From the NCBI GenBank assembly GCA_001515945.1, contig LOER01000018.1, positions 1 through 50,373 of the forward strand: a stretch of DNA of 50,373 nt. The letters run 5' to 3'. Origin of the DNA: Desulfitibacter sp. BRH_c19. Its GTDB lineage: Bacteria > Bacillota > DSM-16504 > Desulfitibacterales > Desulfitibacteraceae. Under the pieces are notes generated by a model, which was not told the origin of the DNA, made no database searches, and worked only from the letters and a program-made list of their open reading frames with translations. Positions 1 to 50,373 of the stretch are shown here, one piece after another; the first letter of the stretch is position 1, and each line of letters begins with the position of its first letter. Both the position numbers and the translations under genes were made by a program.

Positions 1-1
1 G

Positions 2-391
2 CAAAAAATAGACCATGAAAATCAGGATATTGCTCTAGGAAAAGACCTAATTCTCGAATTTGTTACTAATGCCGGTATCAATCCGGACGTTTTTGAAGCG
101 ATGACTTCCCTGATGTACCATTTCCCGAGTATTTTCAAGGAACCTGGATTGCACATTCTTTCCAAACACCAAAAGGAAACCGGGGGATTGCATTTATTCT
201 CTGGTGTAAATACCGTGTTTTATTTGGAGAGGGCTATTCAGAGATACTTACTGCTTGATAATACTGAACCATTACCAAGGGACTTACATGAAGCCTGTTG
301 TGTTTTACTGAATGCACTCATTGAAATGGCTTCTTCCGAGGCGTACTACCTTCGTGAACACTTGATTCGGTCTCGAAGGATAATTAATTAA
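2..391 (+). CDS. Hypothetical protein, 5' end outside window
   Basis: The reading frame is open from base 2 to a TAA at 389-391, so the start codon lies before the window. The visible 129 residues have no signal peptide or membrane segment. They are mixed helical, with two neighbouring cysteines (HEACCVLLNAL) and a basic C-terminus (LIRSRRIIN). I do not recognise the family. An internal ATG at 101 has no ribosome-binding site and is probably not the start. The gene is followed by about 450 bases without a convincing gene. Confidence 0.6.
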   Translation, partial: QKIDHENQDIALGKDLILEFVTNAGINPDVFEAMTSLMYHFPSIFKEPGLHILSKHQKETGGLHLFSGVNTVFYLERAIQRYLLLDNTEPLPRDLHEACCVLLNALIEMASSEAYYLREHLIRSRRIIN

Positions 392-847
392 GAAGGAATT
401 TTAAAGCTATATTACTTACCAGTATCCATATACTGGGGGGAAAACTTAACTTCGGATAAGGCTAATAATAGGTAGTTGGATAATGGGGTAAAAATTTTAG
501 GTTTCTGTAGTAGGTAATTTAAAGCTTAAATGCTTAGGTGTACAGTAATATTCTGCAGTAGTTAATTTTATTCCAGGGATGTTCATACGAAATGATGTTT
601 GATTACATAAGTTTAAAAGTTTGGTCTAGTAAAACTGAAACACCAGGGTTTATACTAGAAGGTGATGATTGGCTATTAAATGGAGATGAAGGGGACCTGA
701 ATTTTGAATATGTTGGCATCGGTACTAATGTGTCCGAAAGTACATTGAAGAAGGGTTGGATAATCTAGCAGATGCCTAGAGGATCAGGACAAAATAACTA
801 AATTGGCATTTGAATAATAATATAAAAAGGGAGGATGGAGGCATTTC
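392..847. other. Intergenic region, possible gene remnant
   Basis: This 456-base stretch has no convincing gene, RNA or terminator. Its only notable content is a 58-codon frame at 592-768. The last bases (831-841, GGGAGGATGGAGG-like) are the ribosome-binding site of the response regulator gene at 848. Confidence 0.5.
592..768 (+). CDS. Small hypothetical ORF (58 aa), possibly a remnant
   Basis: The frame begins ATG ATG and ends TAG. The product is acidic with several tryptophans (VWSSKTE, GDDWLLNGDEGDLNFEY). No good ribosome-binding site precedes it, only a weak GGGA. It could be the decayed end of a larger gene. No family is recognised. Confidence 0.25.
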   Translation: MMFDYISLKVWSSKTETPGFILEGDDWLLNGDEGDLNFEYVGIGTNVSESTLKKGWII

Positions 848-1531
848 ATGAAAAATATTTTATTAGTTGAAGATGATTTAAGCATCATTGAAGGCTTGAA
901 ATTTTCACTTTCTAAACATGACTTTGATGTAACCATTGCTCGAACTGTAAGAGAAGCCAAAGCATGTTTAAAGCTACCTGAATACAATCTAATTATATTG
1001 GATTTAATGCTTCCTGATGGTAGTGGTTTTGACTTGTGTAAAGCAGTTAGGCAAACATCAAACATTCCAATAATTTTCTTGACCGCTTCAGATGAAGAAG
1101 TGAATATTGTCATGGGTTTGGATATTGGTGGGGATGATTATATAACAAAACCATTTAAACTAAATGAGCTTTTATCAAGGATAAATGCAGCCTTAAGGCG
1201 GTCGAATCATGATAAGCAACAATTAGCGGAATTAAATTCAAATGGTATTACAGTAAAGCTTTTAGAAGGCAAAGTAATGAAAAATGGAGTGGAATTAGAA
1301 CTTACATCAGTAGAATACAAATTATTATGCCTGTTTATGCAGAATCCAAAGGTCATATTATCAAAAGAACAAATAATGCAAAAATTATGGGATTGCCGTG
1401 AATGTTTTGTTGATGATAATACCTTGGCAGTTTATATCAGCAGGTTGCGAGCAAAAATCGAAGATTGTCCAAAGGACCCATCATTTCTAGTAACAGCTAG
1501 AGGAATGGGATATAAGTGGAATATTGTATAA
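848..1531 (+). CDS. OmpR/PhoB-family response regulator
   Basis: A 227-residue two-domain cytoplasmic regulator. The receiver domain (about 1-115) has the acidic pocket E8/D9/D10, the phospho-acceptor D52 (LIILDLMLPDG), T79 and K101 (YITKPFK). A winged-helix DNA-binding domain fills about 130-225 and ends in the usual RGxGYKW turn. A strong ribosome-binding site lies just before the ATG. The kinase gene starts 9 bases downstream and an ABC exporter follows. This arrangement is typical of Firmicute systems that sense antimicrobial peptides or envelope stress and switch on the adjacent exporter. The signal cannot be read from the sequence. Confidence 0.93.
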   Translation: MKNILLVEDDLSIIEGLKFSLSKHDFDVTIARTVREAKACLKLPEYNLIILDLMLPDGSGFDLCKAVRQTSNIPIIFLTASDEEVNIVMGLDIGGDDYITKPFKLNELLSRINAALRRSNHDKQQLAELNSNGITVKLLEGKVMKNGVELELTSVEYKLLCLFMQNPKVILSKEQIMQKLWDCRECFVDDNTLAVYISRLRAKIEDCPKDPSFLVTARGMGYKWNIV

Positions 1532-1540
1532 GGGGTTTTT

Positions 1541-2788
1541 ATGAATCTACTAGTTAATAAAGAAGTCAAAAAATTATTTATATCGCTTATGTTAGTCTTT
1601 ATTGCCGGAATTATACTCTTTCAAATTGCAGCTTACATAAATGCGATCAGTTTTAGAAAAGAGATGCTTGAGCATGATTATGAGATTGCAGGTTATTTAA
1701 GCCAAAAATATCCGGAGCTGTCTCATGAAATTCGGGAAGCCTTCACGGCGGAAAAGACATCTAGTCACCAGGAAACAGGAAAATCCTTGTTAGAACAGGT
1801 GGGCTATAAGGATAGTATTCAATTGCACTTGCTTCCTCAAGTCAGTAGATTTTATGAAACAAATGGGATAATAAATTTCATATTGTCAATCTTGTTTATA
1901 TCTGCCACCTTGTTTTTTAGTTACTGTTTTTTGAGAAACCATTATAAGAAACTAGAACGGTATAATACTGATATTAATAAAATTATGAACGGAGAAATTT
2001 CAACCAGGCTTTATGATAATGAGGAGGGCAGTTTATCAAAATTAGCGTCATCTGTTAATATGTTGACTTCATCCTTATACACCCATATCGAAAAAGAAAA
2101 AGATAACAAGGTCTTTTTAAAGGAAAATCTGACAAATATATCCCATCAGCTTAAAACCCCTTTATCTGCCCTTACTATGTATAATGAGATCATGAAAAAT
2201 GAAAATACAGACAATGATGTAATAACAAGCTTCTTAAATAAAAGCGAAAATGAGCTGGGACGGATGCAAACCTTGATAGCCAATCTATTAAAGTTGGCTA
2301 GGTTGGATGCTGGAATCATAAAGCTTAATAAAAAAGTACATATTTTTAACGACATTATGGAACAGGTGGCCGAAAGTTTTGAAACCAGGTTGTTAAAGGA
2401 GCAAAAAACCTTTGAGATAATATCCCATGGTATAGTTTCATATCCATGCGACAAGGAATGGATGTTTGAAGCCTTGAGTAACTTGTTTAAAAACGCTGTG
2501 GAACATACAGGAGCCGGAAACCACATCAGAGTTATAATTAGCACAACGCCGTTGATAACAAAAATAACCGTCGAAGATAACGGGGAAGGAATTCACCCTG
2601 ATGACATCAATCATATTTTTAAAAGATTTTATAGGAGCCGGTTTTCGCAGGAAAAACAAGGGACTGGAGTAGGATTAACTCTGGCGAAAACGATTATTGA
2701 AATGCACGGGGGATACATATCAGTAGAAAGTATAATTAAAAAAGGAACAAAATTTACCGTCCATTTGCCAAACCTTACAAAATTGTAA
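1541..2788 (+). CDS. Sensor histidine kinase
   Basis: A 415-residue membrane kinase. It has transmembrane segments at about 11-33 and 112-131 around a short extracytoplasmic loop of about 80 residues. A HAMP-like linker follows, then a HisKA helix with the phospho-accepting H202 (NISHQLKTPLSAL) and a HATPase_c domain with N (NLFKNAVEH), DNGEGI and GTGVGL boxes. It starts 9 bases after the regulator gene and must be its partner. The loop is too small for a large ligand domain. Small-loop kinases next to MacB-type exporters often sense peptide antibiotics, which is the inference here. Confidence 0.92.
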   Translation: MNLLVNKEVKKLFISLMLVFIAGIILFQIAAYINAISFRKEMLEHDYEIAGYLSQKYPELSHEIREAFTAEKTSSHQETGKSLLEQVGYKDSIQLHLLPQVSRFYETNGIINFILSILFISATLFFSYCFLRNHYKKLERYNTDINKIMNGEISTRLYDNEEGSLSKLASSVNMLTSSLYTHIEKEKDNKVFLKENLTNISHQLKTPLSALTMYNEIMKNENTDNDVITSFLNKSENELGRMQTLIANLLKLARLDAGIIKLNKKVHIFNDIMEQVAESFETRLLKEQKTFEIISHGIVSYPCDKEWMFEALSNLFKNAVEHTGAGNHIRVIISTTPLITKITVEDNGEGIHPDDINHIFKRFYRSRFSQEKQGTGVGLTLAKTIIEMHGGYISVESIIKKGTKFTVHLPNLTKL

Positions 2789-2875
2789 GGTTTAATTCAT
2801 GTCAGAGTAAGGTGGATAGGTTATTCTATTGTTGTTCTTAAATTAACTATTAGAATAATGATCGAGGTGGAAAAA

Positions 2876-3559
2876 TTGGAAATACTGAAAACAGAAAATC
2901 TATCAAAAACTTATAGTCAGGGCGAAACAATGGTAAAGGCTTTAATTAAGGTGTCAATTTCTATTTCCAAGGGTGATTTCATTGCTATCGTAGGACCATC
3001 GGGTTCCGGAAAAAGTACACTTCTTAATATGCTTGGGGCTTTGGATGTGCCAACTTCCGGAAGGGTTTTTATAGATGGCAGGGATATTTATGCAATGGAG
3101 GAAGAGGCGCTGGCGGTTTTTCGCAGGCGTAACATAGGTTTCATTTTTCAAGCCTACAATCTGGTTCCTGAATTAAATGTCGAGGAAAACATAATCCTGC
3201 CCTTACTGTTGGATTATAAGAAACCAGATCGGCAGTATATTGATGAACTGCTGGAGATATTGGGACTGAAGGAAAGAAAATATCATCTTCCCAGTCAGCT
3301 TTCAGGAGGACAACAACAGCGCGTGGCAATTGGGCGAGCTCTAGCAACTAAGCCTGCAATTATTTTGGCCGACGAGCCGACAGGAAATCTTGATAGTAAA
3401 AATAGTCGAGATGTAATTGATCTGATGAAGCTGTCCGTAGAAAGGTTTAGACAGACTTTGATTATGATTACGCACAATGAAAACTATGCTTCCGTTGCAG
3501 ACAGAATATTCCAAGTAGAGGATGGAGTGGTTACTGAGCTAGGAGGTGGAGGCAGATGA
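2876..3559 (+). CDS. MacB/LolD-type ABC transporter ATP-binding protein
   Basis: The ATPase of an FtsX-type ABC exporter. Walker A (GPSGSGKST), Q-loop (FIFQAYNL), signature ([14 protein letters not shown]), Walker B ([12 protein letters not shown]) and H-loop (ITHNE) are all present, so it should hydrolyse ATP. I chose TTG at 2876 because GAGGTGG lies 5 bases before it. An in-frame ATG at 2858 has no ribosome-binding site and would put the GAGGTGG inside the gene. The gene is 87 bases after the kinase gene and overlaps the permease gene by 4 bases (ATGA), which indicates coupled translation. Confidence 0.92.
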
Positions 3560-5970
3560 ATCATTACACCGAACTTGCTTCCAAGTACCTTTCCATGCAC
3601 AGGAGAAAGACCAGGTTGGCCATTGTTAGCGTGGCGATTTCGGTTGCTCTTGTTACCGGAGTATTTTCCATGTTGGATGTCTTTATGCGGTTCGAAAAAT
3701 TACAGGTAATTCACGATTATGGGAATTACCATCTTGCTGTCATTGATGCAAGTGATAAAGAGGTTTCTTCCATAAAAAGCCGCATCGACGTTAAAAATTC
3801 GGGAAGATGGAAGGACTTTGGAAGTGGGACTATAAACGGTATCTCCTGCCGGCTTGGAGCGATGGATGAAGCTTTTGCCGGGAATTTAAACATAAAAGTT
3901 CTGGCAGGGAGATATCCAACTGGTAAAAATGAGATTATGGTGGAACAATGGGCGACTGAAGGCTTGTATCTGGATGCGGATATTGGCGACACGGTTAAGC
4001 TCTCTTTTGAGGATAATATTGAAAGGGAATACGTCATTAGCGGCATCTATAACGATTTGGGAAATATGAAGGCTGCCGCCATGCCTGGCGTATTTGTATC
4101 AACGGTCGGTGTCAGTAATATTGAGTCTGAAAAACCAACTTTGTATCTTGTTGAATTTAAGGAAAGGGTCAGGATCAATGAAGCGGTAGCAGATATCAAG
4201 AATGGTCTTAATATTGCCGATGACAAAATTGAACTTAATAATCACCTGCTCGCAGTAATGGGACAAAGCAAACACAAAGCAGCCATCGGGATGTATATCA
4301 TCGGTGCCATTTTGTTTAGTATCGTCCTCGTAGCAGGCGTTGTGATGATATACAATACTTTTAACATTTCTGTTATGGAAAGGGTCCGGCAGTTCGGCCT
4401 TTTAAGGTGTGTCGGAGCATCCAAGTCACAGATAAAAAAGCTGATCCGAAGGGAAGGACTGGTCATAACCCTGCGGGCAATTCCTCTGGGTATTCTTGCA
4501 GGCATGTTTATGGCCTTTGTTTGCAGTGCTATATTAAAGTTTTTTAACAATAGCATATTCAAAGATATCCCCCTGTTTAGCATAAGTATAATAGGTATTG
4601 CGGCCGGAGTAGTTATCGGCTTTTTGACTGTATTTATTGCTTCTTTACTGCCTGCAAAAAAGGCGGCACGGGTTTCTCCTGTGAATGCCGTAACGGGAAG
4701 CAACGAAATAAAGATCTCTAAAAGAAAAAAGCTTGGTTTTTTATCAAAGATCTTGCGTGCTGAAATAGCGATGGGAATAAACAATGCCTTTATGCGAAAG
4801 AAAACGCTTTTTCTCATGTCGTGCTCCATTGCTGTAAGTATAATTCTATTCCTGGGCTTTAATGTGTTTATCGATTTTATGCATTCCTCGCTTAAAACTA
4901 CCAAACCGTACACTCCTGATATTTCCTTGGTATCAGAACAGGGTATAGACGACGAGGTATATGCAAAACTGTCGGCTCTTGATGGAGCGGAAAGAGTCTA
5001 TGGAAGGATGTTCGGCTATGTTAACGCTACCTTTGATGCGTCAAAACTGACCGATACATATAAAGAGGCCGTGAATGGGGTTACAGTAAAAGATAACGGT
5101 CTATTCGTACCTCCCGAAAAATCAGGGCTTATTTCCTACGATAGAAATCAGCTGAACTGGGCAAAAGCTGACCTGATAGCTGGGGAACTTTCAGAGGTCA
5201 GGATGAATGAGGGGAAAGGGGTTATTGCTGTTGCCAGTCACTTAAGAAATAACATTACGGCAGATACCGCCAATCTACAACCGGGGGATAAGGTCTATAT
5301 TGATACCCCTACCGGCACAAAAGAGTTAACTGTTATGGGTATATTGCGTTCTGTACCCTTTAGCGATAATGAATTGACTTTAACTACATTTATTACTACA
5401 GAAGCAATATTTACCGAGCTTACTGGTGAAGCTTCATTCAAAGCCGTAGACATTCAACTTAGGAGAAAAGCGGATGAACAAACCGTTGATGCTATAAAGG
5501 CCATGGTGGATAACAGCATATCCTTCCATGACGTGCGCCAAAAAAACGCCGAGATCAATCAGATATATATAACAATGGCTGTCTTTGTATATGGTTTTGT
5601 AGCGGTAATTGCTTTGATAAGCATCTTGAATCTTATAAACACTATGAACACCAGCGTTGCGTCAAAAACCAAGTATCTAGGGGTCATGCGGGCGGTTGGA
5701 ATGTCTGGAACCCAATTAGAGAAGATGATTTTATCAGAGGCTGCTGCATACAGCCTGACCGGTTGCCTTATGGGATGCACATTAGGAATTTTACTGCAAA
5801 AAGTATTGATTTCTAACTACCTTTCAAGTTTTCATGTGATTTGGGAATTTCCTTTAGTTGAGATTATTATGATATTCAGTCTTACTCTATTAGTTACTAT
5901 TTACTCTGTGATTAGTCCACTTAAACGCATAAAATCAAAGGGTATTTCAGAGGTTATCAATTCACTATAA
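3556..5970 (+). CDS. FtsX-like ABC transporter permease
   Basis: An 804-residue membrane protein made of two FtsX modules. I count about eight membrane segments: 21-41, 246-268, 308-328, 341-366, 417-440, 670-695, 731-752 and 767-789. Large extracytoplasmic domains sit after segments 1 and 5. Both modules carry the family signature near segments 2-3 and 6-7 (RQFGLLRCVGAS; KYLGVMRAVGMS). It overlaps the ATPase gene by 4 bases and forms its membrane partner. Such MacB/FtsX-type proteins work as mechanotransmission exporters for peptides or lipoproteins. With the two-component genes upstream, a role in peptide resistance or envelope stress is likely but unproved. Confidence 0.88.
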   Translation: MNHYTELASKYLSMHRRKTRLAIVSVAISVALVTGVFSMLDVFMRFEKLQVIHDYGNYHLAVIDASDKEVSSIKSRIDVKNSGRWKDFGSGTINGISCRLGAMDEAFAGNLNIKVLAGRYPTGKNEIMVEQWATEGLYLDADIGDTVKLSFEDNIEREYVISGIYNDLGNMKAAAMPGVFVSTVGVSNIESEKPTLYLVEFKERVRINEAVADIKNGLNIADDKIELNNHLLAVMGQSKHKAAIGMYIIGAILFSIVLVAGVVMIYNTFNISVMERVRQFGLLRCVGASKSQIKKLIRREGLVITLRAIPLGILAGMFMAFVCSAILKFFNNSIFKDIPLFSISIIGIAAGVVIGFLTVFIASLLPAKKAARVSPVNAVTGSNEIKISKRKKLGFLSKILRAEIAMGINNAFMRKKTLFLMSCSIAVSIILFLGFNVFIDFMHSSLKTTKPYTPDISLVSEQGIDDEVYAKLSALDGAERVYGRMFGYVNATFDASKLTDTYKEAVNGVTVKDNGLFVPPEKSGLISYDRNQLNWAKADLIAGELSEVRMNEGKGVIAVASHLRNNITADTANLQPGDKVYIDTPTGTKELTVMGILRSVPFSDNELTLTTFITTEAIFTELTGEASFKAVDIQLRRKADEQTVDAIKAMVDNSISFHDVRQKNAEINQIYITMAVFVYGFVAVIALISILNLINTMNTSVASKTKYLGVMRAVGMSGTQLEKMILSEAAAYSLTGCLMGCTLGILLQKVLISNYLSSFHVIWEFPLVEIIMIFSLTLLVTIYSVISPLKRIKSKGISEVINSL

Positions 5971-6139
5971 GTCTATTTTGATGTTTAGAATAGAACGACT
6001 TATCTTTGATTAAAACACAAATAATAGCAATAGTGATAATAAAAGTTAAATCTCTCAGAAGGAATTCAATTACTTTTATAGAATGTAAACAGGACTAAAG
6101 TCTTAAAATAATAGGACTTTTATTAAAAAAACTATATTA

Positions 6140-6240
6140 CAGCTGAAAAAGGCAAAGCTATCGAAAGATAGTGACGCAAAGCTATGGGTCTAAAGTGTGC
6201 AGAGGTAATTTTTTTGCATTACTATGACTGCCAAGCCACC
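6140..6240 (+). ncRNA. Cyclic di-GMP-I (GEMM-I) riboswitch
   Basis: The stretch contains the hallmark GEMM-I core: GGCAAAGC, a GAAA tetraloop, then GACGCAAAGC, GGGTCTAAAG and, after a variable P3 hairpin, ATGACTGCCAAGCC. Order, spacing and sequence match the class I c-di-GMP aptamers of Clostridia. A terminator-like hairpin follows at 6269-6304, so the expression platform probably works by transcription termination. The first downstream frame (6373) is broken, and the next intact gene is at 6897. Confidence 0.88.
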
Positions 6241-6268
6241 AGACTTAGAAGCTTATTTAAGCTTTATT

Positions 6269-6304
6269 AAATAGGAGTGGCCAGTTTGGCAATCCTATTT
6301 TTTT
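6269..6304 (+). terminator. Terminator of the c-di-GMP riboswitch
   Basis: AAATAGGA pairs with TCCTATTT, and a GCCA/TGGC inner stem is followed by a run of T. It lies about 30 bases after the aptamer and is probably its expression platform. Confidence 0.7.
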
Positions 6305-6372
6305 GTATTTCTAAACTCTTTAGGAAGTATTCGCTAAGATAGTTATTAAATTAGAGAAAGGATGAAAAGATA

Positions 6373-6691
6373 GTGCTTAAATTAAAACATTTCTTAAGTA
6401 GAGAAGAAAAGGAATTTTTACATCAAATAATACAAAGCACTAGCATAACCCCAAAGCCCAAAAAATTCAGCCTATCAGAATTTTTTAAGAAGATTTTTTG
6501 TTTTAACTTGTAAGGTAAATAGCTTAGTAACTCATTTATTTTCAACTTTAATATATACCTTTTCACTTCTTGACCTTGCATATAAAGACGACTTCATGGA
6601 ACGAACAATGTTGATGGACTTGATTTTAATGGTAATCCTACTCTTTTCGAGTGCTGCTATTGCCTGCGATGTTATGGTTAAATGTGAATGA
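6373..6691 (+). pseudogene. Frameshifted small protein gene downstream of the c-di-GMP riboswitch
   Basis: A GTG start after AGAAAGGATG opens a 46-codon frame (LKHFLSREEKEFLHQ) ending at 6513. The +1 frame then continues without a stop to 6691. Reading across a shift in the T-run at about 6494-6500 gives one protein of about 105 residues: a charged N-terminus, then hydrophobic segments (LFSTLIYTFSLLDLAY; MLMDLILMVILLFSSAAIA). This looks like a small membrane protein broken by one indel. It is the first gene after the riboswitch. The family is not recognised. A sequencing error in the homopolymer could also explain the break. Confidence 0.4.
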
Positions 6692-6896
6692 AAAGATAGT
6701 TAGCTTTCTAGCTCAGAAACTTCATATATAGATAGCACAATCTAGACACTCAATTCATTGCAGAATCATTTATAGCTAAAGCAACAGAAGCTATAACTCC
6801 AGCCCTAGAAAAGGCACGTAGCTTTATAAGCTAACAGTTTAAAAAATGCGATAAATTCTGATGTAGTTAGTAATTTGTCTAAGAGGAGGTAAAAGA

Positions 6897-7088
6897 ATGT
6901 TAACAAGATACAATTATTTATGCCAACTAGCACACGACGATATTTTTGCTTTCATTGGAAAGATAATGAATATGGTAGAAAGCGAAAAGGGCAAAGAACT
7001 TGCAGAGCAGTACTATAACGAAGCTATATGCTCAGAAACCAAAACAGAAAGTATAAGGATAGCTCAAAAATATATATTCATTGGCTAA
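6897..7088 (+). CDS. Small hypothetical protein (63 aa)
   Basis: A 63-residue soluble, helical protein with a strong ribosome-binding site (AAGAGGAGG, 8 bases before ATG). It has one region rich in Glu/Lys (MVESEKGKELAEQYYNEAI) and no membrane segment or cysteine pair. I do not recognise the family. It is the first intact gene downstream of the c-di-GMP riboswitch at 6140 and could be in the same transcript. About 200 bases of apparent debris separate it from the broken gene at 6373-6691. Confidence 0.55.
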   Translation: MLTRYNYLCQLAHDDIFAFIGKIMNMVESEKGKELAEQYYNEAICSETKTESIRIAQKYIFIG

Positions 7089-7177
7089 AAAATTATTATG
7101 TGTTTCCTTGTTTTCAAATTTTTGTGCTACAGCTAATAGTAATATCTATTAGTGAGAGCTTTAAAGTGTAGTCAAAC

Positions 7178-7315
7178 ATGGAGTCAACAAGCAAGTGTCC
7201 TTTAATTAAGGATAGTAATACACGAGCAGGATGTGGAAGCTCACGATTTGGATGTGGTTTATTCCACTATGGTGACAAAAAATCGCGCTGTGGAAGCTAT
7301 TGTAGAAAGTGGTAA
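7178..7315 (+). CDS. Possible Cys/Gly-rich peptide (45 aa)
   Basis: A 45-codon frame ends in TAA and encodes cysteines at positions 7, 19, 26, 38 and 42 amid glycines (RAGCGSSRFGCG; SRCGSYCRKW). No clear ribosome-binding site precedes the ATG. It lies in a region of debris, so chance or a fragment of a zinc-binding protein are both possible. Confidence 0.22.
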   Translation: MESTSKCPLIKDSNTRAGCGSSRFGCGLFHYGDKKSRCGSYCRKW

Positions 7316-7488
7316 TGACCGCTAGAACTTTTCTTTGAAGCACAATAATATAGAAGTAACAGGAGGATATAAAGTTTTCTCCCATAAGGAAATTCTACGA
7401 AAAAAGAGTTGGGGGTACCATCTGGATGTGGTTATATGGAATTTGGCTTTACGCAGGTCCAGAGTGCCGGTTAATAATACTCAGTTGA

Positions 7489-7512
7489 GGCTCTCTACGG
7501 AGAGCCTTTTAA
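7489..7512 (+). terminator. Rho-independent terminator
   Basis: GGCTCTC / GAGAGCC form a perfect 7-bp stem with a 4-base loop followed by TTTT. It lies inside an unconvincing 64-codon frame (7335-7529), which argues against that frame being a gene. Confidence 0.6.
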
Positions 7513-7586
7513 GTTATGTAAAAAGGTAATTACTGTAGCAGAAACCCAATACTAATATACCCCCAAGAAGTTTTTTTATTTATAGG

Positions 7587-7613
7587 TGTAACAAAATAAC
7601 AACTTTTGGTACT
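7587..7613 (+). promoter_or_regulatory. Putative ECF-sigma-type promoter (copy B)
   Basis: TGTAAC and GGTACT are separated by exactly 15 bases. The same two blocks with the same spacing occur at 19550-19576 before a lipoprotein gene. The pattern resembles promoters read by extracytoplasmic-function sigma factors. Only debris lies downstream here. Confidence 0.35.
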
Positions 7614-7762
7614 AATAATAAAATGAAAGAAATATTTTCGAACTGCTACTTTACATGACTTTGCTTCGATAAAAATAAGGAATAGATAATGTACAATACT
7701 ATTGTTATGTATTAAACTATCAGAACTTCTCCCATGGACTATTCGATACCTAGTCTGTATGA

Positions 7763-7942
7763 TTTGGCACAACAGATAGCTTACTAACTATAAAAGAATT
7801 AGATTTTATTTTTCCAAATACAGAACTAATTGCTAACCTAGAGAATGCAGGCATATCGCAAGATGCAATAGAAGAAATGATTTGGGAAGGTGGTCTACGA
7901 TATAAAGATATAATAAGAGAAGCTTTGAAGTATGAAAATTAG
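7763..7942 (+). pseudogene. Gene fragment, unknown
   Basis: A 59-codon open stretch without a start codon ends at a TAG. The product looks like real protein (KELDFIFPNTELIANLENAG, then AIEEMIWEGGLRYKDIIREAL). It may be the C-terminal remnant of a small protein whose 5' end is lost. The ECF-like promoter at 7587 may once have served it. Confidence 0.3.
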
Positions 7943-8025
7943 TGGGTTAGAAGTTCTAACTTTACATAAAATCTATATGATAAGGCACATTTTATGGAAA
8001 AAGTGACTTAGGGAAGGAGGATTAG

Positions 8026-8376
8026 ATGATATTTATTTTTTTAATTGCTTTTTTAATATTAGTTATAGTTGCAGAAAAAATTATTATAAACAAGTTTAAT
8101 ATTAAAAAGAAAAAGGGATTATATAAGCATGTTAATAAAGTCCATAAATGGTCAGAAGTAGTAATTATTATTGCATTAATAACAATGACTTTTTTTAGTA
8201 AGAGCAGTGAATTAAGGCAGTATTATCTTCCTATATTTTTTACTGTATTATTTGGTTTTCGTGCTTTTATAGAATGGAAATTTGAAAAAGAGTCAAAAGT
8301 ATACATCTTAAGCATCTTAAATGGTAGTACAGTTTTATTGCTTTTGATAATATTAAAATTATTTTTCTTAAAGTAA
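8026..8376 (+). CDS. DUF4181-family small membrane protein
   Basis: A 116-residue integral membrane protein with a good ribosome-binding site (GGAAGGAGG). It has about four hydrophobic segments (2-19, 46-62, 69-84, 97-115). The pattern YKHVNKVHKW between the first two segments and FGFRAFIEWKFEKESK before the last is the signature I recall for DUF4181, a family common in Bacilli. Function is unknown. It stands alone between debris on the left and a terminator at 8480. Confidence 0.72.
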   Translation: MIFIFLIAFLILVIVAEKIIINKFNIKKKKGLYKHVNKVHKWSEVVIIIALITMTFFSKSSELRQYYLPIFFTVLFGFRAFIEWKFEKESKVYILSILNGSTVLLLLIILKLFFLK

Positions 8377-8914
8377 GTGTAGTTAGATATATTAATTAAG
8401 TTGAGCTATGACAAATTAGTTGTTGCACATTATCTATAAGATGCGTCTCAAAAACACTAAATGAAAAAATATCAAATGCAATCCCTGGTAATTTCACAGG
8501 GATTTTATTTGTAATACAGATGATTTCATGCTTTGCTTTTTAACGGATTCTTTCGAGGTCATTTTGAATTTCTAGCTCAACCGCTTATACCTTACCGCCC
8601 ATACTTGGTGTTATGTCTAAGGTCGGTCGGTAAAGTAACGCTAGGTCAAAACCGCAGCACCTGGTCCATAAACCTGCTAACACAGTCTTAATTGAACAGA
8701 TTAGGACAAGACTTAATGAAGTTTTATATGGTAAAATAGGACCTACAAGGGTTAACTTTATAAATTACCTAAACCTAATGATATGGACTATAGGGTTTGT
8801 AAATAAGCATAATTTAATTCTGATATTTATTACATACTACCTTTGTATGGAATAGATGACTCGCGCTATTGTACTGTAATTGAAAGAATTGCTTGAAATG
8901 GAGAATATAAGAAT
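8377..8914. other. Intergenic debris with terminator and an unidentified ORF fragment
   Basis: This 538-base stretch holds a terminator (8480-8508) and an open frame at 8634-8855 with no start codon (LIEQIRTRLNEVLYGKIG and a hydrophobic tail), probably a gene fragment. Nothing else is supported until the glycosylase gene at 8915. Confidence 0.4.
8480..8508 (+). terminator. Rho-independent terminator after the DUF4181 gene
   Basis: AATCCCTG / CAGGGATT form an 8-bp stem with a 9-base loop, followed by TTATTT. It lies about 100 bases after the DUF4181 stop. Confidence 0.65.
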
Positions 8915-9517
8915 ATGCCAATTTTTAAGTACGAACAAAGAGAAATTGAATATTTAAAAAGTAGGGACAGAAAGCTAGGTGCAGCTATTGATAAAATAGG
9001 CATGTTAAAACGAGAGATTACCCCTGAACCGTTTACTGCACTTGTTTCAAGCGTTATCAGCCAGCAGATTTCAAATAAAGCTGCGGAAACTGTGCAGAAT
9101 AGGTTTTCTAGTCTTCTTGGAAGCATAACACCAGAAAGCATTGCAAAGGTAAGCCTAGCTGAAATTCAAGGTTGTGGTATGACTGTAAGAAAAGCTGGAT
9201 ATATAAAAGGAATTGCAAATGCCGCTATATCTGGTGAGGTAGATTTTGAAGAACTTAATACTTTGACTGATGAGGAGATAATAAAAAAGCTTTCTGCACT
9301 AAATGGAGTTGGTATTTGGACCGCTGAGATGTTGTTGATTTTTTCACTCTGTCGTCCTGATGTAGTGAGTTACGGAGATTTAGCTATCCGTAGAGGAATG
9401 ATGAATTTATACGGTCTTAAGGATCTAACAAAGGAAAAATTTAATAGGTATAGAAAAAGGTATTCACCATATGGCTCTATTGCATCATTATATCTGTGGG
9501 AGCTTTCCGTAATTTAG
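8915..9517 (+). CDS. DNA-3-methyladenine glycosylase II-like (AlkA/HhH-GPD family)
   Basis: A 200-residue base-excision repair glycosylase. The N-terminal helices carry the family stretch FTALVSSVISQQIS. A helix-hairpin-helix (LSALNGVGIWTAEMLL, about 128-143) is followed by the catalytic aspartate D155 in SYGDLAIRRG. It should remove alkylated purines from DNA in the cytoplasm. The protein lacks the extra N-terminal domain of E. coli AlkA, as is normal for short Firmicute members. The ribosome-binding site is modest (GGAGAATATAAG). It has no operon partner. Confidence 0.88.
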   Translation: MPIFKYEQREIEYLKSRDRKLGAAIDKIGMLKREITPEPFTALVSSVISQQISNKAAETVQNRFSSLLGSITPESIAKVSLAEIQGCGMTVRKAGYIKGIANAAISGEVDFEELNTLTDEEIIKKLSALNGVGIWTAEMLLIFSLCRPDVVSYGDLAIRRGMMNLYGLKDLTKEKFNRYRKRYSPYGSIASLYLWELSVI

Positions 9518-9646
9518 TTCACTTTATCACAATACCTTAACGAATAGTACATTAGTGAGATTAACATGATTATATATTACTAAATGATAGGCATATTGGA
9601 TGGAAAATGCGTGGCAAATATTATTAGTATTTGGGGGTATAAGAGG

Positions 9647-10153
9647 ATGAAACAGAAATATAAAACGATTGGAAAAGTGGTTGTGGCTTTAGTTATTGGG
9701 TTTTGGGTACTTTCTATAATTCCATTTAACCAAAATATAAAGCAAGAAATATCTGCAAATATATACGAAAATGGAGTTTTAACTGACAAAACAACTGTTT
9801 TCATAGATGGAGAAAAAAGTAACTATCTCTTTCGTGATGACGATTCATTTAGTGGAAAATTTCACATCCTATCCTATGAAAAAACGGGCAGAAAAGATAT
9901 GCAAGCAGGCATTCGGTGGGGTGATGAGCAAAACATACAGAGGCTGCTATATTTTCAAAATGCCAGTTTTCCCGATATGGATGTAATAGGTACAATCCTT
10001 ATCAACGAAGAAATGACACAGTTGGCTTTGATGTTTACAGACGGGACTGTCATTGCAACTTCCAACGAAATCTATACTCTTTATAAAAATCACGTTTCTT
10101 ATTATCCCGAAATTGGTTCGACATCTGTTGAAGGTATCATTCCTGAAATATGA
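9647..10153 (+). CDS. Membrane-anchored hypothetical protein
   Basis: A 168-residue protein. One N-terminal membrane segment (about 9-26, VVVALVIGFWVLSII) is followed by an extracytoplasmic domain rich in beta-strand pattern (YENGVLTDKTTVFIDGEKSN; FSGKFHILSYEKTG; ALMFTDGTVIATSNEIYTLY). I prefer ATG 9647 to ATG 9584. GGGGG lies 9 bases before 9647, and the membrane segment then sits at the usual distance from the N-terminus. The family is not recognised. It stands alone. Confidence 0.6.
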   Translation: MKQKYKTIGKVVVALVIGFWVLSIIPFNQNIKQEISANIYENGVLTDKTTVFIDGEKSNYLFRDDDSFSGKFHILSYEKTGRKDMQAGIRWGDEQNIQRLLYFQNASFPDMDVIGTILINEEMTQLALMFTDGTVIATSNEIYTLYKNHVSYYPEIGSTSVEGIIPEI

Positions 10154-10265
10154 AGAAAAAACAAGTGAATGAGATTTTCTTGTTATGAGCATAATCTGTG
10201 TTTGGAGTTAAGACACATAATCTTTAAAATGTGAAGGAATAAAAGATTTTTTTAATTCATAGTAT

Positions 10266-10402
10266 CTAAAATACGTCACAAGGTAAATGTCCAAAATTCT
10301 ATTTTTAAGGGTGCGCGCTATGCACTCTTTTTCATTTGTGCTTTGCACTAACATATTTCCATAATGCAGCAGGAATGTAAATTTTATGGGGAAATTGTCC
10401 AA
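10266..10402. repeat. Dispersed ~137-bp repeat, copy 1
   Basis: This block matches 21362-21497 in the same orientation with about a dozen differences, including a 2-base indel. Its centre holds the hairpin AGGGTGC / GCACTCT followed by TTTTT, so it can act as a terminator. Flanking sequence differs, so the repeat is bounded. It directly precedes the group II intron fragment. Confidence 0.8.
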
Positions 10403-10473
10403 TAGGAAATATGAAAAGTAACTAGATGCGGCATATTAGAAAATACTTAGGTATTATGTCTATTAGGCGAAGT

Positions 10474-11031
10474 GTGCGCCTTGTTTCCGAACAGACTGTA
10501 TAGAAATATACAATAAAATCGGACTACGAGTAAAATAATAGCAAGTAGAACTAGTCATTTGAATTGGTAGGGGAAGTACCTGCCTGACTCTGTGTGAGGG
10601 GTAACAAAATCTCTAATACTCCGACGTGCATGAAGCAATGCCATGTCTAATGTACGAAGCTTGGTGAAGTAGCGGAAAATGATATCTGTGATGATATTAA
10701 GTACGCTGGAGGCTAAAAAGCAGTCATGCTTAGAATGTCTAATAGGATGACGAATATCCGAAAGTACGGCTCGTAACTAATAGGGTTGCGAATAGAAGCA
10801 ACTCGCTCCCATGTGGGGTGCTGTCGTTGAATTACATATACTTCGGTGGAATTCAACAGAAAACCAAAAAAGGTTGAAAGGTTTCAATAATGCAATCACA
10901 CTAGTTGAAAACGGCAGCCGGGTTAAAGGGTAGGGCTAAAACTGTTATGTAAAGCTAGAATGACAGGAACAAGGGAACTGTAATAGGATAAGTGGAAACA
11001 CAATGGGTGGTATACCAGTCCTAACCAATAG
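10474..11031 (+). mobile_element. Group II intron, 5' fragment (no ORF, no domain V)
   Basis: The region begins with GTGCG, the 5' end of bacterial group II introns. It continues for about 550 bases as dense stem-loops with the G+C-rich, non-coding look of domain I-III RNA (for example CATATACTTCGGTG). No maturase/reverse transcriptase frame and no domain V (GAGCCGT...AYGTRCGGTT-like) can be seen, so only the 5' part is left. It ends against a TetR-like gene fragment. The class cannot be fixed by eye, and another structured RNA is not excluded. Confidence 0.5.
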
Positions 11032-11226
11032 ACAATTATAGAGGAAGGGAAGCAACAGGGAGAATTTCGTTTTAATATAAATACTGAGCATGTATCTGAT
11101 ATTCTAGTTGGTATTTATTTTTTCACACTATTTTCATGGCTGGAAGAACCATTAAGCGACTCTTTAACAAAAGAGCTGTTAGCTAAGACAGAAATTATTA
11201 TGAGTGGAATAGAACCATTGAATTAG
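11032..11226 (+). pseudogene. TetR-family regulator, C-terminal fragment
   Basis: About 64 codons remain of a TetR-type ligand-binding domain. The stretch IIEEGKQQGEFR followed by HVSDILVGIYFFTLFSWL is the typical linker and penultimate helix of these repressors. The DNA-binding N-terminal half is missing, and the group II intron fragment abuts the break. The last bases contain a partial duplication (ACCATTGAATTAGT at about 11213 and 11244). It is certainly non-functional as a repressor. Confidence 0.55.
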
Positions 11227-11270
11227 TCAAAAATCGATCAGAGACCATTGAATTAGTTAAAAACTTTCTC

Positions 11271-11299
11271 TTGACAAAACAAGTATGGGGAAATATTAT
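11271..11299 (+). promoter_or_regulatory. Sigma-A promoter of the trp operon
   Basis: TTGACA (11271-11276) and TATTAT (11294-11299) are 17 bases apart. The T-box leader begins just downstream. Confidence 0.8.
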
Positions 11300-11616
11300 A
11301 TTAATAATATCTATCAAAGACAAAAGCAATGCGTGGGAATAGTAGGCATTTTGCAGGCACTCCAGAGAGCCGGAGGTAGTGGAATTTCGGCGTGTACCGG
11401 ATATGGTGAATGGACCCACAAGCTGTAGGTCGAAATTGCGCATATGCAAGAGTAGCAGCCTACCGGAAACCTTTACCGTTAAAAAAAGGCAGGTATCGGA
11501 CTTGATGAATACCCATAGTCCCGTACTTGAAAGAGTGGGCTTTTATTAGCCAATGAGGGTGGTACCGCGTGACGTAAGCTTTTCGTCCCTATTATAGGAC
11601 GAGAAGCTTTTTTATT
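11300..11616 (+). ncRNA. T-box leader of the trp operon, tRNA-Trp specifier
   Basis: The complete leader has Stem I with the AGTA/GAA loop-E pair, AGAGAGCC, the specifier loop GAATGGACCCAC and the T-box AGGGTGGTACCGCG (11556-11569). It ends in the terminator AAGCTTTTCGTCC / GGACGAGAAGCTT plus T-run (11577-11614). The trinucleotide after GAA is TGG, the only Trp codon, so uncharged tRNA-Trp should allow read-through into trpE. Confidence 0.93.
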
Positions 11617-11682
11617 TTACCATTTAAGAGGCAAGCAAGGTGTGTTCCGCGAAAAATTTGAGATGAGATGAGGTGAGGTTAG

Positions 11683-11769
11683 ATGTTAGCTAAAGTGGTT
11701 CAGGAGTGTGGAGAGCAGTATCTAGACCGATGTATGGAGGGGGTGGAAGATGGTGTTTCCTCATTCTAA
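11683..11769 (+). CDS. Possible leader peptide overlapping the trpE start
   Basis: A 28-codon frame follows a good ribosome-binding site (AGGTGAGG, 4 bases before ATG). It contains MLAKVVQECGEQYLDRCMEG and stops 20 bases inside trpE. It has no tryptophan, so it is not a classical attenuator peptide. It might couple translation to trpE or be accidental. Confidence 0.3.
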   Translation: MLAKVVQECGEQYLDRCMEGVEDGVSSF

Positions 11770-13255
11770 AGAAGAGTTCAAAAACTTGGCTGCACAAGCA
11801 AATTTAATTCCAGTATACAGCGAGCTTTCATCGGCTCTTGAGACTCCTTTGTCAGCTTTTATAAAGCTCAAAAAGGAATCCTATGCTTTTTTGCTGGAAA
11901 GCGTAGAAGGTGGCCAGCAATTAGGTAGATATTCTTTTATAGGGGTTGAACCTTCGATACTTTTTCAAGCAAAGGATGGAAAGGTTGCTATAACAGAAGA
12001 AGGAGAGACAGTTCAGTATGATAGTGTGGATCCATTAAAAGAATTGGAGAAGATATTTAACCGTTATACAACTTTAAATATACCCAGTTTGCCAGCTTTT
12101 AGCGGAGGAGCAGTTGGTTACTTTGGGTATGATATGATACGTTACTGGGAAAAGCTTCCCAAACCTGTAGGTAAGAATACTGAGTACCCAGATTGTTTCT
12201 TAATGTTTGCAAATACAGTAATCATTTTCGACCATGTTAAGCAAACAATGAAAATTGTAGTTAATACAAAAGTAGGAGATAATCCTGAAAAAGATTATGA
12301 AAGGGCTGTTTTGAGGATAAAAGAGATTAGTTCCATTTTAAGTAAACAACTAACAAGAGTTACTTTAGAAGAACAAAATATGCAAAATATGAAGAGCTGT
12401 GCTGATTATGAGCATAATTGCACCTCAGATGAATTTCAGGAAATGGTAAGAAGGGCTAAGGAATATATAATTGCCGGAGACATATTTCAGGTAGTTTTGT
12501 CTCAAAAAATAAAATTAAAGTTGGAAACGGACCCTTTAGCAATATATAGCAGTCTACGCTGTTTAAATCCATCTCCATATATGTTTTATCTTTCTTTCGA
12601 TGATATAAATCTAATTGGCTCATCCCCGGAGATAATGGTCAAAGTGGTAGACGGGATTGCAAAAGTAAAACCTATAGCAGGAACAAGACCAAGGGGTGAA
12701 ACATTAGAGGATGACAAACAGCTGGCAGATGAATTACTGGCAGATGAAAAAGAAAAAGCAGAACATTTAATGCTAGTAGATTTGGGGCGCAATGATTTGG
12801 GCAGAGTGTGCGAGTATGGAACCATTAAAGTAAAGGATTTCATGTGTATTGAGAACTATTCACACGTTATGCATATTGTTTCAGATGTAACCGGTACTCT
12901 TAAAAAAGGCTATACCTGTTTTGATATATTAAGAGCTTCCTTCCCAGCAGGTACGGTATCCGGTGCACCCAAGATAAGGGCAATGGAAATTATAGATGAG
13001 TTGGAAACTGATGGCAGAGGACCGTATGCAGGTGCAGTTGGATACATCAGTTATACCGGAAATATGGATACATGTATTACTATCAGAACCTTGATTGCTA
13101 AAAAAGATAGAGGATTTATCCAAGCTGGAGCTGGTATAGTAGCAGATTCAAATCCACTAATGGAGTATCATGAAGCTTGTAATAAAGCACAGGCACTTTT
13201 AACTGCTGTGGAGATAGCTAAAGGGGGGGAGCTTCTTGCTGTTAGTAATCGATAA
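11750..13255 (+). CDS. trpE: Anthranilate synthase component I
   Basis: 501 residues. With TrpG it converts chorismate and glutamine to anthranilate, the first committed step to tryptophan. The N-terminal Anth_synt_I_N domain covers about 20-165 and carries the feedback site motif LLES (about 49). The chorismate-binding domain covers about 225-485 and includes [41 protein letters not shown] and [10 protein letters not shown]. Tryptophan should therefore inhibit it allosterically. GGAGGGGG precedes the ATG. The 3' end overlaps trpG by 20 bases, giving coupled translation. First gene of the operon, under T-box control. Confidence 0.97.
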
Positions 13256-13838
13256 TTATGACTCCTTTGTATATAACCTGGTCCAGTATTTTGGAGAGTT
13301 AGGAGAAGATGTTGAAGTAGTCAGAAATGATAAAACTATTATAAAGGATTTGCAAGGGATGTCTCCCGAGAAAATAGTAATTTCCCCAGGTCCCGGTACT
13401 CCTGAAAATGCAGGAATTTGTATGGAGGTAATACACCACTTTTCGGGTAAAGTTCCTATTTTAGGTGTTTGCTTGGGCCATCAATGCATTGGAGCAGTAT
13501 TTGGTGCCAGGGTTGTTCGAACTGAAAAGCCCTTACATGGGAAGACTTCAGTTGTCTATCATGAGAATACGGGAATTTTAGAAGGCATACCCCAGGGTAT
13601 TACAGTTGCTCGTTATCATTCCCTGGTGCTTGAAAAAGATAGTATTCCAAAAGCACTTCATGTAACAGCCGTAACCGATGATGGTACTATCATGGCAGTT
13701 CAGCATGAGAATCACCCTACTTTTGGAGTACAGTTTCACCCAGAATCATATGCAAGCCAGTACGGACACCATGTTTTGCAGAACTTTTTGCAACTAGGTT
13801 GGGGACATTCCTCCTCCATAAAGCTAGACATTAAATAG
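13236..13838 (+). CDS. trpG: Anthranilate synthase component II (glutamine amidotransferase)
   Basis: 200 residues, class I glutamine amidotransferase that feeds ammonia to TrpE. The catalytic triad is visible: C79 in GVCLGHQC, H168 and E170 in QFHPES. The start is TTG at 13236, with a GGGGGGGA ribosome-binding site inside the end of trpE. No PabA/TrpG ambiguity is resolvable; a dual role in folate synthesis is possible. Oddly, the last 12 codons (after LQLG) are supplied by a REP-like palindrome at 13801-13850, so the natural C-terminus has been replaced or extended. Confidence 0.95.
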   Translation: MLLVIDNYDSFVYNLVQYFGELGEDVEVVRNDKTIIKDLQGMSPEKIVISPGPGTPENAGICMEVIHHFSGKVPILGVCLGHQCIGAVFGARVVRTEKPLHGKTSVVYHENTGILEGIPQGITVARYHSLVLEKDSIPKALHVTAVTDDGTIMAVQHENHPTFGVQFHPESYASQYGHHVLQNFLQLGWGHSSSIKLDIK

Positions 13839-13850
13839 AGGTGTGTCCCC
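13801..13850. repeat. REP-like palindromic element, copy 1
   Basis: GGGGACATTCCTC (13801-13813) and GAGGTGTGTCCCC (13838-13850) are inverted ends separated by 24 bases. The same ends, 24 bases apart and inverted as a whole, are at 27396-27445. The element spans the trpG stop codon and the trpG-trpD gap. Confidence 0.75.
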
Positions 13851-13878
13851 TTTCCGTAATAAGTTGAGAGGAGCTGAG

Positions 13879-14916
13879 ATGATGATTAGAGAGGCAATTA
13901 GCAGAGTAATTCAAAGAGAAAATCTTTCATTTAAAGAAACTAGTGAAGTAATGCTAAAGGTGATGGAAGGAAGGGCAACTTCTGCCCAAATTGGAAGTTT
14001 TTTAACAGGACTAAGGATGAAGGGAGAAACCCTCGAAGAAATTCTAGGCTGTGCACAGGTAATGAGAGACAAATCATTTCCCATAAACAGCAAACATTCT
14101 ATTTTGGTTGACACATGTGGAACTGGAGGAGATGGAACGGGAACCTTTAATATTTCAACCACGACTATTTTTGTGGTGGCAGGTGCAGGTTTGGCCGTTG
14201 CCAAGCATGGTAACCGTTCGGTGTCAAGTAAATGTGGAAGTGCAGATGTACTTGAAGCCATGGGAGTAAAGATAGACCTCTCACCTCAGGAGGTAGAATT
14301 GGTCCTTGATGAAATTGGCCTGGGTTTTCTTTTTGCACCGGTTTTTCATGAAGCTATGAAATATGCAATAGGGCCGAGAAAAGAGATTGGAATACGCAGC
14401 GTTTTTAATGTTCTAGGGCCCCTTACCAATCCAGCACGGGCCAAGTTTCAGGTGCTAGGTGTCTATGATCCTAACTTAACGGAAGTTATAGCACAAGTGC
14501 TGGAGAGATTAGGAGTAGAAGGTGCCTATGTGGTACACGGATCTGGGGGATTAGATGAAATTTCTACGCTTGGGCCTACAAAAATTACCCACTTGAATAA
14601 GGGTAGCATAAAGACATATGAGATTAGACCGGAAGATTTTGGAATTCCTCGGAGAAAGCTTTCAGATTTGCAGGGAGATGATGCCTCCTGTAATGTGCAA
14701 ATTATAAAAAGAGTACTGTCTGGAGAAAAGGGCCCTCACCGTGAGATAGTGTTGTTAAATGCAGCAGCTGCTATTTCTGCTGCTGGGGCTGCAAAGGATT
14801 TACATGAAGGGGTCAAAATTGCTGCTGAGACAATTGACTCAGGAAAGGCAATGAAAAAACTGGAAGAGTTGGTATATATGAGCCATATTGATTTGAGTTT
14901 GGAGGTAACAATATGA
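13879..14916 (+). CDS. trpD: Anthranilate phosphoribosyltransferase
   Basis: 345 residues from ATG 13879. Joins anthranilate to PRPP. The PRPP-binding glycine loop (DTCGTGGDGTGTFNIST) and KHGNRSVSSKCGSADVLE mark the family. AGAGGAG lies about 6 bases before ATG 13879, so this start is better than the in-frame GTG at 13843. The GTG lies inside the REP-like element and would add 12 foreign residues. Overlaps trpC by 4 bases. Confidence 0.96.
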   Translation: MMIREAISRVIQRENLSFKETSEVMLKVMEGRATSAQIGSFLTGLRMKGETLEEILGCAQVMRDKSFPINSKHSILVDTCGTGGDGTGTFNISTTTIFVVAGAGLAVAKHGNRSVSSKCGSADVLEAMGVKIDLSPQEVELVLDEIGLGFLFAPVFHEAMKYAIGPRKEIGIRSVFNVLGPLTNPARAKFQVLGVYDPNLTEVIAQVLERLGVEGAYVVHGSGGLDEISTLGPTKITHLNKGSIKTYEIRPEDFGIPRRKLSDLQGDDASCNVQIIKRVLSGEKGPHREIVLLNAAAAISAAGAAKDLHEGVKIAAETIDSGKAMKKLEELVYMSHIDLSLEVTI

Positions 14917-15689
14917 TTTTGGATAAGATTGTAGAGCATAAAAAAGTTGAAGTTAGCAATAGTAAATCAAATATGCCTCTTGAACAGCTCAAAAAGAATT
15001 TATCACAAAAAGCAAGGATAAGTTTTAAAGAGTCAATTGTAAAACCTGGAATTAGTCTAATAGCCGAGGTTAAAAAGGCTTCTCCTTCAAAGGGAGTTTT
15101 CATGGAGAATTTTGATCCTGTAAAAATAGCTTTAGCTTATGAAAGGGCAGGAGCAGTTGCAGTTTCTGTGCTTACAGATAGCAAGTTTTTTCAAGGCAGT
15201 CTGCAGGATTTACAAAGGGTCAGGAAAGCAATAAAATTACCTATCTTGCGTAAGGATTTTCTTATAGATCCATATCAGGTGTATGAAGCAGCTTATAATG
15301 GAGCAGATGCAGTGCTTTTGATTGCAGCCATTTTAGATGAAAGTCAGTTAAGATATTTTATTGAGCTTGCAGGGGAACTAGGGCTTCATTCTTTGGTAGA
15401 GGTTCATTCTGGGGAGGAACTGAAGACAGCTATGGGCTGTGGTGCCAGGATTATAGGCATTAATAACCGTGATTTAAGAACATTTAAAACTGATATTGCT
15501 ACAACTTTGAAGCTTGTAGAGCTTATACCAAATGATTGTATACTTGTTAGCGAAAGCGGTATTTCTACAGGTGAGAATGTAAAAAAATTAGCAGAAGCTG
15601 GAGTGGATGCTATCCTGGTGGGAGAGGCTTTAGTTACCAGTCTAGATATAGATGGGAAAATACAGGAACTTCTAGGTGAAGTTCTATGA
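14913..15689 (+). CDS. trpC: Indole-3-glycerol phosphate synthase
   Basis: 258 residues, a TIM barrel that closes the indole ring of CdRP. Family motifs are AEVKKASPSKG (strand 1 with the catalytic Lys), LRKDFLIDPYQVYEA, LVEVHSGEEL, IGINNRDLRTF and VSESGIST, in the expected order. It is a stand-alone enzyme, not fused to TrpF as in enterobacteria. ATGA overlaps join it to trpD (4 bases) and trpF (4 bases), so translation is probably coupled. Confidence 0.97.
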   Translation: MILDKIVEHKKVEVSNSKSNMPLEQLKKNLSQKARISFKESIVKPGISLIAEVKKASPSKGVFMENFDPVKIALAYERAGAVAVSVLTDSKFFQGSLQDLQRVRKAIKLPILRKDFLIDPYQVYEAAYNGADAVLLIAAILDESQLRYFIELAGELGLHSLVEVHSGEELKTAMGCGARIIGINNRDLRTFKTDIATTLKLVELIPNDCILVSESGISTGENVKKLAEAGVDAILVGEALVTSLDIDGKIQELLGEVL

Positions 15690-16345
15690 CCTGGATAAAA
15701 ATTTGTGGCATAACAAATCTTCCAGATGCAAAAAAGGCGGTAGAACTTGGTGCTGATGCCTTGGGATTTATATTTGCTCCCAGTAAGCGCCAGATTGAAC
15801 CCGAAAAGGTTAGAGAAATTATTGCCAGTTTACCGCCAAAAATTGAGAAAATTGGTGTTTTCCTAATTAGTGATGCAGATGAAGTTAAGAGAATAGCTGA
15901 GTATTGTGGCTTGACCGGGCTGCAGTTTCATGGCAGCGAATCTCCGCAATACTGCAAAGAAATTAGGGAGTTTTACCAATCTACCCCTATGGACACAGAC
16001 GGGCACAGGCAGGTCATAAAGGCTTTTAGAGTGAATGCCGGGAAGGGTTGGGATGAAATAATACCCTATGTGCAGAGTTGTGCAATAGACAAAGTCTTGC
16101 TTGATACTTATGTAGAAGGATTGCCAGGGGGTACCGGCAGGACTTTCCCCTGGGAATTGGCAGCAAACTTCAATTGGGATAACATACCTGTTATTATTGC
16201 AGGTGGCATTAACCCGTCAAATGTGGTACGAGCCATTAAGGAAGCAGATCCCTTTGGAGTAGATGTTGGCAGCGGTGTTGAAAGAGAGATCGGAAAGAAG
16301 GATCACGAAAAGCTTTACAAGTTATTTCGGGAGGTAAATAAATGA
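15686..16345 (+). CDS. trpF: Phosphoribosylanthranilate isomerase
   Basis: 219 residues, a TIM barrel catalysing the Amadori rearrangement of phosphoribosylanthranilate to CdRP. The catalytic cysteine is in the N-terminal WIKICGITN motif. The catalytic aspartate is in the [19 protein letters not shown] loop, and the phosphate site is GGINPSNV and DVGSGVE. Overlaps trpC and trpB by 4 bases each. Slightly longer than the family norm because of a loop at about 97-107 ([11 protein letters not shown]). Confidence 0.95.
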
Positions 16346-17529
16346 TGAAACGATCAGGATATTTTGGGGAATTTGGGGGTCAATATGTTCCAGAAACATT
16401 GATGTGTGCATTAAATGAGCTGGAAGAGGCCTATGAAAGATTTAAGGATGATAAGGAGTTTAAAGAGGAATTGGCTTATTATTTAAATCAATATGTGGGA
16501 AGACCTACACCTTTATTTTATGCAGAAAAATTGACTAAATATTTAGGCGGTGCAAAAATCTATCTTAAAAGAGAGGATTTAAACCATACAGGTGCCCATA
16601 AAATAAATAATAGTCTGGGACAGGCTCTTTTAGCAAAGAGAATGGGGAAAAAGCGAATAATCGCCGAAACAGGTGCTGGTCAGCACGGAGTGGCAACTGC
16701 TACAGCGGCAGCACTACTTGATTTTCAATGTGAAATATTCATGGGGGCAGAGGATGTCAGACGCCAGTCCTTAAATGTATTTAGAATGAAGCTTCTTGGT
16801 GCTAAGGTTAATGAAGTGGAAACTGGCACCAAAACCCTAAAGGATGCCACCAATGAAGCTTTACGTAATTGGGTTGGCACAGTCCGGGACAGTCATTATG
16901 TAATCGGCTCTGTTGTGGGTCCTCATCCATATCCAACAATGGTAAGGGGTTTTCAAAAGATAATTGGTGAAGAAACCAGGGAGCAAATAAGAGAAATTGA
17001 ATATTGTATGCCGGATTATCTGGTTGCCTGTGTGGGAGGTGGCAGCAATTCCATGGGATTTTTCTACCCCTTTAAGGATGAACAAAAGGTACAAATGATT
17101 GGTGTGGAGGCTGCAGGTAGTGGTATAGATACTGATAAGCACGCAGCAACCTTAACTGCTGGAAGTAAAGGGGTCTTGCATGGTGCTTTAAGCTACCTGC
17201 TGCAGGATATTGACGGACAAATTCTTCCAGCCCATTCTATTTCCGCTGGGTTGGATTATCCTGGAGTAGGACCTGAGCATAGTTATTTCAAAGATATAGG
17301 CAGGGCCAAATATGAAGCTATAACGGATAAAGATGCCATGGAAGCATTTAAGCTACTATCCAATTTAGAAGGAATAATCCCAGCACTAGAAAGTGCCCAT
17401 GCAGTTGCATATGCTTGTCAGCTGGCACCTCTTTTAGATGAGGATAAAGTACTAGTAATTTGTCTTTCGGGCAGGGGAGATAAAGACGTGGCAGAAGTAC
17501 TAAGTATTTTAGGTGGTGAGCAAAATTGA
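16342..17529 (+). CDS. trpB: Tryptophan synthase beta chain
   Basis: 395 residues. PLP enzyme that condenses indole with serine. The PLP lysine is K87 in HTGAHKINN, as in the best studied enzymes. The phosphate-binding GGGSNSMG loop, [12 protein letters not shown] and the C-terminal LSGRGDKD are intact. The start is ATG ATG at 16342, overlapping trpF by 4 bases. This is a TrpB1-type sequence that needs the alpha chain encoded next to it. Confidence 0.97.
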
Positions 17530-18329
17530 ACAGAATTGATAATGTTTTGGACATGCTGCACAAAAAAAATGAAAAAGCATTAATTCCCTATGTTAGCTGT
17601 GGTGATCCAAGCCTTGAGTTTACCGAGCAGTTGGCAACAATACTGGCAGAAAGCGGAGCAGATATAATCGAACTGGGTGTTCCCTATTCTGACCCAGTTG
17701 CTGATGGGCCGATCATTCAAAGGGCGTCAGGCAGGGCCCTGGCTGGTGGAGTAACTTTGGAAAAGATATTTTCTTTAGTAAAACGACTTAGAGAAAAAAC
17801 GCAAGTGCCGTTAATTATTATGACATATTATAACCCCGTATATGTAACAGGTGTAGAAAACTTTATTGCCAGGGCAGCGTCTGTGGGCATAGATGGTTTG
17901 ATAATTCCTGACCTGCCATTAGAGGAAGCTGGTTACTTAAAGAAGGCTGCAGATAGTAATAATATAAATCTGATATTATTGGTGGCACCTACCAGTTCTC
18001 CAGAAAGAATAAAGAGAATTGCCCAGCTTTCTAAAGGATTTATCTATTGTGTAAGTGTTACTGGGGTTACAGGAACCAGGCAAAGTACTTCTGGGGGGTT
18101 GGAGGATTTTTTGGATCAAGTGAGGTTGCAGACAAAATTGCCCCTTGCCGTGGGCTTCGGTGTTTCTGGACCTGATACAGCACGTAAAATGGCTAATAAG
18201 GCAGACGGGGTTATTGTGGGAAGTGCTATTATACAAAAGATTGAGGAAAATGTACAAAAAGGCGATACACTTAAGGCACTTGAAGAAGCTGTTAGTTTTA
18301 TTAATACGCTGAAAAAAGCAATAGGGTGA
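17526..18329 (+). CDS. trpA: Tryptophan synthase alpha chain
   Basis: 267 residues, TIM barrel that cleaves indole-3-glycerol phosphate to indole, which is channelled to TrpB. The catalytic residues E49 ([11 protein letters not shown]) and D60 (ADGP) are present, and loop 6 with GVTGTRQ is intact. Start is TTG at 17526, overlapping the trpB stop; GGTGGTGAG is the ribosome-binding site. Last gene of the operon, followed by a strong terminator at 18344. Confidence 0.96.
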
Positions 18330-18343
18330 TAACCAAGGATTTG

Positions 18344-18374
18344 GGATTCTGATATTTCCTCAGAATCCTTTTTT
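18344..18374 (+). terminator. Terminator of the trp operon
   Basis: GGATTCTGA / TCAGAATCC form a perfect 9-bp stem with a 7-base loop, followed by TTTTTT. Confidence 0.9.
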
Positions 18375-18428
18375 GTTTGAGTAATTTAAATAGTTTTCTA
18401 GTATTTATCCGCCCTCTTATACTGTCGT

Positions 18429-18896
18429 TCACAAAAGCAGTATCTTAAACTTATCTTTGGTCAAAATCTCATGTGCAATGAATTTTCCATTCAAAAACAA
18501 ACTGAATGTAGTTGATACGCTTGGAGCTTGCTGTGCTTCTTCCAAAGTCTCATATTTTCTGATGAAAAGTGGTATGTTTTCCTCTTTTGCAGCTTCTTTA
18601 AGCATGCCAATGTAATTTTCACAAAATGGGCATTGATGGGAATAATGAACTGAAACTCCTTGCTTTTGAGACACTTCAAGCTTTATTACACATTCCTTGA
18701 ACTTCGGGTCAGGTGCATTTTTATTAAGCTTCAGACATAACAGTTCGTAATATGGTGGCACAGAATCACACACCTCAAAGCCTTTATGTAATAAATACTT
18801 CTTGTCCGATAAATAAGGCTTCTTCTGCCTGGATGAGATTACAATTATGCCATTCATACCCATTGAATCATTTATGCTAACGTGCAGGAAGTACAA
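18429..18896 (-). pseudogene. YoaP-like GNAT acetyltransferase, N-terminally truncated
   Basis: The 155-codon frame matches only the C-terminal two thirds of YoaP-type proteins (about 250 residues). It shows the end of the GNAT fold (GMNGIIVISSRQKKPYLSDK; KGFEVCDSVPPYYELL) and the YoaP C-terminal domain with a thioredoxin-like CPFC (HQCPFCENY) and FLNGKFIAHEI. The acetyl-CoA-binding N-terminal half is lost. Similarity starts near 18882, exactly where the opposite-strand PH-domain fragment starts, so one deletion truncated both. Confidence 0.6.
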
Positions 18897-19213
18897 AAGG
18901 AATATACTAATATATTGGCGGAGAATGAACAGATAGAAAAAGCTTATAATTAATAAGAGATATGTTTATATTTACCAACAAAAGATTAATTCTAGTAGAC
19001 AAACAAGGATTAACTGGGAAAAAGATAGAGTATCACTCAATTCCTTATAAGAGTATAACCCATTTTAGTATTGAAACAGCAGGCAATTTTGATTTGGATG
19101 CAGAACTCAAGATATGGGTTTCGGGTACGCCGGGTGCAATAGAGAAAAAATTTAACAAGACATTAAACATATATCAACTACAATCAGTATTAGCTACTTA
19201 TGTATTAAAATAG
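18882..19213 (+). pseudogene. PH-domain (YvbH/YdjJ-like) protein, 5'-truncated and frameshifted
   Basis: The intact frame 18962-19213 encodes FIFTNKRLILVDKQGLTGKK, then YHSIPYKSITHFSIETAG and DAELKIWVSG. This is the characteristic bacterial PH-like fold seen in about 125-residue proteins. The missing N-terminal part is found just upstream in another frame (VQKEYTNILAENEQIEKAY, 18882-18950). Loss of one A near 18949 breaks the frame at AY-(K)-LIRD. The first 20 or so residues are absent. It is probably dead. Confidence 0.6.
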
Positions 19214-19255
19214 AAAACAGAACGACACTAATGGAGCCTTCTTAACGGAGGGTTC

Positions 19256-19493
19256 CTAACTTTTTGCCCACCGGGTAGATTCCGGTTTATCTTCACGAAG
19301 ATAAAGCCTGCTATTATAAACAGTACTGGGTAAAGCATAATTTTGTATAACCCCCTCAAATTCTAAATATTTACTCACTAGCACTTCTATTTTCTCCCCA
19401 AGCCACCCATCGCTTTCTCTATATGAAGCCCACTAGAAAAAAAATAATATTTGGATTTTCCGTGAATTGTTTTATTTCATCAAGATTTGTTGT
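19256..19493 (-). pseudogene. Unknown gene fragment with frameshift
   Basis: Read on the minus strand, 19493 to about 19450 gives LDEIKQFTENPNIIFF. After a shift in a run of eight T, the sequence continues as WASYRESDGWLGEKIEVLVS, then YLEFEGVIQNYALP and a stop at 19256. The combined C-terminal remnant looks like real protein, but I do not recognise the family. The frame was read by hand. Confidence 0.38.
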
Positions 19494-19511
19494 TTAATCT
19501 CCTGAGGCTTT

Positions 19512-19546
19512 AATAATCCTCATAGAAAGAGGATTATTTTCATTTT
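19512..19546 (+). terminator. Rho-independent terminator
   Basis: AATAATCCTC / GAGGATTATT form a 10-bp stem with a 7-base loop, then TT and CATTTT. It isolates the lipoprotein gene from upstream transcription. Confidence 0.65.
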
Positions 19547-19549
19547 AAG

Positions 19550-19576
19550 TGTAACAAATTGGCTTCTTATGGTACT
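19550..19576 (+). promoter_or_regulatory. Putative ECF-sigma-type promoter (copy A)
   Basis: TGTAAC and GGTACT are separated by 15 bases, identical to the pair at 7587-7613. It ends 33 bases before the lipoprotein ATG at 19610, a normal leader length. No sigma-A promoter is visible between the terminator and the gene. Confidence 0.4.
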
Positions 19577-19609
19577 TATTAATAAGGAATTATAAAGGTG
19601 GAGGTTAAA

Positions 19610-20905
19610 ATGTATAGATTTATGTTCATAAACATTAAAACTAGAATTAGCTTGATAATACTTATTACCCTTTTTTCTTTCTCTACTCTTTCCTGTTCAA
19701 ATACATTAGAAGCTCCTAATGGTAAAGGAGAAGAAGGTGTTGACTATAAGGTAGAACAATTGATTAATGATGAAGAAATGAATAAATACCAAGAAAATGA
19801 TAGTAATGGGCAGGATTTAGAGGAAATTTTAAAAATAACTAGTAGCACCTTTGAAATCATTAGAGACTATCTAGAAGAAATGGAGGCTGTTATTAGGCAG
19901 GATTGGTCTATTGATAATAAGTTAGTAGCCTTTTCATGGGGTAAAGATGGCTGGGATGACAAAATGTACATATGGAGAGTTGGAGAAGTGGAGCCAATTC
20001 AAATTGCAGATGTAGAAGATAGACTATGTAAGTTTTACTGGTCACCAGATACTAATTTTGTCTTTGCGGATGCAGGTTCTAGTTCAGAGCGAGTAGGCTA
20101 CCTTATATCTATGGATTGGTTTAAGAAAATAGATGCAATACCATATGTTGGAAGCCCCCTTTGGTCTCCTGATTCAAAATGGATAGCAATTGGTAAATTC
20201 AGCAATGTAAAACTGTTACCTCTAACAGAGTGGTATAACACAGTAGATATGGTTTTGTATAATGTACTAACAAAAGAAATAAAGATATTAGCTGAGGGAA
20301 GAGAAGACTTTTTTTACATACCAAAAAGTTGGGATGGAGATGGAAGGTTAACATATCTTAAAAGAAGCATTCTAGATTCCAGTAGTCAAGAAGAAATAAT
20401 ATATAATTATTTATTTCCCCAACAAAATGAGGCAGCAATTATAAATAATGAAATTATTATTACAAGAGACGAGGTAGAAATTATAATAAAGGGTTCCAGA
20501 ATGGATGTTTCTGTTGAAGAGGCGATTAAGATAAGGGCAGGATACAAATTACTTCTTCATGAGGCTCAGCAAAGAGAGATCAAATTATCTAAACAAGAAG
20601 CAGATGAACTAATAGAGAACCAGCTTAGAGACATAGAAGATACAAGAGCAATTTTACCAGATGAAGTATTAGATGCCTATGGAGTATCTGAAAAAGAGTA
20701 TTGGGAGGATATATATCCTAATGAGGCAGTAGAATTTGAAATTATAAGAAGGTTAGGAGAGATGTTAGTTCAGGAAGCCATTGATAGAGGAGAATTAACT
20801 TCAAACCTCCAAGATGGGGGTAATGAGTATTTTCAGAAGTACCGTGATGAATTAGTTAGCTCTGCTAATATAAAGTTAAATCAAGATATTCTAGAACTAA
20901 GGTAG
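19610..20905 (+). CDS. Lipoprotein with beta-propeller-like and SurA_N-like domains
   Basis: 431 residues. A lipoprotein signal ends at the lipobox STLSC (Cys about 29). A low-complexity linker rich in E/D/N follows. Then come about 170 residues of TolB/WD40-like repeats (WSIDNKLVAFSWGKDGWDDK; FYWSPDTNFVFAD; PLWSPDSKWIAIG). From about residue 280 a SurA_N/trigger-factor-like helical module appears: NNEIIITRDEVEIIIKG, KLLLHEAQQREIKLSKQEAD. No rotamase domain is present. ATG 19610 has GGTGGAGG 5 bases upstream; the in-frame GTG 19598 lies in that site. It probably works outside the membrane, perhaps binding unfolded proteins. Confidence 0.72.
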   Translation: MYRFMFINIKTRISLIILITLFSFSTLSCSNTLEAPNGKGEEGVDYKVEQLINDEEMNKYQENDSNGQDLEEILKITSSTFEIIRDYLEEMEAVIRQDWSIDNKLVAFSWGKDGWDDKMYIWRVGEVEPIQIADVEDRLCKFYWSPDTNFVFADAGSSSERVGYLISMDWFKKIDAIPYVGSPLWSPDSKWIAIGKFSNVKLLPLTEWYNTVDMVLYNVLTKEIKILAEGREDFFYIPKSWDGDGRLTYLKRSILDSSSQEEIIYNYLFPQQNEAAIINNEIIITRDEVEIIIKGSRMDVSVEEAIKIRAGYKLLLHEAQQREIKLSKQEADELIENQLRDIEDTRAILPDEVLDAYGVSEKEYWEDIYPNEAVEFEIIRRLGEMLVQEAIDRGELTSNLQDGGNEYFQKYRDELVSSANIKLNQDILELR

Positions 20906-21067
20906 TTACTATTCGTCTACATAATGTGTCAGGGTAGATGTAGTTGAGTAAAATGGATTATTAAACCTATCCATCTATATGATGCGGCACAGGTCGATGG
21001 ATTATGTGCAACAAATTGATTATATAGTACATTGTGGTTATAATATTCCAAAAATAGGGGGAAGCCC

Positions 21068-21306
21068 ATGAAAATTACTAAATGGTTCTTTATAAGTTTT
21101 ATAATATCTTATTCAATGTTAGGGTATTTGAGTGTATTTTTAGTAAGTATTAGCTGGAAACAGCAACAACATGGGACAAAATAAGAGAATATTTTAAAAT
21201 TGCAATTACATATATGGCATTATATAAACTAATTATTTCAGCTTTAATTGCACTTATAACTAATGCAGTTGTAAACAGGTTTAGAAATGGTGTGAGTAAA
21301 ATATAA
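21068..21306 (+). pseudogene. Small membrane protein gene with frameshift
   Basis: An ATG after AGGGGGA starts a hydrophobic 38-codon frame (ITKWFFISFIISYSMLGYLS). It stops at 21184, while a second frame, open from about 21150, continues as TTWDKIREYFKIAITYMALY and LIISALIALITNAVVNRF to 21306. Joined near the CAGCAACAACA run, the two give one protein of about 78 residues with two membrane segments. A single indel or a sequencing error is likely. Confidence 0.42.
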
Positions 21307-21361
21307 AGTCTGTAGTAGCATTTATGAAAAGAATTAAATTAATGCTTAATACGCACTCTTT

Positions 21362-21497
21362 ATAAAATACGCTACAAAGTAAATATCCAAAATTCTATTT
21401 TTAAGGGTGCGCTATGCACTCTTTTTCATTTGTGCTTTATACTAACATATTTCCATAATGTTGCAGGAAATGTAAATTTTATGGAGAAATTGTCCAA
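21362..21497. repeat. Dispersed ~137-bp repeat, copy 2
   Basis: This block is the second copy of the repeat at 10266-10402, in the same orientation. It shares long identical runs such as CCAAAATTCTATTTTTAAGG and CTAACATATTTCCATAATG and the central GGGTGC / GCACTC hairpin with TTTTT. It ends about 100 bases before the DUF429-like gene. Confidence 0.8.
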
Positions 21498-21600
21498 AAA
21501 GTACATTAAAGAAGAAGTGGATGATTCAACACATTCCAAAAGTCCAGGATAATATTGTCTATAATGGGCAGTTGGAAATGATATCCATGGAGGGATGATA

Positions 21601-22533
21601 TTGCTGTTATTTGATGCATACATATTTGTCGATTGGAGTGCTGCTAATGGAGTTCAGCCACGGAGGCCAACAGCAGACGCGGTGTGGTCCGGAGAGCTTA
21701 TCCCTAGCTTAAACTACCAACAGGAAACATATCACCAAACTCGAAAAGATGGTGCCTCACATGTCATAAACGTGCTATTAGAACATGTCAAGGAAAAGCG
21801 AAGGGTGCTTGTGGGATTTGATTTTCCTTACGGTTACCCAAGCGGTTTTGCAAGAGCGTTAAATCTTCCTTCCGGTACTCAAGCATGGTGGGAAATCTGG
21901 ACTGAACTGGCATTAAGGGTAGAAGATAGAACTAACAACCAAAATAATAGGTTCCATGCCGCTGGAGAACTGAATGCAATTACAGGATGTGGTAAGACTG
22001 GACCGTTCTGGGGTTGTCCAACCCAATATGAAACTAACAATTTAAAACGTTACTCACCAGGTTTTCCTTTTATCACTGCGTGTGGAGTTTTGCAGAGACT
22101 CCGCATAGTTGAAAACCGGTTGCCAGGAACACAGGAGGTATGGGGGCTATTTGGGCCAGGGCGGGTAGGTAGTCAGGCACTGGTGGGCATTCCTTATCTA
22201 TACAAGCTGCGCCGACACCTGGAATTAGTTCAATTCAGTCGCGTTTGGCCGTTTGAAACACTATTTACTGTAACGCCGTCAGTTGCTCAAGGTCCCTTCG
22301 TTTTACACGCAGAAATATGGCCAGGCGTTGTGGATGATAGAGTTCGTCAGATGATGATTATTTATCCTGATTTAATTCGTGACAGAGCCCAAGTTCGGGC
22401 AATGTGTGAATGGGCTGCCGAACTAGATTTACAAGGTTCGCTTGAACATCTTTTTACTCAGCCTAAAGGGTTGAGTCCTCAGCAGATTCAAGCCTGTATT
22501 GAAGAGGAAGGCTGGATTCTCGGAGCAGTTTAA
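21601..22533 (+). CDS. DUF429-like / RNase H-fold hypothetical protein
   Basis: 310 residues. The N-terminal FVDWSAANG followed by a second acidic strand (VLVGFDFPYGYPSG) resembles the DUF429-like RNase H-fold proteins sometimes labelled CbiG-like in proteobacteria. A GFPFITACGVLQRLR stretch and WPFETLF follow. Function is unknown. TTG 21601 is a better start than ATG 21595, because the GGAGGG ribosome-binding site touches that ATG. The gene is clearly richer in G+C than its surroundings (34 of 60 in the line at 21661), which suggests recent transfer. It is followed by gene fragments. Confidence 0.55.
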   Translation: MLLFDAYIFVDWSAANGVQPRRPTADAVWSGELIPSLNYQQETYHQTRKDGASHVINVLLEHVKEKRRVLVGFDFPYGYPSGFARALNLPSGTQAWWEIWTELALRVEDRTNNQNNRFHAAGELNAITGCGKTGPFWGCPTQYETNNLKRYSPGFPFITACGVLQRLRIVENRLPGTQEVWGLFGPGRVGSQALVGIPYLYKLRRHLELVQFSRVWPFETLFTVTPSVAQGPFVLHAEIWPGVVDDRVRQMMIIYPDLIRDRAQVRAMCEWAAELDLQGSLEHLFTQPKGLSPQQIQACIEEEGWILGAV

Positions 22534-22576
22534 GTACTACCGTGCCAGCGACTAATATGCGAAGGCATAAGAGTTT

Positions 22577-22852
22577 TTGATAAGGAGAGGGGTTAAATGG
22601 GGCTTTCGGAGTGGAGTACTATGTATTTTACAAAGTATTGGTGTAATTAAGGATACCGCACTTAGACCTACTGTTACAACACTACGCACAACTCCCAAGG
22701 AAATTTCTGAATTACAGAAGATTCTTAATAGATCTAATATTGTTGTTACCACAATGTCATTGTTACAAAGGTTTTCTGATTATTATTTGACAGCAATCAG
22801 CGAAATCTGCGATACATTAATTGTGGACGAAGCTCACCATGAGGTAAAATGA
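22577..22852 (+). pseudogene. DEAD/DEAH-box helicase, internal fragment
   Basis: From about codon 26 the frame matches part of a superfamily 2 helicase. ALRPTVTTLRTTPKEISEL and VVTTMSLLQRF (motif Ia/Ib region) are followed by LIVDEAHHEV, which is motif II. Walker A upstream and all C-terminal motifs are missing. The stop overlaps the ATG of the next fragment by 4 bases (ATGA), because the deletion fused the helicase to a permease gene. Non-functional. Confidence 0.6.
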
Positions 22853-23121
22853 TATTAGAGGTCCTGCCTTTAATTATAACTGCATTTTTACTAGCAGGAA
22901 TGATTCAAGTTCTTATCACAAAAGAAACTATTAATAAGTGGCTGGGAAAAGACGCTGGGATTAAGGACATTTTTTTAGGGGCTATAGCCGGAGCATTAAT
23001 GCCAGGAGGTCCTTATGCATTCTACCCTATTGCTGCTTCATTTCTTATTTCAGGTGCCGAAATAGGAACTGTGCTGGCCTTTGTTGTTTTAAGAAAGATA
23101 CGTATGTTCAAGTTCATGTAA
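22849..23121 (+). pseudogene. YraQ/DUF318-like permease, C-terminally truncated
   Basis: 90 codons remain of a membrane permease I recall as about 150-170 residues. LPLIITAFLLAGMIQVLI, KETINKWLGKDAGIK and GAIAGALMPGGPYAFYPIAA are characteristic. The match ends near LAFVV, and the last residues (LRKIRMFKFM) are read from the end of the opposite hemerythrin gene, which it overlaps by 33 bases. Its start borrows GAGGT from the helicase fragment. Probably dead. Confidence 0.6.
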
Positions 23122-23646
23122 AAGTTCATGAAACTCCTCGTGTTTTCCAGTTCCTATCCTTTCCACTTCTATTTTCTCGAATTCCTCTGCTAGTTTTTCC
23201 TGCATTTCTTCGTTTATAAGCTGGTCAGCTAAAACAAAAATATTGGTATCCTCTTCCTCTATGTGCTGAGTTAGTAAATTTTTATAACCTTGTGTATTTT
23301 TAAGTAGATCTTCGGTAGCAGAATAATCCTTTGCTGAGTATCTTTCAACGGCTTCTCTTAGTCCTTTAATATAATTTCTTCCGATATTATGCTCTTCCAA
23401 CAAGGTGCCAATAGGCCCACCTTTATTAATAACACCCATTTTTTCTAGTTGCGGGAATAGTATTTCTTCTTCTTTGGCATGATGGCATTTGTCTACAAAG
23501 ACTATTAAAAACTCGGTAATCCTAGTCAGATGATTGGGGTCCACTTCTTCCCCTTTTGAAATTCTGGCACAAATATTATCTAACACCTTCAACATAAATT
23601 TGACTGCAGCATGTTCTTCTTTCAATTGTTTGGTAGCTAACATCAT
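23089..23646 (-). CDS. Hemerythrin-like (HHE) cation-binding protein
   Basis: 185 residues, four-helix hemerythrin-like domain with di-iron ligands in the expected order: H in KEEHAAV, HH/E in DKCHHAKEEEILFP, H in LEEHNIGR and H/E in TQHIEEEDTNIF. Likely binds iron, O2 or NO, as in stress-protection proteins of anaerobes. The start at 23646 (ATG ATG) follows AAAAGGGGTG. A longer frame to 23724 has no such site. The C-terminal KHEEFHELLHELEHTYLS is His-rich. The gene is independent of its neighbours. Confidence 0.85.
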   Translation of the reverse strand: MMLATKQLKEEHAAVKFMLKVLDNICARISKGEEVDPNHLTRITEFLIVFVDKCHHAKEEEILFPQLEKMGVINKGGPIGTLLEEHNIGRNYIKGLREAVERYSAKDYSATEDLLKNTQGYKNLLTQHIEEEDTNIFVLADQLINEEMQEKLAEEFEKIEVERIGTGKHEEFHELLHELEHTYLS

Positions 23647-23817
23647 AACACCCCTTTTAAATAAATTCATTCTTGTTTCTTTTAAAGTAAGTATAAATAA
23701 TAATTCCACTATTGAGTATGACATTTATCACAGTTGCCATTGTTTTTTAAATCTATTACCCTGTTATTTGTCTTTAGTCTGTCTGAGTGTTATAAAGTTA
23801 TACTTAATGATAGTGTA

Positions 23818-23839
23818 AAAAGACAGGAATATCCTGTCT
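23818..23839 (-). terminator. Second terminator of the tRNA unit
   Basis: On the minus strand AGACAGG / CCTGTCT forms a hairpin followed by TTTTT. It backs up the terminator at 23846-23875. Confidence 0.55.
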
Positions 23840-23845
23840 GTAGAA

Positions 23846-23875
23846 TCAAAAAACTACAAACCTATTGTTTGTAGT
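23846..23875 (-). terminator. Terminator of the tRNA-Met/tRNA-Trp unit
   Basis: On the minus strand ACTACAAAC / GTTTGTAGT is a perfect 9-bp stem with a 5-base loop, followed by TTTTTTG. It lies 15 bases after tRNA-Trp. Confidence 0.85.
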
Positions 23876-23889
23876 AAGTTTATTAAATT

Positions 23890-23965
23890 TGGCAGGGGTG
23901 ACGCGACTTGAACACGCAACCAATGGATTTGGAGTCCACTACTCTACCAATTGAGCTACACCCCT
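23890..23965 (-). tRNA. tRNA-Trp (CCA)
   Basis: A 76-base cloverleaf on the minus strand. It has acceptor AGGGGTG / CACCCCT, D-arm GCTC, anticodon loop CTCCAAA (anticodon CCA) and T-arm TTCAAGT. The discriminator base is G73, and the 3' CCA is encoded. It lies 6 bases after tRNA-Met and is co-transcribed with it. It is the tRNA whose uncharged form should be sensed by the trp T-box at 11300. Confidence 0.95.
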
Positions 23966-23971
23966 GCATTA

Positions 23972-24048
23972 TGGTAGCGGTGGTAGGACTTGAACCTACG
24001 ACTCTGCGGGTATGAACCGCATGCTCTAGCCAGCTGAGCTACACCGCC
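23972..24048 (-). tRNA. tRNA-Met (CAU)
   Basis: A 77-base cloverleaf on the minus strand with acceptor GGCGGTG / CACCGCT, anticodon stem TGCGG / CCGCA, loop TTCATAC (anticodon CAT), T-loop TTCAAGT, discriminator A and encoded CCA. The GGCGG start and paired first base fit an elongator tRNA-Met. An initiator is unlikely. A tRNA-Ile with lysidine is not excluded. Confidence 0.93.
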
Positions 24049-24061
24049 ATGGCACTAGTAT

Positions 24062-24090
24062 ATTATAGCACGGTCAATTTAAAAAGTAAA
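24062..24090 (-). promoter_or_regulatory. Promoter of the tRNA unit
   Basis: On the minus strand TTTACT and a perfect TATAAT are 17 bases apart. The -10 box lies 14 bases before the tRNA-Met 5' end. Confidence 0.65.
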
Positions 24091-24315
24091 AGAAATTTTA
24101 TGGTAAAAAGCACTTTAAAGTATTTCGTGCAGATAATTATTCTACCACAGATAAGTTATAATAACAACCATGTTTATTCGCGGCTGTGATTATTTACGGT
24201 CAATTCTACTGCAATTCCAGGGTAAAACCTAAAGTTTTTGTTTTAGATGAATTAAATAGTTTTTTGGGGGAAATTTAACCTTAGAATAAATATTAAATGA
24301 GGAGTAGTGATCCAC

Positions 24316-24720
24316 ATGAATTGGCAGGGTTGGCCAGTTGAGAGAATTGTTTATTTGTATATATTTTTTGTTTTTGTAGGTCTTGGAATTCAAATCTTTC
24401 TTTATCATTACCGGGGAAATTTCCGGCATGTGATAATGTGGGGGCCTGTAAGTCTCGCGCCCATAATTGCCATTACTGCAGGATTGCTGGTATTGTATAA
24501 CTTGCCAATAATAAGGACAATTCTTGCTGTGCTACTTGTTATTATACTTTTAGTTGGGTTAGTGGGCTTTACCTTACATGTCAGAGGTGTAAACCTACGG
24601 GTCGGAGGGTTGCAAATGAATAATATTTTAACTGGTCCTCCCATAGTACTGCCTTTAACTTTAGTGGGAAACGGCCTGCTTGGTTTAGCAGTACTCTACT
24701 GGCAGGTGATATTTAAATGA
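24316..24720 (+). CDS. Integral membrane protein of a GMC dehydrogenase unit
   Basis: 134 residues, four predicted membrane segments (about 9-29, 40-60, 66-88, 108-130) and a short N-terminus with NWQGWPVERI. It overlaps the next gene by 4 bases and precedes a gluconate-dehydrogenase subunit 3-like protein and a GMC flavoprotein. It is therefore probably the membrane anchor or quinone-side subunit. No haem-ligand CxxCH motif is present. ATG 24316 sits 11 bases after GAGGAG; GTG 24307 is possible but too close. Family unknown to me. Confidence 0.6.
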   Translation: MNWQGWPVERIVYLYIFFVFVGLGIQIFLYHYRGNFRHVIMWGPVSLAPIIAITAGLLVLYNLPIIRTILAVLLVIILLVGLVGFTLHVRGVNLRVGGLQMNNILTGPPIVLPLTLVGNGLLGLAVLYWQVIFK

Positions 24721-25307
24721 ATACTCGTTACAAGGAATTTGATGTGATGAGATCCTTTGAGGAATGGGATGAGAGGACTCAAAAACTTATAGAGCAAAGA
24801 ATTGCATCAGGTGAGAAAATCATGTTTTTTTCAGATAAACAAAAAGAACTATTAATTGACGTGCTTAAGGTTCTCTTGGCTGAGGAAAATGAAGATATTA
24901 TAAAAAGAGTGGCGGCCTTCATTGGGGAACAACTAGAAAAGAATAAGGGCAAAGGCTATAGAGAAGCAACACTTCCGGAAGCGGAAATTCTATATTTAGA
25001 GGGCTTAAAAGGAATTCAAGAAGCATCTGCGGCCATGTATAGCGGTAAGGACTTTGGTGAATTAAGTCATGAGCAGAAAATAAAAGTATTAGAGGCTATA
25101 AGGCAGGGCAACCCAGGTGGCCGAGCTTGGCAGAAAATTAATGGGAAGAAATTCTTTAAGGATTTTTTAACCCAAGCTGTTTCCGGATTTTATTCGCAGC
25201 CAGAAATTTGGTCCCAAATAGGATATGCTGGGCCTGCCTATCCTAGGGGTTATGTTCGTGTTGAACTTGGGGGAAAGGATCCATGGGAGGCTAAAATGAA
25301 TGAGTAA
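24717..25307 (+). CDS. Gluconate 2-dehydrogenase subunit 3-like protein
   Basis: 196 residues, helical. The pattern EAEILYLEGLKGIQEASAAM, then FGELSHEQKIKVLEAIRQG and the C-terminal FYSQPEIWSQIGYAGPAYPRGY is that of the Gluconate_2-dh3 family, the small subunit of membrane-bound GMC dehydrogenases. Unlike many relatives, no Tat signal peptide is visible, so the complex may face the cytoplasm. It overlaps the upstream membrane gene by 4 bases and the downstream GMC gene by 8 bases, so the three should be made in fixed ratio. Confidence 0.82.
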   Translation: MNTRYKEFDVMRSFEEWDERTQKLIEQRIASGEKIMFFSDKQKELLIDVLKVLLAEENEDIIKRVAAFIGEQLEKNKGKGYREATLPEAEILYLEGLKGIQEASAAMYSGKDFGELSHEQKIKVLEAIRQGNPGGRAWQKINGKKFFKDFLTQAVSGFYSQPEIWSQIGYAGPAYPRGYVRVELGGKDPWEAKMNE

Positions 25308-26865
25308 ATGGATAAATGAAACAGTAGATTTTTGTATTGTTGGAGCAGGGGCAGCAGGCAGCGTCCTTGCAAAGGAGCTTAGTGAGGATGGATTTTCTGT
25401 TGTTCTTCTTGAAGCTGGGCCTTTAATGGATCCTCAAAGTGAATGGGTAAGTGACGAAGTTGAAATGAACAGTATGCTTGCCTGGAATGATTTACGAATA
25501 GTGGAAGGGAAAAACCCCCTTAAAATGGGTCATAATAACTCTGGAAAGGGTGTGGGAGGAGGTACTAATCATTTTTCTGGAGTTTCATTAAGATTTCATC
25601 CATCTGATTTTAAAGTTAAATCAAAAGATGGAGTAGCAGAGGACTGGCCAATTGGGTATAAAGATTTAGAGCCATATTATACAATTCTGGAAAAAGAAAT
25701 AGGGGTCTCAGGTCCAAAGCATTTTCCGTGGGGAGCCTTTAATGGTCCATATCCTCTTCCTCAGAGGAATCCAGTAAATGCGGTGGCAGAGGTATTCATG
25801 GTAGGATGTGAGAGATTAGGTATACGAAGCTCGGTGGTACCATTAGCCATACTATCTATGCCACACAATGATAGGCCGCCGTGTACCAATAGGGGCTTCT
25901 GCAATCAGGGGTGTATACCCAATGCTAAGTTTAGCACCCTGATAACATATGCTAGATGGGCAGAAAATGCTGGTGCTGAAATAAGGCAAAACTCTATGGC
26001 AACACGGATAGAAACCTCAAAGGGGAAGGTTACTGGTGTGGAATATACCCATGAAGGGAAGGAGATTTTACAAAAGGCAAAAGTTGTCATACTCTCTGCC
26101 TTTGTCATAGAAACACCCAGGTTACTTTTTAATTCCTCAACACCTAAATTTCCTGACGGCTTAGCAAACAGTAGTGGCATGGTAGGGAAAAACTTAATGC
26201 CTCACAGTAGCCATGATATTTATGCAAGATTTGATAAAGAGATACTCCCATATAAAGGAACCCCTGTAATGGCAACAACACAGGATTTTTATGAAACCAA
26301 TGAAAACAACGGCTATGTAAGAGGCTTTTCAATACATTCCCATGGATTTAGACCTGTGGGTTTTGTGAGACAGGTTGCAGGACATTATTTGCTCTATGGG
26401 GAACACTTACGAGAGGTCACCAGAGACTACAATCATTATTCAAGAGTTACCCTAATTGGAGAGGTGTTGCCAAATGAGAAAAACTGCGTTACCCTCGATC
26501 CTAATATAAAAGACAGTTATGGGTTGCCTGTGCCAAGGATAAGTTTCAGCTACGGTGAAAATGATCTGGCAATTATAGAATCAGGAATCGCAAAATGTAA
26601 GGATATTATGGAAGCTGCAGATGGGAAGGTTGAATTTGTAGTTGAAGATAGTGCCCATTTAATGGGAACATGCAGAATGGGAAATGACCCAAAAAACTCT
26701 GTGGTGAATGAGTACTGTCAAAGTCATGATATTCCTAATCTGTTCATATGTGACGCAAGTGTTTTTGTAACTTCTACACCTGCTAACCCAACCTTGACAG
26801 TAATGGCAATCGCTAAAAGAACAGGAGATTATATAAAAGAGAAGGCAAAAATGGGAGACTTATAG
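25300..26865 (+). CDS. GMC-family FAD oxidoreductase
   Basis: 521 residues. The FAD-binding Rossmann motif is at 9-38 (DFCIVGAGAAGSVLAKEL, then VVLLEAG). GVGGGTNHFSG is the second FAD site, and the C-terminal domain carries HLMGTCRMG and DASVFVTSTPANPTLTVMA of the family. Two cysteine motifs (PPCTNRGFCNQGC) resemble those in gluconate/sorbitol dehydrogenase large subunits. It should oxidise a polyol, sugar acid or alcohol and pass electrons to the membrane through its two partners. The substrate cannot be read from sequence. No Tat signal is present. Confidence 0.85.
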   Translation: MSKWINETVDFCIVGAGAAGSVLAKELSEDGFSVVLLEAGPLMDPQSEWVSDEVEMNSMLAWNDLRIVEGKNPLKMGHNNSGKGVGGGTNHFSGVSLRFHPSDFKVKSKDGVAEDWPIGYKDLEPYYTILEKEIGVSGPKHFPWGAFNGPYPLPQRNPVNAVAEVFMVGCERLGIRSSVVPLAILSMPHNDRPPCTNRGFCNQGCIPNAKFSTLITYARWAENAGAEIRQNSMATRIETSKGKVTGVEYTHEGKEILQKAKVVILSAFVIETPRLLFNSSTPKFPDGLANSSGMVGKNLMPHSSHDIYARFDKEILPYKGTPVMATTQDFYETNENNGYVRGFSIHSHGFRPVGFVRQVAGHYLLYGEHLREVTRDYNHYSRVTLIGEVLPNEKNCVTLDPNIKDSYGLPVPRISFSYGENDLAIIESGIAKCKDIMEAADGKVEFVVEDSAHLMGTCRMGNDPKNSVVNEYCQSHDIPNLFICDASVFVTSTPANPTLTVMAIAKRTGDYIKEKAKMGDL

Positions 26866-26926
26866 ACATACTTTGGACATTAGATATTTAATAGAGTAAT
26901 TTACTGAAATAATTTCTGAAAATCTA

Positions 26927-26956
26927 TTGCCAAGGTGTTTGGACATATGGTATACT
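26927..26956 (+). promoter_or_regulatory. Sigma-A promoter before the T-box/symporter unit
   Basis: TTGCCA (26927-26932) and TATACT (26951-26956) are 18 bases apart, just before the T-box leader. Confidence 0.6.
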
Positions 26957-26974
26957 TGCAAACAATCAAACTAT

Positions 26975-27276
26975 ATTTAAAAGTGATGAAAGAGAAAAGT
27001 AGGTAGACTGAAGTCCTTCAGGGATAAGGTGCCATAGACTGGAAGCATCTTTAGGAAAGAGGTATACTGAAGTTCGCTCTTGAGCTGTAGGGTGAAACTG
27101 CTCCGAAAGCAGTAAGTAGTCCGAACCGGATCTTCTCCGTTAAAATGAAGCCAGTATCGGGTAGATATACCCCGTACAGGAAACTCAAGGTGGCTAGATA
27201 TTTTCTAGCTATTAGGGTGGTACCGCGCTAAGCATAAGCTTTTCGTCCCTACAGGATGAAAAGCTTTTTATATTTT
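26975..27276 (+). ncRNA. T-box leader (specifier GUU or UUC)
   Basis: Complete T-box: Stem I with AGTAG opposite GAAGTTCGCTCTT, and T-box AGGGTGGTACCGCG (27214-27227). The terminator is AAGCTTTTC / GATGAAAAGCTT plus T-run (27238-27271). Directly after the GAA, as in the trp leader, the triplet reads GTT (Val). One base later it reads TTC (Phe). The second fits the aromatic genes downstream. A second antiterminator/terminator follows at 27290. Confidence 0.85.
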
Positions 27277-27289
27277 ACCAACAGCTAAC

Positions 27290-27390
27290 GGGTACTGGAC
27301 TAAGGGGGCAACTGTCTAGTTGCTTAAAAGGGTGGTACCGCGGTTAAGAACCGTCCCTCGTTTCATTAGAGGGACGGTTTTTCCTATGTA
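27290..27390 (+). ncRNA. Second, headless T-box antiterminator/terminator
   Basis: A second AGGGTGGTACCGCG (27329-27342) and its own terminator (AACCGTCCCTC / GAGGGACGGTT plus TTTT, 27349-27383) follow the first leader. Only about 50 bases lie in between, too few for a Stem I and specifier. Only the tRNA acceptor-sensing half is present, either decayed or working in series with the first leader. Confidence 0.75.
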
Positions 27391-27395
27391 GGAAA

Positions 27396-27445
27396 GGGGA
27401 CACACCTCAATTACAGGGTGAATTTTGTGTCCGAGGAATGTCCCC
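27396..27445. repeat. REP-like palindromic element, copy 2 (inverted)
   Basis: GGGGACACACCTC and GAGGAATGTCCCC are 24 bases apart. Reverse-complemented, the ends are identical to those at 13801-13850. The inner 24 bases differ. It lies between the T-box terminators and the accessory-protein gene. Confidence 0.75.
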
Positions 27446-27472
27446 AAACTATATTGCTAAGGAGGTGAAAAA

Positions 27473-27580
27473 ATGTTTGGAATATCTGATTGGCAGGTTT
27501 CTATGGCTTATATTTTAACTTTACTATCTGCAATTTTATGCGTTGTTTACGGAGTTGTTAAGTGGAATAGTGACAATTAA
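27473..27580 (+). CDS. Symporter small accessory protein
   Basis: 35 residues with one membrane segment (about 12-29, AYILTLLSAILCVVYGVV). The N-terminus MFGISDWQ and the tail KWNSDN match the small accessory proteins that precede SSS-family symporters in Firmicutes. GGAGGTG lies 6 bases before ATG. The symporter gene starts 73 bases later. Probably a subunit or stabiliser of that transporter. Confidence 0.72.
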   Translation: MFGISDWQVSMAYILTLLSAILCVVYGVVKWNSDN

Positions 27581-27653
27581 ACAAAATTTTAGTTTTAAGC
27601 TTTTATTCTGACTACTGAATCCTGTATTCTAAACTGAGAAAGGAAGGGTTAAT

Positions 27654-29240
27654 ATGAACAATATTTTGCTATATGGTTTAATTATTCTTTATCTAGCTAT
27701 TGTCGCTGGTTTAACGTACTTGGCTTACAGCCGAACAAAGAGCTCCAAGGACTACTTAATTGCTGGGGGAAACGCTCATCCATTTTTGATGGCAATGGCC
27801 TATGGTTCAACTTTCATTAGTACTTCCGCCATTATAGGGTTTGGTGGTGCGGCAGCACTTTTTGGGATGGGTATGATGTGGCTGGCATTTCTAAATATAT
27901 TTGTGGGTATTTTCTTAGCATTCATTCTTTTTGGGAAGCCTACATTGCGCTTAAGCAAAGAATTAAATGTGAGTACTTTTCCTGAGCTTTTGGGTAAAAG
28001 ATATGACTCAAAATTTATTCAACAATACGCAGCGGTGATCATCTCGCTGACAATGCCCTTGTATGCAGCTGCAGTAATGATAGGGGCAGCTTGGTTTTTA
28101 CAACTTGTATTAGATGTGCCATACAGCACTACAGTATGGATTTTTGGAATAATAGTAGGAATTTATGTTATGACTGGTGGACTTAAAGGGGTATTTTACA
28201 ACGATGCTTTTCAAGGAACTTTAATGTTTGTGGGTATGTTCATTCTTTTAATTGCTACGTACATTCAATTAGGTGGAGTTACAAATGCGCATATGGCATT
28301 AACAAATCTAGCACACTTGGTCCCAGAAAACCTTGTTGCCCAGGGGCATCAGGGATGGACTCAAATGCCAAAGTTTATTTCAGAACAGTGGTGGGTCTTA
28401 GTTTCAACCTTAGTTCTTGGAGTAGGGATAGGCGTCTTGGCTCAGCCGCAGTTGATTGTACGCTATATGACTGTCAAAGGTCCCAAGGAATTAAACAGGG
28501 CAGTAGCCATTGGTGGAGTATTTATCATTATGATGACTGGTGTAGCTTTTTTGGTAGGTTCTTTGACAAATGTGTATTTTCATCAAAACCTAGGACAAAT
28601 ATCCCTAGCTGCCTCTGTTGATCCAGTCACTAATGTGGCAAATATAGATAGAATAATTCCTCTTTATATAAATATGGCTATGCCGGAATGGTTTTCATAT
28701 TTGCTGCTTCTAACACTTCTGGCAGCAGCGATGTCAACCTTGAGCGGGCAATTTCATGCTATTGGAACGTCAATAAGCCATGATCTTTATAAATCTTCAG
28801 GTTTACTAGGTCACAGGGGAGGTATAATAGTCGCTTTATTGGCAACTGTATGGTTATGCTTTAAACTTCCCCCTAGCATTATTGCGATTTCAACGGCCAT
28901 GTTTTTTGGGATATGTGCATCAACCTTCTTGCCAGCTTATAGTGCAGCTCTTTTCTGGAAAAAGGCAACAAGATCAGGTGCTATAGCAAGCATGATAGTG
29001 GGTTCATTTGCAAATATTCTTTATATGATGTTTATCCATGCCAAAGAAGCTAATGCTATAGGCATAAGTAAAGCTCTATTTGATAAAAGCACTTTACTTA
29101 GTTCTCCCTGGACTGTGGTTGACCCAATGCTTGTAAGTCTTCCTATTGCGGCTTTTACCCTGGTGGTTGTTAGTCTTTTAACCCAGGAGCAGGAAAGTGA
29201 TGTAACACAAAAAACAGCTTTAGCAAAGAGTAATGCTTGA
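27654..29240 (+). CDS. Sodium/solute symporter (SSS family)
   Basis: 528 residues with about 13 membrane segments. Family marks include SKDYLIAGG after segment 1, a GGLKGVFYNDAFQG stretch in segments 5-6 and LAAAMSTLSGQFHAIGTSISHDLY near segment 8-9. Takes up an organic solute with Na+. The T-box leader points to an amino acid or its derivative. The downstream arylacetate-CoA ligase suggests an aromatic amino acid or aryl acid, which is inference. Start ATG 27654 follows GAAAGGAAGGG. The preceding small accessory protein supports the call. Confidence 0.85.
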   Translation: MNNILLYGLIILYLAIVAGLTYLAYSRTKSSKDYLIAGGNAHPFLMAMAYGSTFISTSAIIGFGGAAALFGMGMMWLAFLNIFVGIFLAFILFGKPTLRLSKELNVSTFPELLGKRYDSKFIQQYAAVIISLTMPLYAAAVMIGAAWFLQLVLDVPYSTTVWIFGIIVGIYVMTGGLKGVFYNDAFQGTLMFVGMFILLIATYIQLGGVTNAHMALTNLAHLVPENLVAQGHQGWTQMPKFISEQWWVLVSTLVLGVGIGVLAQPQLIVRYMTVKGPKELNRAVAIGGVFIIMMTGVAFLVGSLTNVYFHQNLGQISLAASVDPVTNVANIDRIIPLYINMAMPEWFSYLLLLTLLAAAMSTLSGQFHAIGTSISHDLYKSSGLLGHRGGIIVALLATVWLCFKLPPSIIAISTAMFFGICASTFLPAYSAALFWKKATRSGAIASMIVGSFANILYMMFIHAKEANAIGISKALFDKSTLLSSPWTVVDPMLVSLPIAAFTLVVVSLLTQEQESDVTQKTALAKSNA

Positions 29241-29385
29241 AATTAATGCTTTAGTAACCAATAAACAAAGCTTGTTGACCGCCAATAGAACAAGAAATTT
29301 CCAGCAAAGTTAATATAACCTATTGAATTATAGTGATATATTGATGATAATTGAGGAAAGTTCATTCATATAAGGCGGGCTGGAA

Positions 29386-30303
29386 GTGGATAAAAGTAAA
29401 CTAGGTATAATAATTACAGGATTATCAGCAGCGGGATTTGGCTCCATGGCAATATTTGCTAAGATTGCCTATGCGCATGGTTCCAATGTAATAACAGTAT
29501 TAGCTATCCGTTTTGTGGCAGCAAGTCTACTGTTTTTATTAATAATGAAAGTATCAAACACACCTTGGAGTATAAAGAGAAGGCAGTTATTATACTTAAT
29601 TGGACTTGGTGCAGCGGGTTATGGTGTTCTGTCAAATTTGTTTTTCTATGGGGTGTCTTTGATACCTGCTTCAGTAGCTAGCCTTGTTTTGTATACTTAT
29701 CCGACAATTGTCTGCATAATGGCCTACTTGCTAGGTGATGAAAAAATGTATCCCAAAAAAGTCATTGCCCTAATTGTATCAGGAGTGGGTTTAATACTTG
29801 TACTAGGACCAACCTTTGAAAATTTAAATATTAGGGGAGTTATTTCAGTTCTTGCGACAGCAGTACTTTATGCATTGTATATTGTAATGAGTAATAGGGT
29901 ACTAAAAGAGGTTCATTGGCTGCCCAGTTCCACCATTGTTACTTTATCTGCAGCTGGATTTTTCACTATAGGAGGCAGTATTACTGGCAAGATAGATTAT
30001 TCAGTATCAGGCGTTGTTTTACTTAGTGCACTGGGAATAGCACTTTTTTCAACTGTATTAGCTATCGGGGGCCTCTATGCTGGGATTAGCATGATTGGTC
30101 CGTCTAAGGTAGCTATAGTGAGTACTTTTGAGCCAGTTGTGACAATAGTTTTGGCAGCTATTATTTTCTCAGAAGTCCTAGCTGTAGAGCAGTTTTTAGG
30201 CGGAACTCTCATACTTGTGTCAATTATTATATTGCAGTTATCAAGAGATCAAAAGTGGCAAACTAATAGATTGGAAGAAATAGAGAGAACAGAAGAGCAG
30301 TAA
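29386..30303 (+). CDS. EamA/DMT-family transporter
   Basis: 305 residues, ten membrane segments in two EamA repeats (about 5-135 and 150-285). Conserved features are GFGSMAIFAKIAY near the start, the LYTYPTIVCIMAYLLGDE loop of repeat 1 and STFEPVVTIVLAAIIFSE of repeat 2. Usually an exporter of amino acids or metabolites. Start is GTG 29386 after GGGCTGGAAG. It lies between the symporter and the arylacetate-CoA ligase gene, so it may export an aromatic metabolite (inference). Confidence 0.85.
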   Translation: MDKSKLGIIITGLSAAGFGSMAIFAKIAYAHGSNVITVLAIRFVAASLLFLLIMKVSNTPWSIKRRQLLYLIGLGAAGYGVLSNLFFYGVSLIPASVASLVLYTYPTIVCIMAYLLGDEKMYPKKVIALIVSGVGLILVLGPTFENLNIRGVISVLATAVLYALYIVMSNRVLKEVHWLPSSTIVTLSAAGFFTIGGSITGKIDYSVSGVVLLSALGIALFSTVLAIGGLYAGISMIGPSKVAIVSTFEPVVTIVLAAIIFSEVLAVEQFLGGTLILVSIIILQLSRDQKWQTNRLEEIERTEEQ

Positions 30304-30339
30304 TAACAAGCACTAATTTGCTTATAGGAGGTAAAAATT

Positions 30340-31638
30340 ATGTATTGGAATGAAAAATATGAATGCCTAACAAGAAATGAACTACAGCATTTACAATTAG
30401 AAAGATTAAAACAAACCCTTGAAAGAGCCTATCACAATGTAAATCATTATAGAAAAACAATGCAAACAGCAGGTGTGGAACCTAAGGATTTAAAAACCCT
30501 GGAGGATCTGCAAAAATTTCCGTTTACCAGAAAGACAGATTTAAGGGATAACTATCCATATGGAATGTTTGCCGTTAATTTGAGTGAGGTTGTAAGAATT
30601 CATTCCTCATCAGGTACTACAGGAAAGCCCACGGTTGTTGGATATACAAGAAATGATATTAATAACTGGTCAGAGCTTATGGCACGTTCTCTTATGAGCG
30701 CTGGAGCACAAAAAGAGGATGTCATTCAAAATGCTTATGGATATGGTTTATTTACAGGGGGTCTTGGTGTACATTATGGTGCAGAGAAAATTGGCGCGTC
30801 CATAATTCCCATTTCAGGTGGTAATACTAAAAGACAGGTAATGATAATGAAGGACTATGGAAGTACTATAATAACCTGTACACCATCCTATGCCTTATTT
30901 ATAGCTGAAGTTATAGAGGAAATGGGATTAGGGCCTGAGGACTTTAAATTAAAGGCAGGAATATTTGGAGCTGAGCCCTGGTCGGAGAATATGCGCAAGG
31001 AAATTGAGCAGAGATTAGGAATATTAGCAATTGATATATATGGGCTTAGTGAAATAATAGGCCCAGGTGTGGCAGTTGAGTGTAAGCATAAAAATGGTTT
31101 ACACGTTATGGAGGATCATTTTATTGTTGAAATTATAAACCCTGAAACAGGGGAAGTGCTTCCACCTGGAGAAAGAGGGGAGCTTGTATTTACTTCTCTC
31201 ACCAAAGAAGCATTGCCTATTATACGGTATCGAACTGGAGATATTTCCAGGTTAATTATAGAAGAATGTGAATGCGGCAGGACAAGTGTTAAGATAGGTA
31301 GAATTGAAGGTAGAACAGATGACATGCTAATTATTAGGGGTGTAAATGTTTTCCCATCGCAGATAGAGCACGTTCTCCTGGAAATTGGCGAAACAGAGCC
31401 TCATTATATATTAGTTGTAGATAGAATTGGTAGCTTGGATATATTAGAGGTTCAGGTTGAGGTTTCTGAGAAAATGTTTTCTGATGAAGTAAGGCAGCTT
31501 GAGGTAATAAGTAAAAAAATTAGAAATGAAATAGAAAGTGTTCTTGGAGTTTCTGTAACAGTAAAACTAGTAGAACCAAAGAAAATAGCTAGAAGTGAAG
31601 GAAAGGCTCAAAGGGTTATTGATAAGAGAAAAATATAA
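30340..31638 (+). CDS. Phenylacetate-CoA ligase family protein (1)
   Basis: 432 residues. AMP-forming ligase that activates phenylacetate or a similar arylacetate with ATP and CoA. The P-loop [14 protein letters not shown] (about 87-100), [27 protein letters not shown] and the C-terminal [10 protein letters not shown] and [19 protein letters not shown] are all present. GGAGG precedes ATG. The ACT gene follows after 9 bases. In aromatic amino acid fermenters such pairs often sit beside indolepyruvate:ferredoxin oxidoreductase genes, which are not in this window. Paralogue of the gene at 33399. Confidence 0.9.
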
Positions 31639-31647
31639 GGAGGAATT

Positions 31648-32103
31648 TTGATGGTTGTAAAACAAATATCAGTTTTTCTAGAAAATACACCTGGCCGTTT
31701 AAGGGCAGTAACCTCTGCTCTGGCAGAAAACAAAATAAATATTAGAGCTCTTAATTTAGCTGACACTTCAGATTTTGGGGTTCTTAGGCTAATAGTAGAT
31801 AAGCCAGAGTTAGCAGTAATAATACTTAAGGAAAAGAATTTTACTGTAAAATTGGCAGATGTAATCGCAGTTGAAATGGATGATACACCTGGAGGACTTG
31901 ATGCAGTTTTGAATATATTAGATGAAAGAAAAGTTAATATTGAGTATATGTATGCCTTTATGGGTGCAAAACCAAGGAAGGCACTTGTAATCTTTAGAGT
32001 TGATAATCTAGAAGAAGCTGCTGAAGGTTTAAAGGAAAAAGGCATACGTTTGATTATTACCGAGGAAGAAGCAGCAGACTTAATTTATTACTGCTGGGAT
32101 TGA
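31648..32103 (+). CDS. Tandem ACT-domain protein
   Basis: 151 residues with two ACT folds (about 1-68 and 70-140). The first begins QISVFLENTPGRL, the second VEMDDTPGGLDAVL. ACT domains bind amino acids, and this stand-alone form commonly accompanies arylacetate-CoA ligases. A role as amino-acid sensor for the ligase or for aromatic metabolism is likely. GGAGG ribosome-binding site 8 bases upstream. A terminator follows at 32129, so it ends the transcript that starts at 26927. Confidence 0.88.
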   Translation: MMVVKQISVFLENTPGRLRAVTSALAENKINIRALNLADTSDFGVLRLIVDKPELAVIILKEKNFTVKLADVIAVEMDDTPGGLDAVLNILDERKVNIEYMYAFMGAKPRKALVIFRVDNLEEAAEGLKEKGIRLIITEEEAADLIYYCWD

Positions 32104-32128
32104 AAACAGAATAATATGTTATAAAGGG

Positions 32129-32160
32129 GCCTTTGCTTTTAGAGCAGAGGCTTATTTTTA
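32129..32160 (+). terminator. Terminator after the ACT gene
   Basis: GCCTTTGCT / AGCAGAGGC form a 9-bp stem with one G-T pair, then TTATTTTT. A repeat element starts at the end of the T-run. Confidence 0.8.
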
Positions 32161-32325
32161 TACTATCAGAAAGAAGTATAAGTTCAAACAAAGTAGATAG
32201 TATTCACAAAGACTAAGGCTTCCGCCTACGTCTAAGGACTTGGCGCACTATAGTACTGGTATTTCTACTCATCGCAAAAGGCACAATGCTAGAACTACTG
32301 GCGCAAACCAAGTTTTGTTTTATAC
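32161..32325. repeat. MITE-like ~106-bp element, copy 1, with nested insertion
   Basis: Shares with 42677-42780 the blocks TACTATCAG, AAGTATAA, CAAACAA, GTAGATAGTATTCACAAAG and ACTAAGGCTT, then CGTCTAAGGACTTGGCG and CCAAGTTTTGTTTTATACT. The final hairpin is interrupted at 32248-32305 by a 52-base insert plus duplicated GGCGCA. The element directly abuts the ACT terminator. Confidence 0.82.
32248..32305. mobile_element. 52-bp insertion with GGCGCA duplication inside the repeat
   Basis: GGCGCA occurs at 32242-32247 and 32300-32305 around 52 extra bases that the sister copies lack. Removing 58 bases restores the CTTGGCGCAA...CCAAG hairpin seen at 34906. The ends are weakly inverted (AGTA..TTCTA / TAGAA.TACT). 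Confidence 0.6.
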
Positions 32326-32408
32326 TCATATCTGCCTTTAAATAGGGTTGCTTATGTGATATTCTAATGGGGTACCGTACTAAAAATTTAGGTGTTTGGA
32401 GTGTTAAT

Positions 32409-33149
32409 ATGAAAATCTGTCCCCAATGCACAAGTGACAGCCATGAGAGAACCTCATCTACAGGTTTGAGGGTGGTAGGTTGTATTGTTCTCCTTTTTAT
32501 ACCCTATGGTTTTTTTATTTGCTGGGTGCCGTTTGTTTTACCACACAAATTCCTGTGTAATGTATGTGGTTATCATGGGAAGGAAGAGGAGCTTCTTAAT
32601 TTAGATTGGCGAGAAAGTGAGGAGTTAAAAGGCCAGCATAGAGAATTACATGAAAAACTACAGCCGGTTAAGGACATGTGGGTACAAGATACAAAGCAAA
32701 ATTCCTATAAAGTAATACATGGCAAGGGGCAGTATCTTTTATTAAAGGTTTTGGAAAATAACATAGTACCATATCGTATCGTTGGCTATGACAAAGATAC
32801 TGATCCAAAAAGAATAATGATTAAAGATAACCTTGTAGAAAATTTTAACGTTACTTCATCTATTTCCAAAATCATTGATAAGAGTAATGTTCAGGTAAAT
32901 GATTTTGGTAAAACCATCTTGTTGGATGAGGAAGTTACTAAATTTTTTAGCTGCAATGTAGAAGAGTTCTCACAATGGTTAAATGAGCAAGCAAAAGTAG
33001 CACTATTGATAGATATAGAGGTTTTACCCAATACTGAAAGAACAATTATTGAAGGTAAAAATGGCTATTCTAATAAGAGTACTCTCTTTACAAATGAAAA
33101 TGAAGAAGAAGCATCAGATTCTAAGAAGTATAATGACTTCCACGTATAA
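32409..33149 (+). CDS. Zinc-ribbon membrane-anchored hypothetical protein
   Basis: 246 residues. The N-terminal zinc ribbon has CPQC (about 4-7) and CNVC (about 52-55), split by one membrane segment (about 20-45). A cytoplasmic or external domain of about 190 residues with no recognised family follows. ATG 32409 is preferred to 32367 because TTGGAG lies 6 bases before it and MKICPQC starts directly with the zinc ligand. The C-terminus is acidic (NENEEEASDSKK). It stands alone between two units. Confidence 0.6.
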   Translation: MKICPQCTSDSHERTSSTGLRVVGCIVLLFIPYGFFICWVPFVLPHKFLCNVCGYHGKEEELLNLDWRESEELKGQHRELHEKLQPVKDMWVQDTKQNSYKVIHGKGQYLLLKVLENNIVPYRIVGYDKDTDPKRIMIKDNLVENFNVTSSISKIIDKSNVQVNDFGKTILLDEEVTKFFSCNVEEFSQWLNEQAKVALLIDIEVLPNTERTIIEGKNGYSNKSTLFTNENEEEASDSKKYNDFHV

Positions 33150-33228
33150 TGAGGAAACAAATGCCTAGGAGAAAGGATAAAAAAATCTAAACTAAAACAG
33201 GATTTTTTAGTTTTAAGTTGAATATAAT

Positions 33229-33271
33229 TTAGTTAATGACCTTAAGCGCGAGTCTTGGGGTCATTAACTAA
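33229..33271. promoter_or_regulatory. Perfect 13-bp inverted repeat upstream of the second ligase
   Basis: TTAGTTAATGACC (33229-33241) and GGTCATTAACTAA (33259-33271) are exact inverted repeats 17 bases apart, without a T-run. It may be a regulator-binding site or an mRNA hairpin for the ligase gene at 33399. Confidence 0.5.
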
Positions 33272-33318
33272 TAACTTTCAGATAATAACTTAATATGTAG
33301 AATGGAAGGATGGTAGGA

Positions 33319-33399
33319 ATGAAATTTGATATTTTCAGTCATCTCCAAGAGGTTTTTGGCCAAAGACATTTAAAAGCCAAAATGGAGGTGACTAACTAA
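33319..33399 (+). CDS. Possible 26-aa upstream ORF coupled to the ligase gene
   Basis: An ATG 11 bases after GGAAGG opens 26 codons (KFDIFSHLQEVFGQRHLKAK). The TAA overlaps the ligase ATG (TAATG). The ligase ribosome-binding site GGAGGTG lies within its last codons. It may be a coupling ORF or a remnant. Confidence 0.35.
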   Translation: MKFDIFSHLQEVFGQRHLKAKMEVTN

Positions 33400-34700
33400 T
33401 GGTATGGTCAAGAGAAGAAACTATAGCTAGAGAAGAGTTAAATCAATTACAGTTAAATAGATTACAGGATACTGTAATGAAAATATATAATAACGTACCA
33501 TTTTATAGAAAAAGGTTAGATGAAATGGGAGTTAAACCTGAAGATATTCAAAGTTTGGAGGATGTTACTAAACTTCCTTTTACAACAAAAGATGATTTTA
33601 GGGATAATTACCCCTATGGGCTTTTTGCAGTCCCCATGGATGATGTTGTAAGACTTCACGCGTCTTCAGGAACAACGGGAAAATCAACAGTAGTAGGATA
33701 TACACAAAAAGACCTGAATACATGGACAGAGGTAGTTGCAAGAATCATTAAACAGGCAGGTGTAACTAATAGAGATATAGTCCAGGTTGCCTTTGGCTAT
33801 GGATTATTTACAGGAGCATTTGGACTTCACTATGGATTGGAAAAGGTAGGGGCAACAGTAGTACCAACTTCATCTGGTGGAACAGAAAAGCAAATTATGA
33901 TTATGAAAGATTTTGGAACTACCGTGCTTGTTAGTACGCCCTCCTATGCCCTTCATATGGCAGAGGTTGCAGAAAAGATGGGACTCATAGGAGATTTAAA
34001 GCTGAGAGTAGGTCTTTTTGGTGCCGAAGGCTGTAGTGATGAAATGAGAAAAGAAATTGAAAAAAGATGGGGAATAATTGCAACAGATAATTATGGATTA
34101 AGTGAAGTAATAGGACCTGGAGTATCAGGTGAGTGTGAATATAAACAGGGTATGCACATAAGTGAGGATCACTTCTTGGTTGAAGTAATTGATCCGCATA
34201 CTCTGCAATCTGTCAAACCTGGACAAAAGGGTGAACTAGTTTTTACCACACTTACAAAGGAAGCTCTGCCAGTAATAAGATACAGGACAAAAGATATTTC
34301 GTATATAATGCAGGAGCCCTGCCATTGTGGAAGGACTACAGCGCGTATGGCAAAGGTCTCGGGTAGAAGTGATGATATGTTAATTATCAGGGGAGTAAAT
34401 GTTTTCCCCTCCCAGATAGAGAGTGTTCTTATGGAAATAGATGGTATTGCACCTCATTATCAGCTTGTTGTTTCTAAAAAGAATCATATGGATCAATTGG
34501 AAGTTAAGGTTGAGGTTACTGCAGCTGCTTTAACAAGGGGGCACCTTGAAATACAGCGCATTGAAAGAACAGTTACAAAAAGACTGCAGTCTGTATTATC
34601 AATAAAGGCTGTAATTAGTATCATGGAACCTTTTACCATGGAGAGATTTCAAGGGAAAGCAAAAAGAGTTATTGACATGAGGCAAAAAGCAGCAATCTAG
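33399..34700 (+). CDS. Phenylacetate-CoA ligase family protein (2)
   Basis: 433 residues, a paralogue of the ligase at 30340 with the same motif set: SSGTTGKSTVVGYT, GYGLFTGAFGLHYG, DNYGLSEVIGPGVSGECEY, RYRTKDISYIM and [21 protein letters not shown] zinc-like CHCGR motif replaces the CECGR of the first copy. Probably activates a different arylacetate, for example one of phenyl-, indole- or hydroxyphenylacetate. It is separated from the first copy by an inverted repeat and a terminator, so control may differ. Two MFS genes follow. Confidence 0.88.
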   Translation: MVWSREETIAREELNQLQLNRLQDTVMKIYNNVPFYRKRLDEMGVKPEDIQSLEDVTKLPFTTKDDFRDNYPYGLFAVPMDDVVRLHASSGTTGKSTVVGYTQKDLNTWTEVVARIIKQAGVTNRDIVQVAFGYGLFTGAFGLHYGLEKVGATVVPTSSGGTEKQIMIMKDFGTTVLVSTPSYALHMAEVAEKMGLIGDLKLRVGLFGAEGCSDEMRKEIEKRWGIIATDNYGLSEVIGPGVSGECEYKQGMHISEDHFLVEVIDPHTLQSVKPGQKGELVFTTLTKEALPVIRYRTKDISYIMQEPCHCGRTTARMAKVSGRSDDMLIIRGVNVFPSQIESVLMEIDGIAPHYQLVVSKKNHMDQLEVKVEVTAAALTRGHLEIQRIERTVTKRLQSVLSIKAVISIMEPFTMERFQGKAKRVIDMRQKAAI

Positions 34701-34771
34701 TTTCCGTTAATTAATGGGTGATATCATTCACTTTTTACTTCATATTTTATACTTTTGTTGGTAGACAGTTA

Positions 34772-34795
34772 AAGACTTGCTGAAAGGCAAGTCTT
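34772..34795 (+). terminator. Terminator-like hairpin after the second ligase
   Basis: AAGACTTGC / GCAAGTCTT form a perfect 9-bp stem with a 6-base loop. The T-run is poor (ATTCT), so termination may be partial. Confidence 0.5.
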
Positions 34796-34900
34796 ATTCT
34801 GCTTGCCACTTTAACCTTGTTTGAGTTATGATTTAATATAGATAATATAATATGAGTCTTATTAGCAGCATAGGCACACAGCCAAATTGCTAATTTTTTT

Positions 34901-34933
34901 CGCCTGCTTGGCGCAAGCCAAGTTTTGTTTTAT
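34901..34933. repeat. Partial copy 3 of the MITE-like element
   Basis: CGCCTGCTTGGCGCAAGCCAAG plus TTTTGTTTTAT equals the right end of the element at 42677, including its CTTGGC/GCCAAG hairpin. It lies upstream of the MFS gene at 34977 and could act as a terminator. Confidence 0.65.
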
Positions 34934-34976
34934 GTTGAAAATGAGACAGTATGTTTAATAAAATGGGGGCTAAGCA

Positions 34977-36167
34977 GTGCATTTGCTGAAAATACTTTTC
35001 ATTAGTTTAGGCCATATGATTACCGACATTGCACAGGGGGCTATTCCTCTGTTTCTTCCGTATTTAAAAGATGCATTTGAGTTAAGTTATTTTGCTGTGG
35101 GTTTAATATTTTTATTTAGTTCATTTTCATCTTCTATCATTCAACCCCTATTTGGATTCATTAGTGATCGCTATCAGTGCCTCTGGCTGCTTCCTGCTGG
35201 GTGTTTTCTCGCAATCGCCGGGGTTTCATTAATAGGATTTGTACCAAATTATTATCTCTTGCTATTGACAGTAACTTTATCTGGTTTAGGGGTAGCAGGA
35301 TATCACCCTGAAGCCTCAAAAGCAGTTTTTTATTTAAGTGGAAACAAAAAGGCAACAGCAATGTCTATCTTTTCTTTAGGTGGCAATCTTGGGTTTGCTC
35401 TTGGTCCTATTATAGCTGCTATGTTCCTTGGGCTTTATGGTTTAAGGGGAACGGGAGGATTTATAGCTATTGGAATAATTATGGGAGGATTATTGCTTGT
35501 TCTTCTTCCCAATATAACGAAACAAATTGTATATAATAAAGAAATAATTAATAAGGGTAAAAGGATTAATGAAAAACCCAAGTTTATAATTACTATTCCA
35601 ATTATTCTACTTATGTTGATAGTTACCATTAGATCTTGGACCCATATGGGTTTAATGATGAACATACCTTTATATTATATAGATTACCTGAAGATGGATA
35701 CAGCCTATGGTAGCTCATTATTAACTGTTTTTTTAATGTTTGGGGCAGTAGGAACATTAATAGGTGGTCCTATAGCGGACAAACTTGGTTTAAAAACCAT
35801 ACTATATGCTTCCTTTATATCGGCACTTCCACTTATGTACTTTCTCTTTAACTCTAGTGGGTTTTCCACATATATATTTACAGGATTTATTGGAGCAAGC
35901 TTGATTTGTACTTTTTCTATTACCACTGTGTATGCACAAAAACTAATGCCAGAAAATATTGGCCTTGCTTCTGGGTTGGTACTTGGTTTTGCAATTGGTA
36001 CTGGAGGGATTGGCACAACTTTATTAGGTTTAGTTGCAGATAATTATGGCCTTATGATGGCAATTAGGATCCTAACATATTTACCTGTTTTAGGGGTTAT
36101 TTTAATTAGTTTTCTTCCTAGTCCTGATGAAGTTCATGAGGAAGTTGATGATGCAGTAAAAGTTTAA
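34977..36167 (+). CDS. MFS transporter, fosmidomycin-resistance (Fsr)-like
   Basis: 396 residues with 12 membrane segments. The N-terminus (LGHMITDIAQGAIPLFLPYL), the loop 2-3 motif GFISDRYQ, then LGVAGYHPEASKAV and FSLGGNLGFALGP place it near the Fsr efflux group. GTG 34977 is preceded by GGGGG. The next MFS gene starts 27 bases after its stop, so they form an operon. Substrate unknown. The position after an arylacetate-CoA ligase gene suggests an aromatic acid exporter (inference). Confidence 0.85.
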   Translation: MHLLKILFISLGHMITDIAQGAIPLFLPYLKDAFELSYFAVGLIFLFSSFSSSIIQPLFGFISDRYQCLWLLPAGCFLAIAGVSLIGFVPNYYLLLLTVTLSGLGVAGYHPEASKAVFYLSGNKKATAMSIFSLGGNLGFALGPIIAAMFLGLYGLRGTGGFIAIGIIMGGLLLVLLPNITKQIVYNKEIINKGKRINEKPKFIITIPIILLMLIVTIRSWTHMGLMMNIPLYYIDYLKMDTAYGSSLLTVFLMFGAVGTLIGGPIADKLGLKTILYASFISALPLMYFLFNSSGFSTYIFTGFIGASLICTFSITTVYAQKLMPENIGLASGLVLGFAIGTGGIGTTLLGLVADNYGLMMAIRILTYLPVLGVILISFLPSPDEVHEEVDDAVKV

Positions 36168-36194
36168 GTGTTTTTATCTAAGGAGAGGATTATC

Positions 36195-37352
36195 TTGAAA
36201 GAAGGGTTACAGTCGTCTATTAAGGCACCCTTATGGACAAAAGATTTTTGTTTAATATGCCTTACTAATCTCTTTTTATTTGCAGGCTTTCAAATGCTTA
36301 TGCCTACCCTACCTTTATATGTAGAAATGCTTGGTGGAGGCAGAGTAGCTGTTGGCGCTGTCGGTGGGATATTTGCTATATCGGCCATAATAGTAAGGCC
36401 TATAGCAGGAAAGCTCCTTGATCAGGGAGGCAGGAAAAAGATTTTTGTGATGGGTCTAATTGTTTGTTTAATAGCTATATTTGGTTATCCATGGGCAAGT
36501 GGTTTGGTAATATTGATTATAGTAAGATTAATTCATGGGGTAGGATTTGGGATGGCAACTACCTCGGCAGGTACAATAGCTTCTGATTTAATACCTTCTA
36601 ATCGGTTAGGTGAAGGTATGGGATACTACGGATTAACCAACACTTTTTCCATGGCCATAGCTCCTGCTATGGGGTTGCTACTATTATACTATACAAACTT
36701 TACAACCCTTTTCATAGTTGCTGCTGTATTTAGTATTTTTGCGTTACTTACAAGCTTTTCAATAACATGTCCAGAATTTGAAAGAGCGGAAACTACAAAA
36801 AGCTATAAGTACCTTGAACCTGCAGCCTTTTTGCCAAGCATTGTTATGCTGTTTACCGTTCTGCCATTTGGGGCAATTGTGTCATTTATATCTCTTTATG
36901 CTATAGAACAAGGTATTGAAAACATAGGTTTTTTCTTTACAGTATACGCAATGGCGTTAGCTGTAACTAGACCCTTAAGTGGAACATTATCAGATAGACA
37001 TGGGTACCATAAGGTGATTGTGCCTGGATCTTTTTCCATGGCTACTGCAATGTATGTGATGAGTATTGCAAATAATCACTACTTATTTGCAATCGCGGCA
37101 ATAATGTTTGGATTGGGAATAGGTCTAGTAATGCCCAGCATGCAGGCACTAACTATTAGGAATGTAGCCCCAAATAGAAGGGGTGCAGCTAATGGAACTT
37201 TCTTTTCTGCCTTTGACATAGGTATGGGCTTAGGTTCTCTGATATGGGGGGTTGTTGCCCATTTTTATGGTTATTCAATAATGTACATGATAACAATAAT
37301 TCCTGTACTAATCGGGTTAGCTATTTTTTTAAGGTATTATAAGAAAACTTGA
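36195..37352 (+). CDS. MFS transporter (2)
   Basis: 385 residues, 12 membrane segments. Motif A-like sequences are GKLLDQGGRKK in loop 2-3 and GTLSDRHGYHK in loop 8-9, so it is an MFS protein of the drug/metabolite efflux type. I chose TTG 36195, which has AAGGAGAGG 6 bases upstream, over GTG 36168, which has no ribosome-binding site. It is translated from the same mRNA as the gene at 34977. A terminator follows at 37374. Only distantly related to the preceding MFS protein. Confidence 0.82.
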   Translation: MKEGLQSSIKAPLWTKDFCLICLTNLFLFAGFQMLMPTLPLYVEMLGGGRVAVGAVGGIFAISAIIVRPIAGKLLDQGGRKKIFVMGLIVCLIAIFGYPWASGLVILIIVRLIHGVGFGMATTSAGTIASDLIPSNRLGEGMGYYGLTNTFSMAIAPAMGLLLLYYTNFTTLFIVAAVFSIFALLTSFSITCPEFERAETTKSYKYLEPAAFLPSIVMLFTVLPFGAIVSFISLYAIEQGIENIGFFFTVYAMALAVTRPLSGTLSDRHGYHKVIVPGSFSMATAMYVMSIANNHYLFAIAAIMFGLGIGLVMPSMQALTIRNVAPNRRGAANGTFFSAFDIGMGLGSLIWGVVAHFYGYSIMYMITIIPVLIGLAIFLRYYKKT

Positions 37353-37373
37353 TGTATTGATGACTTAAATAGT

Positions 37374-37411
37374 AAGGACTGCTTAGCTATATTGCTAAAC
37401 AGTCCTTTTTC
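37374..37411 (+). terminator. Terminator after the MFS pair
   Basis: AAGGACTGCTTAGC / GCTAAACAGTCCTT form a long stem with one mismatch, then TTTTT. Confidence 0.85.
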
Positions 37412-37416
37412 TATGC

Positions 37417-37590
37417 CTAATGTCTAGGTGCAAAGGTTGCACAGTCAGTATTATCAGTATTTGAAGCATTAGGACCTTGAATTTCAATAGATTTAGCTGT
37501 ACAGTGATCTCCACTATCATAATACTGACAAGTGTTAACAACGCATTTAACTCTTCCAATTGGGTTGCTTTTATCTACTCTTCCCTGCAT
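37417..37590 (-). CDS. DUF1540-domain small cysteine protein
   Basis: 57 residues, read by hand on the minus strand. After a short N-terminus come the pattern VKCVVNTCQYYDSGDHCTA and NTDNTDCATFAPR, with four cysteines spaced as in DUF1540 domains (likely a metal-binding knot). These small proteins are frequent near spore genes in Firmicutes. GGAG lies 7 bases before ATG. It heads the same way as the coat genes to its right but is 85 bases downstream of them. Confidence 0.8.
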   Translation of the reverse strand: MQGRVDKSNPIGRVKCVVNTCQYYDSGDHCTAKSIEIQGPNASNTDNTDCATFAPRH

Positions 37591-37675
37591 CTGGCAATCT
37601 CCTTTCGTATTGTTTAAAAAATTTTTTTTATCTATTTACGGCTAATTAGTTTTAACTAAATACTTTAATAAGTTG

Positions 37676-38008
37676 TTATTGATATCTAATGGGCCCGCCG
37701 TACTGTGGGTGCATTTGCTGCATATCTCTCCCCATCTGAGGTGAAGGCATTTGCTGCATTGGTTGATTAAAAAACTGTTGTGTTCTTTGGATGTCAGAGT
37801 GATCAGCAGGGGGTGAGGGCATATACCAGCCCTTGCTTTGAGTAATTTGAGCAATTTCCTGTTGAGACTGTTCAGTTCGATTTCGCATTTGTGTAATTGT
37901 ATTCTTCAATGACGGGTTTGAGCATTCCATAGCAGCTTTCGTAAGCTCTGAAACAAAATGTTTTGTTGCTTCTAAAGAGTCCATTGCCATGTCTTTATCA
38001 GTTAACAT
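37676..38008 (-). CDS. CotF-like spore coat protein
   Basis: 110 residues. LTDKDMAMDSLEATKHFVSEL, then AMECSNPSLKNTITQM and RTEQSQQEIAQI match the helical CotF family of spore coat proteins. The tail is low-complexity and rich in Gln, Met and Pro (MQQMPSPQMGRDMQQM). Good ribosome-binding site (AGGAGG). It starts 13 bases after the smaller coat-like gene on the same strand, so they are an operon, probably used late in sporulation. Confidence 0.8.
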   Translation of the reverse strand: MLTDKDMAMDSLEATKHFVSELTKAAMECSNPSLKNTITQMRNRTEQSQQEIAQITQSKGWYMPSPPADHSDIQRTQQFFNQPMQQMPSPQMGRDMQQMHPQYGGPIRYQ

Positions 38009-38021
38009 TTAAATACACCTC

Positions 38022-38207
38022 CTAATTTAAAAATTGTTTTAAAGTTTGCAGAGCATGGGATTCCATTTGAGCTGATGAGTTAAAATAGTTTCTTAACTGT
38101 GGATCGTTACATTGCTGAGCATAGGTCTGACACTTAGCGGCTTTTAAAGTAAGATCACCAATAAAGTGTCTCAAGTTTTCTAGTTCTATATTTGATATAT
38201 GAGACAT
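38022..38207 (-). CDS. Small CotF-related coat protein
   Basis: 61 residues, helical (IELENLRHFIGDLTLKAAKC, then LRNYFNSSAQMESHALQTL). It resembles the N-terminal helices of CotF. ATG 38207 follows GGGGAGGTG at the right distance, so the longer frame to 38288 is not used. First gene of a two-gene coat unit. The role in the coat is inferred from family and neighbour only. Confidence 0.65.
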   Translation of the reverse strand: MSHISNIELENLRHFIGDLTLKAAKCQTYAQQCNDPQLRNYFNSSAQMESHALQTLKQFLN

Positions 38208-38275
38208 GCATTCACCTCCCCTATGTGAGTCATTATTTACAGGATTATTATTTCCAATAATTTTAAATAGATGTA

Positions 38276-38310
38276 AAAAAACATCCATTTTATTAAAATG
38301 GATGTTTTTA
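38276..38310 (-). terminator. Terminator of the cupin gene
   Basis: AAAAACATCCATTTT / AAAATGGATGTTTTT is a nearly perfect stem with T on both sides, so it could end transcription either way. On the minus strand it follows the cupin stop by 8 bases. Confidence 0.85.
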
Positions 38311-38317
38311 GATAGTA

Positions 38318-38662
38318 TTATTTATTGCCTGGGGCAAAGCAAGATAAAAATACCAAATCGTACAATGTTTCATTTTTAAGTCCATGTGTAATTCCAAGGG
38401 GAACATTAACTCCCTGTCCGGGAACTGCTTTTTCCTCTACTTTTCCTTTAGTCATTATTCCTTCACCTTCTAGAAAATAGAAAAATTCGAGGGTTTCATG
38501 GGTATGTGCTGGGATTATTCCGCCTGGTTCTATCTTCATTAGAGCTGTTCTTAGGTTCGGATCATCTGCTGGGGTTAGGAGAGGCTTAAGATATGTTTTT
38601 ACACACTTAGGATTAGGGTGAGGTCTCCATTCGACATTTTTGATATCAACGGTTTTAACCAT
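38318..38662 (-). CDS. Cupin-fold protein
   Basis: 114 residues, one cupin barrel. Motif 1 is GGIIPAHTHETLEFFYFLEGEG (His, His, Glu in the expected places). Motif 2 is PGQGVNVPLGITHGLKNE with the last metal-ligand His. It should bind a divalent metal. Substrate unknown; many such single-domain cupins are isomerases, dioxygenases or sensors. AGGAGG precedes ATG on the minus strand. Single gene. Confidence 0.82.
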   Translation of the reverse strand: MVKTVDIKNVEWRPHPNPKCVKTYLKPLLTPADDPNLRTALMKIEPGGIIPAHTHETLEFFYFLEGEGIMTKGKVEEKAVPGQGVNVPLGITHGLKNETLYDLVFLSCFAPGNK

Positions 38663-38822
38663 GGATTGATTTTCCTCCTGAAACTTTATTTTAAATATAT
38701 TATACCAAAGGTTAGATATTATTGGAAATCGAAATAGACTAAAAATTTACCTTAAAAGTAAATACTAATAGGAGGATAAGGATTATTAAATCATTTAAAA
38801 CACTTAAAAGGAGGATAAATTT

Positions 38823-39797
38823 TTGGATATCTATAGAACAAATTATAGACCAATAGATTGCATTAGTCCTACTCAGGAAAAACAGATTTCTGGGGAGCTT
38901 ATTACAAGGCTACAAAAAATACTGGGTGATGAGTTAAATAGGATGGCGATGTACCTACAAGCGACATATTCCATTCCAAAAAATGCCTATTCTGTCGACT
39001 ATTTTGGATACTCTAAGGATATGCAGCATCAGCTTATTTGCCACGCAATCCATGAAATGAGGCATGCCGAGACAATAGGAAGAATTCTATGTAAGATAGG
39101 TCATAATCCTCGGCTAAAAACCTCTAGGTTAACGCCTCCAAAAACTTATAAGGAAATGCTTACCATGATATTTGAAAGTGAACAGGACGGCATCAAAAAT
39201 TTGTCTGAAGCGTTGGACGCTACAAATGATCAGGAGATTAAAGTAACTCTCTTAAATCAGATAAGGGAAGAAAACGCTCATCTACAAATGAGGACTCAAA
39301 TATATGATCAGATAGAAAAGACAGGTTTAATTGACACGGTACTTCCATCACCTGAGGGAGCAGGCCCTGTATCCTATGATATAAATATTTTACTAGATGC
39401 TTTTGAATTAGAGATTCAATCAATAATAACCCTTATATACGGTTCAATACTATTGGGTATGGATATGGCTATACCTCCTAGATTGAGGGCTCTATCAATA
39501 GAAGACATGCAACACTTAAACAAGATTGCTCAAGACATAATAACACTTGGAGGTAGACCAGTAGTTTCTCCTGAAAGTTTAAATAACGTACCCCGGTTAA
39601 GTAATGCTGTCCAAGTGATAGATCATGCAATTGAAATCAAGCAACAAAAAATCAGACAGTATGACCAGTTTAGTCAAATGATCAAATCGAAGGGTGCTGC
39701 AAAAACATTATCAGATATGATGGGCAAAGAAGAGGAAAATATATCAGACTTAAAGGGTTTTGCTAACTCACTTCAGACAGCAGAACCTATACATTAA
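38823..39797 (+). CDS. Double ferritin-like domain protein
   Basis: 324 residues with two successive ferritin-like four-helix domains. Domain 1 (about 25-165) has DELNRMAMYLQATY, HEMRHAETIG and REENAHLQMR, which give candidate di-iron ligands. Domain 2 (about 190-315) has DAFELEIQSIITLI and EDMQHLNKIAQDI, then KEEENISDL. Likely binds iron or manganese. Start is TTG 38823 after AAAGGAGG. It lies next to coat genes, which fits coat-associated ferritin-like or manganese catalase-like proteins, but that is inference. No signal peptide. Confidence 0.75.
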   Translation: MDIYRTNYRPIDCISPTQEKQISGELITRLQKILGDELNRMAMYLQATYSIPKNAYSVDYFGYSKDMQHQLICHAIHEMRHAETIGRILCKIGHNPRLKTSRLTPPKTYKEMLTMIFESEQDGIKNLSEALDATNDQEIKVTLLNQIREENAHLQMRTQIYDQIEKTGLIDTVLPSPEGAGPVSYDINILLDAFELEIQSIITLIYGSILLGMDMAIPPRLRALSIEDMQHLNKIAQDIITLGGRPVVSPESLNNVPRLSNAVQVIDHAIEIKQQKIRQYDQFSQMIKSKGAAKTLSDMMGKEEENISDLKGFANSLQTAEPIH

Positions 39798-40080
39798 TAC
39801 AAGGTTATTCAAAAATTTAATCAGATGGCTCATATTTTAGAACCTAATCTTTTAGTTCGTTTTACATTAGATAGAGGTTTTAACTGTGGGTCTTTTTTAA
39901 ACTCTAGGTATTTAATTTTTACAACTTAGTCTTTGATTAAGTTAAATTGTCCTTAAAATGACTAATCGACTGAAATAACAACAATTAGGTAGGACTTTGA
40001 ACTATGTATGTTGAAATACTATAACATAAACAGGTACAAACTGTTAGTTAAATTTATACTGGTCAAAGAAGGTGGACGTT

Positions 40081-40674
40081 TTGAAAGCTAGGGTCTTACT
40101 AATTACCATCTTTATGGTGATAATAATTCTATTTTTTGTTGGTTGTCAGTATGCAGCTAATAAGAATTTAGACTATACCTTACCGCATTTACCTTATCCC
40201 ATTGCTGAGGAAAGAGCTTTAATAACAGTCGCTGGTCAGGGTCCCGAAGGATTGATAGTCTCCAAAATGTGTGATCAATTAAAAATATCTAATACTTATG
40301 GCTATAATTCTCAAACAGATGACCTAGATCGAAGAAAAAGCTTAATAATAGTGGTAGGTGTTAGTAAAATTGGAATGGATAATATATCAACAAACATTTC
40401 TGAAGAAAAAAAACGAATCTCGGATTTACTTGCTAAAGCAAATGACCAAGGGATACCAGTAATTATGGTCTATTTAGGAAAGGGGAAGAGATGGGATGAA
40501 GATAATAAAGAAATGTTAAAATTAGTAGGTAAAGATTCAGACTATATAATAGCTATCAGTAATAAAGTAGAGGAAGCATTTTTTAGAGAATTGGCAAATG
40601 AGAACAGTATTCAATTTACATTGGTAAAAGATATCCAAAGAGTAAAAATTCCATTAAACTCAGTTTATAAATAG
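40081..40674 (+). CDS. DUF6305-family lipoprotein
   Basis: 197 residues from TTG 40081 (GAAGGTGG 5 bases upstream). A lipoprotein signal ends at FFVGC (Cys about 22). The mature part has alternating strands and helices (ALITVAGQGPEGLIVSKMC; SLIIVVGVSKIG; GIPVIMVYLGKGKRW), like a Rossmann-type sensor domain, which I recall as DUF6305. Function unknown. It is 7 bases from the kinase gene and is probably the external sensory partner of the kinase. Confidence 0.65.
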   Translation: MKARVLLITIFMVIIILFFVGCQYAANKNLDYTLPHLPYPIAEERALITVAGQGPEGLIVSKMCDQLKISNTYGYNSQTDDLDRRKSLIIVVGVSKIGMDNISTNISEEKKRISDLLAKANDQGIPVIMVYLGKGKRWDEDNKEMLKLVGKDSDYIIAISNKVEEAFFRELANENSIQFTLVKDIQRVKIPLNSVYK

Positions 40675-40681
40675 GTGAATT

Positions 40682-42031
40682 ATGAAGAAGTATTGGTGGA
40701 TAGTATTATTTATTACTTTTATTCTCGTAAGCTATGCTATAAAACAGCTAACAGTACCCTTTTCAGATGAGATACTGAAAGATATAGAAAGTAGCATTAC
40801 TAATACTAACATTGGATTGCTGGTAATGGCTGCAGTAAAATCAGTAATTTATGAAAGTATTAATGATTTATTTGTATATATATTTGCGTATTCTTTTACC
40901 TTTTACTATTTAAAAGGTAATAAACTAATATACAAGGTTATCTTAGCACCTATATTAACTATAGTTCTTTATACCTTAAATATGCTTATACATGGAAGCA
41001 TAACAGAATATGCAATTCTATTTTTCATTATTTGTTGTGAGTTAATATTGTTGATTATTTTTGATAAGCATGAAGAATATTATTTGTCTAGCATATTTAT
41101 TTTCATACAGCTTAATTTTGCATTTTATAGTTTGTTAATTACTACTATTTTAAACGATTATAAAGTAGGATATAGAGATTTAATTACTAGCATTAAAATT
41201 AGTTCAGATTTTTTAGGTAGTAATACAGTTTTAAACTTTGTAAGCTTGTCTTTATTTATCCCCCTTATAATTGGTAGTATACTGCTGATATTATTAACTA
41301 TTTTATACTCACGCAGATTAGCTAGTGAAAAAAGAGAGAAGGAAAAAGAAAGAGAATTGCGACTAGTTAAATCTGTTGCTGAGGAAGCAAGAATATGGCA
41401 GGAACTCCACTATTTAGTTCATGACTTGAAGTCTCCCTTGATGACTGTGTCGGGCCTTACATCATTAATCAAATTGCAGGTTAATAATAATCATATAAAA
41501 GATTATTGCAAAAAGGTAGAAAGTGCTGTAGATAATGTAAATGACATGATATCGGAGTTCTTAAATAATGAAAAGAGGAGAATTACTGCAGTAGAGGAAT
41601 TATTAAAAATTGTAAGGGCTCATGTTGTCGTTAAAGGTACTGAGCCAAATTGCCTATTCGAAATAGAAAAAGATCTCCCATTGATAAAAATTAATCGCAT
41701 AAGAATGGCGCGTGCTTTAATAAATGTTATAGAAAACGCAATAAGGGCTGTAAAAGATAGGGAAGATCCCCAGATAAGTGTTCAGATCTATTCTAATCAA
41801 GAAAATGAGCTGATTTTTATTGTCAAGGATAATGGTGTTGGTATTGCAACCGAAGATTTGAAAAAAATATGGAATATAGAATTTACCACGAAAAGTAGTA
41901 CTGGTGGTTTAGGTATGAGTTTTGTCAAAAAAGTGATTGAAAACCATCAGGGGGAAATATCCATAAGCAGTAATATGGGTAATGGAACTGAAGTGATGAT
42001 TACTTTGCCGGGGGTGAAGGACTATGAGTAG
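40682..42031 (+). CDS. Sensor histidine kinase with multipass membrane domain
   Basis: 449 residues. The N-terminal half has about six hydrophobic segments (for example 4-20, 62-78, 82-100, 101-120, 188-210) and no large external loop. The kinase core has a non-classical H-box with H247 (LVHDLKSPLMTVSGL) and N-box ALINVIENAIRAV. It also has DNGVGI, then GGLGMSFVKKVIENHQG and GNGTEVMITLPG. It overlaps the response regulator gene by 8 bases. Absence of HAMP/PAS and the lipoprotein gene in front suggest sensing in or at the membrane. Confidence 0.88.
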   Translation: MKKYWWIVLFITFILVSYAIKQLTVPFSDEILKDIESSITNTNIGLLVMAAVKSVIYESINDLFVYIFAYSFTFYYLKGNKLIYKVILAPILTIVLYTLNMLIHGSITEYAILFFIICCELILLIIFDKHEEYYLSSIFIFIQLNFAFYSLLITTILNDYKVGYRDLITSIKISSDFLGSNTVLNFVSLSLFIPLIIGSILLILLTILYSRRLASEKREKEKERELRLVKSVAEEARIWQELHYLVHDLKSPLMTVSGLTSLIKLQVNNNHIKDYCKKVESAVDNVNDMISEFLNNEKRRITAVEELLKIVRAHVVVKGTEPNCLFEIEKDLPLIKINRIRMARALINVIENAIRAVKDREDPQISVQIYSNQENELIFIVKDNGVGIATEDLKKIWNIEFTTKSSTGGLGMSFVKKVIENHQGEISISSNMGNGTEVMITLPGVKDYE

Positions 42032-42641
42032 AATTCTTATTGTTGAGGACAATCTGGATATCTGCTATACATTAGAAGAAATTTGTAGTTTTGCAGGTTG
42101 GGAGACCGAAACAGCAGAAAATGGGTATGAAGGGGTTTCGAAATTTAAACAAGGTTCCTTTAATTTAATAATTGTTGATTATCATATGCCTGTTTTTGAT
42201 GGCTTAAAAACCATAGAAGCGATAAGAAGCATTAATAAGAATGTACCAATACTGGTTTTAACTGTTGATGAAAGACAAGAATTAGCAGATGAGTTATTAA
42301 ATGCTGGAGCAACCGACTTTGCGTTAAAGCCGATAAAGGCACCGGATTTAATAGCTAGAATTAAGGTAAATTTAAAGGTAGCAAATCTGGTGTTACAGTC
42401 AGACAACATTTATGTTAATAAAGGAATTAGTAAGGCTACCCAATCCATAATTATTAGTTTTTTGGAAAAGCAAACTAAAGCAGTTACCATCCATGACATT
42501 GTTGCGGAAACAGATCTGGCCTACCAAACAATTCATCGATATTTATCAAATTTGGTGGAAGAAGGTACGGTGGAAACTGATTTTGACTATGGAAAGATAG
42601 GTAGACCCAAAAACATATATTGGATCAAGAATAGGAATTAG
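42024..42641 (+). CDS. Response regulator with C-terminal HTH
   Basis: 205 residues. The receiver has E8/D9, phospho-acceptor D52 (LIIVDYHMPVFDG), T80 and K102 (ALKPIKAPD). The output region (about 135-203) is not an OmpR winged helix. It holds AVTIHDIVAETDLAYQTIHR and YLSNLVEEGTV, an HTH like those of DcuR/CitB-type regulators. It likely controls nearby transport genes; the Opp operon begins 300 bases downstream (inference). Terminator at 42640. Confidence 0.87.
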   Translation: MSRILIVEDNLDICYTLEEICSFAGWETETAENGYEGVSKFKQGSFNLIIVDYHMPVFDGLKTIEAIRSINKNVPILVLTVDERQELADELLNAGATDFALKPIKAPDLIARIKVNLKVANLVLQSDNIYVNKGISKATQSIIISFLEKQTKAVTIHDIVAETDLAYQTIHRYLSNLVEEGTVETDFDYGKIGRPKNIYWIKNRN

Positions 42642-42676
42642 CATCTATCTTTTTCTAAAAGATAGATGCTTTTTTG
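42640..42676 (+). terminator. Terminator after the response regulator gene
   Basis: AGCATCTATCTTTT / AAAAGATAGATGCT is a perfect 14-bp stem with a 3-base loop, then TTTTT. Confidence 0.9.
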
Positions 42677-42783
42677 TACTATCAGAAGTATAATTTCAAA
42701 CAAGGTAGATAGTATTCACAAAGACTAAGGCTTGCGCCTGCGTCTAAGGACTTGGCGGAAGCCAAGTTTTGTTTTATACTTCG
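42677..42783. repeat. MITE-like ~106-bp element, copy 2 (complete)
   Basis: Uninterrupted copy of the element at 32161. The inner ends are inverted (GAAGTATA near the left, TATACTTC near the right). Two hairpins lie inside; the second, CTTGGC-GGAA-GCCAAG plus TTTTGTTTT, is terminator-like. It starts at the end of the T-run of the regulator gene terminator, the same position as copy 1. Confidence 0.82.
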
Positions 42784-42839
42784 CTAAGTTTTGTTTAAGA
42801 GAAAAAAGAGAAAAACCAAGAATATCTAAAATTTTGTGA

Positions 42840-42892
42840 TATTCTATATGGTATTAGAATACAAAATTAGAATAATTAAATTATTCTAATTT
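42840..42892. promoter_or_regulatory. Operator-like palindromes upstream of the opp operon
   Basis: TATTCTA / TAGAATA (42840-42861) is followed by a perfect 14-bp inverted repeat, AAATTAGAATAATT-A-AATTATTCTAATTT (42864-42892). The half-site TTAGAATA recurs in both. It lies 50 bases before oppD and is probably bound by a dimeric regulator. Confidence 0.6.
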
Positions 42893-42941
42893 AAGAAAAA
42901 AATGTGGCAAAATTTTGTAGAAGTAGCAAGGAGGACTTGAC

Positions 42942-43913
42942 TTGGCTGAAAGAGCAATATTAGAAGTAACAAACCTTAAAACACGGTTTTATACAGAGGC
43001 AGGAGTGGTCAAGGCCGTTGATGGAGTTTGTTTTACTCTAAATAAAGGACAAACATTGGGTATAGTTGGGGAATCTGGATCAGGTAAATCTATCACAGCT
43101 ATGTCAATTATGAGACTAATACCTATTCCTCCAGGGCGTATAGTAGATGGAGAAGTCTTATTTAAAGGCAATGATCTATTAAAAAAATCGGACAAAGAAA
43201 TGCGATTGATTAGAGGTAATGAGATTGCAATGATTTTCCAGGATCCGATGACGTCATTAAACCCTGTTCTAAAGATAGGGGAACAAATTGCGGAGGCTGT
43301 TGTTTTACACCAGGGTTTAAGTAAAAAGATGGCCTGGAAGAAAGCTGTAGAAATGCTAGAAAAAGTAGGGATAGCGGAAGCTGAGCTTCGAGCTAATAAC
43401 TATCCCCATGAATTTAGTGGTGGTATGCGTCAAAGAGCAATGATTGCCATGGCATTATCCTGCAACCCAGAATTACTAATTGCGGATGAACCAACAACAG
43501 CCTTGGATGTAACTATACAGGCACAAATTTTAGAACTAATGACTGAATTAAAGGATGAGCTAGATACAGCAATTATTTTAATAACCCATGACTTAGGAGT
43601 GGTTGCTGAATTATGTGACCAAGTTCTAGTAATGTATGCCGGAAACCTTGTTGAATATACAGATGTTGAAACTTTATTTGAAAAACCACAGCACCCTTAT
43701 ACATGGGGATTACTAGCTTCCTTACCTAAATTTATTGATGAAGAGGAACAAAGGTTAGAACCAATTGAGGGGAGTCCCCCTGATTTAAGATTTTTACCAG
43801 AAGGATGCAATTTTGCGCCTCGATGTAAAATGGCTAAGCCAATATGTTTGAATGAAAAACCAAGTTTAAGAAAAATTAGGGATGGACATTTGGTGGCTTG
43901 CCACTTGTATTAG
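42942..43913 (+). CDS. Oligopeptide/dipeptide ABC transporter ATP-binding protein (OppD/DppD)
   Basis: 323 residues. ATPase with Walker A GESGSGKSITA, Q-loop FQDPMTSLNPV, signature FSGGMRQRAMIAMA, Walker B LLIADEPTTALDV and H-loop ITHDLG. The C-terminal oligo_HPY domain ends with the four-cysteine iron-sulfur-type motif (GCNFAPRCKMAKPIC...C). Start TTG 42942 with AAGGAGG 6 bases before it. First gene of a D-F-A-B-C operon for uptake of peptides or nickel. Confidence 0.93.
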   Translation: MAERAILEVTNLKTRFYTEAGVVKAVDGVCFTLNKGQTLGIVGESGSGKSITAMSIMRLIPIPPGRIVDGEVLFKGNDLLKKSDKEMRLIRGNEIAMIFQDPMTSLNPVLKIGEQIAEAVVLHQGLSKKMAWKKAVEMLEKVGIAEAELRANNYPHEFSGGMRQRAMIAMALSCNPELLIADEPTTALDVTIQAQILELMTELKDELDTAIILITHDLGVVAELCDQVLVMYAGNLVEYTDVETLFEKPQHPYTWGLLASLPKFIDEEEQRLEPIEGSPPDLRFLPEGCNFAPRCKMAKPICLNEKPSLRKIRDGHLVACHLY

Positions 43914-43927
43914 AAATGGGGGATTTT

Positions 43928-44896
43928 ATGGCTGAAATAGTTTTGGATGTTGTAAACTTAAAAAAACACTTTCCTATTAATAAAGGACTAATAATACCTA
44001 AAATGGTTGGAGCTGTGAAAGCAGTTGATGGAGTATCTTTTAGCATTAAAAAAGGTGAAACATTAGGGCTAGTTGGAGAAAGCGGATGTGGTAAATCCAC
44101 AACTGGACGATGTATATTACGCTTATTAGAACCTAGTGATGGAAAGATTATTTTTAAAGGTCAAGATATCACGGAACTGGATAGTTCTAAAATGAGGCAT
44201 TTACGTAAAGACATTCAAATAATCTTCCAAGATCCATATGCATCACTAAATCCGCGTCTTACTGTGGGCGATATGATTTCTGAACCCATGCGCAACTTTC
44301 AAATAGGAGATAAAGTTTCTCAACAAAAGAGGGTGCAAGATTTATTGGAGATTGTGGGATTAAGCAGCTATCATGCATCACGTTATCCCCATGAATTTAG
44401 TGGAGGTCAGAGACAGAGAATCGGGATTGCTAGAGCGTTAAGTGTAGATCCTGAGTTAATTATATGTGATGAGCCAGTATCGGCTTTAGATGTATCCATT
44501 CAAGCCCAGGTAATCAACCTACTAAAAGACCTACAAGAGCAATTAAACCTAACTTTATTATTTATTGCTCATGATTTAAGTGTTGTAAGGCATATTAGTG
44601 ACCGCGTTGCAGTTATGTATTTAGGGAAAATAGTTGAGGTGGCTGATTATAAAGAGTTATATAAAAATCCTTTACATCCATACTCACAGGCTTTACTATC
44701 GGCTATTCCTGTTCCCAATCCTAAATTAAAGAAAAATAGGATTATTTTAACCGGGGATGTTCCAAGTCCTTCCAATCCCCCTGAAGGTTGTACTTTCCAT
44801 ACTCGTTGTAGCAAAGTAACTGATATTTGTAAACAAGAATCACCTCAGTTAGTTGGAGATAAAACAGGTCATTTTGTGGCATGTCATCATGTATAA
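43928..44896 (+). CDS. Oligopeptide/dipeptide ABC transporter ATP-binding protein (OppF/DppF)
   Basis: 322 residues from ATG 43928, with GGGGGA just upstream and the oppD stop 14 bases before it. A longer frame from TTG 43898 has no site. Walker A GESGCGKSTTGR, Q-loop FQDPYASLNPR, signature FSGGQRQRIGIARA, Walker B LIICDEPVSALDV and H-loop IAHDLS are intact, followed by the oligo_HPY cysteines (GCTFHTRCSKVTDIC). Second ATPase of the importer, partner of OppD. Confidence 0.93.
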   Translation: MAEIVLDVVNLKKHFPINKGLIIPKMVGAVKAVDGVSFSIKKGETLGLVGESGCGKSTTGRCILRLLEPSDGKIIFKGQDITELDSSKMRHLRKDIQIIFQDPYASLNPRLTVGDMISEPMRNFQIGDKVSQQKRVQDLLEIVGLSSYHASRYPHEFSGGQRQRIGIARALSVDPELIICDEPVSALDVSIQAQVINLLKDLQEQLNLTLLFIAHDLSVVRHISDRVAVMYLGKIVEVADYKELYKNPLHPYSQALLSAIPVPNPKLKKNRIILTGDVPSPSNPPEGCTFHTRCSKVTDICKQESPQLVGDKTGHFVACHHV

Positions 44897-44970
44897 CTAA
44901 TGTTAACTTAAGGAGGTGCTTAGTCTAATAAAATAAGATTGTGTGATTAATAATTTGAGGAGGTAAAGAA

Positions 44971-46584
44971 TTGAAGAAGAAAATTTGGATTGTGGGGTTA
45001 GTTGTTTTATTAAGTTTGTCATTAATTTCTGGTTGCGGTGGCGGGGATGCCACAAATGAACCAAATGAACCGGAAACAGAGGAAAAGGTATTAGTTTTTG
45101 CACGAGGCGGTGATGCGGTAGGTTTAGACCCAGCAAATGTTACTGATGGTGAATCCTTCTATGTAACTAGACCTGTCATAGATACTTTGGTAGATTATGA
45201 TGTTGATACTACTGATGTAATTCCAGGCTTAGCAACAAGCTGGGAACCACTAGACAAGGATGGCTTGATATGGGAGTTTAAATTAAGAGAAGGTGTAAAT
45301 TTCCATGATGGCACACCTTTTAATGCAGAAGCTGTAAAGTTTAATTTTGATAGATGGATGGATGAAAGCAATCCATATCGTCATGATGGTGAAGTATTTG
45401 AATATTGGGGATATATGTTTGGTGACAGTACAGTTAAAGAAGTAAGAGCTGTAGATGAATATACCATAGAAATCGAACTAAACAATCCATTTGCTCCATT
45501 TATTAACAACTTAGCCATGCCCTGTTTTGCAATATCTAGTCCTGATGCTATAAAAGAGCATGGGCAAGATTACTTTAAAAATCCTGTTGGTACTGGGGCT
45601 TTTAAATTTGTTGAATGGGTAAAAGATGACAAGATTGTTTTAGAGAAAAATCCTGATTTCTGGGGCGAAACTGCTAAAGTGGATAAATTAGTATTTAGAG
45701 CAATACCTGATAATTCAGCACGATTATTAGAATTACAAGCAGGTACTATTGATATCATGATTGGTTTAAGTCCTGAAGATGCTCAAATTGTTAAGGATGA
45801 TGCAAATTTAAATCTTTTACTTCGTCCAAGTATGAATGTTGGTTATATGGCCATGAATATGATGGAGGAGCCTTTTGATAATCCATTAGTTAGAAAAGCT
45901 ATCAATCATGCTGTAGATAAGCAAGCATTAATTGACGCATTTTATGCAGGAATGGCTAAACCAGCCAAAAATCCTATACCACCATCTTTATGGGGATATA
46001 ATGATGAGGTAGTAGATTATGAGTATAACCCTGAAAAGGCAAAGGAACTTTTAGCTGAAGCTGGTTTCCCAGATGGGTTTACAACGGAATTATGGGCTAT
46101 GCCTGTTGCTAGACCATATATGCCTCAGCCTAAAGAAATTGCTACAGCTTTGCAGCAACAGTTAGCAGTTGTTGGAATAGAAACAGAAATAGTGACAATG
46201 GATTGGGCTACTTATTTGGAAAAAGGAGAATATGGTGAACATAAGCTATATTTATTAGGTTGGACAGGAGATAATGGAGACCCTGACAACTTCCTATATG
46301 TGTTACTTGATCAAGATAATGCAAAGGTTGGTTCTGCAGGAAACGTAGCATTTTATAAAAATCAAAGTGTTCATGACCTTTTAGTTGCAGCTCAAAAGGA
46401 AACTGATCAAGATAAGAGGGCTAAGTTATATGAAGATGCCCAAGTTATTATTAATGAGGATGCCCCTTGGGTTCCATTAGTTCACTCAACCGAGGGCATA
46501 GCTGCCAAGAAATCTGTTAAAAACTTTATTCCACATCCTACAGGTGGAGAATCTACTTTCTGGATGGTTGATATTGAAGAATAA
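44971..46584 (+). CDS. Peptide ABC transporter substrate-binding lipoprotein (SBP_bac_5)
   Basis: 537 residues. A lipoprotein signal ends at LISGC (Cys22), followed by a short acidic linker. The SBP_bac_5 fold shows the signature ATSWEPLDKDGLIWEFKLRE, then GVNFHDGTPFNAEAVKFNFD (about 106-125). Later come LNLLLRPSMNVGYMAMNMM and KALIDA-like DKQALIDAFY. External receptor of the importer. The ligand cannot be deduced. Start TTG 44971 after GAGGAGG. It is placed between ATPase and permease genes and followed by a stable hairpin. Confidence 0.93.
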   Translation: MKKKIWIVGLVVLLSLSLISGCGGGDATNEPNEPETEEKVLVFARGGDAVGLDPANVTDGESFYVTRPVIDTLVDYDVDTTDVIPGLATSWEPLDKDGLIWEFKLREGVNFHDGTPFNAEAVKFNFDRWMDESNPYRHDGEVFEYWGYMFGDSTVKEVRAVDEYTIEIELNNPFAPFINNLAMPCFAISSPDAIKEHGQDYFKNPVGTGAFKFVEWVKDDKIVLEKNPDFWGETAKVDKLVFRAIPDNSARLLELQAGTIDIMIGLSPEDAQIVKDDANLNLLLRPSMNVGYMAMNMMEEPFDNPLVRKAINHAVDKQALIDAFYAGMAKPAKNPIPPSLWGYNDEVVDYEYNPEKAKELLAEAGFPDGFTTELWAMPVARPYMPQPKEIATALQQQLAVVGIETEIVTMDWATYLEKGEYGEHKLYLLGWTGDNGDPDNFLYVLLDQDNAKVGSAGNVAFYKNQSVHDLLVAAQKETDQDKRAKLYEDAQVIINEDAPWVPLVHSTEGIAAKKSVKNFIPHPTGGESTFWMVDIEE

Positions 46585-46601
46585 AGGATGATTGGTTCTT
46601 T

Positions 46602-46621
46602 AAGGGGCCTACGGGCCCCTT
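46602..46621 (+). other. Stable intercistronic hairpin
   Basis: AAGGGGCC-TACG-GGCCCCTT: a perfect 8-bp stem with a tetraloop and no T-run. It sits 17 bases after the binding-protein gene. Such hairpins protect upstream mRNA and raise the binding protein over the permease. Confidence 0.65.
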
Positions 46622-46702
46622 ACTTATTCCATAGCATTAGCTATTCGCAAAAAGCAATTAGAGAGGCAGATTTTTCTTTGTACGCTAATGGAGGTAATTC
46701 TA

Positions 46703-47707
46703 TTGTTAAATTATATTTTAAAAAGATTCTTAATGTTAATACCAGTACTTCTTGGGGTAAGCTTACTAGCATTTTCTATTATTCATTTGATTCCTGGTGA
46801 CCCAGCACGGGTAATCTTAGGTGAGAGGGCAACTGAAGCTGCTATTCTCAACCTTCAAGAAAAATTAGGTTTAAATGAGCCATTATACGTACAATTTTTT
46901 AACTTTTTAACTAATACTTTGCAGGGAGATTTGGGAAGATCTATTATAACAAATGAAGAAGTAAGCCATGAATTATTGATTGCTTTTGCTGCTACTATTG
47001 AGTTAACAGTTGTAGCTATGATAATTGCAATAGTTGTTGGTATTGCTGCAGGTACCATAGCAGCTGTTAGACAGTATTCAATATTTGACAATGCAAGTAT
47101 GGTAGGAGCACTTGTAGGAGTTTCAATGCCAATTTTCTGGTTAGGGCTAATGATGATTTGGCTATTCGCTTATAAATTAGGTTGGTTTCCTCCATCAGGA
47201 AGACTTGATGTTGGTTTTGATATACCTAGAATTACGCACTTTTTATTAATTGATACCCTATTAGCTAGTAATCTTAAAGCATTTATCAATACTTTATGGC
47301 ATCTGGCAATGCCGAGCTTTGCATTAGCTACAATACCCATGGCAATAATTGCACGTATGACCCGGTCTAGCATGCTAGAGGTCATGCGTCAGGATTATAT
47401 TAGGACTGCTAGGGCAAAGGGTCTTAGTGAAAAAGTAGTTATATTTAAACATGCAATAAAGAATGCCTTTTTGCCTGTTATTACAGTAATTGGTTTACAA
47501 GTTGGACTTTTATTAGGTGGAGCTGTTTTGACTGAAACAGTTTTTTCCTTTCCTGGCTTGGGGCGTAGACTTTATAACGCAATAATGGCTCGGGATTATC
47601 CAGTAGTGCAGGGTGGAATATTGTTAGTTGCAGTTTGCTTTGTATTGGTTAATTTATTAGTAGATTTAACTTATAACCATATAGACCCAAGAATAAAGAT
47701 GGAATAG
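46703..47707 (+). CDS. Peptide ABC transporter permease (OppB/DppB)
   Basis: 334 residues with six membrane segments. The N-terminus NYILKRFLMLIPVLLGVSLLAFSII and HLIPGDPAR are typical of OppB. The EAA loop is ARAKGLSEKVVIFKHAIKNAFLPVI. Start TTG 46703 is preferred to ATG 46688, because the GGAGGT ribosome-binding site lies in the codons after that ATG. Forms the channel with OppC. Confidence 0.92.
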   Translation: MLNYILKRFLMLIPVLLGVSLLAFSIIHLIPGDPARVILGERATEAAILNLQEKLGLNEPLYVQFFNFLTNTLQGDLGRSIITNEEVSHELLIAFAATIELTVVAMIIAIVVGIAAGTIAAVRQYSIFDNASMVGALVGVSMPIFWLGLMMIWLFAYKLGWFPPSGRLDVGFDIPRITHFLLIDTLLASNLKAFINTLWHLAMPSFALATIPMAIIARMTRSSMLEVMRQDYIRTARAKGLSEKVVIFKHAIKNAFLPVITVIGLQVGLLLGGAVLTETVFSFPGLGRRLYNAIMARDYPVVQGGILLVAVCFVLVNLLVDLTYNHIDPRIKME

Positions 47708-47720
47708 GTTGGGAGGAAAA

Positions 47721-48638
47721 ATGTTTATGACTGAAACTTCTGTGAAACGACCTGGCAATCCTCAACCTAATTTAAAGAATGATGAGCAGGAGAAAGTGCG
47801 GGGATTATGGCAGGATGTGTTTAAAAGACTTAGAAAAAATAAAATAGCAATGTTTGGTGCGTTCTTAATAGCCCTATTATTATTTTGTGCTATTTTTGCT
47901 CCGCTTCTCACCTCGCATGATCCAGAAAATGGAGTTTTAGCGGAAAGACAGCAAGCGCCTTCCTCTGAAAACTGGTTTGGCACGGATTCTCAAGGAAGGG
48001 ATGTTTTTAGTAGAATTTTATATGGTGCATCTATATCAGTACAAATAGGTGTTATTTCAGTAGGAATTGCATTAATTATTGGCAGCTTAATGGGAGTATT
48101 GGCAGGGTATTATGGCAAATGGCTGGATGTTCTAGTAATGCGTTTTGTAGATATCATGCTTGCCTTTCCTACTATTTTACTTGCCTTAGCCATAGTATCT
48201 ATTTTAGGACCAAGTTTAAAAAATGCAATGATTGCTGTGGGGATAGTTAATATCCCCCGCTTTGCAAGGATAGTTCGCTCGTCGGTGCTCTCGGTAAAAG
48301 AAACTGAGTATGTAGAGGCGTCACGAGCAATTGGCTGTACAGATATGCAGATTATAGGAAGGCATGTCTTACCAAATTGCCTAGCTCCTATTATAGTTCA
48401 AACTACTTTAACTATTGGTACTGCAATTTTGGAAGCAGCAGGTTTAAGCTTCTTGGGTTTAGGAGCTCAACCACCACAACCTGAGTGGGGAGCAATGTTA
48501 GCTGATAGTAGGGGATATTTAAGGCAAGCTCCTTGGTCAGTAATGTTTCCAGGTTTAGCAATTATGCTTACTGTTTTAGGTTTCAATTTATTAGGTGATG
48601 GCTTGAGGGATGCTTTAGACCCTAGATTAAAAGAATAA
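47721..48638 (+). CDS. Peptide ABC transporter permease (OppC/DppC)
   Basis: 305 residues. OppC_N segment (KNKIAMFGAFLIALLLFCAIFAP, about 37-60), then HDPENGVLAERQQAPSSENW and FGTDSQGRDVFSRILYGASIS, then five more membrane segments. The EAA loop is ASRAIGCTDMQIIGRHVLPN, and the ending GLRDALDPRLKE is typical. ATG 47721 lies 4 bases after GGGAGG; TTG 47709 would be upstream of that site. Completes the importer. Terminator at 48648. Confidence 0.92.
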   Translation: MFMTETSVKRPGNPQPNLKNDEQEKVRGLWQDVFKRLRKNKIAMFGAFLIALLLFCAIFAPLLTSHDPENGVLAERQQAPSSENWFGTDSQGRDVFSRILYGASISVQIGVISVGIALIIGSLMGVLAGYYGKWLDVLVMRFVDIMLAFPTILLALAIVSILGPSLKNAMIAVGIVNIPRFARIVRSSVLSVKETEYVEASRAIGCTDMQIIGRHVLPNCLAPIIVQTTLTIGTAILEAAGLSFLGLGAQPPQPEWGAMLADSRGYLRQAPWSVMFPGLAIMLTVLGFNLLGDGLRDALDPRLKE

Positions 48639-48647
48639 CAACGTAAG

Positions 48648-48677
48648 AAGGTCAGCTAAATGCTGATCTTTTTTTGT
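48648..48677 (+). terminator. Terminator of the opp operon
   Basis: AAGGTCAGC / GCTGATCTT form a 9-bp stem with one G-T pair, then TTTTTT. Confidence 0.85.
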
Positions 48678-48771
48678 ACTATTATTATTAAAAGATGGGC
48701 AGGACTTTAGCTATAAACATGGAAAAATAGTATAGGTCATAATCTAAAGTGAGCTGTAAAGGTGGACAATA

Positions 48772-49461
48772 ATGAAATTGTATAATGAATATATCAATAC
48801 AAGAATTAATGAAGAAGCATTTGCTATAGAACAAACTTATTTTGTTAAAACAGATCGCAGGGTTAATCCTAAAGAGATAGAACCATATAAGTTTTTTTTG
48901 GGATCTATTCCCATTTTAATTACTGCTCCACATGCAGTAAGGCACATTCGTAAGAAAAGAATCAAACCATCTGATCAGTTTACAGGAGCTATTTCTGTAG
49001 TGCTTCATAATAAGACCAATGCATATTGTTTGGCAGCTACTAAACTTTATGGTGGTGACCCTGCTTTTGATAAACCATGTATTTTTAAAGAAAAAATAAG
49101 AGAAATAGTCACAAAACATAGGATAAAATTTGTCATAGATATTCATGGAGCTTCTGGCGAGAGGCCTTTTGATGTGGATATAGGATCAATGAACGGCATT
49201 TCATTTGGAGAGAGAAGAAATTTTGTAGAGGAGATAAAAAACTGTTTTCAACAAAATGACATAAAAAAGATAACCTTAGATAATTTTCCTGCTTTAAAGC
49301 AACATACAATAACAAGATTTGTTGTAGAGGAACTGAATTGCTCTGGAATCCAGTTGGAAATTAATAGGAAATACCGAGCTTTTCAGAATTTAAATTCTTT
49401 TGCACAATTAATGGCAAGCTTAACTTGTGCAGTAAACTATTTGTCAAAAAAATCTAACTAA
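48772..49461 (+). CDS. N-formylglutamate amidohydrolase-like protein
   Basis: 229 residues. ITAPHAVRH, then IDIHGASGERPFDVD and IQLEINRKYR match the zinc-binding motifs of the FGase/MpaA-like hydrolase fold (His, Glu/Asp and the final Glu). It would cleave formyl- or acylated amino acids or peptides. Start ATG 48772 after AAAGGTGG. It stands 130 bases after the Opp operon, so processing of imported peptides is an idea, not a finding. No signal peptide, so cytoplasmic. Confidence 0.75.
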   Translation: MKLYNEYINTRINEEAFAIEQTYFVKTDRRVNPKEIEPYKFFLGSIPILITAPHAVRHIRKKRIKPSDQFTGAISVVLHNKTNAYCLAATKLYGGDPAFDKPCIFKEKIREIVTKHRIKFVIDIHGASGERPFDVDIGSMNGISFGERRNFVEEIKNCFQQNDIKKITLDNFPALKQHTITRFVVEELNCSGIQLEINRKYRAFQNLNSFAQLMASLTCAVNYLSKKSN

Positions 49462-49581
49462 ATTAAGCTAAAAGCTTTACCTCTTTGGGTATTTGTATTT
49501 TGCTACATTTAGAGGATATGGGAGAGATGACTTATAAATCTAAAAAAGGAAGTAGTTTTCAAAAATAGTATTGCAACAATA

Positions 49582-50070
49582 ATGCTACCACTATTCTTAA
49601 TGCTCTTTGGCCTAGCTTCTCCCTGGCTGTTCAATAGGTGGATGCCGATTACTCCTCCAGATACCTATTCTTATTCTGCACTATTTGTTTCTGGAGCTAT
49701 AGGTATTGTATTGGGGATATATTCCCATGAATATTATAGGTATCTCATGACAAAGTTACTGGGATTAGAAAGTATATTACATAAAGAACCTGGACTTAGA
49801 GTAATGGTGAAAGATTATGTGGTTAAATGGCAGGCCATTAGTATTACAATTGCACCTTTTACAGATTTGACATTGATAGCCCTATTAATTATGGCTTTAA
49901 CAAAGTCATGGTTAATAATAGCAGGAGTGATAACTTTTCTAACAATCAATTTAATGTTATCTGCCAAAGACATAATAACTAGCATTTTGATAGTTAGATA
50001 TACAGCGTCAAGAGAGGCTATTTTGTTTACCAAGGAGGGTTTTCAAGTCTGGACAGCAAAAGATAGATAA
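49582..50070 (+). CDS. Membrane protein, start uncertain
   Basis: 162 residues from ATG 49582 with about four membrane segments (4-24, 31-54, 88-107, 112-137). The frame is open upstream to 49531 without a start codon (LINLKKEVVFKNSIATI), while an ATG at 49527 with GGGAGAG before it is one frame off. A frameshift near 49530 or a non-standard start is therefore possible. HEYYRYL at about 53-59 recalls, but does not match, the HExxH of DUF3267-type membrane proteases. Family unknown. Confidence 0.5.
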   Translation: MLPLFLMLFGLASPWLFNRWMPITPPDTYSYSALFVSGAIGIVLGIYSHEYYRYLMTKLLGLESILHKEPGLRVMVKDYVVKWQAISITIAPFTDLTLIALLIMALTKSWLIIAGVITFLTINLMLSAKDIITSILIVRYTASREAILFTKEGFQVWTAKDR

Positions 50071-50091
50071 AGTTATAATTTGATAGTGTAA

Positions 50092-50123
50092 TTAAAGGAG
50101 ACAGAACTCTTCTGTCTCCTTTA
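50092..50123. terminator. Bidirectional terminator between convergent genes
   Basis: AAAGGAGACAGA / TCTGTCTCCTTT is a perfect 12-bp stem with a 5-base loop, flanked by A-rich and T-rich sides. It ends both the membrane protein gene and the Gln-rich gene that meet here. Confidence 0.85.
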
Positions 50124-50126
50124 AAA

Positions 50127-50372
50127 TTACTTTTGTTTTTGACTATATTGCGAAATTGACTGTTGGAACTGTTGTGGATCATATGAAGCTTGACTTCCGT
50201 TATTTTGGCCGCTATAGCCATAGTTTTGGATTCCATAGGTCTGTTCTTGATGTTGCTGCTGAAGAGCCTGCTGGAACTGTTGTGGGCTATAACTGGCTTG
50301 ACTACCTTGGCCCTGCATACCATATCCTTGAGTACCTTGGCCAGACTGATTTTCATACTGCTGTACAGTCTG
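50127..50372 (-). CDS. Gln/Gly/Tyr-rich repeat protein, 5' end outside window
   Basis: The frame is open from the window end to a stop at 50127. The 81 visible C-terminal residues are low-complexity: Q, G, S, Y and N. A unit of about 14 residues occurs twice (GSQASYSPQQFQQA and GSQASYDPQQFQQS), separated by QQ/YG-rich sequence. The composition resembles prion-like or spore-surface proteins; the CotF-like tail at 37676 is also Gln-rich. Family not recognised. Confidence 0.6.
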   Translation of the reverse strand, partial: QTVQQYENQSGQGTQGYGMQGQGSQASYSPQQFQQALQQQHQEQTYGIQNYGYSGQNNGSQASYDPQQFQQSISQYSQKQK

Positions 50373-50373
50373 C

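Follow-up and report, generated by a model that had tools for sequence, protein, structure and literature searches.

The window, that is, the whole 50,373 nt stretch of DNA analysed (contig LOER01000018.1 of Desulfitibacter sp. BRH_c19), contains a leader with two T-box units in front of genes for a small accessory protein and a sodium:solute symporter. Downstream of the symporter gene lie a gene for a DMT-type transporter and two phenylacetate-CoA ligase paralogues (window positions 30340-31638 and 33399-34700). The linker hairpin of unit 1 is denoted U and the proposed exchange strand V. The features of the leader and of the two regulated genes are as follows.

26927..26956, + strand: promoter-like site, TTGCCA-18-TATACT (consensus scan, 10/12)
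26977..27253, + strand: unit 1, complete T-box with Stem I, II, IIA/B, III and antiterminator (RF00230)
27069..27075, + strand: specifier loop GAAGUUC, with the specifier read as UUC (Phe) at 27073-27075 (sequence position)
27151..27180, + strand: U, linker hairpin of unit 1 (fold -12.6 kcal/mol), with 5' strand CCAGUAUCGGG at 27151-27161 and 3' strand CCCCGUACAGG at 27170-27180
27190..27212, + strand: Stem III of unit 1 (fold -11.2 kcal/mol; RF00230 alignment)
27215..27228, + strand: T-box sequence 1 with UGGU bulge (RF00230 match, sequence)
27236..27266, + strand: terminator 1 (fold -17.4 kcal/mol; terminator scan)
27285..27298, + strand: V, proposed exchange strand, CUAACGGGUACUGG (12/14 pairs with 27151-27164, by eye)
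27306..27325, + strand: Stem III of headless unit 2 (fold -8.6 kcal/mol)
27330..27343, + strand: T-box sequence 2 (GGGUGGUACCGCG) with UGGU bulge (RF00230 truncated match, sequence)
27346..27382, + strand: terminator 2 (fold -22.8 kcal/mol; terminator scan)
27473..27580, + strand: regulated gene 1, symporter small accessory protein of 35 amino acids (NCBIfam NF045580, 62.4 bits, cut-off 35)
27654..29240, + strand: regulated gene 2, sodium:solute symporter (Pfam PF00474, 179 bits)

Unit 1 scored 99.1 bits against RF00230 (gathering threshold 93) with the full model, positions 1-219, covered, and is a full member of the class I transcriptional T-boxes. The T-box sequence GGGTGGTACCGCG starts twice, at 27215 and 27330. 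Unit 2 alone scored under the gathering threshold, with a 5'-truncated match of 39.2 bits (27230-27361) spanning Stem III, the T-box sequence and the antiterminator. A U-rich tract 3' of terminator 1 reaches 27276 and, because only about 30 nt separate it from Stem III of unit 2 (core GCAACU-GUCU-AGUUGC, 27308-27323), unit 2 has no Stem I; a hidden Stem I was rejected, the space being too short and the model giving no match. The preliminary description of a complete T-box followed by a second T-box with its own terminator and no room for Stem I was confirmed by these results. The second unit without Stem I is real and far above chance. The second T-box and its terminator follow within roughly 160 nt and bring no further Stem I with a specifier, which makes the leader a partially and not a fully tandem T-box. 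In each unit the antiterminator and the terminator share sequence and are mutually exclusive, the terminator being the stabler form in both (the antiterminators fold at -10.5 kcal/mol in unit 1 and -9.2 kcal/mol in unit 2). A PyrR or L10 leader at 27234-27385 was rejected, the scores being far under gathering. Three promoter-like sites were found in the region against 1.8 expected, which makes the promoter assignment weak evidence.

T-boxes with duplicated terminator-antiterminator elements were reportedly described by Vitreschak et al. in 2008, in RNA 14:717. The term 'partially tandem' is used in passages of PMC7583486, and such T-boxes are mentioned, with their mode of action given as unknown, in the parts of a 2020 review that were consulted. 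As presented in these passages they have the same build as the window leader, a single specifier domain with two terminator-antiterminator modules behind it; the one-Stem-I, two-module architecture is thus already known and not new. What is added here by comparison of sequences is a putative conserved U:V exchange helix which, with matched bulges, would link the second module to Stem I of unit 1. Unit 2 shares Stem III, the UGGN bulge, the antiterminator and the terminator logic with class I T-boxes, but it lacks Stem I, II and IIA/B and is unable to select a tRNA alone. In the passages of PMC12452182 that were seen, tandem T-boxes are contiguous complete units, for example in the trp and thrS leaders; as here, two terminators stand in series and uncharged tRNA is sensed, but each unit has its own Stem I and tRNA, whereas here one Stem I probably serves both. 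Several regulatory parts per leader, as here, also occur in the tandem riboswitches treated in passages of PMC9481103. The glycine riboswitch, as portrayed in the passages searched, has two aptamers and one platform, whereas the present leader would be the reverse, with one aptamer and two successive platforms. No U:V-like exchange was found in the titles and abstracts of the literature searched, a scope outside which most subscription papers lie.

The whole tandem is kept in both congeners found (G001 and G002) with 86% identity and with the same small protein and symporter genes downstream. Headless tandems were searched for with the pattern GGTGGNAMCNCG...TTT...GGTGGNACC, in which the starts lie 95-155 nt apart, too short for another Stem I. 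The pattern occurred in 46 of the phylum's 398 genomes, against 3 for the reversed control, and in 3/4 genomes of the source's class. It was present in 32 of 63 genomes in the class of G018 and in 59 of 113 in that of G120. A scan of 84,980 named species gave at least 118 stretches; Lactobacillales and clostridial lineages contribute many, and some of those listed are clear chance matches in other phyla. 39 of 170 pattern matches were discarded for lack of a proper second T-box, and in the accepted leaders the two T-box sequences lie 96-151 nt apart. Headless tandems precede Phe, Trp and Ser genes and, in Lactobacillales, genes for hisXYZ-type ABC transporters; the histidine assignment of the lactobacillar leaders rests on a CAC motif and on passages of PMC9413887. 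The source genome has a second headless tandem (G000:C26:207960-208365, entered as L007 and L014), which is of the Phe type and precedes a DAHP synthase gene. PaaK-like genes follow headless Phe T-boxes elsewhere (L025, L070 and L073), an arrangement which suggests that phenylalanine is made from phenylacetate.

The specifier loop GAAGUUC was taken to specify Phe on the basis of the motif and of the downstream genes. The motif occurs in 62/126 headless-tandem leaders from the first set and in 61/61 held-out leaders, and leaders carrying it mostly precede aromatic amino acid genes (DAHP synthase, PaaK-like ligases, symporters). The source genome contains a tRNA-Phe with anticodon GAA and the 3' end ...A-CCA, and the UGGU bulge of unit 1 is complementary to the ACCA end. 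U occupies the variable position of both bulges (UGGU) in 120/123 Phe-motif leaders (61/62 in the first set and 59/61 held-out). The first-set exception is L063, a serC leader that contains the motif; the two held-out exceptions are U/A and U/G. C was found in both bulges in 9/9 leaders before ser-type genes and in the trpE/trpD-type leaders L058, L104, L161 and L201, with C/U in L146. The proposition that the N of UGGN is matched in every leader was rejected, since in the lactobacillar hisXYZ-type leaders (e.g. L078, L092, L118, L136 and L151) it often differs between the units and varies from leader to leader. tRNA-His has an unusual C73 paired with G-1, and we suspect that the variable N in these leaders is due to this feature. 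The AA between Stem III and the T-box sequence is present in 116/126 second units and 113/126 first units, and an RRRNG motif, short and thus weak evidence, lies upstream in 81 and 79 of 126. These counts on 126 leaders were made after L141, L174, L179 and L189 (five rows) had been removed by name. Judged by its sequence, unit 2 retains the acceptor-end-sensing parts.

In unit 1, U follows the F-box and precedes Stem III, and it has the typical form GGUAUCGG-loop-CCCGUACC. The complementarity of V, which lies between terminator 1 and Stem III of unit 2, to the 5' strand and loop of U was first seen in leader listings. It was assessed by a partner-swap test in which the U:V duplex energy of true partners was compared with that obtained after exchanging V between sequence clusters, a procedure that leaves some shared ancestry in the test. 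109 of 131 leaders were usable, 22 having no recognisable F-box, V or loop; the serC leaders, with no F-box found, fell outside the test. Leaders were divided into clostridial and lactobacillar types by a rule on the downstream protein, which gives a rough split. The z score was -12.5 for the clostridial type (n = 67, 41 clusters) and likewise -12.5 for the lactobacillar type (n = 42, 29 clusters), and the share of U-loop nucleotides paired to V gave z scores of 5.1 and 5.3, respectively. A held-out set (65 leaders found, 4 dropped) was fetched afterwards and run with the same code, giving z scores of -12.0 for the duplex and 5.4 for the loop (n = 61, 35 clusters); for the 32 held-out leaders least similar to the first set (sharing at most 30% of 8-mers with any leader of the first set; 23 clusters) the values were -9.5 and 3.9. 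Cruder earlier versions of the test agree with this result.

The loop was tested separately because V would likewise complement the 5' strand of U if the 3' half of unit 1 had simply been duplicated. V carries the complement of the loop (0.645 versus 0.497, z = 3.8, p = 0.00015) and no copy of it (z = -0.9), so plain duplication was rejected as the origin of the match. In a column test the stem positions covaried, for example from G-C to A-U at the fourth pair (0.96 versus 0.84 paired, z = 4.1); several loop columns were individually non-significant. Leaders without sequence anchors were left out of the crude U/V, loop and column tests. Single T-boxes supplied with a pseudo-V gave no U:V signal (z = -0.2 and -0.1) in a control that was small (n = 18) because most single T-boxes have no linker hairpin. 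The distance from F-box to T-box was at least 60 nt in 100/113 tandem leaders versus 7/36 single T-boxes, although the long linker of the tandems may in part be a trait of the Phe family itself. For the leader group as a whole, covariation shows V to be complementary to the 5' strand and loop of U, as expected of an exchange helix; L011, L018, L181, L197 and L214 have no loop pairing. V covers at least 60% of the U 5' strand in 146/167 leaders and at least 60% of the U 3' strand in 58/167, 48 of which also have the 5' strand covered. What comparison across leaders shows is that both modules are present, that their bulges match and that the U:V helix covaries.

Single leaders were examined by testing the whole linker against dinucleotide shuffles of V, which is a weak per-leader test: p was below 0.05 for 64/107 leaders (32/65 clostridial and 32/42 lactobacillar; L141 and L202 removed). 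U:V was predicted to be stabler than the hairpin of U itself in 64/65 clostridial and 42/42 lactobacillar leaders, in a comparison that sets a longer duplex against a hairpin and ignores the closing penalty. Both the minimum-energy and the centroid fold of the DAHP synthase leader (L007) are in the exchanged state (z = -4.0), with the 5' strand and loop of U paired with V and enclosing Stem III and terminator 1 of unit 1. The minimum-energy fold of the window leader keeps U's own hairpin without U:V, its ensemble contains almost no U:V pairs (expected number near 0), and its shuffle test gave p = 0.70 (0.07 and 0.09 for the congeners). In the homologous register the duplex of the two 17-mers has an energy of -14.7 kcal/mol, the best of 28 clusters: none of the partners from the 27 other clusters did as well in either direction (0/27; means -8.7 and -7.3 kcal/mol). 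At positions where GGGG or GGGA stands in many leaders, U of the window leader reads CCAG, and its V reads CUGG versus CC-rich strands elsewhere. Since the register fit is good, but the shuffle test and the minimum-energy fold do not show the helix, the window leader was rated a probable but weak case of the predicted exchange helix.

In a Phe T-box, as is established, uncharged tRNA attaches to Stem I through its anticodon, and base pairing of the tRNA's ACCA end with UGGU in the antiterminator bulge lets the polymerase past the terminator. In the mechanism that we propose, uncharged tRNA-Phe on Stem I and antiterminator 1 would allow the polymerase to pass terminator 1. The headless unit would be transcribed next, and V, its 5' edge, being complementary to the 5' strand and loop of U, would displace the 3' strand of U, so that a helix before Stem III of unit 2 would replace that before Stem III of unit 1. 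The read-out of unit 1 would be looped out and could refold to the terminator 1 hairpin, which would be harmless once passed. Stem III and the antiterminator of unit 2 would then take the place of the first pair beside that one Stem I-tRNA complex. A tRNA that remains uncharged would hold antiterminator 2 with its ACCA end; if it has gone, or a charged tRNA is in its place, terminator 2 would fire. V emerges once terminator 1 has been passed, too late to influence that decision, and overlaps neither antiterminator 2 nor terminator 2; its possible role would be to choose which Stem III joins Stem II. In the 58 leaders in which V also matches the 3' strand of U, exchange could start from that side. 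The distance from the linker helix to the T-box sequence is alike in the two units (median 38 nt in unit 1 and 33 nt in unit 2; 46 leaders).

From the comparative evidence, the reading that we consider likely, with considerable reserve, is that after terminator 1 V brings the second read-out, by strand exchange, to the Stem I-tRNA complex that served the first. The same tRNA would probably be checked twice. We infer that U:V forms in the cell, after readthrough, and that the same tRNA is handed over in a serial check. We are evenly divided on the wider proposition that one tRNA-Stem I complex would be read twice in time by successive platforms through a cotranscriptional, loop-seeded strand exchange conserved in clostridial Phe/Trp and lactobacillar His-type leaders.

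The preliminary description had left open whether the second unit acts in series or is a remnant. Action in series is favoured by the covarying helix and the matched bulges; the earlier version of this reading did not include the strand exchange through which a single Stem I could serve both read-outs. Two terminators might, as that description proposed, sharpen the response. Series action could also take another form, in which the units are independent: with no Stem I involved, the headless discriminator would capture a second uncharged tRNA, a free one, by its acceptor end, giving two tRNA events in series. Every part of a discriminator is present in unit 2 and the variable spacing of the T-box sequences also fits independent units, but neither the covarying U:V helix nor the linker hairpin that accompanies headless units would be explained. 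Lacking Stem I, a unit of this kind would be poorly specific, and the weak binding of tRNA by an isolated antiterminator also counts against independent units, which we regard as unlikely. Complementary loops and the leaders in which V matches the 3' strand of U would suit a docking of hairpins, in which the linker hairpin of unit 2 kisses U loop to loop and no exchange takes place. Most leaders, however, have a V that pairs with the 5' and not the 3' strand, lactobacillar V segments are, by eye, mostly without a 5' partner strand, and the fold of L007 shows exchange, which makes such docking rather improbable.

The remnant half of the earlier alternative, in which unit 2 would be a decayed duplicate or a fail-safe whose terminator adds basal termination only, fared worst. 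Relatives with a single unit exist and the exchange helix of the window leader is weak, but the second unit is kept in the genus and, in two classes, by about half of the genomes, with its own Stem III, a matched discriminator base, the AA flank, a terminator and a covarying helix; we consider a remnant very improbable. If the strand-exchange relay is true, it would be a one-aptamer, two-platform riboswitch making a time-delayed check of tRNA charging, and an RNA would reuse one bound ligand for two sequential decisions. In the literature passages searched, no riboswitch was described as doing so. Many Phe, Trp, Ser and His leaders of Clostridia-like lineages and Lactobacillales that are reported as single by family search would then hold a second checkpoint. 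The exchange helix makes the action of partially tandem T-boxes testable, as compensatory mutations predict which terminator fails.

Elsewhere in the window, a single Trp-specific T-box (specifier UGG) with no second unit lies at 11320-11593 and has the same kind of linker hairpin, GGUAUCGG..CCCGUAC. Also found were a c-di-GMP-I-GGC riboswitch at 6142-6244 (62.4 bits) and, at 10546-10719, a group II intron D1D4 fragment (57.8 bits).

A separate observation concerns leuS T-box leaders in the class of G018, in which a whole tRNA-Ala (anticodon GGC, CCA encoded) is embedded; no tRNA-bearing T-box was described in the titles and abstracts of the literature searched. ARAGORN was run on 16 candidate loci and 14 were positive (L340, L361, L366-L375, L378 and L379; for example L371:559-844 with the tRNA at 714-789), corresponding to 14/15 genomes. 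The tRNA sits in the loop of Stem III, 16-23 nt 5' of the T-box sequence. A specifier motif, GAA-CUC (Leu), can be made out in most of these leaders. The open reading frame behind them encodes leucyl-tRNA synthetase in the two tested (TIGR00396) and is similar-looking in 12/14. From their sequences these leaders may represent a tRNA-bearing T-box, a strange conserved fusion.
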